From IMG/VR virus record IMGVR_UViG_3300005915_000037, positions 1 through 44,866 of that record: a stretch of 44,866 nucleotides of DNA, one strand, 5' to 3'. The position numbers were made by a program, and so were the translations under genes. Shown here one piece after another: positions 1 through 44,866 of this stretch. The notes under the pieces were generated by a model, which was not told the origin of the DNA, searched no databases, and saw nothing but the letters and a program-made list of their open reading frames with translations. The stretch comes from a virus. Positions within the stretch are counted from its first letter, which is position 1, and the number at the start of each line of letters is the position of its first letter.

Positions 1-1
1 T

Positions 2-1153
2 GCAGCTACCAGGGTAAGCGAAGAGTTTGCGATAGTGAACACGGGCAACGATGGCGGAGGTTCCTATGTCACACTTGACGCTGGACTCGCAGCCACTAAG
101 GTGATTGGTTCTAAGGTTAGTTTGGTGTCGCGCAATATCATGCTGACCGGAGTGACGGACTCTGGCACGTATGGGCTTCACAGCGTTACAGGCAGCGTGC
201 TCAGCTTAGGCGTTCGCAATTTTGACCGCGGCCTGTGCGCCTGCGTCGCGAATACAATCACCACATGCTCGCCGAGCGGCTGCTCCAGCGGCCTGATCTA
301 TTGCGACGCGAATACAATCACCACATGCTCGCCGAGCGGCTGCACCAGCGGCCTGTACGCCTGCGACGCGAATACAATCACCACATGCTCGCCGAGCGGC
401 TGCCCCCGCGGCCTGTACGGCTGCCACGCGAACGCAATCACCACATGCTCGCCGAGCGGCTGCTCCGTCGGCCTGTACCAGTGCGACGCCAACACGATAG
501 GGGGCGGAGCCTTCGGGGGCAATTCATATCATTTTCGCCGAGTTAGGCAAGTTCTGGCCACTGGTCTAACCTTCGGCACAGGCATAAAATGGCGAGAGTG
601 TACCAGTGCATATACAGGCCATACATATAACGAAGTGGCCAACGACGGCGGTGTAGCTGGCGCGCTATCCGCAAGAACCGCAGGGGGCGAGACGGCCCGT
701 GCTACTGGCTCAGGTAATTTTACGCACACATGCGAAGATGCAGCATTTCCGGCATACCGACAAATTATCTATTCAGTCCCGACAGGCACAACCGTACTTG
801 CTACGCTAGTCGGCACAATGAGTGATGCGAGCATGACGGCTGGGCTACAGTTACTCATGCACTACGGAGGTGCTGTACTTGACTCGGACGACTTCATAGG
901 CAACACCAACGAACAGAATCTTAGCGTCTCGTGGGCGAACACAACAGGCGCTACAGTATACGTAATCATGCGAGTATCCGCCATGTATAGCAGCGGCACA
1001 CTGGCGGAGGTAACAGAGAGCGGCGTGGCCGTCGGACTTGAACTGGATGAGGTAGAGAGCGGCGTGACGTGGATTGACTACGATGGAGAGAAGACCGGCA
1101 CGCTCTCTGGCGGTGGGATAGACCTGCCAGAACCGCAGACGATAGGAGCATAG
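2..1153 (+). CDS. 3' part of a head-tail region protein with Cys-rich 20-residue repeats
   Basis: The frame is open from position 2 and has no convincing start: the first candidate, a GTG at 35, lacks a good ribosome site. I therefore treat it as the 3' part of a gene that begins at 44574 if the genome is circular; the phase fits. The first ~65 residues look beta-rich. From about nt 229 to 495 come four near-identical 20-residue units, each with three Cys (pattern C-x-ANTITTCSPSGC-xx-GLY). The last ~200 residues (from about nt 540) are Gly/Thr/Ser-rich and beta-sandwich-like, with no catalytic motif. Cys-rich repeats are unusual in a cytoplasmically assembled virion protein; metal binding or stabilised beta-rungs are possible. 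It precedes the head and neck genes with 2 nt to the next start, so a virion role (neck or head decoration) is inferred. The family is not recognised. Confidence 0.7.
   Translation, partial: AATRVSEEFAIVNTGNDGGGSYVTLDAGLAATKVIGSKVSLVSRNIMLTGVTDSGTYGLHSVTGSVLSLGVRNFDRGLCACVANTITTCSPSGCSSGLIYCDANTITTCSPSGCTSGLYACDANTITTCSPSGCPRGLYGCHANAITTCSPSGCSVGLYQCDANTIGGGAFGGNSYHFRRVRQVLATGLTFGTGIKWRECTSAYTGHTYNEVANDGGVAGALSARTAGGETARATGSGNFTHTCEDAAFPAYRQIIYSVPTGTTVLATLVGTMSDASMTAGLQLLMHYGGAVLDSDDFIGNTNEQNLSVSWANTTGATVYVIMRVSAMYSSGTLAEVTESGVAVGLELDEVESGVTWIDYDGEKTGTLSGGGIDLPEPQTIGA
229..480 (+). repeat. Four 60-bp tandem repeats inside the first ORF
   Basis: Four head-to-tail units of exactly 60 bp (241-300, 301-360, 361-420, 421-480) share the core AATACAATCACCACATGCTC followed by GCCGAGCGGCTGC; the fourth has AACGCAATC. 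Partial units flank them on both sides. The period equals 20 codons, so the reading frame is kept. Most variation falls in two short blocks encoding the residues around the third Cys and the GLY turn. Confidence 0.95.
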
Positions 1154-1155
1154 CA

Positions 1156-2292
1156 ATGGCAATCTACAAAAACAAAGGCGCGCAGAAGATTGCGGTATTT
1201 GCCGTTGACGCCTCTGGTGATCCGAAGACGGGCGACGCCGCACAAATCACAGCGCAGATTAGCAAGGACGGCGCAGCCACAGCGGCCACTAATGACGCGA
1301 ATCCCACAGAACTAGACGCGACAGATGCACCAGGCATTTACATATTCGACATGCTTCAGGCCGAGACGAACGCGGACTTGGTGGTGCTGCAGGCGGCAAG
1401 CTCCACGGCAGACATCACCATTCGACCTGTCATTGCATACACAGAACCAGAGCAGCGCGTAGCCGCTTCGGTGACTGCTGAGGTGGTGACGGACGCTGCA
1501 AGCAGAGCGGCATCGAAGGCCACGGGCTTCAATGTTGTAGTCCCGGATGCTGCGGGAACTGCGGCTGTCCCTGGTGACGCCATGACGTTGACTGGCGCGT
1601 ATGACGCAGCCAAGACAGCAGCACAGGCTGGCGCACTGACTACGGTGGATACAAACGTAGACGCGATTCTCGTAGACACCAACGAGCTGCAAACCAATCA
1701 AGGAGCATGGGCTACGGCGGTGGGATTTTCGACGCACGCGGCGGCGGACGTATGGTCCGTGGGCGCTCGAACCTTGACCAGTTTCGGGACGTTAGTTGCA
1801 GACACCGCTACAGCAGTCTGGGCCGCTGTCACGCGGACGCTGACCAGTGGCGCGGCTCCAAGTGCCGCAGACGTTGCTGACGCGGTGTGGGATGAGGCCA
1901 TAGCCGACCATGTGGCTGCGGCATCGTTCGGAGAGCAGACCGCGAAAGAAGGCGCGGGCGGCGACACACTTGAAACGCTCAGTGATCAGCTTGATGGCGT
2001 GGGTGGTGCAGGCTCTGGTGATGTAGCGGTAGACCATGATAATGATGCCGTTGGTGGTGGCGATTTGAAATATTTGGATGGAGGAGGGAACGGGATTGAC
2101 GGTGCTGATGTACGCGCATACGTGAAGAGTGAATATGACGCTGGCGGGCGTGTTGTTCGCGGTCAGGCCACCACTAATTCTTTGGGTGAATGGGCATATC
2201 CGATGTATCTGAACTCAGGTATCACCTACACGATCCATTTTTACAAAAACGACGCATATGGCACAAGCACCAAGGATATAGAGGTGTCCTAA
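1156..2292 (+). CDS. Phage structural protein, Ala/Thr-rich, beta-sandwich C terminus
   Basis: A 378-residue protein starting at ATG 1156 behind GGAG, two bases after the previous stop. The N-terminal ~100 residues look like a compact beta domain. Residues ~100-290 are Ala/Thr/Asp-rich and include repeated phrases of the type WxxxxRTLTSFGTL and DTATAVWAAVTRTLT, which I recall from uncharacterised structural proteins in environmental siphoviruses. The C-terminal ~70 residues (GADVRAYVKSEYDAG, then GITYTIHFYKND) look like a prealbumin-type beta-sandwich. It lies between the connector-like ORF and the head-closure gene and overlaps the next start by one base (TAATG). A head, neck or fibre component is likely; the exact role is unknown. 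Confidence 0.75.
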   Translation: MAIYKNKGAQKIAVFAVDASGDPKTGDAAQITAQISKDGAATAATNDANPTELDATDAPGIYIFDMLQAETNADLVVLQAASSTADITIRPVIAYTEPEQRVAASVTAEVVTDAASRAASKATGFNVVVPDAAGTAAVPGDAMTLTGAYDAAKTAAQAGALTTVDTNVDAILVDTNELQTNQGAWATAVGFSTHAAADVWSVGARTLTSFGTLVADTATAVWAAVTRTLTSGAAPSAADVADAVWDEAIADHVAAASFGEQTAKEGAGGDTLETLSDQLDGVGGAGSGDVAVDHDNDAVGGGDLKYLDGGGNGIDGADVRAYVKSEYDAGGRVVRGQATTNSLGEWAYPMYLNSGITYTIHFYKNDAYGTSTKDIEVS

Positions 2293-2780
2293 TGTCTGTC
2301 ATAGGGATTCCATTCACAGAGTTTGAATTGCCGGAAGCTCCATCCCCCTTGCTTCCTAGCGCGATCCCTGCTTCGATGACAACCGCGATCAGGCTTGCTC
2401 GGACCGGTGCGTTTTTCGACCAGGCTACCGTCAAGCGGCTTGTGGTTCCGAACGATGTCACGGGAGGCGGGCGACCTGTCAAAAACGAGTATGGGGATTA
2501 TGACGGACTCCATCCCTCTTTCGAGTACACGACGCGCTGCAACTTCGCGGGGCTCAGCTCCTCAGAGAGCGGCGGAGCCGAGGAAGCTGCGGAAGGGGCC
2601 GGAAGATTTTCGTTGCCTTTCAACATTGAAGCCACAATTGACCAGCATGATCGGATTGAGTTGACGCACACAGGAGGGATCGCCCTGGAAAGCCCGAGGC
2701 TCTACACGTTTATCGGGCCTATTGTGCAGCGGCTTGCGTCTATGATGGGCCCGGTCATTCTGGTCACGGGGCAGGCGTAA
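2292..2780 (+). CDS. Head-closure (stopper-like) protein
   Basis: The ATG at 2292 overlaps the upstream TAA, giving a 162-residue product beginning MSVIGIPFTE. The frame is open further upstream, but TAATG coupling and the operon logic favour this start. Features such as MTTAIRLARTGAFFDQATVK, an acidic Gly/Ser loop near the middle and a C-terminal HTGGIALESPRLYTFIGPI strand pattern resemble small head-closure proteins (SPP1 gp16-type role) that cap the connector after packaging. The assignment rests mainly on position: connector, this gene, HK97 gp10-like neck protein, tail terminator, tail tube. Sequence similarity is suggestive only. Confidence 0.6.
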   Translation: MSVIGIPFTEFELPEAPSPLLPSAIPASMTTAIRLARTGAFFDQATVKRLVVPNDVTGGGRPVKNEYGDYDGLHPSFEYTTRCNFAGLSSSESGGAEEAAEGAGRFSLPFNIEATIDQHDRIELTHTGGIALESPRLYTFIGPIVQRLASMMGPVILVTGQA

Positions 2781-3157
2781 TGGCAGAGAACAAGAACTTC
2801 AAGATTGACTGGGACGGAGATGCTGTTCTGATCAAGCTGGCCAAACATTCAAGCCACACACTACGAGAGGTAGCTTTGGCCACAGAAGCCCAGGCAAAAG
2901 TCAACATCAACACTCCGTTCCAGCATAAAGACGGGGACAATCGCGGTCAGGTGGTGACCGGCGATATGCTCGGCGCGACCCGTGCAATACTGGACGGCTC
3001 AAGGCTTCCTATAGGGTTTGATGCGGCAGTCGTATCATCCGCCACGTACGCTCAATGGCAAGAGGCGATCCGCCCGTTTCTGTTTCCGGCTGCCATGACA
3101 GTAGCCCAGAAGGTGCGCGGGATCGCCGTCACTCACGCACGCGGGATTTTCAGATGA
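2780..3157 (+). CDS. HK97 gp10-like neck/tail-completion protein
   Basis: A 125-residue protein whose ATG shares a base with the previous stop. The pattern is typical of the HK97 gp10 family: a helical stretch containing LREVALATEAQAKVNINTPF, a middle block on 'gain of function' of the molecule (TGDMLGATRAI), then a beta segment with SSATYAQWQEAIRPFLFPA. The xYAxxxExxRPFLxPA motif is particularly characteristic. Such proteins act at the neck where head and tail join. It sits between head closure and the putative tail terminator and overlaps the latter by ATGA. Confidence 0.78.
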   Translation: MAENKNFKIDWDGDAVLIKLAKHSSHTLREVALATEAQAKVNINTPFQHKDGDNRGQVVTGDMLGATRAILDGSRLPIGFDAAVVSSATYAQWQEAIRPFLFPAAMTVAQKVRGIAVTHARGIFR

Positions 3158-3600
3158 GAGATCTAGGAATAGAAGCAGATGCCGCGCTTGTCCTCTCAGA
3201 GTTCCTGCAACTCGAAACCACGAACGTATCCGTTGCATCGCTTCTATACCCGCTCGTTGGCGCGAGGGTATACACAACGGATCTTCCGACAGGCTACGAC
3301 CATGCCGCCGCCGCCGTAGTGATTGTCATCGACTCGGACATGTCTTTAGGCGGATCATCGGTATCAAAAGTCCGGGCGCAGCTTAGGTGCTATGGTGGCT
3401 CGGATGATGAAGGCGATGCCGTATCGGTCTCGCTTGCGGCACGCAGACAACTTAGAATCGCAACAAACGAACGAGTGGCGTCGGGCGCATTATTGGGCGC
3501 AACGCCTGGTGTGAATAGCGGGAGCCTTATCAAGACGCCGTCAGGCGTCAGGCCCTTTGTACTGCTGTACTCAGACGCAGTAATCAACCCCCCCGATTAG
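3154..3600 (+). CDS. Tail terminator / tail-completion protein
   Basis: I chose ATG 3154, which overlaps the previous stop as ATGA; the frame is open further upstream but only inside the neck gene. The 148-residue product has a helical start, then alternating beta strands (TTDLPTGYDHAAAAVVIVID, VSKVRAQLRCYGGSDDEGDA), a region that matches the small alpha/beta tail-terminator fold (DUF3168 or gp17-like) in layout. These proteins cap the tail tube and join it to the neck. Position directly before the tail tube gene is the strongest argument. Confidence 0.65.
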   Translation: MRDLGIEADAALVLSEFLQLETTNVSVASLLYPLVGARVYTTDLPTGYDHAAAAVVIVIDSDMSLGGSSVSKVRAQLRCYGGSDDEGDAVSVSLAARRQLRIATNERVASGALLGATPGVNSGSLIKTPSGVRPFVLLYSDAVINPPD

Positions 3601-3609
3601 GAGAAGAAA

Positions 3610-4461
3610 ATGGCCATCAGCAATGTAGTAGCAGTCAAATACGCAGCGGTGAACGCCGCCTTGCCATCAATCGCGGCAAGCGCCCCCCAGACATGGCCTG
3701 CGTCTGTAACCCCTGTAAATGAAATTCAGACCGTCACGGTGGACGCCACAGGCGGAACCTTCACCGCCACCTTCGGCGGAGCGACCAGCGCAGCCATCGC
3801 ATTTGACGCACTCGGCGAAACCGTCGAGGCGGCGCTCGAAGCGCTGTCCAGCATCGGCGAAGGCAATATCAGTGTCACAGGCGCAGCGGGTGGCCCGTTC
3901 GTATGCACGTTCATTCGCGATCTCGGCTACCAAAACATCGCGATCATGACCACGGATCCTGCGTCACTTACGGGCGGCGCTGGTACCGCCGTCCCGGTAG
4001 AAACGACACCGGGCACGGCGGGCGGCGCCACCTGGACGGACGTGCCGGGCATAGACCTGGAAAAGGGAGTCAAGGCCGCAATGGGCGGCGCGGTTCGCGA
4101 CATCATGGGGATCGGCGACGCACGCCCCCGCGAACGTCACATCCTGCATGCAGCCCTCCAGAACCTTGTCATGTCGTTCTACGACACGGGCGAGGATGAC
4201 CTTGCTTTCATGCAGCCCCATTTCGATCTAACAGCGCACGTACAAACATTGCGGGCGCGGGGAGTGGAGGCATCGTATGTGGCGCTGGCCATCGAGACGG
4301 ATGTCGGCATCCTAGAGGTCATGAAAGTCTCCCCGAATATCGAATCCGAGGAGATGTACATCAACACCGACATCGTTGAGCCGGAGATCATCTTCGACAC
4401 GTTCGATGTAATTGTGGGCGGTGTCCACTTTGTGGCGAAGCGTCACTTCTGGGGCGCGTAG
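3610..4461 (+). CDS. Major tail (tube) protein with an inserted Ig-like domain
   Basis: A 283-residue protein behind AGGAG, first gene after the tail terminator and just before the chaperone and tape measure genes, which is the usual place of the tail tube protein. Residues ~38-138 form a distinct module (EIQTVTVDATGGTFTATFGG, then EALSSIGEGNISVTG, ending near TPGTAGG) that reappears in the capsid-region protein at 41232. The remaining N-terminal ~37 and C-terminal ~145 residues (DIMGIGDARPRERHILHAAL, TAHVQTLRARGVEASYVALA) should make up the tube fold. The insert probably projects from the tube surface. The major-tail call is from context. Confidence 0.72.
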   Translation: MAISNVVAVKYAAVNAALPSIAASAPQTWPASVTPVNEIQTVTVDATGGTFTATFGGATSAAIAFDALGETVEAALEALSSIGEGNISVTGAAGGPFVCTFIRDLGYQNIAIMTTDPASLTGGAGTAVPVETTPGTAGGATWTDVPGIDLEKGVKAAMGGAVRDIMGIGDARPRERHILHAALQNLVMSFYDTGEDDLAFMQPHFDLTAHVQTLRARGVEASYVALAIETDVGILEVMKVSPNIESEEMYINTDIVEPEIIFDTFDVIVGGVHFVAKRHFWGA

Positions 4462-4508
4462 CCTTACACGAATTGAGAGGCCCGAAACACAACCGAAGGG
4501 AACCTATT

Positions 4509-5276
4509 ATGGAAACGTCAGAATTGAAGGTTTTCGAGCGAACGGACGAAGACGTAATGATGAATCGAAAAGTTCATCTATTCACCGACGCCGAAGGCAC
4601 GCGCCACGAGGCGCCTCTCCTTACCATTGCCAGCGCGGACGAGTGGATGCGAAAGGCAGAGGAAGTGGTAGACCTCCAAGACCCTCTCAACGAGAGCATG
4701 GAGACGATGCAGCGCGCCTCCGCGCTGTACCAGTCACTACGCGGTGAGCTGGCACGCATCAAGAGGCAGGCGGCACAAACGGCGGACGAAGCCCTCGCCG
4801 AATTGTCGCTTGAAAGCAAGGCGCTGAGAGCTGAAGGCGCGACCCCCACGCACGGGAGTATCCCTGCTTTCGTGGACGATGATTTGCGCGCCGCACTCCA
4901 AAACCCAGACACAACGGATGAAGCGCTGCTTCTTTTGGTGCGTCGCTTCGCGGCAGACACGGAGCGGCCTATAACGCAGCGGGACGCAGACACCGCGCAC
5001 GAAACATTCAAGGAAGCCCGCAAGGACTGGCAGACGAAGCGCAGAGCGTATCTTGACAAGGTGTTTGAAACGGTCCTTGCTTTCTTCCCGGACAAATTCA
5101 CCGAAGAGCAGACAGAAGCTCTGAAGGTATCCACTACGGACAACCAGATGATTCACGCCTTTACGCGGCTCAGGATGTTCTCTAACCCTTTAGCCGAAGA
5201 AAACGCCATCGCCGCAAAGTTCCTGGGCGCACAAGCCGAGATGGCGGGCGCAGTCCAAAACGCGGCGAAGGCTTAG
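4509..5276 (+). CDS. Tail assembly chaperone (G-type)
   Basis: I chose ATG 4509, preceded by AAGGGA; a TTG at 4473 is in frame but poorly placed. The 255-residue product is strongly helical and acidic, without catalytic motifs. It lies between the tail tube and the tape measure, where siphoviruses encode the tail chaperone that coats the tape measure during assembly. In most such phages a second, longer form arises by a -1 frameshift near the end of the first gene. Here a -1 frame opens at 5186 and runs past this stop to 5488, which supports the call. Confidence 0.65.
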   Translation: METSELKVFERTDEDVMMNRKVHLFTDAEGTRHEAPLLTIASADEWMRKAEEVVDLQDPLNESMETMQRASALYQSLRGELARIKRQAAQTADEALAELSLESKALRAEGATPTHGSIPAFVDDDLRAALQNPDTTDEALLLLVRRFAADTERPITQRDADTAHETFKEARKDWQTKRRAYLDKVFETVLAFFPDKFTEEQTEALKVSTTDNQMIHAFTRLRMFSNPLAEENAIAAKFLGAQAEMAGAVQNAAKA

Positions 5277-5488
5277 CGCTCCTAGGAATCTTCCGAACCG
5301 TCGGCGAGGCTGTTGGTGTCAAGGCATTCGCGGTTCCCGCCGAGCTGCGATGGGAACAAGTGTGGATGGTCTTAGATGCGATGGCGAGGGAGCGCATGCA
5401 GGCGGCGAATAGGCGGATACTTGGGAAGGCACGCGTTATGCCCGTCGGCGCAATCATGGGCCGTGGCGGACGCAGCGGGCCAGTGTAG
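5186..5488 (+). CDS. -1 frame extension of the tail chaperone (GT-type)
   Basis: The -1 frame relative to the upstream chaperone is open from 5186 and ends with TAG at 5486-5488, twelve bases before the tape measure start. The part beyond 5276 encodes ~70 residues including VPAELRWEQVWMVLDAMA and MQAANRRILGKARV, Trp-containing and helical like the T domain of lambda-type G/GT proteins. No ribosome site supports an independent start; ATG 5366 is in frame but poorly placed. A slip could occur around GTCCAAAACG (5253-5262; zero-frame codons CAA AAC), which is not a canonical heptamer. The frameshift is inferred and the exact site is uncertain. Confidence 0.5.
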   Translation, partial: PFSRRKRHRRKVPGRTSRDGGRSPKRGEGLALLGIFRTVGEAVGVKAFAVPAELRWEQVWMVLDAMARERMQAANRRILGKARVMPVGAIMGRGGRSGPV

Positions 5489-5500
5489 ACAGGAGCGACA

Positions 5501-8500
5501 ATGGCAGCAGAAACAGACCTGGCGAAACTGAGGCTCCTGTATTCGTCGAAGGGCATAAGCAAAGTCAAGGGCGAATTCCGCGACATTCAGTCCAGCGCTA
5601 AGAAGTCCTTTGGCAACGTATCGAGCACGATCAGCACAGGCATGCTTGCCGTGGGGGCCGCAACGGCGGCGGCGGTCGGTCTTGTGATAAAAGCGAACAT
5701 CACTTTTGATGCAGGCATGCGCAACATTGGCACGCTAGGCGTCGAGAATATGGAGGCACTCACGGAAGGAGTGCTCGACTATTCCGAGGCCATGGGGCAA
5801 GATGCTGTCCAAGCTACGAACGATATGTATCAGGCGCTCTCTGCCGGCATATCAGAAGCCGACGCGCTGGGAATCCTTGAAGAGAGCGCAATTGCGGCAG
5901 CGGTCGGTGTCGGCAAGACCGGGGACGCTCTGGATCTTGGAACAAGTCTACTGAATGCATACGGGCGCGCTGCGGTGGCAGGGGCCAACGATCAAGAGAA
6001 GTTCAGCAACATAATGGGGCTGGCCACGAAGGCTGTTAAGCTGGGCAAGACCACAATCGGTGAGCTTGGATCTGTGATGGGCCGCGTGGCCCCAATCGCA
6101 TCTCAAGCCGGTATCTCCATGGAGGAGCTATTTGCCTCCATCGCCACCTCCACAAGTCAGGGCATCAAGACGAGTGAGGCCATCTCCGGACTCAAGGCTG
6201 CCATTACGTCCATCCTGAAGCCGACGAAGGAAGCGACGGCGTTGTCGAAGGCCATGGGGTTTGATTTCTCCGCCAGCGGGCTAAAGGCGAAAGGACTGGG
6301 TGGGTTCGTCGCGGAGCTAACTGAGAAGATCCAAGAGCAAGGCCCAGCACTCGTAGAGCAGCGTGACAAGATGAAAGAGCAGATCGCGGCGATGGAGGAA
6401 GCTGAGGGCGGGACAAAGGAATTCAAGAAAGAGCTCTCCGGCCTGAAGGACACTTACAAAGGGCTCGAAAGCGTAAGTGAAGATCAACTAACCATGATGG
6501 CGGCCATGTTCGGATCGGTCGAGGGTCTCAATATAATGCTTTCGCAGGCCAGCGAAGGCGGAGCCGCCAAGTTCAAGCAGGCGGTCGAAGGAATGGGGAC
6601 AGCACAGGCCGACATGATGGTTGAGTGGGAGAAGTTCAAGAAGGAAAACCCGAAGCTGGCATACGACCAGATGCAAGCAACGATCCGACGCCTGGCCATC
6701 GACATGGGCGCATTGCTCCTGCCTATTCTAAAGACCACAATCGAATGGCTCAGGCCCATAGTGAATCTATTTGGGTGGTTTGTGAAGACCCCGGTCGGGG
6801 GAGCCATCACGAAGATCGCTGTGGGGCTCATGTTGTTGGCCTTGCCGCTCGGGCTCATACTGAAAACGTCTAGTACTCTTTTCGCCGTCTGGAAAGGCCT
6901 AGCGGGTTTGAAGGTTGTGGGGTGGCTTGTCGGCCTGGCCACAGGCTGGACGGCTGTGGGCGCCGCCGCCACAACCGCCGCCGCAACCACTACTGCCGCC
7001 GCTGCTGCCACGACAACCGCCGTAGCCGCAACAGGCACAAGTTTTGCCGCGCTCACAGCAACCACCACAGCAACAGGCGTCGCTGCAACAGGCGTCGGCG
7101 CAATGCTTGCCGGCGTGACCGTTGCTGGAGCGATGGCCGCCGCTGGCGCGTTCACTATTGCGGCCTCAGTTATCGGCTTCACCACATACGAGCTGTATCA
7201 AAGCGCGAAGGCAATTTACGAGACCAACAAAGCCCATAAGCGCAGTGCAGAAGTCCTTGCCGATTCCTTCGAGATGCAAAACAAGTACATCACCAAGCTG
7301 CGAGAGAAAGGCATAGTGCTGAGCAACGAAGCCATGAAAGAGATGGATCTGGCGCAGCGCACGGACTACATCAACCGGCAAGTCCAGGCCACAAAGGAAG
7401 GTGCCATCAAAGCCGACATAGCCGCGGCACTCACGCGAGAGCAGTTGATCGCGGCTTCAGAGGCGCGCCTGACGCTGGGCATGGACAACGCACAGGCGCG
7501 GGCCGTGGCGCTATCTGGAATCACCGCTCAGCAGATCTTTGACATAAGCCTTCTGGGAGAGACGGAACGGGAAGCGAAGATCCGAGAACTGGAAGGTATC
7601 GAGGTTGTCGCCGTTGCAAAGGCAGAGGCCGTGGAGAAAGAGCGCACGTACACAACAGACTGGTTCAAAGAGCGCTCCGATCAGTTTGAGTGGGCGGAAC
7701 ATAAAGAACGTGAGATAGCGCGGCTCAAGAACGTATTGCTTGAGGAGGGGCTTGACGCGTCAGTTTCTACACTTCGCCGATTGCAGCAGCTTCAGGCGGA
7801 GCGTGATGCAGGTGAGGAGGAGTTTTTCGCCCGCGAACAATATCGGATCGCTACGGGCATGGACGCAAAGGATGCGGCTGCGTACAAAGAAGAGCTACGG
7901 CTTGCGGAAATTCAGGAAACACAGTTGTGGTTCGCGGACGCCCAAACGCAGAGCCTAGAAGCTCAGATTCGGGATAGCGACGACTTGTGGGCCACAAACA
8001 GATCAACAAGCCTCAGCTCTCTGAAAGCGCATGGCACCGAAGTCCTCACACATGAGCAATGGCTGGCGCGGAATAAGGCGTCTCGGTACAGGAAGGGGAC
8101 GGAGAAAATAGTCGATCACGAAAAGAAGCTCACAGAGCTGTTGGGCGCGGAGAAGGACGCGCAGCTTGAGAAATTTGTCAAGGCTGCGGAAGTCGAAGGG
8201 GCAGACGCAAAGAAACAGGCACAGGCCGTTTCTGATTTCAAGCTTGGATTGATGAATGATGACACAGACGCGATGATCGATAATTTCGAGAAGCAGGCCA
8301 TAGCCACAGCCAACGGCCTGGGCATGCAGAAAGGCGAGTATGAGGCATTCTTCGCAGACCTGAAGCGTGAGGCGGAAGCATTTCGCCAGGCCATGCAATA
8401 CGCAACCGACCCGTCACAGACGGGCAGCCCTTCGCTCATACAGCAAGTAGAGCAAGGCTTTGCAAAGTGGATGCCTGGGTGGCGCAACAATTGGGAGGCC

Positions 8501-8848
8501 ATAGGGCGAGTGGCCGTCGAGGCACGCGGGCGGATCGCGGAAAACATCAATTACGGAATGTCCGCCACGGGAGCCATCCTGCCGAGACCACAGGCAGCTA
8601 TGGCGGAAGGGCGTAACGCAATCGTTGCGGCAGCCGCGCCGATACTCCAGGGCGCAGGATCCGGATTCTCTGCGACCCGAAGCGGCGGGTCACGCGAAAG
8701 GTCACGCCTGGAAAACCGCGCCCAGGATGCAGCCCAAGAGTTCCATTTCCACGGATCTATGACGGTTAGGGAAGAGGCGGACATCAAGAAGCTGGGCCGT
8801 GAGTTCGGTAGAGTGGTACGACTTGAGGCGGCAAGGGTGGGTAGCTAA
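5501..8848 (+). CDS. Tail tape measure protein
   Basis: At 1115 residues this is the longest protein in the window. Residues ~60-350 carry the TP901-type tape-measure core, with typical phrases such as LDLGTSLLNAYG, GELGSVMGRVAPIASQAG and SISMEELFAS-like repeats of helical Ala-rich sequence. Residues ~400-560 are hydrophobic, including a Thr/Ala low-complexity stretch (about nt 6955-7080), fitting segments thought to interact with the host membrane during DNA entry. The rest is long charged helix. At about 0.15 nm per residue the protein would set a tail of roughly 165 nm. RBS GGAG precedes ATG 5501. It sits after the chaperone and before the distal tail gene. Confidence 0.93.
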   Translation: MAAETDLAKLRLLYSSKGISKVKGEFRDIQSSAKKSFGNVSSTISTGMLAVGAATAAAVGLVIKANITFDAGMRNIGTLGVENMEALTEGVLDYSEAMGQDAVQATNDMYQALSAGISEADALGILEESAIAAAVGVGKTGDALDLGTSLLNAYGRAAVAGANDQEKFSNIMGLATKAVKLGKTTIGELGSVMGRVAPIASQAGISMEELFASIATSTSQGIKTSEAISGLKAAITSILKPTKEATALSKAMGFDFSASGLKAKGLGGFVAELTEKIQEQGPALVEQRDKMKEQIAAMEEAEGGTKEFKKELSGLKDTYKGLESVSEDQLTMMAAMFGSVEGLNIMLSQASEGGAAKFKQAVEGMGTAQADMMVEWEKFKKENPKLAYDQMQATIRRLAIDMGALLLPILKTTIEWLRPIVNLFGWFVKTPVGGAITKIAVGLMLLALPLGLILKTSSTLFAVWKGLAGLKVVGWLVGLATGWTAVGAAATTAAATTTAAAAATTTAVAATGTSFAALTATTTATGVAATGVGAMLAGVTVAGAMAAAGAFTIAASVIGFTTYELYQSAKAIYETNKAHKRSAEVLADSFEMQNKYITKLREKGIVLSNEAMKEMDLAQRTDYINRQVQATKEGAIKADIAAALTREQLIAASEARLTLGMDNAQARAVALSGITAQQIFDISLLGETEREAKIRELEGIEVVAVAKAEAVEKERTYTTDWFKERSDQFEWAEHKEREIARLKNVLLEEGLDASVSTLRRLQQLQAERDAGEEEFFAREQYRIATGMDAKDAAAYKEELRLAEIQETQLWFADAQTQSLEAQIRDSDDLWATNRSTSLSSLKAHGTEVLTHEQWLARNKASRYRKGTEKIVDHEKKLTELLGAEKDAQLEKFVKAAEVEGADAKKQAQAVSDFKLGLMNDDTDAMIDNFEKQAIATANGLGMQKGEYEAFFADLKREAEAFRQAMQYATDPSQTGSPSLIQQVEQGFAKWMPGWRNNWEAIGRVAVEARGRIAENINYGMSATGAILPRPQAAMAEGRNAIVAAAAPILQGAGSGFSATRSGGSRERSRLENRAQDAAQEFHFHGSMTVREEADIKKLGREFGRVVRLEAARVGS

Positions 8849-9634
8849 ATGGCTTTTGAATATGCAGGAATAGACCTCACGGCGGATCCCTACTATTGTA
8901 GCCTCATGAGCGCGTCTCTGGCGGGCTCCTTGCGCAGATCGGTACAGCCAAAGGGTGTTACCCCAGGCGCCGCGATAGGGGCAGGCACAGCGGGCGAGGC
9001 AAATATCCAGATAGAATTTGCTATTCAGCGCAGCGTGAGAGCTGACGTGCTGGCGGCGCTCGACGCTCTCAAGTATCTGCTCGACTACGAACTGGCACAA
9101 CCACTGAAGCTCGACCCATGGCCGGACAGGTTTTGGAATGTCGTCCCAGTTGATGTCTTGAATTCAGAGCTGATCGGAATGGGGGACACCGGAGAGACGA
9201 TCCCTATGGGCTGGTTGGCCCCCAGCCCATTCGCGATGCGCAACACGCTCACCACGATCCCAACGTCCATAATTGCAGCTTCGCCCCACACTCTCAATAT
9301 CACGCATCCCACATACCTTGCTGTCGGGACGTGGCGGGCCGAGCCCATATACATCATTCACGCGACGACGGTCACGGGACTTGTGAAGTTAGAAAACGTG
9401 ACAGCCGGCACAAGCCTCACGCTGACTTCGACGCTCACAAATGGCGACTACCTCAAGATCGACGTGGCGGCACGCCAGGTGTCTCGGAGCGCCGACGGAA
9501 TAACCTATACGCCAGTGATCGGGTACACTGCCGAAACCTTCCCATATTTGCTCCCCCGAGTCACGAACAGCATAAGGGTTACGAACGTCGCCGGAACGCT
9601 TGACGTAACATTCAACGAACGGCACAAGGTATAG
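8849..9634 (+). CDS. Distal tail (Dit-like) protein
   Basis: A 261-residue protein starting at the base after the tape measure stop. Immediately downstream of the tape measure is the usual place for the distal tail hub. The N-terminal half (residues ~1-110) has the barrel-and-helix pattern of Dit/siphovirus tail components, with a helix at RADVLAALDALKYLLDYELA. The C-terminal half is beta-rich (TAGTSLTLTSTLTNGDYLKI, RVTNVAGTLDVTFNERH) and may be a carbohydrate-binding-like galectin domain, as in many Dits. The assignment is from position and overall pattern, not a unique motif. Confidence 0.65.
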   Translation: MAFEYAGIDLTADPYYCSLMSASLAGSLRRSVQPKGVTPGAAIGAGTAGEANIQIEFAIQRSVRADVLAALDALKYLLDYELAQPLKLDPWPDRFWNVVPVDVLNSELIGMGDTGETIPMGWLAPSPFAMRNTLTTIPTSIIAASPHTLNITHPTYLAVGTWRAEPIYIIHATTVTGLVKLENVTAGTSLTLTSTLTNGDYLKIDVAARQVSRSADGITYTPVIGYTAETFPYLLPRVTNSIRVTNVAGTLDVTFNERHKV

Positions 9635-9637
9635 ATT

Positions 9638-10393
9638 ATGGAACTCTCAGCGCCCGCCATTGACTATCTGATTCTAAACATTGCAGCTCCGATCACGGCC
9701 GTGGCCACAACAGGCACGGTCGAAGCCGCTGAGGGTCTTGAAATCCCGACAATCCCAGCGGGCAGATGGCTGAGCGCCCGGGCGGTCAACGCCGCATCGG
9801 CTGACAGGATAACCTTCGAGGTATGGCAGGGCTCTGACGAGGTTCTGATAACGGACGTGACGGTGGACACACTGACTTTCGTTCGGACAGCGACAGCCCG
9901 CGCCATCGCCGCTGGGGAGCTTCTGGTGTTCGCTTACGGCGCCTTCGAGGCAAACGCGCTCAAGCAGCACGTTCTAAACATCGAGGCGATGCTGCTCAAG
10001 ATGACGGACGGATCCGTGGATCATATACCGCGCTACGACTCGGACGGAGCACCGAGCGAGCTACTTGTGAGCGAATCCGCGCCCCAGGCCATGACAGTCT
10101 TGATTCAGCCGGGCCACGCCTGGATTGACGGGCGTGTTGCGGGACTCCTGGAGGAAGCCACAAGCGCCGTGATTGTCGCCCCGGCGACCACGCAGCGCAT
10201 AGACGTGATCGAGCTACTGCGAGGCTCTGGCGGGCTTCTGGACCGCGTGAACGTAGTGACAGGCGTAGAGTCCGGAACCCCGGCGACCCCAGCCGTGAGT
10301 TCGGGAGGCATCGCGCTGGCAAGTGTCTTGACGCTGGCAGCCACATCGGCCATAACGGACGCGGACATAACTGACTTGAGGGTGCGCAGATAA
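9638..10393 (+). CDS. Minor tail / baseplate protein
   Basis: A 251-residue beta-rich protein three bases after the Dit-like gene. The second half contains the phrases SAPQAMTVLIQPGHAWIDGR and TTQRIDVIELLR, a pattern I recognise from the conserved shaft/shoulder region of many phage baseplate and receptor-binding proteins (a [LM]xVxxGxAWIDGR block followed by an RxDxIxL strand). The first ~90 residues look like a small beta-sandwich. It overlaps the next gene by one base (TAATG), so tail-tip assembly is probably coordinated. It could be a peripheral baseplate or receptor-binding component; host ligand unknown. Confidence 0.6.
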   Translation: MELSAPAIDYLILNIAAPITAVATTGTVEAAEGLEIPTIPAGRWLSARAVNAASADRITFEVWQGSDEVLITDVTVDTLTFVRTATARAIAAGELLVFAYGAFEANALKQHVLNIEAMLLKMTDGSVDHIPRYDSDGAPSELLVSESAPQAMTVLIQPGHAWIDGRVAGLLEEATSAVIVAPATTQRIDVIELLRGSGGLLDRVNVVTGVESGTPATPAVSSGGIALASVLTLAATSAITDADITDLRVRR

Positions 10394-12198
10394 TGGCAAT
10401 CGGGGGCACACTTGGGACACTGACGCTCGGGCAAATGCCGGGCGGCGGTGAATTCCTCACACCTGAGCAGCTCGGCAACCGAGAGGCATGGAGCATCTAC
10501 GTTTGCACGGGCGACCTTCGGATCATCGGGCAGCTCACCGAAGTAGTCGAGGCCGTGTTGACCGAAACGCAGAACGGTGCATGGGAGTTGCAGCTCAAAG
10601 TATCGTACGGCGACACGTATCGCGAGTATTTGGACCGGCCATACGCGATCCAGGTCTACTCCCGCGACGGCTCTCTATATCAGAGCTTTCTGATTTGGCA
10701 GCGGGCCTACGACTCGGACGCAGATGGCGGCGAATTCGTAACGCTGGGATGTCTGTCGTTGCTCAGCGCACTAAGCAAAACGCATCCCGAGTCAGACGTA
10801 GAGTTCCCTGCCACCACTACAATTCGGACATACATCGACACCATACTCGGCTGGGCGAATGTAAACTCTCCAATCCTGAAGGTCGGCAGGATTTCCAACA
10901 CAATCCGCTTACTTAAACGACCCATCTCAGTCACAACGGAAGACAACGGGCTTGGCGTATTGATGCGGCTTTTCGGCATGGTAGGCGGTGCCTTCCGAAT
11001 CAACGGGCGCGGTCAGTTCTACTGGGAAGACGCAGCCTTCGGAATGCCGAAGAGCGTCGAATACACGAAGGATGCAAATCTCCTAGAGCTGCATTTGATG
11101 GACGACTACTCCGACGTGCGCAACCGCGTCGCGACACGCGGCAGCCTGAAATATCAAAGAACAACACGCTACGCAACTGGCGATCTGCTCGGCTACGATG
11201 ATTGGGTTGAGGGCGGGCCCGCAAGCATCACGAAGCATGGGACCTGCCATTGGTCTGAGACCATAGATAGCCTTCGAAGCTCAGAGGCCGTGTTGGATGT
11301 CAGCGCGCAAACGATAGCGAAACGCCAGAACGGGGGACAGAGTTTCGCGGGCGTAGTCCAAGACCGAAGCCAGCTCGCACAATACGAGTATTCGAGCGCC
11401 TATGCTATCGTCGTGGGGGCTTCGGCACGCATCGTGCATCCAGAGGTAGCGGGCGGGTCTGCGAGCTTCGACATCGTACGGGTGACACGCACTCTCCTGG
11501 ATCCGGACATTGTAGAGGTGGAGTTCGGCGATCTGGAGATGAGCCTGGTCGAGTGGATGGCTGACACCGTAATTACGCAGGCGCAGCCTGGCGGAGGCGC
11601 GCCTGTGGCACCGGTAGACGATGCGTTCCTGCCCACTCCGGTAGACCCGACCGTTTCCGCAAGCGTGGGCTCCGATGGGGATACGAACTTTGCGGCACGA
11701 TGGGACCACGGGCACGCGTTCGTAGGTGAGTCCGGCGGCACGCAAGACGTGATCGATACGTTGGAAAACATAGCCGATCCGCTCTACGCCGCGCTCGTGG
11801 GAGCCATGGAGTCGGCATTAGATTATGGGAATCTTGATGGTATCGCTGCCGACATACTTGCGCTTCAACAAGCAGTCGCCGCGCTTCAACAAGCAATCGC
11901 AGATCTAGACGAAATTCCTCTGCCGTCGGTCAATGTTCAGCGGGTATCAATGGACGGCTCTCCCGGCACGGAATCGTTTAACAAGTATGCCCGTGGCGAC
12001 TCTTCGCCCCGCGGCATGCCGCGACGCAGAGCCTCTAACAAGTCAGCGCTTGTGTTTGGCATTGATGGCCCAATAGAGCCCGGCCAGTTCTGCACAACGC
12101 ACGATGACAGGGCTTACTTTGTTACAACCGACGGGGATGTCGTGTGCATGACTAACTGGCCTCCTTTCGATGATTACGTTCCACCAGAGGAGCCGTAG
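10393..12198 (+). CDS. Tail-tip hub protein (Tal / prophage tail protein-like)
   Basis: A 601-residue protein translationally coupled to its upstream neighbour. Residues ~30-380 follow the baseplate hub pattern shared by gp27-like/Tal proteins: a first beta domain (WELQLKVSYGDTYREYL, PYAIQVYSRDG), a middle with CLSLLSALSK, and a late segment FDIVRVTRTLLDPDIVEVEF with a DVRNRVATRGS loop. After ~residue 395 comes a Gly/Pro-rich linker, a VDPTVSASVGSDGDTNFAAR block typical of tail fibre attachment regions, and a short coiled coil (ILALQQAVAALQQAIADLD, about nt 11855-11910) suggesting trimerisation. No peptidase motif is evident. It closes the tube and likely contacts the host. Confidence 0.68.
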   Translation: MAIGGTLGTLTLGQMPGGGEFLTPEQLGNREAWSIYVCTGDLRIIGQLTEVVEAVLTETQNGAWELQLKVSYGDTYREYLDRPYAIQVYSRDGSLYQSFLIWQRAYDSDADGGEFVTLGCLSLLSALSKTHPESDVEFPATTTIRTYIDTILGWANVNSPILKVGRISNTIRLLKRPISVTTEDNGLGVLMRLFGMVGGAFRINGRGQFYWEDAAFGMPKSVEYTKDANLLELHLMDDYSDVRNRVATRGSLKYQRTTRYATGDLLGYDDWVEGGPASITKHGTCHWSETIDSLRSSEAVLDVSAQTIAKRQNGGQSFAGVVQDRSQLAQYEYSSAYAIVVGASARIVHPEVAGGSASFDIVRVTRTLLDPDIVEVEFGDLEMSLVEWMADTVITQAQPGGGAPVAPVDDAFLPTPVDPTVSASVGSDGDTNFAARWDHGHAFVGESGGTQDVIDTLENIADPLYAALVGAMESALDYGNLDGIAADILALQQAVAALQQAIADLDEIPLPSVNVQRVSMDGSPGTESFNKYARGDSSPRGMPRRRASNKSALVFGIDGPIEPGQFCTTHDDRAYFVTTDGDVVCMTNWPPFDDYVPPEEP

Positions 12199-12200
12199 AG

Positions 12201-13592
12201 ATGCCGTGGCCGTTTGCTGGAAACTGGAGTGAAGTGCGGATGAATCGCCTTCAGCCAGAAGATGAAGACCTGATGTCGATATTTGTGGCTTTGGCTAGAG
12301 CCGTCAACGAACGGGAAGAGCTTATTAACGGAAGCCCTCAGACACTGTGGCTTATAAATGCAGACGAGACGGGCGAAAAGTATTATCCAACCGAGGGAGA
12401 CATGGCCGGCTTTCCGCTCGTCGGTCCTTTCACGTATCACGATCCCATCTCGTATGCGCTGCGAAGGAACCTCGGCAGACTGGGGGTCGCAATAGGACAG
12501 CTGATACCAAGATTCACCGATCCGTCTGCCACAACCGAACGCATCCCAGTAGACGTGTCGGCTGTTTACGCCAGGTGGGGCGAAGACATCGACATCAATT
12601 ACTTCTACAACAATACGCGGTCATGGCAGGACTACAGGCCATGGGTTGTAGCGCGTGACATTCTGAATCTGCTGCGGTATAGATTCGTTGACATCCCAGG
12701 ACACGTCCAACCGCGCAATAGGGAGTTCATCACATACCCGGCGCTTGATGATTTCAACCAGTCCAATGAAGGCCCATTCCCGATCCACTTTCCTTTTCCA
12801 ACCCCATTTCCGGAATGGATCGTGCTTGATGACCCGCCGCAAGGAAATGAACTCCGCCTCGACACGGACGGATCCTTCGACATGAAGGCATGGGAGGCAT
12901 TTGATCGAAAAAGCCTAACGCTAGAAGAGACACCAGGGCGCTGTGAGGTGGATTCCTATGTGGGCATCAGCCTATTCGGAGCGTTCCCCGAAGGGGGGAC
13001 ATCCCCATCATTTTTGAGGCACGAGACAGAGAGAACGGTGTTCCCAATCGTATACGAATGGGATGTTCAGAAGATTGAAAGCAGCTCTGTGTTGTTCGAT
13101 GTGGCGGCGGTTTCTTTGGGAGGGGAGGTAGTCAGCCTGATTGGAAGCACTGAAAAGCAGACACAGAACTTGCGACTGCCAGTAAATCTGGAAATGACAC
13201 ACGGACCGACCAGAGACCATCTTGGCAATTTGCCTGAAGGTTACGAGAGCTACGAAACAAAAAAGTACATTGTGTTGCCCGCCGGGGATGATACTCCAGA
13301 GACGGTGGAGTCTATCGACTTTAGTCACCCGCAAGAGATCACGACAATCACGGTTTCATTGCATCTGACCTCTTGGTTGTCTGAGTCAGGCACATTTCTT
13401 GAAAGGTACCCGTTTAAGTATACGGGGCCATTTTCTCCAGTTGTGATACCACAGCCATACCCATACCCAGATCTAATAGAACCCTATTGGTTTCACGACT
13501 TCTATCTTGGTGGTTTTGGGCGATGGCGAATGCGTGCGCCTTCGGTTTTGCATGCGGTTATAGACATGGCTGCAACGTTTTCGGACCAATAG
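12201..13592 (+). CDS. Tail-region protein of unknown function
   Basis: A 463-residue protein behind GAG-rich upstream sequence, two bases after the hub gene. I do not recognise the family. The N-terminal ~100 residues are helical (LMSIFVALARAVNEREELIN), the middle is Pro/Phe-rich (FPIHFPFPTPFPEWIVLD), and the last ~200 residues are beta-rich with a Tyr/Pro-rich patch (IPQPYPYPDLIEPYWFHD). No signal peptide, membrane segment or catalytic motif is visible. Its place between the tail hub and the endolysin-like gene suggests a peripheral tail or adhesion component. The whole length is one uninterrupted frame with codon use like its neighbours. Confidence 0.7.
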   Translation: MPWPFAGNWSEVRMNRLQPEDEDLMSIFVALARAVNEREELINGSPQTLWLINADETGEKYYPTEGDMAGFPLVGPFTYHDPISYALRRNLGRLGVAIGQLIPRFTDPSATTERIPVDVSAVYARWGEDIDINYFYNNTRSWQDYRPWVVARDILNLLRYRFVDIPGHVQPRNREFITYPALDDFNQSNEGPFPIHFPFPTPFPEWIVLDDPPQGNELRLDTDGSFDMKAWEAFDRKSLTLEETPGRCEVDSYVGISLFGAFPEGGTSPSFLRHETERTVFPIVYEWDVQKIESSSVLFDVAAVSLGGEVVSLIGSTEKQTQNLRLPVNLEMTHGPTRDHLGNLPEGYESYETKKYIVLPAGDDTPETVESIDFSHPQEITTITVSLHLTSWLSESGTFLERYPFKYTGPFSPVVIPQPYPYPDLIEPYWFHDFYLGGFGRWRMRAPSVLHAVIDMAATFSDQ

Positions 13593-13601
13593 GAGCACAC
13601 C

Positions 13602-14168
13602 ATGACAGAGCAATGCTTCAGGATTCAGGGAATCGCGATGGACTGTGCTGCGAGCGTCTACGGCAAGACCCCGCCCTCGGACGAATATGCTCGACGCGTG
13701 GCCGCGCTCCTGGTGGGCACAGCGGCAGTAGAGTCCGCCTTCATCCATCGCAGACAGATCGGGTTTAGTTGGACGAACACGGGTGGCGGATGGTCTCTGT
13801 GGCAGCTCGAAGCCGGAAGCATTCACGACTCACTGAAGTACTTGGGGAGACGTGAAGATCTGCATAGGCGCTGTGAAGCGTGGCTGCTCGGGCCGGGCGG
13901 TGAAGGCCAAATGCCTTGGCTATTGGATTCGATGCTTGCGCGGTCGAGCCGCCTCTACCACCTGCAAGCCGTGGCCGTAAGCGACCGGCTGGCGTGTCTG
14001 TTTGCGCGGCTTCATTACATGCGATTCCCAGACCCTGTGCCCGCTGCCGAGAAAGATCGTGCAATTTACTGGAAACAATTTTACAATACCGCCAAAGGCG
14101 CTGGAACTACTGACAGGTACATAGAAGCGATCAGGTCGCTGGTACACACACAATCCGAAAGGGAATAG
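13602..14168 (+). CDS. Endolysin-like muralytic enzyme (lysozyme/transglycosylase fold)
   Basis: A 188-residue protein behind AGGAG. It shows the signature of a phage lysozyme-like family: VGTAAVESAF (Glu44 as candidate catalytic acid), GGGWSLWQLEAGSIHDSL (residues ~61-77), and a late YWKQFYNTAKGAGTTDRYI block. The order Glu, then a G-x-x-Q-x-E segment, matches lytic transglycosylase or goose-type lysozyme active sites, which cleave peptidoglycan glycan strands. There is no signal peptide and no wall-binding domain, fitting a holin-dependent endolysin for a Gram-negative host. It lies between the tail genes and the holin-type genes, though a large fibre gene interrupts the cassette. A virion-associated muralytic role is also possible. 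Confidence 0.68.
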   Translation: MTEQCFRIQGIAMDCAASVYGKTPPSDEYARRVAALLVGTAAVESAFIHRRQIGFSWTNTGGGWSLWQLEAGSIHDSLKYLGRREDLHRRCEAWLLGPGGEGQMPWLLDSMLARSSRLYHLQAVAVSDRLACLFARLHYMRFPDPVPAAEKDRAIYWKQFYNTAKGAGTTDRYIEAIRSLVHTQSERE

Positions 14169-14170
14169 AC

Positions 14171-16837
14171 ATGTTTTTGACCCCGAAGAGAGACATATTC
14201 GCAGAGGCATTGATCGGGATTCTGATAGTCGTCGCGCTTGTAGTCGGCGCGGGCTTCGTAGCAGAGCTTCGGACGGCGTATGCCGCGCCAACAAACCCGG
14301 AATGGATTGAGGAAGCGAACTTCGGGGGTGGCATCGCTGACGCAGATGGCGGCGGATACATCGACAAGTACGGTTACTTCGAGACATCGAACGTGGTCGA
14401 GTCAAACACCTCAGTCATAAACACGAGCCTTGAATGCGGCAACGGGGACACCGTAAGCACGGCCAGCCTGGTTGCGCTTCAGTCCGACCTTGGGGTTGGC
14501 GGTACGGGGGTGATCGATCTGGCGGGAGTTGCGGCAGATGACTTCGTTCAGTACAACTCCAGCACGACTAAGATGGAGCCAGTGGACAACACGGCGGCGG
14601 CGGCTCTTGAGAATGGCGCGAACGTCGGATTCCTGAATGAAGGGGAAACCATTGCAGCCGATTGGATCAACACTGCGAATCCATGGGCTATCAACGAAGG
14701 CGGCACAGGCGCAGCCACGGCAAGCGCGGCGCGCACAGCGCTTGATGTCCAACAGCTCAACGCTTATCTAACGGACCTGTCGGACGGCACGCTCTCGAAG
14801 AGCGCCGTCGAGGACTCCACAAACTGGGACACGGCCTACACCGACAGGCTCAAGTGGGACGGCGGAGCAACAGGACTGGTAGCGGGTACCGGAAGAACGT
14901 CCCTTGGTCTGGGCACGCTGGCGGTCGAGGACACAATCGACTTGACTGTGGACACCACCGGGACACTCCCTGCGGTCATGGTAGGCACCGGGCTGACAGA
15001 TGCGCAGGTATCCAACACGCTGACGGCCTCTATCTTCGTCGGGACAGGATCCACGTCAAACGCGGTGGATCTCGGAACAGGTGAGGTGAGCGGCACGCTT
15101 GGGATGGACAGCTTCTTGGTGGGTGGAAACATTGTGGTTGAGGGCAGTTTTGCCATCGACGCAACAAGCATCCCGGATTTTGCCTATGACTCAAAATGGA
15201 CCGATGATTGCTTCGACATCGACTACTACGGGTCAGAGCTCTATACGACGGTGAACGCAACGCACAAGGTGGAGGTGTTGGACCTCGACGGCGCAGACGT
15301 GCGCAACTGGACAATCACGGGCGCGGGTACACAGTACTACATCCACGTTTCGGCGACGCCCGAGGTCTACGTCTCGGACTTCGACAACGACATCGTGTAC
15401 GTCTTCTCGACGACCGGCACGGCGATCCGATCCTTCGGAACCAACGGAACTGGGGACGGGGAGTTCGATGGCGTTGCGCGGCTGGTTGAGGCAGACGGCA
15501 ATCTGTGGGTTTGTGACTTCGGAAATTACAGAATTCAGAAACTCACCACGGCGGGCGTGTACGTGTCAGAAGTCGGCCTCAACAAGCTAAGTGGTCCTAC
15601 TTGGTCAAACCCACAGCCGACAGGGATTTACATAGACGGCGTGTTGGGATATGTTGCGAGCGAAAACGATAGCGTTGTCATCGACAAGATTTTTGTTTTC
15701 TACACTAGCACAATGGCTAGCACTGGCACCGCAATTGGGCCGAGTGCGGATTACTACGAGGATGTCGAGGTCTTTGACGGGTATCTCTTTGCACTAAAGC
15801 CCAGCGGCTACCTATACGTGTTTGATCTTGACACTGGCCTGGCCATCGGCAGTCACAACACAGCGCCTGGATCAGGCGACGGATATCTGATTGACCCTGA
15901 CGGCTTTGCATTTGCCGGGAACAAGGTCTGGATCGCGGAAGAGACGGACAATGCACGGGTTCAAGAGTGGGATATCTACATCGATACTACGGTCACGATC
16001 ACAAATTCCAACACCTACGGAGGGTCTGTGCTCTCAGTCGAAGGTGACGTTTTTGCCCAAGACGATATCAGCGCTTCTGACGACGTGATCGCCGGTGATG
16101 ACGTTGTTGCGGGCGGCCTGGTGTCGGCAGTCGAAACCGTTACGGGCGGAACTGGGGTCGTAGCAGCCGCCGGCAACGTGGCTTCGGCGGCGGGTGATGT
16201 CTCTGCCTTCGATGACATGCTGGCTGGCGACGATGTCGTCGCCCAAGGGCTTGTCTCTGCCGTCGAGACAGTCACGGGTGGGACGGGCCTCGTGGCGACC
16301 ACAGGCGGCGTCATCGCGGACGCCGGAGACATCGTAGCGACCCTAGGAGACATCGTGGCCACGGCGGGCGCATTCATCGCAGGAAGCGGAGCACACACGC
16401 TGACTAGCGCGGCAGGCTTGATAGACGGGGCCAAAATCCAGGACGCCACCGTAGACAATGACACGATTGATTCTACTGATGATTACGTTGTGAACGCCCT
16501 GAGCATAGCAACCAGCCTCACAGTGACGGGCGCGGTGGTTCTCGATGCCGGCACAGACACCGTAACCGCGGGCGCTACTATCGCGCACGGAGGCAGCGGG
16601 CTTGTGGTGATCGATGCGGCAACAAACGTCAGCACTAGCGCGGCTACGGCGATTGTCGCGGGTACGACCCTGGGGCAAGAACTTCGATTGATCAACATAG
16701 ACACATACACGATTACCGTGAAGGATGCGGCAGGCACGGACCTGGGCGGCGCGGACATTGTGCTGGGTGAGTTAGATGTGCTTGATCTTGTGTGGGCGGG
16801 GACGCTCTGGCTACGGGTTGGCTACCAGGATAATTAG
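14171..16837 (+). CDS. Large tail fibre with signal-like N terminus and NHL-like propeller
   Basis: An 888-residue protein two bases after the endolysin-like gene. Residues ~10-38 form a hydrophobic segment followed by AYAA-P, like a signal peptide or membrane anchor. Residues ~175-290 contain tail-fibre phrases (INEGGTGAATASAARTAL, GRTSLGLGTLAVED). Residues ~340-600 read as an NHL/six-bladed propeller: IRSFGTNGTGDGEFDGVA, then DGNLWVCDFGNYRIQKL. Residues ~615-745 hold Gly/Asp/Val repeats (GLVSAVETVTGGTG occurs twice). The last ~85 residues (SGLVVIDAATNVSTSA, LRLINIDTYTITVKDA, DLGGADIVLG) closely match the C terminus of the protein at 43221. It is probably an adhesin or receptor-binding fibre; an export signal on a fibre is odd. 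Confidence 0.72.
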   Translation: MFLTPKRDIFAEALIGILIVVALVVGAGFVAELRTAYAAPTNPEWIEEANFGGGIADADGGGYIDKYGYFETSNVVESNTSVINTSLECGNGDTVSTASLVALQSDLGVGGTGVIDLAGVAADDFVQYNSSTTKMEPVDNTAAAALENGANVGFLNEGETIAADWINTANPWAINEGGTGAATASAARTALDVQQLNAYLTDLSDGTLSKSAVEDSTNWDTAYTDRLKWDGGATGLVAGTGRTSLGLGTLAVEDTIDLTVDTTGTLPAVMVGTGLTDAQVSNTLTASIFVGTGSTSNAVDLGTGEVSGTLGMDSFLVGGNIVVEGSFAIDATSIPDFAYDSKWTDDCFDIDYYGSELYTTVNATHKVEVLDLDGADVRNWTITGAGTQYYIHVSATPEVYVSDFDNDIVYVFSTTGTAIRSFGTNGTGDGEFDGVARLVEADGNLWVCDFGNYRIQKLTTAGVYVSEVGLNKLSGPTWSNPQPTGIYIDGVLGYVASENDSVVIDKIFVFYTSTMASTGTAIGPSADYYEDVEVFDGYLFALKPSGYLYVFDLDTGLAIGSHNTAPGSGDGYLIDPDGFAFAGNKVWIAEETDNARVQEWDIYIDTTVTITNSNTYGGSVLSVEGDVFAQDDISASDDVIAGDDVVAGGLVSAVETVTGGTGVVAAAGNVASAAGDVSAFDDMLAGDDVVAQGLVSAVETVTGGTGLVATTGGVIADAGDIVATLGDIVATAGAFIAGSGAHTLTSAAGLIDGAKIQDATVDNDTIDSTDDYVVNALSIATSLTVTGAVVLDAGTDTVTAGATIAHGGSGLVVIDAATNVSTSAATAIVAGTTLGQELRLINIDTYTITVKDAAGTDLGGADIVLGELDVLDLVWAGTLWLRVGYQDN

Positions 16838-16870
16838 GCAACGACAAGAACCCAATACTCGGAGATAAGC

Positions 16871-17206
16871 ATGCCTGAAGGACAGAGCGCACTGAAGCAG
16901 ATGCGCGATAGTTGTAACCATAGCGCGGATCGCATCGACGAAACAGCCAACGAACTGGGAGAGGCGAAGGGTCACCCCGATTGCGGGGCGCACCCGTGCA
17001 TGGTGCGCGCAAACTTCGCGAACTCTGCCGGAACGGCAATGGTCTTGCGATCCAAGGCATTCGATTATGAGCAGCGGCTTGAGGAAATTGATGACAAGCG
17101 AAAAGTCTATGTCGGCGTAGCGACGAAGGTCGCGTCCAGCGCGGTGATGGGGCTGTTCACTGCCTTGGCCGCTATCCTCGGATTGAAGGTATTTGTGGGA
17201 TTCTAA
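16871..17206 (+). CDS. Small membrane protein, possible XhlA-like holin accessory
   Basis: A 111-residue protein behind GGAG. The first ~80 residues are soluble and charged, with a predicted helix (RLEEIDDKRKVYVGVATK) and two Cys close together (HPDCGAHPC). Residues ~85-110 form one hydrophobic segment (SSAVMGLFTALAAILGLKVF). This soluble-helix-plus-C-terminal-anchor layout resembles the XhlA haemolysin/holin accessory family of lysis cassettes. It is followed by a two-segment holin candidate, which supports a lysis role; the family match itself is not certain. Confidence 0.6.
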   Translation: MPEGQSALKQMRDSCNHSADRIDETANELGEAKGHPDCGAHPCMVRANFANSAGTAMVLRSKAFDYEQRLEEIDDKRKVYVGVATKVASSAVMGLFTALAAILGLKVFVGF

Positions 17207-17212
17207 CGAGGA

Positions 17213-17228
17213 TGTTCCACGTGGAACA
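17213..17228. promoter_or_regulatory. parS-like: parS-like 16-bp perfect palindrome
   Basis: TGTTCCACGTGGAACA is a perfect 16-bp palindrome. It matches the bacterial centromere consensus (TGTTNCACGTGAAACA) except for one symmetric base pair, and the core GTTCCACGTGGAAC is, as I recall, a natural parS variant in Pseudomonas and relatives. It lies in the 33-nt gap between two lysis genes and directly abuts the AAGGAGG ribosome site of the holin candidate. I see no second copy and no parA or intact parB in the window. It could also fold as an RNA hairpin (6-bp stem, 4-nt loop) beside the ribosome site. Confidence 0.7.
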
Positions 17229-17239
17229 AAGGAGGAAGT

Positions 17240-17635
17240 ATGGAGAGCGGAGACATACAGGTGAAGCCGGAAGTCGCGCCTGGCGTTACGCCCGGGGCGG
17301 AAACCACGGAATATAAGCAAGTAGGGCGTGCCGACATAATCGCGGGCATTTGCTCAGCGCTCGGAACGCTCGCAATGGTGCTTCCGTCGGCCATTGGAGC
17401 ATTGCCCGAGGAATCGCCCGTGGGTGTGATTCTGGGCATAGTCCTGATAGTCGTGGGCGCAACCCAGAGCGTTATGGTGCGACTTGGATACATGAAGTCG
17501 CGGACCGTACTGAAAGCCGAATCCATCAAGAGCCTGGGCTCAATCGCCGATGGTGCGAAAGGGCAAGCCGCAGAAACGGAAGAAAAGGGCGCCAGAGCGA
17601 AGGCTGCGGTACCAAAGAGGAGCAAACGGCCATGA
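17240..17635 (+). CDS. Holin candidate with two transmembrane segments
   Basis: A 131-residue protein with a strong AAGGAGG ribosome site. Two hydrophobic segments are visible: residues ~31-53 (ADIIAGICSALGTLAMVLPS onward) and ~59-83 (SPVGVILGIVLIVVGATQ). Between them is a short loop, and the C-terminal tail (~45 residues) is highly Lys/Arg/Ala-rich, as in many holins where the cytoplasmic tail is basic. Size and topology fit a class II holin that forms membrane lesions releasing the endolysin. It is flanked by another small membrane protein and a lipoprotein, and overlaps the latter by ATGA. Confidence 0.68.
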   Translation: MESGDIQVKPEVAPGVTPGAETTEYKQVGRADIIAGICSALGTLAMVLPSAIGALPEESPVGVILGIVLIVVGATQSVMVRLGYMKSRTVLKAESIKSLGSIADGAKGQAAETEEKGARAKAAVPKRSKRP

Positions 17636-17964
17636 ATAGGATACTCACAGGCATATTGGCCTTGGCGCTCTTACAAGCGCTCACAGGCTGCGCAACCTAC
17701 GAGTACAGGTTCACGGACGAAGCGGCGGAAGGCATAAACCCCGCCACCATGACAATGAGCGAGTTCGTGCTCTTTGCAAAACGGGAGCTGGCTACGTCGT
17801 CCGCGTCCTACGAATGGACAGGTGAAGGCCCCGGCAAGTGGACCGTGGGCGGGGACAGCCTGAACTCAGACAGCACCGATGCGCTCGAAACCGTCAATCT
17901 ACTATTCAAGACGCTGCTAGAGGCGCTGAAGGCGTACACCGCCACGATAGCGCCTATACCATAG
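17632..17964 (+). CDS. Lipoprotein of the lysis cassette, possible outer-membrane spanin
   Basis: I chose ATG 17632, which overlaps the holin stop. The 110-residue product starts MNRILTGILALALLQ and has a lipobox ending LTGC at Cys ~20, so it should be exported, lipidated and held in a membrane. The mature part is short and acidic without a known domain. A small lipoprotein at the end of a lysis cassette fits an o-spanin (Rz1-like) role in outer-membrane disruption, although no separate i-spanin is seen and Pro-richness typical of Rz1 is absent. It is the last gene before two terminators. The lipobox supports a Gram-negative host. Confidence 0.7.
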   Translation: MNRILTGILALALLQALTGCATYEYRFTDEAAEGINPATMTMSEFVLFAKRELATSSASYEWTGEGPGKWTVGGDSLNSDSTDALETVNLLFKTLLEALKAYTATIAPIP

Positions 17965-18007
17965 CCCTTGCCGTCCCCCCATCGGCAATAGTGGCCTCAC
18001 CAGCCAC

Positions 18008-18047
18008 GCCGCGCCTGGCGCCTCACCCAGGCGCGGCACCCTTTTTT
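18008..18047 (+). terminator. Rho-independent terminator of the late operon
   Basis: A perfect 11-bp inverted repeat (GCCGCGCCTGG, 8-nt loop, CCAGGCGCGGC) is followed by ACCC and six T. It lies 44 bases after the lipoprotein gene, the last gene of the tail-lysis block. Confidence 0.88.
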
Positions 18048-18084
18048 CCCGAAGCAAGCCCGGTCAACAGCGGGTATGCAATCT

Positions 18085-18120
18085 AAGGCCGGGCGGTGAC
18101 ACAAGACGCCCGGCCTTCTT
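18085..18120 (+). terminator. Second hairpin terminator
   Basis: A second perfect 11-bp inverted repeat (AAGGCCGGGCG, 11-nt loop, CGCCCGGCCTT) followed by CTTC. The T tract is weak, but the leading AA and trailing TT extend the stem into U pairs. In tandem with the hairpin at 18008 it separates late transcription from the early promoter 37 bases downstream. Confidence 0.75.
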
Positions 18121-18136
18121 CGTGCGAAATGGGTCA

Positions 18137-18227
18137 AAATTATGTTTGAAAATCGCTTGACTTCTGTTTGATTATCGAGTATACTTGCATTAGATTTGAA
18201 ACAAGGCAAGCAACAAAGGAGACAAGC
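18137..18227 (+). repeat. Promoter-leader module, copy 1 of 2
   Basis: The ~91 bp from AAATTATGTTTGAAAATCG through the promoter to the ribosome site GGAGACAAGC match 20762-20854 almost base for base. Differences cluster in the spacer and -10 region. Each copy ends directly at the ATG of a different gene. Confidence 0.92.
18157..18185 (+). promoter_or_regulatory. Sigma70-type early promoter, copy 1
   Basis: TTGACT at 18157-18162 and TATACT at 18180-18185 are spaced by exactly 17 bases, near-ideal for a sigma70 promoter. The start would fall near 18192, about 35 bases before the pentapeptide-repeat gene. The surrounding ~90 bp recur at 20762. Confidence 0.88.
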
Positions 18228-18950
18228 ATGAAAGAGATCAGGAAGCTAGATGGAGGCGTTTTATTCTCATCAGAAACAGCAAACACAGTGCGAGAAGTAG
18301 TCGAAGAGGCTGGTAAGGCACGCGCAGTCCTCAGGGACGCCGACCTCACGCACGCCGACCTCACGGGCGCCGACCTCAGGGGCGCCGTCCTCACGCACGC
18401 CGACCTCAGGGACGCCGACCTCACGCACGCCGACCTCACGGGCGCCGACCTCAGGGACGCAGTCCTCGCGGGCGCAGTCCTCAGGGACGCAGTCCTCACG
18501 CGCACCGACCTCGCGGGCGCAGTCCTCAGAGGCGCAGTCCTTAGGGGCGCAGTCCTCACGCACACCGTCCTCAGGGACGCCGACCTCACGGGCGCCGACC
18601 TCACGGGCGCAGTCCTCACGGGCGCAGTCCTCACGCACGCCGACCTCAGGGACGCCGACCTCACGGGCGCAGTCCTCACGGGCGCCGACCTCACGGGCGC
18701 CGTCCTCACGGGCGCTACGTATGGCGACGCCACAATGGAGCGCCAGCCCATATTCGTGTACGGCCTCCGATGGCCGGTCATGATTTTAGATGATCACATG
18801 GAAATCGGGTGCGAGCTTCATGCGCTTTCCGAGTGGGCCGCGTTGAGCGAGGATGAAATTGAGGGAATGGACGATCACGCGCTAGACTTCTTGGCACAGT
18901 GGAAGGAGGCGCTAAGTGCCGTGGCAACCGCAGGAGGGCGCCAATGGTAA
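18228..18950 (+). CDS. Pentapeptide-repeat protein
   Basis: I chose ATG 18228 behind AAAGGAGA; the open frame extends upstream through the promoter, which cannot be coding. The 240-residue product has a ~32-residue lead, then 26 uninterrupted pentapeptides of the A(D/V)LxG/D/H type (residues ~33-162), predicted to form a right-handed quadrilateral beta-helix. Residues ~165-240 are a C-terminal domain (WPVMILDDHMEIGCELHA, SEWAALSEDEIEGMDDHALD) common on phage and bacterial pentapeptide proteins. Some proteins of this fold mimic DNA and inhibit gyrase (MfpA/Qnr type), but this domain alone does not show that. It is the first gene under the strong early promoter, so early host takeover or protection is possible. 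Confidence 0.9.
   Translation: MKEIRKLDGGVLFSSETANTVREVVEEAGKARAVLRDADLTHADLTGADLRGAVLTHADLRDADLTHADLTGADLRDAVLAGAVLRDAVLTRTDLAGAVLRGAVLRGAVLTHTVLRDADLTGADLTGAVLTGAVLTHADLRDADLTGAVLTGADLTGAVLTGATYGDATMERQPIFVYGLRWPVMILDDHMEIGCELHALSEWAALSEDEIEGMDDHALDFLAQWKEALSAVATAGGRQW
18324..18713 (+). repeat. Array of 15-bp coding repeats
   Basis: Twenty-six 15-bp units, mostly variants of GCCGACCTCACGGGC and GCAGTCCTCACGGGC, encode the pentapeptides. Codon choice is nearly uniform (GAC/GTC, CTC, ACG, GGC), so the units are alike at DNA level as well, suggesting recent expansion by slippage or recombination. Confidence 0.95.
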
Positions 18951-19000
18951 ATTGAGTCGCGAGAAACGAAAAACCAACCGAAGCAAAGAGGAGCATGGAC

Positions 19001-19141
19001 ATGGAGCAGAAGCATAAAAGCAGCCCAGGCGCGCTTGATGTGGTGAACGCAGTCGCAGAAACACTGATCGGGCTCGGGCAGATCGCGATCCTAGCCTGTG
19101 TGTTCGGAATCGGACTTCTGCTGCTTTGGGGCATGTGTTAG
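19001..19141 (+). CDS. Small single-pass membrane protein (46 aa)
   Basis: A short frame from ATG 19001 with GAGGAG seven bases upstream; an in-frame ATG at 18995 is too close to that ribosome site. The product has a polar start (MEQKHKSSPGALDVV) and one long hydrophobic segment (IGLGQIAILACVFGIGLLLL) ending WGMC. It sits between the pentapeptide-repeat gene and the next early gene. Small early membrane proteins in phages sometimes act in superinfection exclusion, but nothing here shows function. Confidence 0.6.
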   Translation: MEQKHKSSPGALDVVNAVAETLIGLGQIAILACVFGIGLLLLWGMC

Positions 19142-19176
19142 GCGAGGTGAGGGCAAGCAAAAAGGAGACAAGCACC

Positions 19177-19548
19177 ATGGCGAAAAAGCTGTACCGAAGA
19201 GAGCTGTGCATCAGCATACAGGGCGATGAAAAAAGAGAGACCAGAATCGTTATAGAGGTGGAGACGACAACGGAAGGACGAATACAAACATCGCTTCTGT
19301 TCACGCACGCGGTCGTCGATAAGTCGGCCCCCTTCGCAGACAAGCCAGGATGTAGAAAGACTCTGCACACGATCCCTGGAGAGCGCGCGGAAACGCTGCT
19401 CGAAGAAGGGGTCATGCTGAGGCATCGCATTCGGGAAGCAAAGAACCTACGCATTCCTCTTTTTTGGAAGGGCGCAATGGAGGGCGAAATGGTTGATCAG
19501 TTTCTTGTCAAGGCGCTTCTCCCGGGCGGCCTGGAGGAGGACGCATAA
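19177..19548 (+). CDS. Hypothetical early protein
   Basis: I chose ATG 19177 because it follows the phage's recurring leader (GGCAAGCAA, then AAGGAGACAAGC). The 123-residue product mixes a beta-rich N-terminal half (RRELCISIQGDEKRETRIVI) with a more helical end. No known motif, signal peptide or membrane segment is visible. It belongs to the early cluster downstream of the promoter at 18157. Confidence 0.7.
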   Translation: MAKKLYRRELCISIQGDEKRETRIVIEVETTTEGRIQTSLLFTHAVVDKSAPFADKPGCRKTLHTIPGERAETLLEEGVMLRHRIREAKNLRIPLFWKGAMEGEMVDQFLVKALLPGGLEEDA

Positions 19549-19559
19549 AAGAGAAATTC

Positions 19560-19886
19560 ATGAGTGGCGTCACGCGAACACAACGAACCAAAATAGAAGA
19601 AGGAATCGAAAAGATGAAGAAGGTCAAGGTTTCAGCCGGGTTTGTATGTCTGATCTGTGCATTGTTCTTTGCGGGTGGAATGATTTGGGGAGGGTTTTTG
19701 AATTCCCTCTGGTCTTCCAGCCCTATCCCAGACACACCCTCCCCTTTTGCGAATTCGATAGGAATGTGTCAGTATCGACACGATGAATTGCTCAGAAATC
19801 TAGACGCGCAGCGGACGCCAGAATCGCCCTCGATGATCAACCCGGACGAAAGAGCCTTCCGCCCAAACGAAGGACGCAGACAATGA
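19560..19886 (+). CDS. Hypothetical membrane-anchored early protein
   Basis: The longest frame starts at ATG 19560, giving 108 residues. An internal ATG at 19614 (MKKVKVSAGFVCLICALFF) has the better ribosome site (AAGGA eight bases upstream) and starts right at a signal-anchor-like segment, so 90 residues may be the real length. The single hydrophobic stretch (residues ~25-50 of the long form) is followed by a Pro/Ser-rich, then charged soluble tail. Function is unknown. It overlaps the methyltransferase-like gene by ATGA. Confidence 0.65.
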   Translation: MSGVTRTQRTKIEEGIEKMKKVKVSAGFVCLICALFFAGGMIWGGFLNSLWSSSPIPDTPSPFANSIGMCQYRHDELLRNLDAQRTPESPSMINPDERAFRPNEGRRQ

Positions 19887-20506
19887 GTAACACGAAGCCC
19901 AACCCGGACGAATTCATGCTCGACGGGATCGTGTATTCAACCAAGGCGTTGCGCCAAGAGTGGGAGACGCCGCCCGAAATCTTCCGCCAGCTCGACAATG
20001 AGGTTCACTTCGGACTCGACGTTTCGGCGAACGCAACCAACAAGAAATGTCCCTACTTCTACGGCCCAGGATCTCGGTTGGCAACCAACGCGCTGGATCT
20101 AGATGTGTGGGGGAACGACATTCCAGCGAACGGCATGGCAGGAAGTGCCATAGGCCCGCCTTTGAATTGCTTCTGCAATCCAGGCTTCTCAGATCCTATG
20201 CCGTGGCACATTCGCGCAGCGCGGACCGCCAGAGAACTCGGCACTACCGTCGTGGTGCTAGGGCTCGTGGGGGCTTCGCAGGAGTGGTATGAATACGCGT
20301 ACATCAACGCATCGGAACATCGGAAGATGAGACCCCGGCCAGAGTACATCCCGCCCACGGAGCTGCTAGAATATTGGAATGCGCACGGCATCAAGCAGAC
20401 CGGAAACAACAGAGAAGGCTGCTCATACCACTACGGGCCAAAGAAGGACTGGGACGCACCAGCCGTCACGCGGCTGTGGAAGTGGAAAGAGGGGGTTGTT
20501 ATATGA
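19883..20506 (+). CDS. Phage N6-adenine DNA methyltransferase-like protein (Dam type)
   Basis: A 207-residue protein with the layout of the phage DNA N-6-adenine methyltransferase family: WETPPEIFRQLDNEVHFGLD near residue 27, then the Cys-containing segment NATNKKCPYFYGPG, the catalytic-loop position in NCFCNPGFSDPMPWHIRAA, and VVVLGLVGASQEWYEYA. Family members transfer methyl groups from SAM to adenine and normally carry NPPY at motif IV; here it reads NPGF, which could reduce or alter activity. Length is normal for the family. Likely use: protecting phage DNA from host restriction or marking it. ATGA overlaps link it to both neighbours. Confidence 0.78.
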   Translation: MSNTKPNPDEFMLDGIVYSTKALRQEWETPPEIFRQLDNEVHFGLDVSANATNKKCPYFYGPGSRLATNALDLDVWGNDIPANGMAGSAIGPPLNCFCNPGFSDPMPWHIRAARTARELGTTVVVLGLVGASQEWYEYAYINASEHRKMRPRPEYIPPTELLEYWNAHGIKQTGNNREGCSYHYGPKKDWDAPAVTRLWKWKEGVVI

Positions 20507-20763
20507 GCGAGCAAGCGCTGCGAGAGTACCTGGCACTGTCCTACTACGACCTCAAAGATCCAGACACCATCTCGTGCGAATGCGTCTTCCGTGTCGCCGA
20601 CGTTCCAGGCGAGGCGGCGCAGTACGAGGAGTGGTGTGACTTCCAGACCGAAGACCGGGGCGGCGTAGAGACATGGGATCATTGCGAAGACGGGAAGCCG
20701 GTGGCGATCTACACGTATCCTGACAGGCGAAGGATAGAGGTTTTAGCCATCATGTCGGGATAA
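20503..20763 (+). CDS. Hypothetical small protein
   Basis: I chose ATG 20503, which overlaps the methyltransferase stop (ATGA); the frame is open upstream only within that gene. The 86-residue product is acidic and contains two Cys and several Trp/Tyr (YEEWCDFQTEDRGGVETW). No family is recognised. Its end coincides with the beginning of the second promoter-leader module. Confidence 0.65.
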   Translation: MSEQALREYLALSYYDLKDPDTISCECVFRVADVPGEAAQYEEWCDFQTEDRGGVETWDHCEDGKPVAIYTYPDRRRIEVLAIMSG

Positions 20764-20854
20764 ATTATGTTTGAAAATCGCTTGACTTCTGTTCGATTTT
20801 CGCGTATGATTCTATTAGATTTGAAACAAGGCAAGCAACCAAGGAGACAAGCAA
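20762..20854 (+). repeat. Promoter-leader module, copy 2 of 2
   Basis: Nearly identical to 18137-18227. The module begins at the last bases of the preceding gene and ends at the ATG of the next, so it behaves as a complete expression cassette. Small differences lie in the spacer, -10 box and the bases just before ATG. Confidence 0.92.
20782..20810 (+). promoter_or_regulatory. Sigma70-type early promoter, copy 2
   Basis: TTGACT at 20782-20787 and TATGAT at 20805-20810 with a 17-base spacer. The -10 differs from copy 1 (TATACT), so strength may differ while upstream control sequences are shared. Confidence 0.85.
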
Positions 20855-21241
20855 ATGAAAATCAATATCAGCGCGATGGACACAGAGTGCTTGATGTACG
20901 TATCAGACTCAAGTGCAGCCGCAATCGAGTCACTTCCAGCCGACTGCTGGACCACACTTTTACAAGCCGGATGCTTGCTCCAAACTTATGACCTCGACGA
21001 TGCGGGCGAAGCGGACTTCGACTCACATGTATCAATCACACATGACTCGCTCGATTCGATTCGTCAGGCCCGCATCACCGATTGGACCGAGGGAACAATC
21101 GATGCGGACGTAACCAAATGCAACGGTTTCAGCGCGGTTCGTTTCGCGAACGTGCAACGGGCCGTCGGGCAGCAACGCCAGGATGTGCTCGTAGTTGACT
21201 TGGGCGATGTGCGGCTTTGCCTCAGTAACCGCGAATTCTAA
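20855..21241 (+). CDS. Hypothetical early protein
   Basis: A 128-residue acidic protein with its own promoter and the recurring leader AAGGAGACAAGC just before ATG. The middle is rich in Asp and Ser (HDSLDSIRQARITDW) and the end is beta-like (QDVLVVDLGDVRLCLSN). No family is recognised, and no membrane segment is present. Being the first gene behind a duplicated strong promoter suggests abundant early expression, as for host-takeover or anti-defence proteins; that is inference only. Confidence 0.7.
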   Translation: MKINISAMDTECLMYVSDSSAAAIESLPADCWTTLLQAGCLLQTYDLDDAGEADFDSHVSITHDSLDSIRQARITDWTEGTIDADVTKCNGFSAVRFANVQRAVGQQRQDVLVVDLGDVRLCLSNREF

Positions 21242-21249
21242 ACACAACG

Positions 21250-21265
21250 CAGGGCTTCGGCCCTG
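21250..21265 (+). promoter_or_regulatory. UUCG-tetraloop hairpin
   Basis: CAGGGC-TTCG-GCCCTG forms a perfect 6-bp stem closed by the very stable C(UUCG)G tetraloop, nine bases after the stop of the preceding gene and 18 bases before the next start. There is no T tract, so it more likely stabilises mRNA or partly terminates than acts as a full terminator. Confidence 0.6.
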
Positions 21266-21283
21266 TGCAACAGGGAGAGAGAC

Positions 21284-21460
21284 ATGCAAAGAACACTAGG
21301 CGACAAATTGGACGGGACAACGTGGGTGACTCCGAGCGAGCACGTAAACAACGGCGGAAAGTACACAGATTGGCTCCCACTTTTTAAGGCAGGCAAAGCC
21401 CTCCGCAGGGCACGTACAGCAAGCGGCAAGTTCATCGTTTGGGAATATTGCATTAGCTAA
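21284..21460 (+). CDS. Small hypothetical protein (58 aa)
   Basis: A short frame from ATG 21284 behind GGGAGAGAG with good spacing. The product (MQRTLGDKLDGTTWVTPSEH and on) is mildly basic with several aromatic residues and ends EYCIS. No family is recognised. The gap to the next gene is 67 bases and carries the recurring leader. Confidence 0.6.
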   Translation: MQRTLGDKLDGTTWVTPSEHVNNGGKYTDWLPLFKAGKALRRARTASGKFIVWEYCIS

Positions 21461-21527
21461 CCCCAATCATCTCACATAGACAGGGCGTCGATAGACGAAA
21501 GAGGCAAGCAACAAGGAGACAAGCAAA

Positions 21528-22598
21528 ATGGCAAAGATCGATCCAAGCAAAGCGCCGGTTCGGCGCACGAAAGCATCAGGGGGCGCTCCTGCGAAGCAAG
21601 CGCCTAAGCCGAAGTCACGCACCGCGCCAGCGGATGATCGCAACGTATATCAGCGCGTTGCCGCTGCTATGGGCACTGTCACGCACGTACTAAAGGAGCA
21701 ACAAGGTTACAGCTACAAATACGCGTCGGAAGAAGACATTATATTGGCTGTGCGGCCTGCACTACTCAGGGAAGGCGTTATCTTCGTCGCTTCGGTTCTG
21801 GGCGCAGAGTCGGAACACATCGCCAACCCAAAGAAGCCGGATTCAGCGCTCGTGTATACAGTAGTCAAGACACAAGGTCGCTTCGTCAATATCGACAAAC
21901 CGGAAGATTTCATTGAATGTGTGGCTTTCGGGCATGGACTGGATCGCGGAGACAAGTCCATCGGGATGGCGGAGACATACGCGTTTAAGGAGTTGCTTCG
22001 CCATGGAGTCATGTGCTTGGCGACGGGCGAAGACCCGGAGCGGCATAAAACCGAAGGCATACCGGCCCACAAACGTCCGCAGGAGGCCGCAGGCACCACA
22101 CCTAGCGCCACACCAACTCAAGATGTGCCACTGAACGGGCGACAACGCATGGAGCCGGAGGCAGAGCCTGTACACATGGAGTTCGGCGAGATGGACAAAG
22201 ATCTAAGCGCAATAATAGAACGCGCCACGCAGGGACTACAGGGATCCAGAATGCCTGAGTTCCGGGAGACCCGTTGGCGGGCCGTAGTCAAGACGGACAT
22301 GCTGGAAATGATAACGGAATTCCGGGAGACGCTTGGCGGTAAACCGGAAGACGCCCCGGACGGCTCAACCTGCCCAAATTCTCAGCTTGCGCGCATGGCC
22401 GGCACGGAAGAGTATAGAGCCCAATGCTTCATGGTATTGCATCGGATCGCGCTGGCAGTCGGACTGGAAGAGGTGAATATCATGGGTGCGTTTCAGCGCG
22501 TGACATCGCAGCGGCTCTGGAAGTGTAGCGGAGCCGAATTCGAGGAAGGGTTCATGGAGTTCATTGGAGACGTGTCGGAAAGGCTTATGTCCTCATGA
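21528..22598 (+). CDS. erf: ERF-family single-strand annealing protein
   Basis: A 356-residue protein behind the leader AACAAGGAGACAAGC. Residues ~40-180 match the ERF superfamily: a helical lead (VYQRVAAAMGTVTHVL), YSYKYASEEDIILAVRPALL, then GDKSIGMAETYAFKELLRHG and FCLATGEDPE-like residues. ERF proteins anneal complementary single strands and promote phage recombination and genome circularisation. The C-terminal half is less conserved and includes a repeated FRET-type segment (FRETRWRAV and FRETLGGK). It overlaps the RusA-like gene by ATGA; with the SSB and SMC-like ATPase downstream it forms the recombination module. Confidence 0.88.
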   Translation: MAKIDPSKAPVRRTKASGGAPAKQAPKPKSRTAPADDRNVYQRVAAAMGTVTHVLKEQQGYSYKYASEEDIILAVRPALLREGVIFVASVLGAESEHIANPKKPDSALVYTVVKTQGRFVNIDKPEDFIECVAFGHGLDRGDKSIGMAETYAFKELLRHGVMCLATGEDPERHKTEGIPAHKRPQEAAGTTPSATPTQDVPLNGRQRMEPEAEPVHMEFGEMDKDLSAIIERATQGLQGSRMPEFRETRWRAVVKTDMLEMITEFRETLGGKPEDAPDGSTCPNSQLARMAGTEEYRAQCFMVLHRIALAVGLEEVNIMGAFQRVTSQRLWKCSGAEFEEGFMEFIGDVSERLMSS

Positions 22599-23122
22599 GC
22601 TACCCGAGAGGCCAGAAACCGAGGGCTGCGCTACGCACCTCACGTGCAAAGACGCTTAAGCCTGCTGCGCGGCTCGACACGATCACGCCATCGGAATTTA
22701 CGATAGACGTTAGGACGTCCGGAGTGCCACAGGCCCGCGCCGACAATTCAGCGCAGGGTGGGCGACACGACACGGATAAGTGCAAGGAGTTCAAGGAGTT
22801 CGTGGCCCAGGAAGCCATCCTGCGGCTTCGAGAGCTGGGTTGCGGGCCTGGTCCATGGCTTGACTACTGGGAGGTCGAGGTTGTTTTCTACTACGCACGC
22901 AAATCATCTCTGCACCCATACCCGATGAACGCGGACTCGGACAATCTCGGCAAAGGAACAATCGATGCGCTTGAAAATATCATTTGGAAAAACGACCTAA
23001 GGACGGTAGACCATATTTTCAGACGTAGGTGGAGCGATCAGAATAGAGACCATGTGGCGATCCGCATAAAGCGGATTGCTCTGGCAATTGAACGGAGAGT
23101 CAAACGGAGGAAGACAATATGA
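22595..23122 (+). CDS. rusA: RusA-family Holliday junction resolvase
   Basis: A 175-residue protein overlapping ERF by ATGA. The RusA pattern is clear: TSGVPQARADNS near residue 42, a helical segment (DKCKEFKEFVAQEA), WEVEVVFYYAR, and the acidic catalytic region DSDNLGKGTIDALE (Asp114, Asp116, Asp124) with WKNDLRTVD (Asp134, Asp139) following. RusA proteins are dimeric, metal-dependent nucleases that cut Holliday junctions, helping to resolve recombination and replication intermediates before packaging. The N-terminal ~30 residues are basic and probably disordered, slightly longer than usual. Confidence 0.88.
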   Translation: MSYPRGQKPRAALRTSRAKTLKPAARLDTITPSEFTIDVRTSGVPQARADNSAQGGRHDTDKCKEFKEFVAQEAILRLRELGCGPGPWLDYWEVEVVFYYARKSSLHPYPMNADSDNLGKGTIDALENIIWKNDLRTVDHIFRRRWSDQNRDHVAIRIKRIALAIERRVKRRKTI

Positions 23123-23430
23123 AGATACAGATAAAAACGACGCAGCAACGTATTGGAGCGCGCCTGGAGGCAATGACAGATCCGTCCTTGAGTATGAAGG
23201 CGAAGGGTTTATACATGACCCTGCTGGGACTTTCGCTGCAAGGAAACACAAGCATCAAGGATATTGTGGACGCGTCTCTTGACGGACCATCTGCCACCCG
23301 GGCCGCGCTCCGGGAGCTTGAGCGCGCCACCCTCCTGAAGATTTACCCTTTAGGTGAAGATGTCGGAGAAGAGTGGGTGTTGGCAAATCTCACCCACAAG
23401 GCGTCAGGCCAAAGAAAGGGGCACAGGTAG
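23119..23430 (+). CDS. Winged-helix DNA-binding protein
   Basis: A 103-residue protein overlapping RusA by ATGA. Residues ~20-85 have the winged-helix pattern seen at the N terminus of phage replication proteins: LSMKAKGLYMTLLGL, a helix-turn-helix (STSIKDIVDASLDG, ATRAALRELERATLL), then a beta wing. Full-length replication initiators continue into a DnaD-like or other domain, which is absent here. It lies 540 bases before the DnaA-box region, so binding there is plausible. A transcription regulator is the alternative. Confidence 0.65.
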   Translation: MKIQIKTTQQRIGARLEAMTDPSLSMKAKGLYMTLLGLSLQGNTSIKDIVDASLDGPSATRAALRELERATLLKIYPLGEDVGEEWVLANLTHKASGQRKGHR

Positions 23431-23431
23431 C

Positions 23432-23971
23432 ATGATGAAGAAAAACAAGAAGTCAATTTGGAACCGAGCAAAGAAGTGGATCGGGTGGAAAGACATCGAC
23501 GCCAGGATCGATGGCTTGATACTGGCATACACACTAAGCGAAAAGATACAGCGGCTCCATACCTCCCAGATCAAGTCAATCTTCGTTAGAATCAACTCCC
23601 TAGAGAGCAATGCCGATAAGCTAAGTAAAGACATCGACGCCAGGATTCGGAAACTAGAACTATCGCGTTGCGTGGCTTCTTCGACGGTAACTGTGCTATG
23701 TGAGCAGGTTGGACGCAACACGATAGGCGTTGAAGTGATGGCAGATAGGATGCGGCGACTGGAGGCGTCATGCGCAACGCAAGAGCCGCTGCGCGCCCGA
23801 ATGGACGACCAGCTTCGTGCCACGATGCAGCGCGTGGCAACGCTTGACAGTGCGCCCGAGCCCCACCCCACAAAGACACAGGGGCCTATTACGACAGATG
23901 AAATGCATGCCGCCTTGGAGGCGCTATTACGGCCTCCAGGAACGGCAGGGAGTAAGAAAACAGGGTGTTGA
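23432..23971 (+). CDS. Coiled-coil protein of unknown function
   Basis: I chose ATG 23432 (MMKKNKKSIWNRAKKW), behind AAAGGGGCA; the frame is open upstream only inside the previous gene. The 179-residue product has a basic start, then long heptad-like helix with the repeated phrase KDIDARI (20-bp DNA repeat near 23492 and 23631), and a Pro/Gly-rich end. No family is recognised. Its stop lies inside the first DnaA-box-like 9-mer, so gene and putative origin abut. Confidence 0.65.
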   Translation: MMKKNKKSIWNRAKKWIGWKDIDARIDGLILAYTLSEKIQRLHTSQIKSIFVRINSLESNADKLSKDIDARIRKLELSRCVASSTVTVLCEQVGRNTIGVEVMADRMRRLEASCATQEPLRARMDDQLRATMQRVATLDSAPEPHPTKTQGPITTDEMHAALEALLRPPGTAGSKKTGC

Positions 23972-24098
23972 TAACCGGTGGAAAACTTGTTGATAACTCG
24001 AAGCTGAAATTTGCATTGAGACGTTCTAAACATTCTATCCACAAGTTATCAACAGGCCTAAACAGTTGAAGACACGACACTTAGATCGGTTATCCACT
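23966..24098. other. Candidate replication origin with DnaA-box-like 9-mers
   Basis: Within the 336-bp gene-free stretch 23972-24307 there are five sites close to the DnaA box TTATNCACA: reverse-strand TTATCAACA at 23966-23974 and 23988-23996, CTATCCACA at 24035-24043, TTATCAACA at 24046-24054, and TTATCCACT at 24090-24098, each one mismatch from consensus. Five such sites within 133 bp is far above expectation. AT-rich sequence and palindromes follow directly. The phage encodes no visible polymerase, primase or helicase, so recruitment of host DnaA and replisome here is a sensible inference, not shown. Confidence 0.6.
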
Positions 24099-24109
24099 GA
24101 TTTTGCACC

Positions 24110-24148
24110 TCTCTACTACGATAGATCTAATTAGATCTATAGTAGAGA
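24110..24148. promoter_or_regulatory. Large inverted repeat with a 20-bp perfect palindrome
   Basis: ATAGATCTAATTAGATCTAT (24121-24140) is a perfect 20-bp palindrome. It is flanked by TCTCTACT (24110-24117, plus 3 unpaired bases) and AGTAGAGA (24141-24148), extending the symmetry to 39 bp. Such a site could be an operator, a replication-initiator site or a cruciform next to the DnaA-box cluster. Confidence 0.75.
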
Positions 24149-24160
24149 ATCCGGAACTAA

Positions 24161-24225
24161 GAGGGCAAAAAGAGAATCGCCGCCATGGTCGGGGAGACCA
24201 GATGGCGGCGATTCGAAAAGCCCTC
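24161..24225 (+). ncRNA. Long structured hairpin, possible ncRNA or origin structure
   Basis: GAATCGCCGCCAT (24174-24186) pairs perfectly with ATGGCGGCGATTC (24202-24214); GGTC/GACC continue the stem to a 5-nt loop GGGGA with an AG bulge. Outside, GAGGGC (24161-24166) pairs with GCCCTC (24220-24225) across an A-rich internal loop (AAAAAGA opposite GAAAA). No T tract follows, arguing against a simple terminator. The symmetric, purine-lined internal loop looks designed. I see no coding frame across it. Confidence 0.55.
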
Positions 24226-24307
24226 AGGACAAGCACGAACTAAGGGCGAATCAAGATCATAGCATTGCAAGTATCAAGCGTCAAGCGACAAAATAAAGGA
24301 GCACAGA

Positions 24308-24721
24308 ATGGAGTATTTGAAGGAGTTCATAGAGGCGAATCAGATGGGCGTGGGCGTCGCGCTCGGGATTCTTTGCAGCGCTATCTTCTGCGCGCTAAAG
24401 GCTTCAATAGCGATGCAGCTGAAGTGTGGCAGACCGAAGTATTCGGAGTATTGGCAAGGGTACAAATCCCTTTGGAATGGTTCAAAACTTCCGAGTTCAT
24501 ACACGATGGAGTCAACGCTTTCGTTGGCTTGGTTTCGTGGCAGATTGGATGCCGTTTCAGACCAGGCGATTAGAAGGAATTTAGACCACACCCTTGGGAT
24601 GGATAAGCATGGACATGTTCCGGCGCGGATGAGCACGGAGGAGGCTTTCTGCGATCTTCTGGCCGGGTTGCCAGGCGGCCCGCCTTCGGATCTCAGGGTT
24701 GCGGCGGAACGCGCAAAGTAG
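24308..24721 (+). CDS. Hypothetical protein with an N-terminal membrane segment
   Basis: A 137-residue protein behind AAAGGAGC. Residues ~13-32 (MGVGVALGILCSAIFCALKA) form one hydrophobic segment; the rest is soluble, mixed helix, with Trp/Tyr residues (YSEYWQGYKSLWNGSKLPSS) and a repeat of short charged stretches. No family is recognised. It is the first gene after the putative origin region and is followed three bases later by a promoter-like sequence. Confidence 0.65.
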   Translation: MEYLKEFIEANQMGVGVALGILCSAIFCALKASIAMQLKCGRPKYSEYWQGYKSLWNGSKLPSSYTMESTLSLAWFRGRLDAVSDQAIRRNLDHTLGMDKHGHVPARMSTEEAFCDLLAGLPGGPPSDLRVAAERAK

Positions 24722-24724
24722 CAC

Positions 24725-24751
24725 TTGACAATTCAAGACGAATGGTATAGT
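24725..24751 (+). promoter_or_regulatory. Possible promoter before the recombination ATPase cluster
   Basis: TTGACA at 24725-24730 is a perfect -35 box; TATAGT at 24746-24751 is a fair -10, but the spacer is only 15 bases, shorter than ideal. It lies 24-50 bases before the next gene. Confidence 0.5.
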
Positions 24752-24774
24752 GTCGAAAATGAAAGGGCAAGCAA

Positions 24775-25101
24775 ATGGGACAAGCACACCTTCCCGGCAT
24801 GGACAAAGACTCCACAGACCCGCTTGAGCGCAAATTCTTCGCGTTTCACGCAGCGCATCCGGAGGTCTACGCAGGCATTGTGAAAGAGGCGCTGAGACTC
24901 AAGGACCGCGGTGTATTGAAGTGCGGAGTGCGGCTGCCATACGAGCTAGTGCGCGTGCTGCGCGGCGCACAGTGCCACATGCCAAATGTTTACTGCCCGC
25001 TGTATGCCAGATTGATTATGAGAGACGAGCCACGGCTTAAGGAATGGTTTATCGTTTGCCGGCGGCGCAATGTCGCTGCTGGCTCTGTATTGGGTGACTG
25101 A
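24775..25101 (+). CDS. Conserved phage hypothetical protein
   Basis: A 108-residue protein with leader GGCAAGCAA directly before ATG 24775; a second in-frame ATG follows at 24799. The pattern FFAFHAAHPEVYAGIVKEAL, then RLPYELVRVLRGA and YCPLYARLIMRDEPRLKEWF recalls a widespread small phage protein of unknown function (an FxxFHxxNPxVY motif followed by a Tyr-Ala-Arg region), usually found near replication and recombination genes. All-helical, no catalytic motif. Start choice does not alter the conserved part. Confidence 0.65.
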   Translation: MGQAHLPGMDKDSTDPLERKFFAFHAAHPEVYAGIVKEALRLKDRGVLKCGVRLPYELVRVLRGAQCHMPNVYCPLYARLIMRDEPRLKEWFIVCRRRNVAAGSVLGD

Positions 25102-25120
25102 ACGAACAAGGGACAAGCAA

Positions 25121-26590
25121 ATGACAACAACGAAAGACATACTCAAGGAAGCGGCGGCGCAAGCCGCGCAGAAGGCTCAGGCCGACGTGCCTGAAGCCGG
25201 AGAATCGGGGCTCAGGGTTACGGAGCTTCATGTCAGTAATTTCATGAAGATCAACACTGTCGATATTCATCTGGACCGCAACCTAGTGCAAATCTGTGGC
25301 AAGAACAAGGAAGGAAAAACGAGCCTCGGAAACGCGATGTGGTTCTTGATTTCTGGCGCGCGGGGCTACAACCAAACCAAAGAGAGCCCGTGTAAGCGAG
25401 GGACCGAGCAAACAGTCTTGGAGGGTCGGCTCGGAGATCCAGATCAGCCAAGCGATGATGATCTGATTGTTCGACGTGTGATGACCAAGACAAGCCATGA
25501 GCTTACAGTCCGATCCGTGGATGGGAACACTGCCTACAAGAGACCACAGGACGTGCTTGATGCGCTGAGCACGCGGTCGGCATTTGACCCGACGCGTATT
25601 GTTACGATGGCCGACGCCAAGGTCATGGAGGAGCTGTTGAGCCTGACGGGGCGCAGTGATGAAATCAAGGCGCTGGAGCAAGCGTACGACATGACGTTCG
25701 CAAAGCGGACCGCGATCAACGTGGAGAAGAAGAAACTGGACGGGGCGATCAGCGAACTACCGCAAGAGACCGGCGATGTACCATCGCGGATAGACGTGGC
25801 CGACACGCTGCGTGTCATGGAGGAGATGGAGGAAAAGATTGCACAATCAGACCAGGCCGAAGAAGACGCGCGTGTCGCGAGCGATGCCATCGAGCAGAAG
25901 ACCCTTTCAATCGGCTATCACAGGAAACAGATTAAAGATCACAATGACAAGATTGCGGCACTCCTCGAACAGAACGAATCCCTCACGAAAGAGGTCAAGG
26001 AAATACAGAGCTATGTCTTGGGAGAGGACGTGCGAGGCGATCTCAAAGAGAAGGCGCGCGGATTGCGCGGGGACATCAAGAGCGCGGAAGCAACAAACGA
26101 ACGCGCTGCGAATCATGCGCGACGCGAAGCGATGCTCGATGAGGCCCAAAGGAAGGGCAACGAATCCGAGATATGCACGCAAGATCTGGAGGACATCAAG
26201 AAACAGAGGGCTGTGATAGTCGCGGACTCAGAGCTTCCCGATGCGCTGGAGTTCGACTTCGATGCGGGGTTCTGTAGGTACAACGGATCGCCGTTCTCCG
26301 AGTGCTCAGACTCGGAGAAGATCTTGCTCACCGTGCCGATTCTGATCGCGAAGAACCACGCGTTCAAAGCCATGTGGATTCAACGCGCCAACCTACTGGA
26401 CTCCGAATCTCTCCTAGCCATTCAAGACATGGCCTACGCTGCGGACTTGCAGCTTGTTCTGGAGATTGTGGACGAATCCGGGGATGTCGGGATCGTTATG
26501 CAGGACGGGGCTGTAGTGGCAATCGACGGCAAGCATGTTGAACCACAGACAATCATTGCTTCGAAGCAAGCAAAGAAGGGCCGCAAGTAA
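25121..26590 (+). CDS. SMC/Rad50/SbcC-like ATPase
   Basis: I chose ATG 25121 behind GGGACAAGC; upstream open frame lies within the previous gene. The 489-residue product has an N-terminal strand pattern (LRVTELHVSNFMKINTVDIH) and a P-loop GKNKEGKTSLGNAMWF (residues ~60-75). A long coiled coil follows (~200-370, EEMEEKIAQSDQAEEDAR and others). The C-terminal half-domain has ECSDSEKILLTVPILIA in place of the ABC signature and VDESGDVGIVMQDG near the end. This is the common phage version of SbcC/Rad50: a DNA-end or recombination ATPase that usually pairs with a nuclease, none of which I see next to it. TAATG couples it to the SSB gene. Confidence 0.82.
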   Translation: MTTTKDILKEAAAQAAQKAQADVPEAGESGLRVTELHVSNFMKINTVDIHLDRNLVQICGKNKEGKTSLGNAMWFLISGARGYNQTKESPCKRGTEQTVLEGRLGDPDQPSDDDLIVRRVMTKTSHELTVRSVDGNTAYKRPQDVLDALSTRSAFDPTRIVTMADAKVMEELLSLTGRSDEIKALEQAYDMTFAKRTAINVEKKKLDGAISELPQETGDVPSRIDVADTLRVMEEMEEKIAQSDQAEEDARVASDAIEQKTLSIGYHRKQIKDHNDKIAALLEQNESLTKEVKEIQSYVLGEDVRGDLKEKARGLRGDIKSAEATNERAANHARREAMLDEAQRKGNESEICTQDLEDIKKQRAVIVADSELPDALEFDFDAGFCRYNGSPFSECSDSEKILLTVPILIAKNHAFKAMWIQRANLLDSESLLAIQDMAYAADLQLVLEIVDESGDVGIVMQDGAVVAIDGKHVEPQTIIASKQAKKGRK

Positions 26591-26985
26591 TGGACGACGG
26601 AAGACTACCGCCGCCAAGTGATCGCATTCTGAGAATGCCGCGTCTGAATGAGGCCAGGGTGGCAGCGCGCCTTGTGAGGGATCCGGACATGGCCATGACT
26701 GCGGCAGGGCAGGCTGTGGCGAATTTGAGGATCGCGGTGAACTCGACGTACAAGACGGCACAGGGCGAACAGCGACAGAAGTCAACCTACATGCGGGTGA
26801 CGGCGCATGGACGTGTTGCGGAGTTCGTCGAGGCCAACATCAAGAAAGGAGATCCGGTCGTCGTGATCGGGACTTTGGAGAACATAGACCATCGCTTCGA
26901 AGGCATGACTGCAAAGAATCCAGCTCAGCTACTGGCAATACGCGCAGTGAACGTCATGCCACTTGAACAAGACGCAATGAAATAA
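26590..26985 (+). CDS. ssb: Single-stranded DNA-binding protein
   Basis: A 131-residue OB-fold protein, coupled to the ATPase by TAATG. The SSB pattern is visible: an opening strand (LNEARVAARLVRDPDMAMTA), AVANLRIAVNSTYKTAQG, TYMRVTAHGRVAEFVEANIK, then KGDPVVVIGTLEN. It is shorter than bacterial SSB and ends without the acidic DDxxPF tail that recruits host partners, so it may bind ssDNA without the usual protein contacts. It works with ERF and RusA in recombination and replication. Confidence 0.87.
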   Translation: MDDGRLPPPSDRILRMPRLNEARVAARLVRDPDMAMTAAGQAVANLRIAVNSTYKTAQGEQRQKSTYMRVTAHGRVAEFVEANIKKGDPVVVIGTLENIDHRFEGMTAKNPAQLLAIRAVNVMPLEQDAMK

Positions 26986-27002
26986 CAACGGAAGGAACGA
27001 CT

Positions 27003-28505
27003 ATGACGAACGAAGAGACGAACGAATGGAGAGGCATCACGGTTAAGATGCCTTGGGCGCTTGCGATTATCGATCTTGATCCGAGTGACACCCCCCGACT
27101 GTTTAAAAGCGCGGAGAACCGCACGCGGTCGCTTGGCGACTACACCGGTCCGCTCGTGATCCACGCGTCTAAGACGCTGCCAGCGAAGGGTTGGCTTGAT
27201 GCCGACATTGAAGAAATTCTCAACAGGTGGGAAGAGGATGCGGCCTACTTTGAGACAGCCACAAAGGCAGAGGGCGACGCCGCCCTTGCAGCAAAACGCG
27301 CATGGCTCACGACGGCCAGCCACAAGTATGCAGGCTGTGTCCTTGGCTATACCGAGCTGATCGCCACGGATGCATCCCATTGCTCGCCATGGGATGTGGC
27401 AGGAATGAAGCACTTGCGGCTGGGTGCGCCGCACCCACTGAAAGCTGCGCCTGAATGGAAAGGCGCACGGGGATTGTGGCAGGTCTCGGACGAACTGAAA
27501 GGGCTGATCGAAGACAACGACATCGACGCAGCCCGCGATAGCGAGGCGCCTGCGCAGGCGCCCGAAGAACAAGAGCAGAGCACCGACACGGAGCCGGAGG
27601 AGCCGTTCGACATGCGAGACGGCGAGATAACCACAAGCCCGTCGCCGGCAATTGAACTCAAGGCCGGAGACCGCGTGCTGTACGAAGAGCGCACCCTCCC
27701 TGTACCGCTCACCGAGGCCGAAGAACTGGATGCGCTTCACGACGTTGTCCGAATTTTGAAGGAAGTGGACGCGCTTGAGTATGAGAAAAAGACAATTGCA
27801 AAGGAACTCGGTGCCGAGATTGAGAAAAAGAAAACCGAGCTTATCGCGGCCACGCGTTACGCGGATTGCGGAAAGAATGAGCGACTTGTCAGGTGCCTAG
27901 AGGTTACGCAATACGCAGACAACATGCGCAGCGTCGTGCGCTTGGACACACACCGGATCGTAGAGCAGCGTCAGCTCCTGCATGAGGAGCGTCAGGGCGA
28001 AGTGCAAGACATAGACGATCCTTCGTTTCTGGCAGAGGACAGTGAGGAGGCAGGACTCACAAGCCTACAGATAGCGGCGGTCGAAATGTCGGCCTTCGAC
28101 AAAGTGTTGGACATTGATTCTATTGGCCGTAATCTGGACGTGGACTCAGACACCATGGCCGCATGGATGAAAGATCCGGCCTTCATTGCGCTACTGGACA
28201 AGAAGTGCAACGAAGCGGAAGCCACTAAAGGCGCGGTCGAGGGGCCTGAGGACGGCGCCGCTGCCGAGGCGCCGGTCGAAGACGTTATGCACACCGCAGA
28301 GGGCCTCTTGACTTCGCTACACACCGTCGATAGGCTTGATCTACAGTCGTGGCTCAACACGCACGAAGAAGCAGACATGCTCAAGGATTTGGAAACATTA
28401 AGCCCCGAAGAGATGGAAGAAGTGCATGTGTGGATCGAAGCTGACCGAGCCAATCCCCAAGACACCTTGAGCCCGCCCGAATTTTTGAGTTTGATTTTCG
28501 ACTAG
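27003..28505 (+). CDS. ASCH-domain protein fused to a phage coiled-coil domain
   Basis: A 500-residue protein behind GGAAGG. Residues ~10-160 match an ASCH (PUA-like) domain: ITVKMPWALAIIDLD, ENRTRSLGDYTGPLVIHASK, later GCVLGYTELI; ASCH folds bind RNA or modified nucleotides. An acidic linker with Glu/Pro repeats (~185-215) leads to a second region (~240-330): helix LDALHDVVRILKEVDALEYE, then GKNERLVRCLEVTQYADN and RLDTHRIVEQRQLLHEERQ, a pattern I recall from stand-alone phage early proteins. The C-terminal ~150 residues are acidic and helical without a recognised fold. In most phages these would be separate genes. Function is open: nucleotide or RNA sensing, or modulation of host nucleases. 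Confidence 0.68.
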   Translation: MTNEETNEWRGITVKMPWALAIIDLDPSDTPRLFKSAENRTRSLGDYTGPLVIHASKTLPAKGWLDADIEEILNRWEEDAAYFETATKAEGDAALAAKRAWLTTASHKYAGCVLGYTELIATDASHCSPWDVAGMKHLRLGAPHPLKAAPEWKGARGLWQVSDELKGLIEDNDIDAARDSEAPAQAPEEQEQSTDTEPEEPFDMRDGEITTSPSPAIELKAGDRVLYEERTLPVPLTEAEELDALHDVVRILKEVDALEYEKKTIAKELGAEIEKKKTELIAATRYADCGKNERLVRCLEVTQYADNMRSVVRLDTHRIVEQRQLLHEERQGEVQDIDDPSFLAEDSEEAGLTSLQIAAVEMSAFDKVLDIDSIGRNLDVDSDTMAAWMKDPAFIALLDKKCNEAEATKGAVEGPEDGAAAEAPVEDVMHTAEGLLTSLHTVDRLDLQSWLNTHEEADMLKDLETLSPEEMEEVHVWIEADRANPQDTLSPPEFLSLIFD

Positions 28506-28518
28506 GATGCAGTAGAAT
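28491..28518 (+). promoter_or_regulatory. Possible promoter at 28.5 kb
   Basis: TTGATT (28491-28496) and TAGAAT (28513-28518), spacer 16. GTTTGATTTTCG resembles part of the duplicated promoter module (GTTCGATTTTCG in copy 2). It lies at the end of the ASCH gene, about 90 bases before the next gene, and is followed by a degenerate copy of the leader (GAGCAAGCAAAGG). Confidence 0.45.
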
Positions 28519-28604
28519 ACGCATGCCAAAAGAGAGCAAGCAAAGGCTCGGGACACGAGCGCAGATGAGGTGGGTTGAAAACGAAGAAACGAAAGGATCG
28601 CAAA

Positions 28605-28838
28605 GTGACGCCAAAAACAGAAGCTCAGTACCAGGCAGAGTCAGACCTCCGGACGCTGGAGGATGCGGAACAGATAGGGTCGGACAAGAAACGAAGTAAA
28701 GCCGCGCAAGCCGAAGGAGTGCGCAGGCAGAAGGCGCTGGCCAAAGTCATGAGTAAGCAGAGGCCCGTTCCGAAGGCGAAAGCCAAGCCGGCGAAGAAGC
28801 GCACCGCGCCGAAGGCTAAGCCCCCGCGCAAGCGCTAA
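28605..28838 (+). CDS. Small basic protein
   Basis: I chose GTG 28605, which has AAAGGA eight bases upstream; an in-frame TTG at 28575 is less well supported. The 77-residue product begins with a helical, polar block (TPKTEAQYQAESDLRTLEDA) and ends with a run of Lys/Ala/Pro (from about residue 55) like an H1-type histone tail. A role in nucleic acid binding is plausible. The first block recalls short conserved phage proteins. The following 114 bases hold no gene that I can see. Confidence 0.62.
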   Translation: MTPKTEAQYQAESDLRTLEDAEQIGSDKKRSKAAQAEGVRRQKALAKVMSKQRPVPKAKAKPAKKRTAPKAKPPRKR

Positions 28839-28952
28839 GACTTTGGGTTCCACGGCTGAATCCCGGACGGCGTACCCTTTTCGCGCCGAACACCCCACAG
28901 CCGCGAAGGCGATCCGGGACACCTCCGCACCCAACCACAAGGAGACAAGCAC

Positions 28953-29228
28953 ATGGCAAGCGACAAGACGAAGCAATTGGTTCTGGATATGCTTAGAAAA
29001 GGCGCGGAGCCTCTGACGGCTGCCGAGATATCCGACAAGATCGGCGGAGATTGCGACAAGTACCAAGCAACACAGTATCTGTATTCTCTATTCGCGGAAG
29101 GGGTCGCGGCGTTTGGTCCGCGCAAAGTATGCAGAGTTTCACTGCGGACTTCGACATCATGGGTGGCTTGCGCGAAGGAAGGGCAGGCCGATCTGTTCGA
29201 GGCGTTCAAAGAAGAGGGCCGGTCATGA
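28953..29228 (+). CDS. Small winged-helix-like protein
   Basis: A 91-residue protein behind the leader ACAAGGAGACAAGC. Residues ~5-70 have a winged-helix pattern: KQLVLDMLRKGAEPLTAAEI (helix plus recognition-helix start), GDCDKYQATQYLYSLFAEG, then a beta wing (PRKVCRVSLRTST). It resembles small regulators where one domain reads DNA. The target is unknown. It overlaps the next gene by ATGA. Confidence 0.65.
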   Translation: MASDKTKQLVLDMLRKGAEPLTAAEISDKIGGDCDKYQATQYLYSLFAEGVAAFGPRKVCRVSLRTSTSWVACAKEGQADLFEAFKEEGRS

Positions 29229-29641
29229 AAATGAAGGACATCCTGCAAGGTCAAATATCAGGCGCAACACAGACCCCATACCAACTGATCGACACACTTC
29301 AGGAGCTGGAATATACATGGGGAATGAAAGAACCGGCGGCGCTTATTTGGGACGCGATTCCAGAAGAGGCGCTACGTTGCGATCAGGATAAGTGGTGGGA
29401 ATTCGACGAGCCCGGGTATCTCATAAACGCCGCAAGCAAGATCATAGACGACCAATTGGGAGCCATCGGCAGCCCGTTGCGTTTTGGGATTCATGCGAAA
29501 CTCGGGACTCCTGGGTATTGGAATTTCGGGGAATGTCGGCACTTGGACGGGTCGGCGCAAGAACACAAACCAGAATACAGAGAGCTGGTCATAACGCGGC
29601 GCGTGTTGGGCCAGCAAGAGAAGGGAATGGCGTATGCTTGA
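29225..29641 (+). CDS. Hypothetical protein
   Basis: I chose ATG 29225, overlapping the upstream stop; the longer open frame upstream lies inside the previous gene. The 138-residue product has an aromatic-rich mid-part (DKWWEFDEPGYLINAASKII) and no recognised motif, signal or membrane segment. It is coupled to both neighbours by short overlaps. Confidence 0.62.
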   Translation: MKMKDILQGQISGATQTPYQLIDTLQELEYTWGMKEPAALIWDAIPEEALRCDQDKWWEFDEPGYLINAASKIIDDQLGAIGSPLRFGIHAKLGTPGYWNFGECRHLDGSAQEHKPEYRELVITRRVLGQQEKGMAYA

Positions 29642-29783
29642 AGACTACGGCTTTTCCGTCCGGACACCCCGCGATCCGTCCGGTTCGGGAGGGAAGTGCG
29701 CCGGAAAAATAGTACCTCTTTTGCGATTTTTTCGGGTTTGGCGCAAGCCCGTGTCACCAAAGAACTTATGGCTGTTTGAGTGA
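29634..29783 (+). CDS. Small ORF (49 aa), doubtful
   Basis: ATG 29634 overlaps the upstream stop (ATGCTTGA) with AAGGGA ten bases before it. The product begins MLEDYGFSVRTPRDPSGSGG and is basic with a Trp-containing end (KPVSPKNLWLFE). Coupling and ribosome site support translation, but length and composition alone do not prove a gene. Confidence 0.35.
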   Translation: MLEDYGFSVRTPRDPSGSGGKCAGKIVPLLRFFRVWRKPVSPKNLWLFE

Positions 29784-29835
29784 ATAGGTCATGAGCCGGA
29801 CGCAAGAGCCGGACACTACGGAAAGGGTAGACAAT

Positions 29836-30567
29836 ATGAAGGTCGAGAAGGCTATCGCACTGCTTCGTGAGTACGAACCTGAGGATGGTTACTACGGCTG
29901 TTTTTCGGGAGGCAAGGACTCCGTTGTGATCAAGGCGTTGGCAGACATGGGCGGAATCAAGGCAGACTGGCATTACAACGCCACAGGTATAGACCCACCA
30001 GAGTTGACAAGGTTTATCCGCCAGCACCACCCAGATGTGGAGTTTGTGCGCCCGAAGCGGTCCTTCTTCGAGAGCTTTCCTAAGAGGGGATTTCCTACAC
30101 GCAAGCAGCGCTGGTGCTGTGCCGCACTCAAAGAACACAGTTATCCGCGAGATGGCCGGTCAATGCTCATGGGGATCCGCGCCGAGGAATCGGGGCGCAG
30201 AGCACGCGACTGGGATGAGGTGTCGGCACACTGGAAAAGTGGAGGACTGGTGCTCAACCCCATCTTCCATTGGACACAGGTGGGGGTGTGGGAGTTTATC
30301 CGCGACAACAGCGCTCCATATTGCTCTCTCTACGACGAGGGCTTTGATCGCCTGGGATGTATAGGATGCCCTCAGGCCCGAAAGGCCGGACGCGACGCAC
30401 AGTTTGTGCGGTGGCCGGGACATAAACGCGCATGGGCTAGTGCATTCCGCAGGTTGTGGAGCTCTCGCCCTGACGATTGGAGTATGAAAATGCGCTTCGA
30501 CTCTTGGGAAGAGATGTGGGAGTGGTGGTTGTCCAACAGAAGTCTACCAAAGAGGAGAGACAAATAA
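29836..30567 (+). CDS. PAPS-reductase/DndC-like PP-loop protein
   Basis: I prefer ATG 29836 (AAAGGG upstream) over ATG 29791. The 243-residue product has the PP-loop FSGGKDSVVIKAL at residues ~23-34, which binds ATP for adenylation in the PAPS reductase/ATP-pyrophosphatase superfamily, and the Cys pairs RWCCAALKEH and GCIGCPQARKAGR that can hold an iron-sulfur cluster. Phages often carry such proteins; substrates are unproved. Relatives include sulfate-assimilation PAPS reductases, DndC (DNA phosphorothioation) and tRNA sulfur enzymes. The C-terminal ~60 residues are Trp/Arg-rich. The next genes are the ATPase stub and a cytosine methyltransferase, so nucleic-acid modification is an attractive but unproved role. 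Confidence 0.82.
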   Translation: MKVEKAIALLREYEPEDGYYGCFSGGKDSVVIKALADMGGIKADWHYNATGIDPPELTRFIRQHHPDVEFVRPKRSFFESFPKRGFPTRKQRWCCAALKEHSYPRDGRSMLMGIRAEESGRRARDWDEVSAHWKSGGLVLNPIFHWTQVGVWEFIRDNSAPYCSLYDEGFDRLGCIGCPQARKAGRDAQFVRWPGHKRAWASAFRRLWSSRPDDWSMKMRFDSWEEMWEWWLSNRSLPKRRDK

Positions 30568-30629
30568 TGCAGGTCTTGAAACTGACAGCCCACAACGTGA
30601 AACGGGTCAATATTAAGGAGAATAAATGA
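30567..30629 (+). pseudogene. 20-residue stub resembling the N terminus of a Rad50-like ATPase
   Basis: ATG 30567 overlaps the PP-loop protein stop (TAATG) and encodes only MQVLKLTAHNVKRVNIKENK before TGA at 30627. The pattern LxLTAxNVKRxxxxE is how many phage Rad50/SbcC-like ATPases begin. The methyltransferase ATG overlaps the stop (ATGA), so a truncated gene with intact coupling now acts as a leader. It may be a remnant of a larger ATPase deleted when the methyltransferase arrived, or merely a coupling peptide. Confidence 0.5.
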
Positions 30630-31765
30630 ATGGCTTGGCTTTATGTGCAGGAATTGGCGGGCTCGAACTCGGGATCAGCCTCGCCCTCGGGGACGGATAT
30701 CGAACTGTGGGTTACGTCGAGCGGGAAGCCTACGCAGCGGCTGCTCTCGTGGCGCGGATGGAAGATTCGGCCATGGATAGCGCGCCTATCTGGGACGATA
30801 TCAAAACCTTCGACGGCAGACCGTGGCGCGGCTTGGTGGATATCGTCTCTGGCGGCTACCCATGCCAGCCCTTCAGTGTCGCCGGTCGCCGACGCGGCGC
30901 AGATGATCCGAGACACCTGTGGCCCGACGTTCGACGCATTGTGTCAGAGGTACAGCCAGGACTCTGTTTCTTCGAGAACGTCGCAAACCACATTAGACTG
31001 GGCTTTGAAGAGGTCAGAGCCGACTTACGAGGAATGGGTTACCGGGTTGAAGCAGGACTGTTTAGCGCGGCTGAAGTGGGTGCGCCTCACCTCCGCAAGC
31101 GACTGTTCATCCTTGCCTACCGCGACGGCGCACTGTGCGAAGGCGGACGGACCATCACAGGCGGACAGGCACACACCAGGACTACAGAGTGCGGCGAGCA
31201 CTTGGCCAACCCCCCGAGCCAGCGCCAACGAGAACAGGACCACGAGGAACGCACCGAGCCACGGGAACGGACACGGCAAGACACTGGCGGGGGAGGCGGC
31301 ACAGTGGATGACCCCGAACTGGCCGAACGGCGGTCGCAGTGTGTCAGCGGAAGTGGTAGCAGCAAAGGGTGCGACGGCAACGGGCAAGCGGACGGTGGGG
31401 CTGGAGTCCCAAGCGAAGCACTGGCCCACCCCGATGAGCGCAGACGGCTACAAGCTGAGCGCGGGCAAGCGGAAGGACTCGGACCTTTCCCACCAGGTCC
31501 AAGAGATAAAGGTGCATGGGCCGAAGTCCTTAGCCGTAACGCATGGGTTGCCCCTTCTCTACCGTCTGCTGCTGAGCTTACCCGAATGGCAGCCGAAGCT
31601 GGCGCGGATGCTGAACCCGAATTTCGTCGAGTGGCTGATGGGCTGGCCTATCGGGTGGACCGCCTTCGAGGCTGTGGCAACGGAGTACACCCAATCGTGG
31701 CGGCAAAAGCAGCATGCTGTTTTATTGCACGTGCTGAAGCACGAAACAGAGAGGCCACCAAATGA
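30626..31765 (+). CDS. dcm-like: C5-cytosine DNA methyltransferase
   Basis: A 379-residue protein behind AAGGAG. The C5-methyltransferase motifs are in order: LCAGIGGLELG (motif I, residues 6-16), GGYPCQPFSVAG (motif IV, catalytic Cys80), FENVANH (motif VI, ~116-122), GAPHLRKRLFILA (motif VIII), and near the end FRRVADGLAYRVDRLRGCGN leading to GVHP (motifs IX-X). It methylates cytosine at a sequence set by the variable region (~170-330), probably shielding phage DNA. Nearly its full length is overlapped in the +1 frame by another long ORF (30630-31769). The variable region is Gly/Arg/Asp-rich and unusual, as expected for constrained dual coding. Confidence 0.92.
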   Translation: MNGLALCAGIGGLELGISLALGDGYRTVGYVEREAYAAAALVARMEDSAMDSAPIWDDIKTFDGRPWRGLVDIVSGGYPCQPFSVAGRRRGADDPRHLWPDVRRIVSEVQPGLCFFENVANHIRLGFEEVRADLRGMGYRVEAGLFSAAEVGAPHLRKRLFILAYRDGALCEGGRTITGGQAHTRTTECGEHLANPPSQRQREQDHEERTEPRERTRQDTGGGGGTVDDPELAERRSQCVSGSGSSKGCDGNGQADGGAGVPSEALAHPDERRRLQAERGQAEGLGPFPPGPRDKGAWAEVLSRNAWVAPSLPSAAELTRMAAEAGADAEPEFRRVADGLAYRVDRLRGCGNGVHPIVAAKAACCFIARAEARNREATK

Positions 31766-31769
31766 ATGA
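30630..31769 (+). CDS. Overlapping +1-frame protein with WPTP and GWPIGWT motifs
   Basis: Open over 379 codons in the +1 frame of the methyltransferase. The part from about ATG 30903 (MIRDTCGPTFDALCQRYS) carries motifs I recognise from a phage protein family: SSLPTATA, STWPTPRASANENRTT, HWPTPMSADGYK and NPNFVEWLMGWPIGWT (about nt 31617-31664). Homologues are usually found with or overlapping C5 methyltransferases; biochemical role is unknown to me. The first ~90 codons (from 30630) lack these motifs and may be only an open frame, so 30903 could be the true start. The same DNA near 31620-31700 encodes conserved residues in both frames. Confidence 0.62.
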   Translation: MAWLYVQELAGSNSGSASPSGTDIELWVTSSGKPTQRLLSWRGWKIRPWIARLSGTISKPSTADRGAAWWISSLAATHASPSVSPVADAAQMIRDTCGPTFDALCQRYSQDSVSSRTSQTTLDWALKRSEPTYEEWVTGLKQDCLARLKWVRLTSASDCSSLPTATAHCAKADGPSQADRHTPGLQSAASTWPTPRASANENRTTRNAPSHGNGHGKTLAGEAAQWMTPNWPNGGRSVSAEVVAAKGATATGKRTVGLESQAKHWPTPMSADGYKLSAGKRKDSDLSHQVQEIKVHGPKSLAVTHGLPLLYRLLLSLPEWQPKLARMLNPNFVEWLMGWPIGWTAFEAVATEYTQSWRQKQHAVLLHVLKHETERPPNE

Positions 31770-32097
31770 CACCACACCACACTCGAACGCCTGGCGCGGC
31801 GAGGTGAGATCGGAGACCGACGGCAACATCGAGGCGCGGGTAGACCCGGACGACGCGGGCCGCCGCTGGTTTGTGGATGTGATGCACCGAGCCCCAGACG
31901 AGGTCTATACGATCTATATGGCCAACCGGGATACGCGGGACGAGGCGGTCGCGCTGGATTACGCGCAGACCTGCGTGGAGGAGAATATGCGGCCAGCAGA
32001 GTCACGGGTCAAGGGGCTTGGTCCACTGAAAGCGCCAAGCCGGTATGTTGCATCTAAGGTCATAGCGGCGGCAAAACGTGGAGGATTAAGGTTATGA
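31762..32097 (+). CDS. Hypothetical protein
   Basis: A 111-residue protein whose ATG overlaps the stops of both methyltransferase-region frames. The first ~45 residues are acidic and beta-like (WRGEVRSETDGNIEARVDPD), followed by helices (DEAVALDYAQTCVEENMRPA) and a basic end. No family is recognised. ATGA links it to the zinc-finger protein. Confidence 0.62.
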   Translation: MNDTTPHSNAWRGEVRSETDGNIEARVDPDDAGRRWFVDVMHRAPDEVYTIYMANRDTRDEAVALDYAQTCVEENMRPAESRVKGLGPLKAPSRYVASKVIAAAKRGGLRL

Positions 32098-32936
32098 AAG
32101 AGCTAAACATGCGAGACAAGGCCGCGACGTGTGAGACGTGTCCGTGGTTTTTGGTGAAGGGAAATGGGTGTAGGGTATGCAGACGAGATCCTACCGGGAC
32201 GGGAAAGGGGTCATCCAATTGGTGCGGCCAGCACCCACTCAACAAACTCGCCGAGGCGCGGTACATTCGTACCGCGCTGGCAAGTGAATTCTGCGAGAAC
32301 ACAATTTTCGATGGTGATGGAGATGGTGGGGGCGAGACGATCACGGAAGCACTAGCGAGAGGACTTAGTGAAGGGTCTGAGGAACGTGACAAACTCCGCG
32401 CCCAACTCGCAGAGGCAAAAGGGGAAGTGGAAGAGTTACGGGATGAGGTGGCGACAGCGAAGAGGGCACTTGCAAGCGAAGAGGTGGATCATAAACACAC
32501 ATTGCAGGAAGCCTTAGGCGAGATGAACAGGGCAGATGCGCAGTTCAAGAAGGCGAAAGCATCAAGCGCCTTTCTCCGCGCTGACCGTGATATGTGGGAA
32601 CGAAACGCTATACAGTTCCAGGACAGGTTCAACCAAGCCGCGACAGAGAGTTTCAACAGAGGTAGGCAACTCGCAGAGGCAAAGGGGGAAGTGGAAGAGT
32701 TACGGGGCGAGGTGGATCAACGGGATGAGCTTATAGGCAACTCGATGTGTTATGAGCACTGCTCAAGCTGTGATGCGTGGGTAGACACTGCTTCCGACGA
32801 GTACATCGAAAATATGGAAACTGGGAACTACTACTGCGCTGCATGCACAAAGGACTGGGTGCAGTGTCCAGGGTGCGAAATGATGCACCCAAAGGACCAG
32901 CCGCACAACTGCGACGTGGAAGGGAGTCTGCCGTGA
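32094..32936 (+). CDS. Cys-rich zinc-ribbon and coiled-coil protein
   Basis: A 280-residue protein overlapping its upstream neighbour by ATGA. The N terminus has a CxxC-rich knuckle (Cys13, Cys16, Cys26, Cys29, then WCGQHP at ~43-48) typical of small phage proteins of unknown role. Residues ~95-220 form a long coiled coil that includes two copies of LAEAKGEVEELR (48-bp DNA direct repeats at 32404 and 32668). The C-terminal ~60 residues carry further Cys pairs (CSSCDAW, YCAACTKDW, CPGCEM) that look like zinc ribbons. It could act as a nucleic-acid or protein scaffold. The stop overlaps the next small frame (GTGA). Confidence 0.68.
   Translation: MKELNMRDKAATCETCPWFLVKGNGCRVCRRDPTGTGKGSSNWCGQHPLNKLAEARYIRTALASEFCENTIFDGDGDGGGETITEALARGLSEGSEERDKLRAQLAEAKGEVEELRDEVATAKRALASEEVDHKHTLQEALGEMNRADAQFKKAKASSAFLRADRDMWERNAIQFQDRFNQAATESFNRGRQLAEAKGEVEELRGEVDQRDELIGNSMCYEHCSSCDAWVDTASDEYIENMETGNYYCAACTKDWVQCPGCEMMHPKDQPHNCDVEGSLP
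32404..32715 (+). repeat. 48-bp direct repeat pair in a coiled-coil gene
   Basis: The sequences at 32404-32451 and 32668-32715 (starting AACTCGCAGAGGCAAA) differ at only a few bases and encode the same helical phrase. They are 264 bp apart, an exact multiple of 3, so recombination between them would keep the frame. Confidence 0.85.
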
Positions 32937-32998
32937 GAGTAGTCTACGAAACTAAGGGCGCGGCTGCCGAGTACGCGCCGCTGGGTGTGAAAACATGA
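32933..32998 (+). pseudogene. 21-residue stub resembling a radical-SAM (SPL-like) protein start
   Basis: GTG 32933 overlaps the upstream stop (GTGA). The peptide VYETKGAAAEYAPLGVKT and its first residues resemble the opening of phage spore-photoproduct-lyase-like radical SAM proteins (MxVIYEPKGxAxEYSPLA), which normally continue into a CxxxCxYC cluster. Here TGA follows after 21 codons. Probably a remnant after deletion. Confidence 0.45.
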
Positions 32999-33011
32999 GG
33001 AGGAGTGAGAA

Positions 33012-33146
33012 ATGGGCTGGAAGCAAGTAAAAGACCACTACAAACACGCAAAGACCTTGCTGAAGCGCAGGCGCTTGTGGGGCTACCGCCGATGGAGTAC
33101 GTATCGCAATTCGACGAAAGATGATACCATGACGCGGAGGATCTGA
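33012..33146 (+). pseudogene. 44-residue stub, possibly a truncated or frameshifted phage gene
   Basis: ATG 33012 has GAGGAG about ten bases upstream. The product begins MGWKQVKDHYKHAKTLLKRR, then continues basic and Trp/Arg-rich to TGA. The opening resembles conserved phage proteins starting WKxVKEHYRIGHIV, after which the sequence diverges, as if deleted or frameshifted. It is one of three short frames in a row. Confidence 0.4.
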
Positions 33147-33147
33147 C

Positions 33148-33348
33148 ATGGCAAAGAAGAAGCGAGTACCAATCCGAAACAGAGTCAAAGAGCTGCGCAA
33201 CGTGAAAGCATCCACGCTTATACCGTCGCCAGCTAACTGGAGGATGCATCCAGAAGCGCAACGCGCCACAGATGCTGGCCTCACACCCATCCTAAAAAAA
33301 GCAGGCATAGACCATGGCAAGACCAACAGCAGCATCAAAGACGCTTGA
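33148..33348 (+). pseudogene. Truncated ParB-like nuclease/DNA-binding protein (66 aa)
   Basis: ATG 33148 follows GAGGAT. Residues ~10-45 (NRVKELRNVKASTLIPSP, then ANWRMHPEAQRATDAG) match the start of the ParB/sulfiredoxin-like domain of phage proteins (ELRxVxAxxLxPNPxNWRxHPxxQ). The rest of the domain, including the catalytic or CTP-binding region, is missing; the sequence runs into a non-homologous tail and stops inside the small terminase gene, which it overlaps by 35 bases. An A7 run at 33294-33300 marks a possible slip site at the break. Confidence 0.6.
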
Positions 33349-33796
33349 GATCGAAGAGCGACGAGAAAATGTACTCACGCTTCTTCGGGCTGGAGGCTCA
33401 GTCCGGAGTATATCGAAAGCCCTGAGCGTACCCAAGTCCACTATCGGCGACGACGTGAAGGCTATCCGAGAGTTCATCAAACAGCGAGTATTGTCCGAGG
33501 GGGAGCAGTGGTACTATGACAACGTGGATCGGCTCGGGGTGGCCATTGACGCGTTGATGCCTAAAGTCATGAAGGGCAACGCGGCCAGCGCCCAGGCGTT
33601 GTCTGTTGTCATCCGCCAACAGTCAACCATGTTGGGACACCAGAAAGGCCCAGACATGAAGATCAGTATGAGCATGTCCGGTGGGGTGGATGTGAACATC
33701 GAACAGGAGTCTGCTATTGTCCGCTTACGACGAGCTATTAGGAGCCTTAGAGCCGGACATGCTGGGGCTGATGAAGAAGGATCCGGCGAAGCTTGA
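33314..33796 (+). CDS. terS: Terminase small subunit (HTH type)
   Basis: A 160-residue protein whose gene overlaps the terminase large subunit by 80 bases. Residues ~12-55 contain a helix-turn-helix (VLTLLRAGGSVRSISKAL, then VPKSTIGDDVKAIREFI) typical of small terminases that recognise the packaging site, followed by helices that could build the ring oligomer. The call is mainly from position immediately before the large subunit. RBS: a purine-rich AAAAAAAGCAGG upstream. Confidence 0.7.
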   Translation: MARPTAASKTLEIEERRENVLTLLRAGGSVRSISKALSVPKSTIGDDVKAIREFIKQRVLSEGEQWYYDNVDRLGVAIDALMPKVMKGNAASAQALSVVIRQQSTMLGHQKGPDMKISMSMSGGVDVNIEQESAIVRLRRAIRSLRAGHAGADEEGSGEA

Positions 33797-35252
33797 ACAG
33801 CTTGCCCAGTCAATTCTCCAGGCTTCGACGCTCAAAGGCAACCTGACGCAGGCATTCGCGCTGTGCGGGGAAGAGAGCTTTGGTACGTGGCTCCCACGCG
33901 TATCGCCGCACATGTGCTGGACGTGGAAGTGGACGCGGCTCGTTACGCACGTCTTAGACTTGGTGACCGTGGGACTCATCGACCGGATCGTCTTTAGTCT
34001 CCCTCCTCGTAGCGGAAAATCTGAGCTTGTGACGATTCGCTATCCCGTGTACAGGATGGACAAGGAGCCTGGGCTCAGAGCCATTGTCACGGGACATAGC
34101 CAGAGCTTAGTCAATGAGTTCTCAAATTCGTCCAGAGTTATAGCCAGGTCGATCACAACCCTGGCGCCGGGAAAAGGAAAGATCGCGCTCTGGGGTCTAG
34201 CAAACGGGTCAAGCTATCAGGCAGCAGGAATCAGGGCGGGCGTCGTAGGGCACGGAGCAAACCTATACTGCATCGACGATCCGATTAGATCGCGACACGA
34301 GGCGGAGTCGGCGGCGTTCCGCTCGTCCATATGGACTGGGTTTCGAGAGGAACTTTATACTCGCCTTGAGCCACAAGCCGCAATGATATTAACCATGACT
34401 CGTTGGAATGAAGACGATCTCGCAGGTCGTGTCCTGCAAAACGAAACCGGGGACAAGTGGCTCGAAATCAATCTTGCGTCACTTGCGTTGCCCAACGACC
34501 AGCTGGGGCGTGAGGTGGGCGCGGCTCTTAACCCCGAACGGTACGACGAAAAGGCACTCAACCGAATCAGAAAAGTGATTGGAGAGCGCGCATGGAATTC
34601 ACAACACCAGGGCCGCCCCACAAGCGCAGGCGGCAACGTCTTCATGAAAAAATGGTGGGCTTCCGAGTCTAATCTATTTGCGCCGTATGACATACCAGTT
34701 ATCCGCAACCAGTCCGTGGGCCGGTGGATGAGCTTCGATACCGCATACGGCGAGGACGAGTCCGCGTCGTTTTCATCGCTTGTTGTCGGAGACATCTTGC
34801 CAGACTACCGAGTCAGAATCACGGACGTGCAACGCGGTCATTTCGCATTCCCAGATCTAGTAAAGTGGGCTACACGCTGCATCGCAGATCACAACGCGGA
34901 CGGCAAGCTGAAACAGATTTCGATTGAGATGAAGGCCAGCGGAAAGAGCCTGTTTCAGACACTGGAGCGAAAGCTGGACGCAAGCCTTGTGGCGCTCCTG
35001 GACGGGGTCACACCGCAAGGCTCGAAGGAAGAAAGGGCGAATGCCTCAAGTTATTGGTGCGAAAACGGAAGCGTTATGTTACCATGGCCGGGGATGGCGG
35101 TTCCGTGGCTTGCGCCATTTCTGGAGGAGCTGTTCTCTTTTCCGGCGGCGCCACGAGACGATCAAGTCGATGCATTCACGCAGTTGATTGACCGCGCAGT
35201 CCTATGGCTTCAGGCAGGCGTTGACGCCAGGATTGCAACCGGAGACAGATAA
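33717..35252 (+). CDS. terL: Terminase large subunit
   Basis: I chose TTG 33717, which has AGGAG at 33705-33709 with ideal spacing. The 511-residue product has the ATPase motor and nuclease of a large terminase: Walker A LPPRSGKSEL (residues ~95-104), Walker B LYCIDDPIRS (Asp187/Asp188), a coupling motif after it, then the RNase H-like nuclease with MSFDTAYGED (Asp341), ISIEMKASGKSLF (Glu404) and PRDDQVDAFTQL (Asp481, Asp482, Asp485). All key residues are present. It pumps DNA into the prohead and cuts the concatemer. Rare TTG start and the long overlap with the small subunit suggest tuned translation. Confidence 0.92.
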   Translation: MSAYDELLGALEPDMLGLMKKDPAKLEQLAQSILQASTLKGNLTQAFALCGEESFGTWLPRVSPHMCWTWKWTRLVTHVLDLVTVGLIDRIVFSLPPRSGKSELVTIRYPVYRMDKEPGLRAIVTGHSQSLVNEFSNSSRVIARSITTLAPGKGKIALWGLANGSSYQAAGIRAGVVGHGANLYCIDDPIRSRHEAESAAFRSSIWTGFREELYTRLEPQAAMILTMTRWNEDDLAGRVLQNETGDKWLEINLASLALPNDQLGREVGAALNPERYDEKALNRIRKVIGERAWNSQHQGRPTSAGGNVFMKKWWASESNLFAPYDIPVIRNQSVGRWMSFDTAYGEDESASFSSLVVGDILPDYRVRITDVQRGHFAFPDLVKWATRCIADHNADGKLKQISIEMKASGKSLFQTLERKLDASLVALLDGVTPQGSKEERANASSYWCENGSVMLPWPGMAVPWLAPFLEELFSFPAAPRDDQVDAFTQLIDRAVLWLQAGVDARIATGDR

Positions 35253-35253
35253 C

Positions 35254-36807
35254 ATGTCCACTCTCACACGCTGGCCAGCCCGCATCGGGTCTTTTCTGTA
35301 TGCAGCGCTTCGCGGGGTCAGCACGAACATCCAGCACTTGGGTGAACGCGCTGTCACACAAGCACTGAATGGTTACGCCTACAGCCGAGGGCTTCTAACG
35401 CCATCCTCGGATGTGTTGGCCGACTTGACGCGACAACTACGCAGCCCTGTCGCTAGACTCGCAGAGGTGTACGTTGCGTACGTCTGGCCGGGGACCGTAC
35501 AAGACGCGCTCGTTCCCGTTTGGCTTGCTGAGGATGCAGAGAAGCTGTCGGACGCGCTGGACAAGGCATTAGCACAGGTCTGGAAAGTATCTCGATTCGA
35601 GGCGATCAAGTCGTGGATGATCAGGAGCTATTCAATCAGCGGCGACATGTTCATCAAGGTCGTGGCTGACAACTCGGATCCGAATGCAGTGAAAGGCGCG
35701 ACGCCAAACAGACTCTACTTTCAGGTGCTAGACCCGGAGACCGTCACAGAGCTGACAGAGGATCTACGCGGGGAATTGACTGGGCTTAGAATAGATGTCG
35801 AGACCCCAAAGACGGACACCGAGTCGGCCTTCATCCACACCGAGATCTGGAGCATGGAAGGCGTCAAGAGGTGGGATCGCAGGACAGGAAATGTTGGGGA
35901 CAAGGCAAGCACTCTCCCAAATCCAGACAAGACACTAACCCTTGCGGAGCTGGGTACGAATGGGGTTCTGCCCATCGCACATGCAAAATTCAGAGATATC
36001 GGCGCACCACTACACAGAGGTGCGTGCGCGTTCTGGGCCGCGATACCAGGAATCGACGAAGCGAGCCTGATGGCGACTTCGATGCACGCGCTTGCGTTCC
36101 GACACGGCAAGCCTACGTGGGGGATCGTTGGGGGGAACGCTACGGACTCAGCGGGGCGTGTGTTGGCACCAGCTTCTCTTCCGACGAACTCCGAAGACGA
36201 AGTAGATTTGTCCGGTGAAACCGTTATCTCTGTGCCCGGTGACTTGAAATGCCTTGTCCCCTCTCTTCCCTACTCCCAAATCCTTGCCATGGTTGACGCT
36301 CAGGTCGCAGAGAACATCAAGAACCTGCCAGAGCTTGGGATGGAGACAGCAATCCAGACCAGCAACATAGCCACAGCGACGCTCCGAATGATGTATGCGC
36401 CGGCCATCGCCCGGATCCTTGAGGCACGCAAGAACGCGGAAGCCGCGCTCGCACAGGCCGATCTCGTAGCGCTCACAATGGGGCAGGAGCTTGGGTTGGA
36501 TGGGTTCAACAAATCAGACATAGGCACGGAGTTCGAGCACACCTTCGAGGCCCGTGACGTGCTGCCACTCACCGAGACGGAGCGTATCGAGCAGGCCGCC
36601 GAGAAGGCCAAGATCATGATCGACAAGATAGAAGTTGGACTTCCGTTGGCCCGTGTGCTACAAGAAGAGGGCTACAGCGACGCGGACATTGATGAAATTC
36701 AGACACAGATAGCGAACGCCAAGCGCCAAGGCGTCACGTTAGAAGGCCAGCTACTGAAAGAGGCGCGTAGCAGGCAAGCACAAGAGGGCGTGCCTACCGC
36801 GCCATAA
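35254..36807 (+). CDS. Portal protein
   Basis: I chose ATG 35254 (GGAGA upstream); the frame is open further upstream only within the terminase gene. The 517-residue product follows the terminase and precedes the Mu F-like head gene, as portals do. Phrases such as LDKALAQVWKVSRFEAIKSW, SISGDMFIKVVADN, LDPETVTELT and MYAPAIARILEARKN fit the SPP1/HK97-type portal wing, stem and crown layout, with a C-terminal helix (IQTQIANAKRQ). Twelve copies should form the vertex ring through which DNA enters and leaves. Confidence 0.85.
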   Translation: MSTLTRWPARIGSFLYAALRGVSTNIQHLGERAVTQALNGYAYSRGLLTPSSDVLADLTRQLRSPVARLAEVYVAYVWPGTVQDALVPVWLAEDAEKLSDALDKALAQVWKVSRFEAIKSWMIRSYSISGDMFIKVVADNSDPNAVKGATPNRLYFQVLDPETVTELTEDLRGELTGLRIDVETPKTDTESAFIHTEIWSMEGVKRWDRRTGNVGDKASTLPNPDKTLTLAELGTNGVLPIAHAKFRDIGAPLHRGACAFWAAIPGIDEASLMATSMHALAFRHGKPTWGIVGGNATDSAGRVLAPASLPTNSEDEVDLSGETVISVPGDLKCLVPSLPYSQILAMVDAQVAENIKNLPELGMETAIQTSNIATATLRMMYAPAIARILEARKNAEAALAQADLVALTMGQELGLDGFNKSDIGTEFEHTFEARDVLPLTETERIEQAAEKAKIMIDKIEVGLPLARVLQEEGYSDADIDEIQTQIANAKRQGVTLEGQLLKEARSRQAQEGVPTAP

Positions 36808-36831
36808 AGACAAGCAACAGGAGACAAGCGC

Positions 36832-37629
36832 ATGATCAAGTTTTACTATTCTGGATTCAAGAACCAAGAGGCAGAGGCGCGGGTGCGCCAGCTCATCGAG
36901 GAGAACAAGAGTCTGTTTCCTTGGTGGGTTGCAATCGCGCACATCGAAGGCCCAAGAGACGGTGATAGCGGGCAGGCGAGCATCTTCTGTAGCCCACATT
37001 TGATGGAAGTTAGAGTCCGAGTCCATACCGCTTTCTTCACACTGCCAGAGGCAGAACAGAGCGTCACAATTGCGCACGAGCTGGGGCATTCGCTCATTGC
37101 AGACATGTGCGAGTTTGTTGTGGACGCTTTTCTTGATCCACTCAAAGAGCGCAACCACGAGGCGTGGGCTGGGTTAGATGAACGGTGGAAATATTGGGGA
37201 GACCGTACCGCCGAAAGCGTCGCAAGACAGATAAGCCTCAGATGCTCAGAGAGTGAGTCGCAAGCCCCTCAGGAGGCCCAGGACTCCGCTAAGATCTTGG
37301 ACCGGCACATAGATTCTATCGAAGAAGATACGGGCTCGATGGATGCAGCGACACGGGCAGCGGCACGGGCGCTGCGAGCCGTGCGGGACGAAATCAAGGC
37401 ATCGACACAGTTCAAGACTGAGGCATACGACAATTCGCCGTGGAACTATAGCCTGTCATGGGCTCCACCGGGCGAGCGTCTATGGGTTGTTATCGACAGA
37501 GGTGGTGGCCCCTATCACGACATCGCGCGCAAGCATTCACATTCGGGTGGAGGATGGCACTTGGACAACGGAGAAGCAGTCGTGCCTGTATGTTGGATGG
37601 AGCCAGTCATGCCAGAGGCAAAGCCATGA
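36832..37629 (+). CDS. HExxH metallopeptidase-like protein with DUF551-like C terminus
   Basis: A 265-residue protein behind the leader CAACAGGAGACAAGC. SVTIAHELGHSLIADM (His82, Glu83, His86) is a classic zinc-peptidase motif, and RTAESVARQISL (~Glu123) offers a possible third ligand, as in gluzincins. Residues ~210-265 (WNYSLSWAPPGERLWVVID, ending VPVCWMEPVMPEAKP) resemble the small DUF551 domain that usually stands alone in phages. A coiled region joins them. It lies between portal and head genes, where a prohead protease sometimes sits, but those are usually serine proteases; acting on host or decoy proteins is equally possible. It overlaps the methyltransferase gene by ATGA. Confidence 0.68.
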   Translation: MIKFYYSGFKNQEAEARVRQLIEENKSLFPWWVAIAHIEGPRDGDSGQASIFCSPHLMEVRVRVHTAFFTLPEAEQSVTIAHELGHSLIADMCEFVVDAFLDPLKERNHEAWAGLDERWKYWGDRTAESVARQISLRCSESESQAPQEAQDSAKILDRHIDSIEEDTGSMDAATRAAARALRAVRDEIKASTQFKTEAYDNSPWNYSLSWAPPGERLWVVIDRGGGPYHDIARKHSHSGGGWHLDNGEAVVPVCWMEPVMPEAKP

Positions 37630-38144
37630 TCGCGAGTTCAATCCCAATCCTAGACGTGGCATGCGGCGGAAGAATGTTTTGGTTCGACAAGACAGATAAT
37701 CGAACTATCTTCTTGGACAATCGCCAAGAAACCCACATACTGAAAGATGCAACTAGAAGGGCAGGCAGCAGAAGGCTAGTAGTACAGCCCAATTGCGTCG
37801 CCAGTTTCACAGACTTGCCGTTTGCAGACGAAAGCTTCGCGCTTGTGGTGTTCGATCCTCCTCACTTGGAACGGGCAGGATCTTCTGGGTGGATGGCAAA
37901 GAAATATGGTGTGCTCCAAAAGAATTGGAGAGCAGCTTTGCGATTGGGATTTAGCGAGTGCTTTCGAGTCCTGCGACCAGAAGGGACTTTGATATTCAAG
38001 TGGAGTTCTGTCCAGATACCACTATCAAAGATTCTGGCATTGACTCCAGGGCTGCCATTATTTGGACACAGAAGCGGGAAGCAACAGAATACTCATTGGG
38101 TCACATTCATGAAAGATGGAGGCCTGACAGGAGGGGCAACATGA
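37626..38144 (+). CDS. SAM-dependent methyltransferase (class I)
   Basis: I chose ATG 37626, overlapping the previous stop; the open frame continues upstream only inside that gene. The 172-residue product starts directly with a compact motif I (SIPILDVACGGRMFWFDK) and has FLDNRQETH (acidic residue after strand 2), SFALVVFDPPHLERA (DPPH catalytic-like motif IV) and LRPEGTLIFKWSS (strand 5). This fits a small DNA- or RNA-directed methyltransferase, DPPH/Y loops being typical of N6-adenine or N2-guanine enzymes. No target-recognition domain is visible. A phage restriction-protection or mRNA role is possible. Confidence 0.76.
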   Translation: MIASSIPILDVACGGRMFWFDKTDNRTIFLDNRQETHILKDATRRAGSRRLVVQPNCVASFTDLPFADESFALVVFDPPHLERAGSSGWMAKKYGVLQKNWRAALRLGFSECFRVLRPEGTLIFKWSSVQIPLSKILALTPGLPLFGHRSGKQQNTHWVTFMKDGGLTGGAT

Positions 38145-38506
38145 TGGAATCAATCAACATACAGATCGCTAGGGCGCTCGGGTGGACGGTAGCACATGAG
38201 CCAAAAAGTAAATTCCACGGAGAAAGTATTTATGTTGTCCGCCACAATGACGAGAGGCTCAATTCATTCCGAGAGGAATTCGCCGCGTGGGATTGGATCA
38301 TAAAAACCATTGGCAACTTCGAGGGCAAGAACGACAGCGAGCTGTTCTGCGAGGAGCGCGGGTGGGAGTGGGAGAAATACGTCTACGGGTTCGCAATTTA
38401 CAAACTTCTTGAAGAGCCACACCCAGTAATCCGGAGACAAGAGATTGGCAAGGGTGACACCTTCGCCGAAGCGATACTTAAGGCGCAGGAAGGGGCGAAG
38501 CCGTGA
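38141..38506 (+). CDS. Small phage protein (ABA-sandwich-like)
   Basis: I chose ATG 38141, overlapping the previous stop; ATG 38144 is also in frame. The 121-residue product begins SINIQIARALGWTVAHEP and has FREEFAAWDWIIKTIGN in the middle and DTFAEAILKAQEGAKP at the end, which recalls the phage ABA-sandwich family: short proteins of unknown role with an IxxARALGW start and a terminal AxxxALKA helix. Coupled to both neighbours. Confidence 0.65.
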   Translation: MMESINIQIARALGWTVAHEPKSKFHGESIYVVRHNDERLNSFREEFAAWDWIIKTIGNFEGKNDSELFCEERGWEWEKYVYGFAIYKLLEEPHPVIRRQEIGKGDTFAEAILKAQEGAKP

Positions 38507-39033
38507 GCAGTGACAGAAAAGATGGAAGCCTGACAGACGAAGATATGACGGAACTGCGAGAGCGTGTGCTCTGGCCGACACCGCAGGCCCCCACTCCGCC
38601 AGTCGAGACCCTAAAGCCGCAAACGGTCTGCTCTCAGTGTTGCGCGATGACACCTTGCGGCGATCCGTGTAGGGAGTGCGGCAACGTCGAACCTGAGACG
38701 CTGCGCAACGGGCGCCGATACAAGATAGTGAGCGCCAAGGACCGCGACACGATTCCTGTCATGCCGTGGTTCGAGGTGCCGCGTTCCGTGGCCCGAAAGA
38801 AGCTAGGCAAGGCCAGGGCCGAAATAGGATCGCGGATGATTCATCTTCAAATTCCTGGCGACATCATAGTCCGAGAGAGCCGGATCAAGAATCTCGGAAA
38901 GCGGCACGAGCTGTGGTACCGTGTCGCCGTGCCACAGTCCGGATGCCGACCCGACAAAGCTGGCTGGATAAACGCTGTAGCGATCGTCGGCTGCATGATT
39001 CATGGCGCGAAAGGGGATTCACATGGCGACTGA
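38503..39033 (+). CDS. Hypothetical zinc-ribbon protein
   Basis: A 176-residue protein from GTG 38503 (overlapping the upstream stop). Residues ~42-62 carry four Cys in two pairs (VCSQCCAMTPCGDPCRECGN), consistent with a small zinc ribbon. The rest has mixed alpha/beta character (ARAEIGSRMIHLQIPGDIIV) and no motif I recognise. Its last codons overlap the start of the Mu F-like gene. Confidence 0.62.
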   Translation: MSSDRKDGSLTDEDMTELRERVLWPTPQAPTPPVETLKPQTVCSQCCAMTPCGDPCRECGNVEPETLRNGRRYKIVSAKDRDTIPVMPWFEVPRSVARKKLGKARAEIGSRMIHLQIPGDIIVRESRIKNLGKRHELWYRVAVPQSGCRPDKAGWINAVAIVGCMIHGAKGDSHGD

Positions 39034-40048
39034 CACGACAACCGGAGACATCGAGCAAGTGGTCAGGGAATACCGCGCGGCGCTCTTGCGCGAAGAGCTT
39101 CGGCATATGGAGGAGATGGCGGAAGCGTGGGCGCGGATGTCCAAAGGACTCACGAAAGACATCGAGGAACTTTCTGCGGAAGTGGCGGAGCTGGCCAAGG
39201 CGGGCGAGAAAGTCCCCATCGGCAAAGTCCACAAGCTGGATTCGTACAAGCGAACACTCGCACAGGTCGAAGAGCAATCGCTCGCATTCGCGGACTATAC
39301 GAACATCAAGGTCGGATCGCTCCAAGAGGCCTATGGGACTCTCGGCCTTGCGGAGGGTGGGAGCGTCGTAGACCTTGCGTATCTGAACGCAACTGGCGAC
39401 ACTTTGGCCTTTTCGACACTCAGTGACCTCGAGGCAGTGGAAGCGCTCAGAGCCGGATTCGCAGCGGATGGATCCCCGCTCCGCGAATTGATGCTTCGCG
39501 AATATCCCGACATGTTTGAGAAGATCGAGGACGTGTTGGAGAGCGGGTTGTTGCGCGGCCTAAGCCCGAAGGAGATAGCAAAGCGCCTCAGCGCAGTAAC
39601 TGAGATCCCACTCGGGAACGCGTTGCGCATTGCGCGGACGGAAACGCTCAGGGCGTACAGAGAAGCCACACGCGCCACGTATGAAGACTCAGGTGTGGTG
39701 ACAGAATACAAACGGATGGCCACGAAAGATACCAGGACATGCATGGCCTGCATCGCGCTGGATGGCAAGATATACCCGGTCGAACGGCAGATGGGCGATC
39801 ATCCAAATGGACGTTGCTCCATGGTCCCTATCGTCGGAGGCTTGGAGCCGGAATGGCAGAGCGGAGTTGATTGGTTCAAAGAACAAGACGAAGCCACGCA
39901 GAAGGAAATGCTAGGCCCCGAAGTATACGATTCGTGGAAGGACGAGTCCTTTGAGATAGAGGACTTGGCCACCGTGTCACAGAGCAAAGAGTGGGGCGAG
40001 CAAGTACAACGAACACCGCTGAAAGATTTGGAGAAAAAGGAGGAGTGA
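39023..40048 (+). CDS. Mu F-like minor head protein
   Basis: I chose ATG 39023 because AAAGGGG precedes it; an in-frame ATG at 39002 has a weaker site. The 341-residue product shows the phage Mu protein F family pattern: a long helical N-terminal half, then GNALRIARTETLRAYREA, then RTCMACIALDGKIYPVERQM and DHPNGRCSMVPIV near the C terminus. These proteins enter the prohead in few copies and help capsid assembly or ejection. In siphoviruses they follow the portal gene; here an accessory block intervenes. Confidence 0.87.
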   Translation: MATDTTTGDIEQVVREYRAALLREELRHMEEMAEAWARMSKGLTKDIEELSAEVAELAKAGEKVPIGKVHKLDSYKRTLAQVEEQSLAFADYTNIKVGSLQEAYGTLGLAEGGSVVDLAYLNATGDTLAFSTLSDLEAVEALRAGFAADGSPLRELMLREYPDMFEKIEDVLESGLLRGLSPKEIAKRLSAVTEIPLGNALRIARTETLRAYREATRATYEDSGVVTEYKRMATKDTRTCMACIALDGKIYPVERQMGDHPNGRCSMVPIVGGLEPEWQSGVDWFKEQDEATQKEMLGPEVYDSWKDESFEIEDLATVSQSKEWGEQVQRTPLKDLEKKEE

Positions 40049-40446
40049 TGGGAGCAGACTTGGTATGGACAAAAGACCCTAAGACGGGACGGAATACAGC
40101 ATTGTACGGCGAATGGAAGCTGTCCATAAGAATGTTTCTTAGTCGATGCAGTGGCAAAAAGTCATACAAGACATCCGCAACTTGTAGAGAACAGCGGATA
40201 CACTGCCCTGGCGTCCAGCGCGTACATCTGAAGGATGCAAAGCTGCAAATCGAGCAATTTGCGATGAGGTATCTTCGTGCCCCTGCCACGGCGCTTAGCT
40301 TAGCGGATCCAGCACAGGAAACTGTTGCGTTGATCATAGAGCGCGCCTTTACAGATCCAGGCGCACTGCAAGCCGCAAAGGAATTTGCTCACATAATTCT
40401 ATCAAATTCAGTTCGCGATCTTTCAGGGAAAGACCTCACCAAATAG
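40048..40446 (+). CDS. Hypothetical protein
   Basis: I chose ATG 40048, overlapping the previous stop (GAGGAGTGATG provides a strong ribosome site). The 132-residue product has a beta-like, Cys-containing start (NTALYGEWKLSIRMFLSRCS) and two helices at the end (ALIIERAFTDPGALQAAKEF). No family is recognised. It is the last gene before the head promoter. Confidence 0.65.
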   Translation: MGADLVWTKDPKTGRNTALYGEWKLSIRMFLSRCSGKKSYKTSATCREQRIHCPGVQRVHLKDAKLQIEQFAMRYLRAPATALSLADPAQETVALIIERAFTDPGALQAAKEFAHIILSNSVRDLSGKDLTK

Positions 40447-40464
40447 GTATATATTTATTCTTTC

Positions 40465-40492
40465 TTGACATTCTGAAAAATAAGTGTATGAT
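40465..40492 (+). promoter_or_regulatory. Sigma70-type promoter for the capsid genes
   Basis: TTGACA (40465-40470) and TATGAT (40487-40492), spacer 16, within an AT-rich stretch that stands out from the surrounding GC-rich coding sequence. It lies in the 123-bp gap before the scaffold gene, leaving an ~70-nt leader. Confidence 0.82.
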
Positions 40493-40569
40493 TTCGGGCA
40501 GACGGAACGTTACGCGAGCGGCTAATCGCGGGGATCATTCTGGCACGTCAACAGAAGAACGAGGCAACG

Positions 40570-41178
40570 ATGGCTAAAGAACCGAAGAAAATCGACGACG
40601 GCGGGACTCCTGAAGACAAAGGGACACCCGCCAGGGAAGAGAAGACCTCTTGGACAGCCGAGGAGGTCGAGGTGATCAAGAAGGACGCCAAGGCAGAAGC
40701 CGACAAGAGGGTGGAAGACACCATCAAGGACCGGCTGGCGCGCCAACAGACAAAACTTGAAGAGGCGGCAGAGAAGGCCAAAGAGGCTGATCGCGATAAG
40801 AAGCTCGCAGAAGACAACGAGCACAAGACGCTCGCTGAGGAGCGCGGCACAAAGCTCGCAGCCCAGGACGCGGAATTGCAAACGGCAAACGCACGGGTCG
40901 AAGAGCTTGCCACCGAACGCGACGCAAGCAAGGTTGCTCTCGAAGGTCTTGTGAACGCGCGGGTCGAAGAGCTTGAACTTGAGGAAAGCGTGAAGGCCCT
41001 AGTAATGGGCCTGCCCGTCGCGAAGCGCAGCGAGTGGGTCACGGAGCACGGGACGGCGCACAAGAAGACTGTGGCGGTAGGGGTTAAGCCTACACCGCGT
41101 GGCGGAGCGGGAGGCGGGACTGATACTACGGCAGAAGCCAAAGAAGTTACAAAGAAAATTGCGAGTGGTGCCTTCTAG
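40570..41178 (+). CDS. Capsid scaffolding protein
   Basis: A 202-residue, highly charged, mostly helical protein. Residues ~30-140 read as a continuous coiled coil rich in Glu, Lys and Ala (LARQQTKLEEAAEKAKEADR and on), followed by a Gly/Thr-rich tail. Composition, size and place between the Mu F-like gene and the capsid-associated and capsid genes fit an internal scaffold that shapes the prohead and then leaves. No protease domain is visible. The gene begins the operon behind the promoter at 40465. RBS GAGG upstream is modest. Confidence 0.78.
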   Translation: MAKEPKKIDDGGTPEDKGTPAREEKTSWTAEEVEVIKKDAKAEADKRVEDTIKDRLARQQTKLEEAAEKAKEADRDKKLAEDNEHKTLAEERGTKLAAQDAELQTANARVEELATERDASKVALEGLVNARVEELELEESVKALVMGLPVAKRSEWVTEHGTAHKKTVAVGVKPTPRGGAGGGTDTTAEAKEVTKKIASGAF

Positions 41179-41231
41179 TCTGCTATTGCGGGCCATGACG
41201 GAACTCCTCGCACAACGAAGGAGATCCTGTT

Positions 41232-41957
41232 ATGGCCGACTTGGCACTAGAGAGCGGCAAGGACGTTGCGGTCCTTGACCTTAATTTTGTGGGGATGACC
41301 AACCCGGCTGGGGTTGCTCTTTCATCGGGGGATGTAGTAACCCTCAGCGCAGCGGCGGGGGCGCACGTCCTGTCCGACGCCAACGTAGCGGCTCTTGACA
41401 GGCCCTTCGGCATTGTCATCAAGGACGCTGTTATCCGAATGGGTAGTACAGCGGTGCTTCAAGGTCGAATATCAGGCTTCGACCTGACGGCTCTCGACTT
41501 CGGCGATCCTGTCTTCCTGAGTTCGACTCCTGGCAAACTTGCATCCGCGCAAGCCGGAGTATCCGAAGTTCAAACGCTCACAGAATCAGGGTCTCCCACT
41601 GGCGGTACATTCACACTCGGACTCGACGGCCAAGAAACGGCAGAGATCGCCTACGACGCCACGGGCGCACAGGTGGCCACGGCACTCGGATTGCTTTCCA
41701 ATATCGGCGCCGGAAACGTATCAGGCTCTGGCGGCTCAGAAGGCCCGTTTGTGATCACGTTCGGTGCCTCTCTCCAGGGCAAAGCGTTGCCGCTGATCAC
41801 GTTGGCCACAAATTCCATGACGGGCGGAAGTTCCCCGACCATCGGAATTGTTGCGACCACCGAAGGCGTCACTCTGAAAGTCGTCGGACACGTCCTTGCG
41901 AAGCATGACGTTTCGAAGGGCCAAACCCCAGACAAAATCTTGATGATAGGCATCTAA
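41232..41957 (+). CDS. Capsid decoration/head protein with the Ig-like insert
   Basis: A 241-residue protein behind AAGGAGAT. The N-terminal ~110 residues (DVAVLDLNFVGMTNPAGVAL, DRPFGIVIKD, GDPVFLSSTPGKLASA) match the pattern of small capsid decoration proteins (DUF2190-like), which often precede the major capsid gene. Residues ~112-208 are a second module (EVQTLTESGSPTGGTFTLGL, then NIGAGNVSGSGG) homologous to the insert in the tail protein at 3610. The C-terminal ~30 residues return to the decoration fold. The insert should project outward and could bind cell surfaces. Confidence 0.72.
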   Translation: MADLALESGKDVAVLDLNFVGMTNPAGVALSSGDVVTLSAAAGAHVLSDANVAALDRPFGIVIKDAVIRMGSTAVLQGRISGFDLTALDFGDPVFLSSTPGKLASAQAGVSEVQTLTESGSPTGGTFTLGLDGQETAEIAYDATGAQVATALGLLSNIGAGNVSGSGGSEGPFVITFGASLQGKALPLITLATNSMTGGSSPTIGIVATTEGVTLKVVGHVLAKHDVSKGQTPDKILMIGI

Positions 41958-42000
41958 GCCACAACGCAAGGCGCATGCCTTCAACAAGGAGATCACGATC

Positions 42001-43104
42001 ATGGCAACACTCGTACCGTCAGGGTTCCTAGACCTGGACGACATAATGGACCGCACAGTCACTGCGGCGGGACCGGAAATCGTAGCAGAAGCGGTTCTCA
42101 AGTCGCTTGAGGACTGGAACAAAGAGTCCGCAGAGATGCTGAGCGTCTTCACGACGCAAACCACAGAACACCAGATGAAGTTCCAGTCGAATGTGCTTCG
42201 TAACATGCTGCCCGCTGATGAGTTTTCGCGGGCGCTTCCCTCAAAAGGAATCACTTCGTACACTGTCGCGGCGCACTTGCAGCACGCACAAACGGGCAAC
42301 GGCTTGACCCGAATGGCCGCCGCCGCAATGACCGTCAAAATGGTGGCGGACGAAACATATGCCGCCATGATCGCGGATGCCTACTGGCAGCGCAATCTAG
42401 TGTGGTCGGCCCTGTTCAGCCTCGTGTCCTGGGCGTATCCCGATCCCAAATATGGCACGCTGACAATTGAGCCGCTTGCAAACGGGGACGGCACGCTGTA
42501 TCAGGCGAGAGGTGCAGCCCTAACGGGCTCAGACGACACACACCAGCTTGCACAAGCCGCCGCCATCGCAGATGGGACAGACCCGTACCCAATCATCAAG
42601 GAGGAGCTCCTAGAACACCCTGAGAACGTAAACGGGACCGTCGTTACGTTCATATCCACAAGCCTGGTCGCGACAACCCAAGCGCTCGCCGCGTTCCATT
42701 TGCCGGAAGACCCGAACATCCAGGCCGGCGACAGCGCTGATAAGCTTGTAGGCGTGCTCGGATTCCCGGTCCCCGGCGAGATCCTGGGCTACCACGCGGA
42801 CGGCGGATGGATCGTGCACTGGAGGGCATTGCCAGCCGGGTACATGATCGCCGTGGCACCCAGCCCAGCAGGCACGCCGCCCTTGTGGATGCGTGAGTCT
42901 GAGACTCCCGAGCTTCGTGGCTTCCAGCTTGTGTCCCAGAACACCTTGTACCCATTGCAGGAATCGACATGGGAGCGGATTGTCGGGTTTGCCGCCAACA
43001 ACCGTGTCGGCGCTTTGGTGTACCGTATCGGCGATGCAGGCGGACTTGGCAGCGCGGGGACGTACCTTGTGCCCACTGGATATACTGCTCCGATTGGTAA
43101 CTAG
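42001..43104 (+). CDS. Major capsid protein
   Basis: A 367-residue protein behind AAGGAGAT, directly after the decoration gene and before the connector region, as expected of an HK97-fold capsid protein. The first ~60 residues are helical (VAEAVLKSLEDWNKESAEML); later features such as IADAYWQRNLVWSALFSLVS and PIIKEELLEHPENVNGTVVT fit spine-helix and P-domain elements; the end (RVGALVYRIGDAGGLGSAGT) is beta-rich. No cleaved delta domain is obvious, fitting a separate scaffold gene. It should be the most abundant virion protein. Confidence 0.82.
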   Translation: MATLVPSGFLDLDDIMDRTVTAAGPEIVAEAVLKSLEDWNKESAEMLSVFTTQTTEHQMKFQSNVLRNMLPADEFSRALPSKGITSYTVAAHLQHAQTGNGLTRMAAAAMTVKMVADETYAAMIADAYWQRNLVWSALFSLVSWAYPDPKYGTLTIEPLANGDGTLYQARGAALTGSDDTHQLAQAAAIADGTDPYPIIKEELLEHPENVNGTVVTFISTSLVATTQALAAFHLPEDPNIQAGDSADKLVGVLGFPVPGEILGYHADGGWIVHWRALPAGYMIAVAPSPAGTPPLWMRESETPELRGFQLVSQNTLYPLQESTWERIVGFAANNRVGALVYRIGDAGGLGSAGTYLVPTGYTAPIGN

Positions 43105-43220
43105 CGGTTCCCTTCGGTCTGTGCAAGCGGGCCGAAGTACAGAGAGACCGGGGTCTTGGAATGACCTCCCAGGGCTCCGGCTCTCTTGCCGACAAACCAA
43201 AACACAGAAGGATTAGAATC

Positions 43221-43964
43221 GTGGGAACATACAAGAAATACGCGGCTGCACTCAGCAGCCTGTGCATCATCGCGTTCGCATTCTCTCTCGCTGCCGGCGT
43301 GCTCGCACCGACACCAACCGTCCAAGCACAGAACCTGCACCGCAGCCGGTTCCAGCTCGTACAGCCGCAATACCTCAAAGTTGAAAAGACAACGGAACTC
43401 GTGGGTGATGTCACGATTGGTGCGGATCTAACCGCCTCTTCTGGCGACTGGGTATTGACGCTTGGAGACTTGACGCTCACCGACGGCAACCTCACCCTGA
43501 CCGATGGCGACGCGGACTTGACGCTTGGAGACTTGACGCTGACGGATGGCGACCTCACATTGACCGATGGCGACGCGGCTATAAGCGGGAACATCGAGCT
43601 GGGTGGAAGTCTGGATAGACCATCCGCAAACACAACCGCGCTGTCAGTTAACGCTGCGATTGCCTTTGCTCCCGGAACAACTGCCACTATCACGGCAGGA
43701 CTTACGATCCCTCACAGCGATCAGACGCTCGTTCTGATTGACGCAGCCGGTTCTGTTTCGACTTCGGCCTCGAAAGCTATCGCCGATGGCACGGTGACGG
43801 GCCAACTCCTCAAGATCATCAATATGGACTCGAACGCTATCACGGTGAAGGACGGAGCTACTACAGATCTTGGTGGCGCTGACGTAGTGCTTGGCGGAAC
43901 TGACGTTTTGCAAGTCACCTGGACAGGCACCACTTGGCTTCGCGATTACAACACGGACAATTAG
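43221..43964 (+). CDS. Signal-peptide protein sharing the fibre C-terminal domain
   Basis: I chose GTG 43221, nine bases after AAGGA; the upstream open frame lies in untranslated sequence. The 247-residue product starts with a clear signal peptide (basic YKKY, hydrophobic ALSSLCIIAFAFSLAAGVLA, then PTPTVQA-Q near residue 36). Residues ~60-115 hold short repeats (TLGDLTLTDGNLTLTDGD and variants). The last ~90 residues (QTLVLIDAAGSVSTSASKAI, LLKIINMDSNAITVKDGA, DLGGADVVLG) match the C terminus of the fibre at 14171. Export from the infected cell or envelope display fits the signal; its place in the capsid operon suggests late, high expression. Function unknown. Confidence 0.75.
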   Translation: MGTYKKYAAALSSLCIIAFAFSLAAGVLAPTPTVQAQNLHRSRFQLVQPQYLKVEKTTELVGDVTIGADLTASSGDWVLTLGDLTLTDGNLTLTDGDADLTLGDLTLTDGDLTLTDGDAAISGNIELGGSLDRPSANTTALSVNAAIAFAPGTTATITAGLTIPHSDQTLVLIDAAGSVSTSASKAIADGTVTGQLLKIINMDSNAITVKDGATTDLGGADVVLGGTDVLQVTWTGTTWLRDYNTDN

Positions 43965-44000
43965 AAGCTGCAACACCAGCATAACGCACGGAGGAACCCT

Positions 44001-44570
44001 ATGCGGAAGCACGATATGGAAGGCCGGAAGAACACGGCTATGGAAGCGATCTACAGTGGTGTCAAAGCGCTATGCGACAAAGCAGGCATAGAAATGTCCA
44101 CCCCTCACGCCGTGAGCGATGCCGAGACAAGGCGGCTATTCAAGGCAGAGGCAGCGGCCAGCGCGCTCCCAAACATTCTCGCTCGCATGAAGGTTCGCAC
44201 GGATCCTGAAATCGAGAAAGCCGAGAAGACTAAGGAGGCGAAGGCGCAAAGGGCCGCTCGTCGGGAGACATCGCGCATCGAGAAGGATAAGAAACGGCGA
44301 GATGCGGACGCCCCCGCTACCGCTTTAGAGCAGGCGGCGCGCGCAATACGGGTAGCTTGCGGCACAGTAGGGACGAGGCCGCCGGAGGGCGAAGAGCTAC
44401 GACGCCAAGCAGAAGCCCACGTCGCTGCAAACAAGCGGCGCGCGGAGTTGTTTGCCGCGGCGAAACAGCCAAAAGAAGAAATCGACCAGGCCGACGAAGC
44501 GACCGAAGACGACCAGTCCACAGAACAGGCCGACAGCCGGGTAGCGCCACCCGAACCAGAAGAAGGCTAA
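44001..44570 (+). CDS. Charged helical protein of unknown function
   Basis: A 189-residue protein behind ACGGAGG. It is dominated by Lys, Arg, Glu and Ala in long helices (EKTKEAKAQRAARRETSRIE) and ends with an acidic tail (EATEDDQSTEQ). No motif is recognised. It lies between the capsid-side genes and the connector. It could be an internal head protein or assembly factor; that is inference. Confidence 0.68.
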   Translation: MRKHDMEGRKNTAMEAIYSGVKALCDKAGIEMSTPHAVSDAETRRLFKAEAAASALPNILARMKVRTDPEIEKAEKTKEAKAQRAARRETSRIEKDKKRRDADAPATALEQAARAIRVACGTVGTRPPEGEELRRQAEAHVAANKRRAELFAAAKQPKEEIDQADEATEDDQSTEQADSRVAPPEPEEG

Positions 44571-44573
44571 GCC

Positions 44574-44866
44574 ATGGCAGCCGCCACATCAATCACCGAA
44601 TCAGAGGCGCGGATCTACGCTCATAATGAGCTTGGGAATTTCGCCCCTATGCTCGGATGGACTGTTGGCGCGGGCTCCTATAATGAGATTGTGAACGATG
44701 CAACGGCAGAGTACGGAGTAGAGTTGGTTTCGAGCGTGAGTGGGGTCAAGCGCACACAGCTCATGAAAGCCTGTATCCGATACATTCTGTGGCGAAGCGT
44801 GACAAACGTGTCGAACGTCATGTTCACCTTGGCAGAGGCGGGAACGAGCCTTAGTCTGTCGCACCT
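44574..44866 (+). CDS. Head-tail connector (adaptor), 5' part, continues off the window
   Basis: ATG 44574 begins a frame open to the window end (97 codons, then two bases). The product begins AAATSITESEARIYAHNELG and contains YNEIVNDATAEYGVELVSSV and KACIRYILWRSVTNVSN, a helical pattern I recall from small gp6-like connectors that bind the portal. If the genome is circular, the frame continues without a stop into the ORF at position 2, giving a protein of ~480 residues with the Cys repeats at its middle. Confidence 0.7.
   Translation, partial: MAAATSITESEARIYAHNELGNFAPMLGWTVGAGSYNEIVNDATAEYGVELVSSVSGVKRTQLMKACIRYILWRSVTNVSNVMFTLAEAGTSLSLSH

Follow-up and report, generated by a model that had tools for sequence, protein, structure and literature searches.

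Two reading frames at one phage locus

The DNA analysed here, the window, is the 44.9-kb (44,866-nucleotide) record of a tailed phage, with terminase and tail genes on it. Two open reading frames lie almost exactly on top of each other on its plus strand, at 30626–31765 and 30630–31769, as had been claimed in an earlier note that described two 379-codon frames starting four bases apart. The features of the locus are as follows.

30615–30620, plus strand: Shine-Dalgarno-like AAGGAG, read directly from the sequence; function presumed
30626–30632, plus strand: ATGAATG, overlapping starts of frame 1 (ATG at 30626) and frame 2 (ATG at 30630)
30626–31765, plus strand: frame 1 (alpha), C5-cytosine DNA methyltransferase of 379 aa with motifs I–VIII and X and without IX (profile matches and structural model)
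30630–31769, plus strand: frame 2 (beta), +1-frame ORF of 379 aa with the WPTP-repeat region and putative motif IX (phrog_1008 match, +1 phase, selection tests)
30638–31117, plus strand: catalytic half of frame 1 (motif positions; pLDDT >90 across most of residues 1–170)
30638–30673, plus strand: frame-1 motif I
30851–30886, plus strand: frame-1 motif IV (PCQ)
30968–30991, plus strand: frame-1 motif VI (ENV)
31079–31117, plus strand: frame-1 motif VIII
31110–31448, plus strand: frame-2 WPTP-like repeats (31110–31130, 31200–31238, 31302–31337 and 31419–31448), probable target-recognition region
31611–31661, plus strand: putative frame-2 motif IX, LNPNFVEWLMGWPIGWT (single-chain relatives; fixed −14 nt register)
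31613–31666, plus strand: the same bases in frame 1, read as EPEFRRVADGLAYRVDRL
31673–31711, plus strand: frame-1 motif X, CGNGVHPIVAAKA, plus the C-terminal helix (motif positions; helix pLDDT 85–95, aligned to the M.HhaI C-terminus)

Both signatures that the earlier note had seen in the same bases, EPEFRRVADGLAYRVDRL followed by GNGVHP in frame 1 and LNPNFVEWLMGWPIGWT in frame 2, are present, and so are the WPTP-like repeats of frame 2, at 31110, 31200, 31302 and 31419. The independent profile searches that it had proposed gave different families for the two frames. Frame 1 matched Pfam DNA_methylase (PF00145, E 4e-30), with an alignment confined to residues 2–171, and phrog_363 (E 2e-58), and frame 2, searched alone, matched phrog_1008 (E 2e-19), phrog_27243 (3e-10) and phrog_26627 (4e-8). 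The similarities of frame 2 to Pfam Peptidase_S8 (18.4 bits, below the cut-off) and to the MS2 coat protein (E 0.003) were treated as chance.

The structural model of frame 1 has a catalytic domain (residues 1–173) and a C-terminal helix with motif X, both confident, and between them a disordered linker. It superposes on M.HhaI with a Z score of 20.9 and an rmsd of 3.4 over 208 aligned residues, residues 1–377 being placed on 12–327. The stretch of frame 1 under the WPTP repeats is linker, with pLDDT <50 and weak constraint, and there frame 2 dominates selection. The AlphaFold model of frame 2 was poor (pLDDT 49), too low for a structure search.

The AAGGAG lies 5 nt ahead of the frame-1 ATG and 9 nt ahead of the frame-2 ATG. 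Given that ATGAATG stands behind this single element, the sequence suggests that both frames are expressed from one messenger. The spacing is conserved: both starts could be located in 186 loci, and in 148 of these frame 1 begins exactly 4 nt ahead of frame 2. At the opposite end, ATGAATGA (31762–31769) terminates both frames, with TGA at 31763–31765 and at 31767–31769, and also holds the ATG of the next ORF (31762–32097). This arrangement mirrors the 5' ATGAATG, and translational coupling with the next ORF is possible. Immediately upstream of the dual gene lies a gene with a PAPS-reductase domain (29791–30567; PF01507, E 9e-24), and a PAPS reductase family gene is also found near the dual gene of Acidovorax phage Alfacinha3 (L001). 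The phage genome further encodes a 506-aa AAA_23/AAA_15 ATPase-like protein (25070–26590).

Conservation and selection in both frames

The earlier note had held that dual coding would be contradicted by a lack of homologues of the second ORF translated on its own, or by relatives with stops in the second frame and an intact methyltransferase. Translated alone, frame 2 has 218 relatives in viral contigs, and its alignment search returned 318 in bacterial genomes, the best 80 of which belong mostly to Rhodobacterales and other Alphaproteobacteria. Identity in frame 2 among relatives is about 30–44%, with gaps. BLAST of frame 2 against named phages gave one record only at 1e-5; the relatives came from profile and contig searches, which were needed beyond BLAST. 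Frame 2 occupies the +1 phase in 266 of 266 related loci, a set that is partly redundant because some contigs recur between fetches, with a median overlap of 398 codons. The register of the two signatures is constant, at −14 nt, in all loci matched by both regular expressions. A search by frame 1 only, which involves no selection for frame 2, retrieved loci L088–L114, all with frame 2 in +1 and each scoring above its own shuffle maximum.

Among named phages, both frames are open and exceed the shuffle control in Salmonella phage epsilon15, Escherichia phage K1ind2, Paenibacillus phage Jacopo, Acinetobacter phage ABMM1, Pseudomonas phage PS-1, Synechococcus phage Ssp-JY39 and Acidovorax phage Alfacinha3. 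Gordonia phage JKSyngboy, whose partial +1 frame scored 40.5 bits, below its shuffle maximum of 54.7, was not counted as dual-coded. In epsilon15 (L002), a 348-codon open +1 frame with a phrog_1008 match lies unannotated inside the annotated DNA methyltransferase (1843–2886). In Escherichia coli 914033 (L393), the PGAP annotation splits the methyltransferase into two incomplete pseudogene pieces, which may reflect either true decay or the overlapping frames themselves. The genome of Paracoccus onchidii (G010, source of L149) carries several methyltransferases whose Pfam match is of the partial sort characteristic of this type, which suggests multiple prophages carrying different versions. At the level of sequence, the dual-frame architecture was found in the same register across hundreds of phages and prophages, and it is widespread and mostly unannotated. 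The earlier description of such dual coding as rare does not hold within this enzyme family, where every close relative examined has it.

A long second frame could be a mere shadow, kept open by base composition or by conservation of frame 1. GC-rich DNA may indeed leave long alternative frames open, and the canonical enzyme L286 has a +2 frame of 402 codons. However, every one of 5000 synonymous-codon shuffles that preserved the frame-1 protein brought at least 1 stop into frame 2, with a mean of 6.7. In all 81 loci tested, frame 2 was stop-free and resembled that of the window more closely than any of 100 synonymous shuffles did; the reverse test, comparing frame 1 with shuffles that keep frame 2, also held in 81 of 81. 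In 20 bacterial genomes, 14 canonical C5-methyltransferases had 9–32 stops in +1 and no frame-2 match, as opposed to the 16 methyltransferases of the window's type, whose +1 frames were open and scored 356–395 bits.

Selection on each frame was estimated with our own OLGenie-like count rather than the published OLGenie program. For frame 2, dNN/dNS was 0.37 [0.33–0.41] in the C-terminal half and 0.51 [0.43–0.60] over the catalytic half, compared with control values of 0.98 [0.88–1.10] in canonical methyltransferases and 0.70 [0.62–0.82] in neighbouring ORFs. The C-terminal ratio is the strong selection result; the value over the catalytic half is only moderately informative, since neighbouring ORFs give 0.70 and not 1. 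For frame 1, dNN/dSN rose from 0.17 in the catalytic half to 0.65 in the C-terminal one. Taken together, these values indicate that frame 1 is dominant in the first half and frame 2 in the second. Pairs with poorly aligning C-terminal halves (e.g. L059/L072, L048/L060 and L068/L084) gave ratios of about 1 and are uninformative. The per-frame check that had been proposed earlier was thus carried out, and it revealed that both frames are under more purifying selection than the shadow effect accounts for, as expected of a functional same-strand overlapping gene pair.

Loci with one broken frame provide a further view. About a dozen loci have a broken frame 1 together with an intact frame 2 (L012, L015, L017, L028, L042, L045, L064, L089, L142, L169, L194 and L196; L234 duplicates L142), and the converse, frame 2 broken with frame 1 intact, occurs in 1 of 266 (L133, a single stop), a comparison that is biased, most loci having been chosen by frame 2. 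In the pair L012 and L015, frame 1 has more than 10 stops past the catalytic half; in this region the differences between them fall 12, 4 and 62 on frame-2 codon positions 1, 2 and 3, and their frame-2 proteins are 95% identical. Over the catalytic half, with its unbroken frame 1, the corresponding counts are 2, 11 and 3. Where frame 1 is broken, frame 2 of these loci evolves like an ordinary gene. We count the shadow explanation as refuted by this codon-position result, with the shuffles, the per-frame selection, the frame-1-broken loci and the closed +1 frames of canonical enzymes on the same side, and leave it practically no probability.

Equally negligible is constraint at the nucleotide level, by which an RNA structure or regulatory DNA would preserve both frames. 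It would account for their being conserved at once, but the substitutions track the codon position of the dominant frame, those between L012 and L015 being concentrated in frame-2 third positions; the relatives are only about 30–44% identical in frame 2 and gapped, and Rfam gave no match at the locus. Given the constant phase, conservation beyond the frame-1 shadow, per-frame selection, the frame-1-broken loci and the closed +1 controls, genuine dual coding over about 1.1 kb is strongly supported and, judged from sequence, almost certain. The earlier view of the overlap as real rather than as shadow composition is borne out.

Frame 2 and the motif absent from frame 1

The methyltransferases of this type lack motif IX. 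An LTPRECARLxGFP-like motif IX was sought in frame 1 of 16 loci of the window's type, without a match, and its position reads RVADGLAYRVDRL. In 74 of 80 actinophage-type loci, exemplified by L115, the frame-2 signature is found inside the frame-1 chain, in nearly all cases followed by motif X. L325 is one 381-residue chain that matches phrog_363 (E 4e-69) over residues 28–377 and phrog_1008 (E 1e-54) over 161–378, with LLPTP repeats in-frame. A third arrangement is seen in L281, L391 and L392, where frame 1 has the catalytic motifs only and frame 2 carries LPTP-type repeats, IX and X. Canonical enzymes were also aligned with the C-terminus of frame 2 by an unconstrained profile comparison, which landed exactly on the RxLTPRECARLMGF columns, albeit non-significantly (E 0.13). 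The signature LNPxFVEWLMGxPxGW of frame 2 is probably the missing motif IX of the methyltransferase, and an unrelated protein in frame 2 is improbable.

It might nevertheless be argued that an unrelated product, such as an anti-restriction or regulatory protein, was overprinted on the methyltransferase and kept for its own function. Frame 2 belongs to a distinct PHROG, has its own conserved start, is constrained (0.51) even where it overlaps the catalytic half, and found no significant relative among the solved structures searched with it. This reading is unlikely, as the C-terminal signature of frame 2 is the in-frame motif IX of the single-chain methyltransferases, and frame 2 is always paired with this methyltransferase type, the one without motif IX. 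Less likely still is programmed ribosomal frameshifting that fuses frame 1 to frame 2 into a single-chain enzyme. The single-chain relatives L115 and L325 make the joined order I–VIII, WPTP, IX a natural one; however, with motif X again in frame 1, two shifts in opposite directions would be required, and frame 2 is open back to its own conserved start codon, 4 nt from that of frame 1.

The WPTP region is plausibly the target-recognition part, judging from its place after motif VIII and before IX, from the way it dominates selection and from the single-chain relative. Frame 2 most likely carries both this region and motif IX, and the frame-1 residues beneath it are mostly a predicted-disordered linker under weak constraint, running on to motif X. 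The earlier suggestion that the second frame would constrain the target region of the methyltransferase is refined accordingly: frame 2 most likely carries that region itself. A more tentative alternative, which we consider possible though doubtful, is that the N-terminal ~160 residues of frame 2, encoded by the bases of the catalytic motifs, form a further conserved domain and that the WPTP units, variable in number, are modular recognition elements; the overlap would in that case allow phages to change specificity in one frame with the catalytic half fixed in the other.

Our preferred reading, to which we give a probability of roughly 0.8, is that the locus is one gene that encodes, in two frames, a two-subunit cytosine-5 DNA methyltransferase. 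It builds on two frames that are both conserved and under purifying selection, on the partition of the motifs between them, and on the single-chain and otherwise split relatives; from these we infer that both frames are translated and their products assemble, that beta recognises the target, and what the enzyme does for the phage. Alpha, from frame 1, would provide the AdoMet-binding and catalytic motifs I–VIII and motif X, with a flexible linker in between. Beta, from frame 2, would provide the piece missing from alpha, namely the WPTP-repeat region for probable DNA target recognition and motif IX. Ribosomes directed by one Shine-Dalgarno element may start at either of the two start codons, 4 nt apart, and make both subunits from the same mRNA. 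The active enzyme would then form from alpha and beta, its probable role being to methylate the phage DNA against host restriction.

One set of loci is not predicted by a strict alpha/beta model: frame 1 is cut before motif X in L012, L028, L042, L045, L142, L169 and L194. Stops break frame 1 of L012, L015, L017 and L196 after the catalytic part, where frame 2 has its repeats, but the motif X stretch is open in frame 1. The enzyme of these four loci may come in three pieces, or their alpha subunit may be decaying.

Relation to known cytosine methyltransferases

If the two-subunit reading is true, a large part of the cytosine methyltransferases of phages and prophages are annotated as one protein while needing two. 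The second subunit would be absent from many records (e.g. epsilon15 and Alfacinha3) or entered as a separate 'DNA methyltransferase' (K1ind2 and Jacopo), and frame 1 cloned alone could yield an inactive enzyme. The locus would also represent an unusually long, old and well-sampled overlapping pair, in which the two frames are complementary parts of one enzyme. Because relatives exist with motifs moved between frames, the origin and loss of the overlap are directly traceable. We found no account of this overlap in phages in the literature searched, which took in few of the subscription papers.

Frames 1 and 2 match the phage 'DNA methyltransferase' families PHROG 363 and PHROG 1008, respectively, whose labels are silent on their being overlapping frames of one locus or complementary enzyme parts. 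With M.HhaI and other single-chain C5-methyltransferases, the window's enzyme shares the catalytic domain and motif X, but the frame-1 chain has neither motif IX nor a folded target-recognition domain, and motifs I–X do not occur in one chain. M.AquI (CYCGRG) is a two-polypeptide C5-methyltransferase with the catalytic motifs in one chain and IX in another (PMC3404938). The window shares this separation of the catalytic motifs from IX; the AquI pattern, with IX and X together in the second polypeptide, does not occur in it, X being in frame 1, and is seen, in overlapping frames, in L281, L391 and L392.

The closest likeness is to M.EcoHK31I. Lee, Kam and Shaw reportedly described in 1995 that the gene for its large polypeptide also encodes, in an alternate frame, the small one, said to be of 176 aa, and that the enzyme is active only with both. 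In this enzyme (YGGCCR), the large polypeptide carries motifs I–VIII and X and the small one motif IX, and the predicted TRD is placed in the large subunit, not the small one (PMC3404938). Compared by description of motifs, the partition is the same in the window. Its large chain has I–VIII and X and lacks IX, the Pfam alignment stopping at residue 171; IX falls to the second polypeptide according to the single-chain relatives, the direct profile comparison (E 0.13) being suggestive; and the second polypeptide lies in an alternate frame inside the first gene, +1 in all 266 loci. On the other hand, frame 2 of the window is as long as frame 1 (379 aa), overlaps it nearly end to end from a paired start, and has WPTP repeats, and the target region seems to lie in frame 2, not frame 1. 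The window's enzyme is also phage-borne, with no restriction enzyme recognised among the few neighbouring genes examined. A two-frame arrangement of this kind, known but rarely described, was reported earlier for a bacterial restriction-modification enzyme; the locus here is a phage-borne variant of it.
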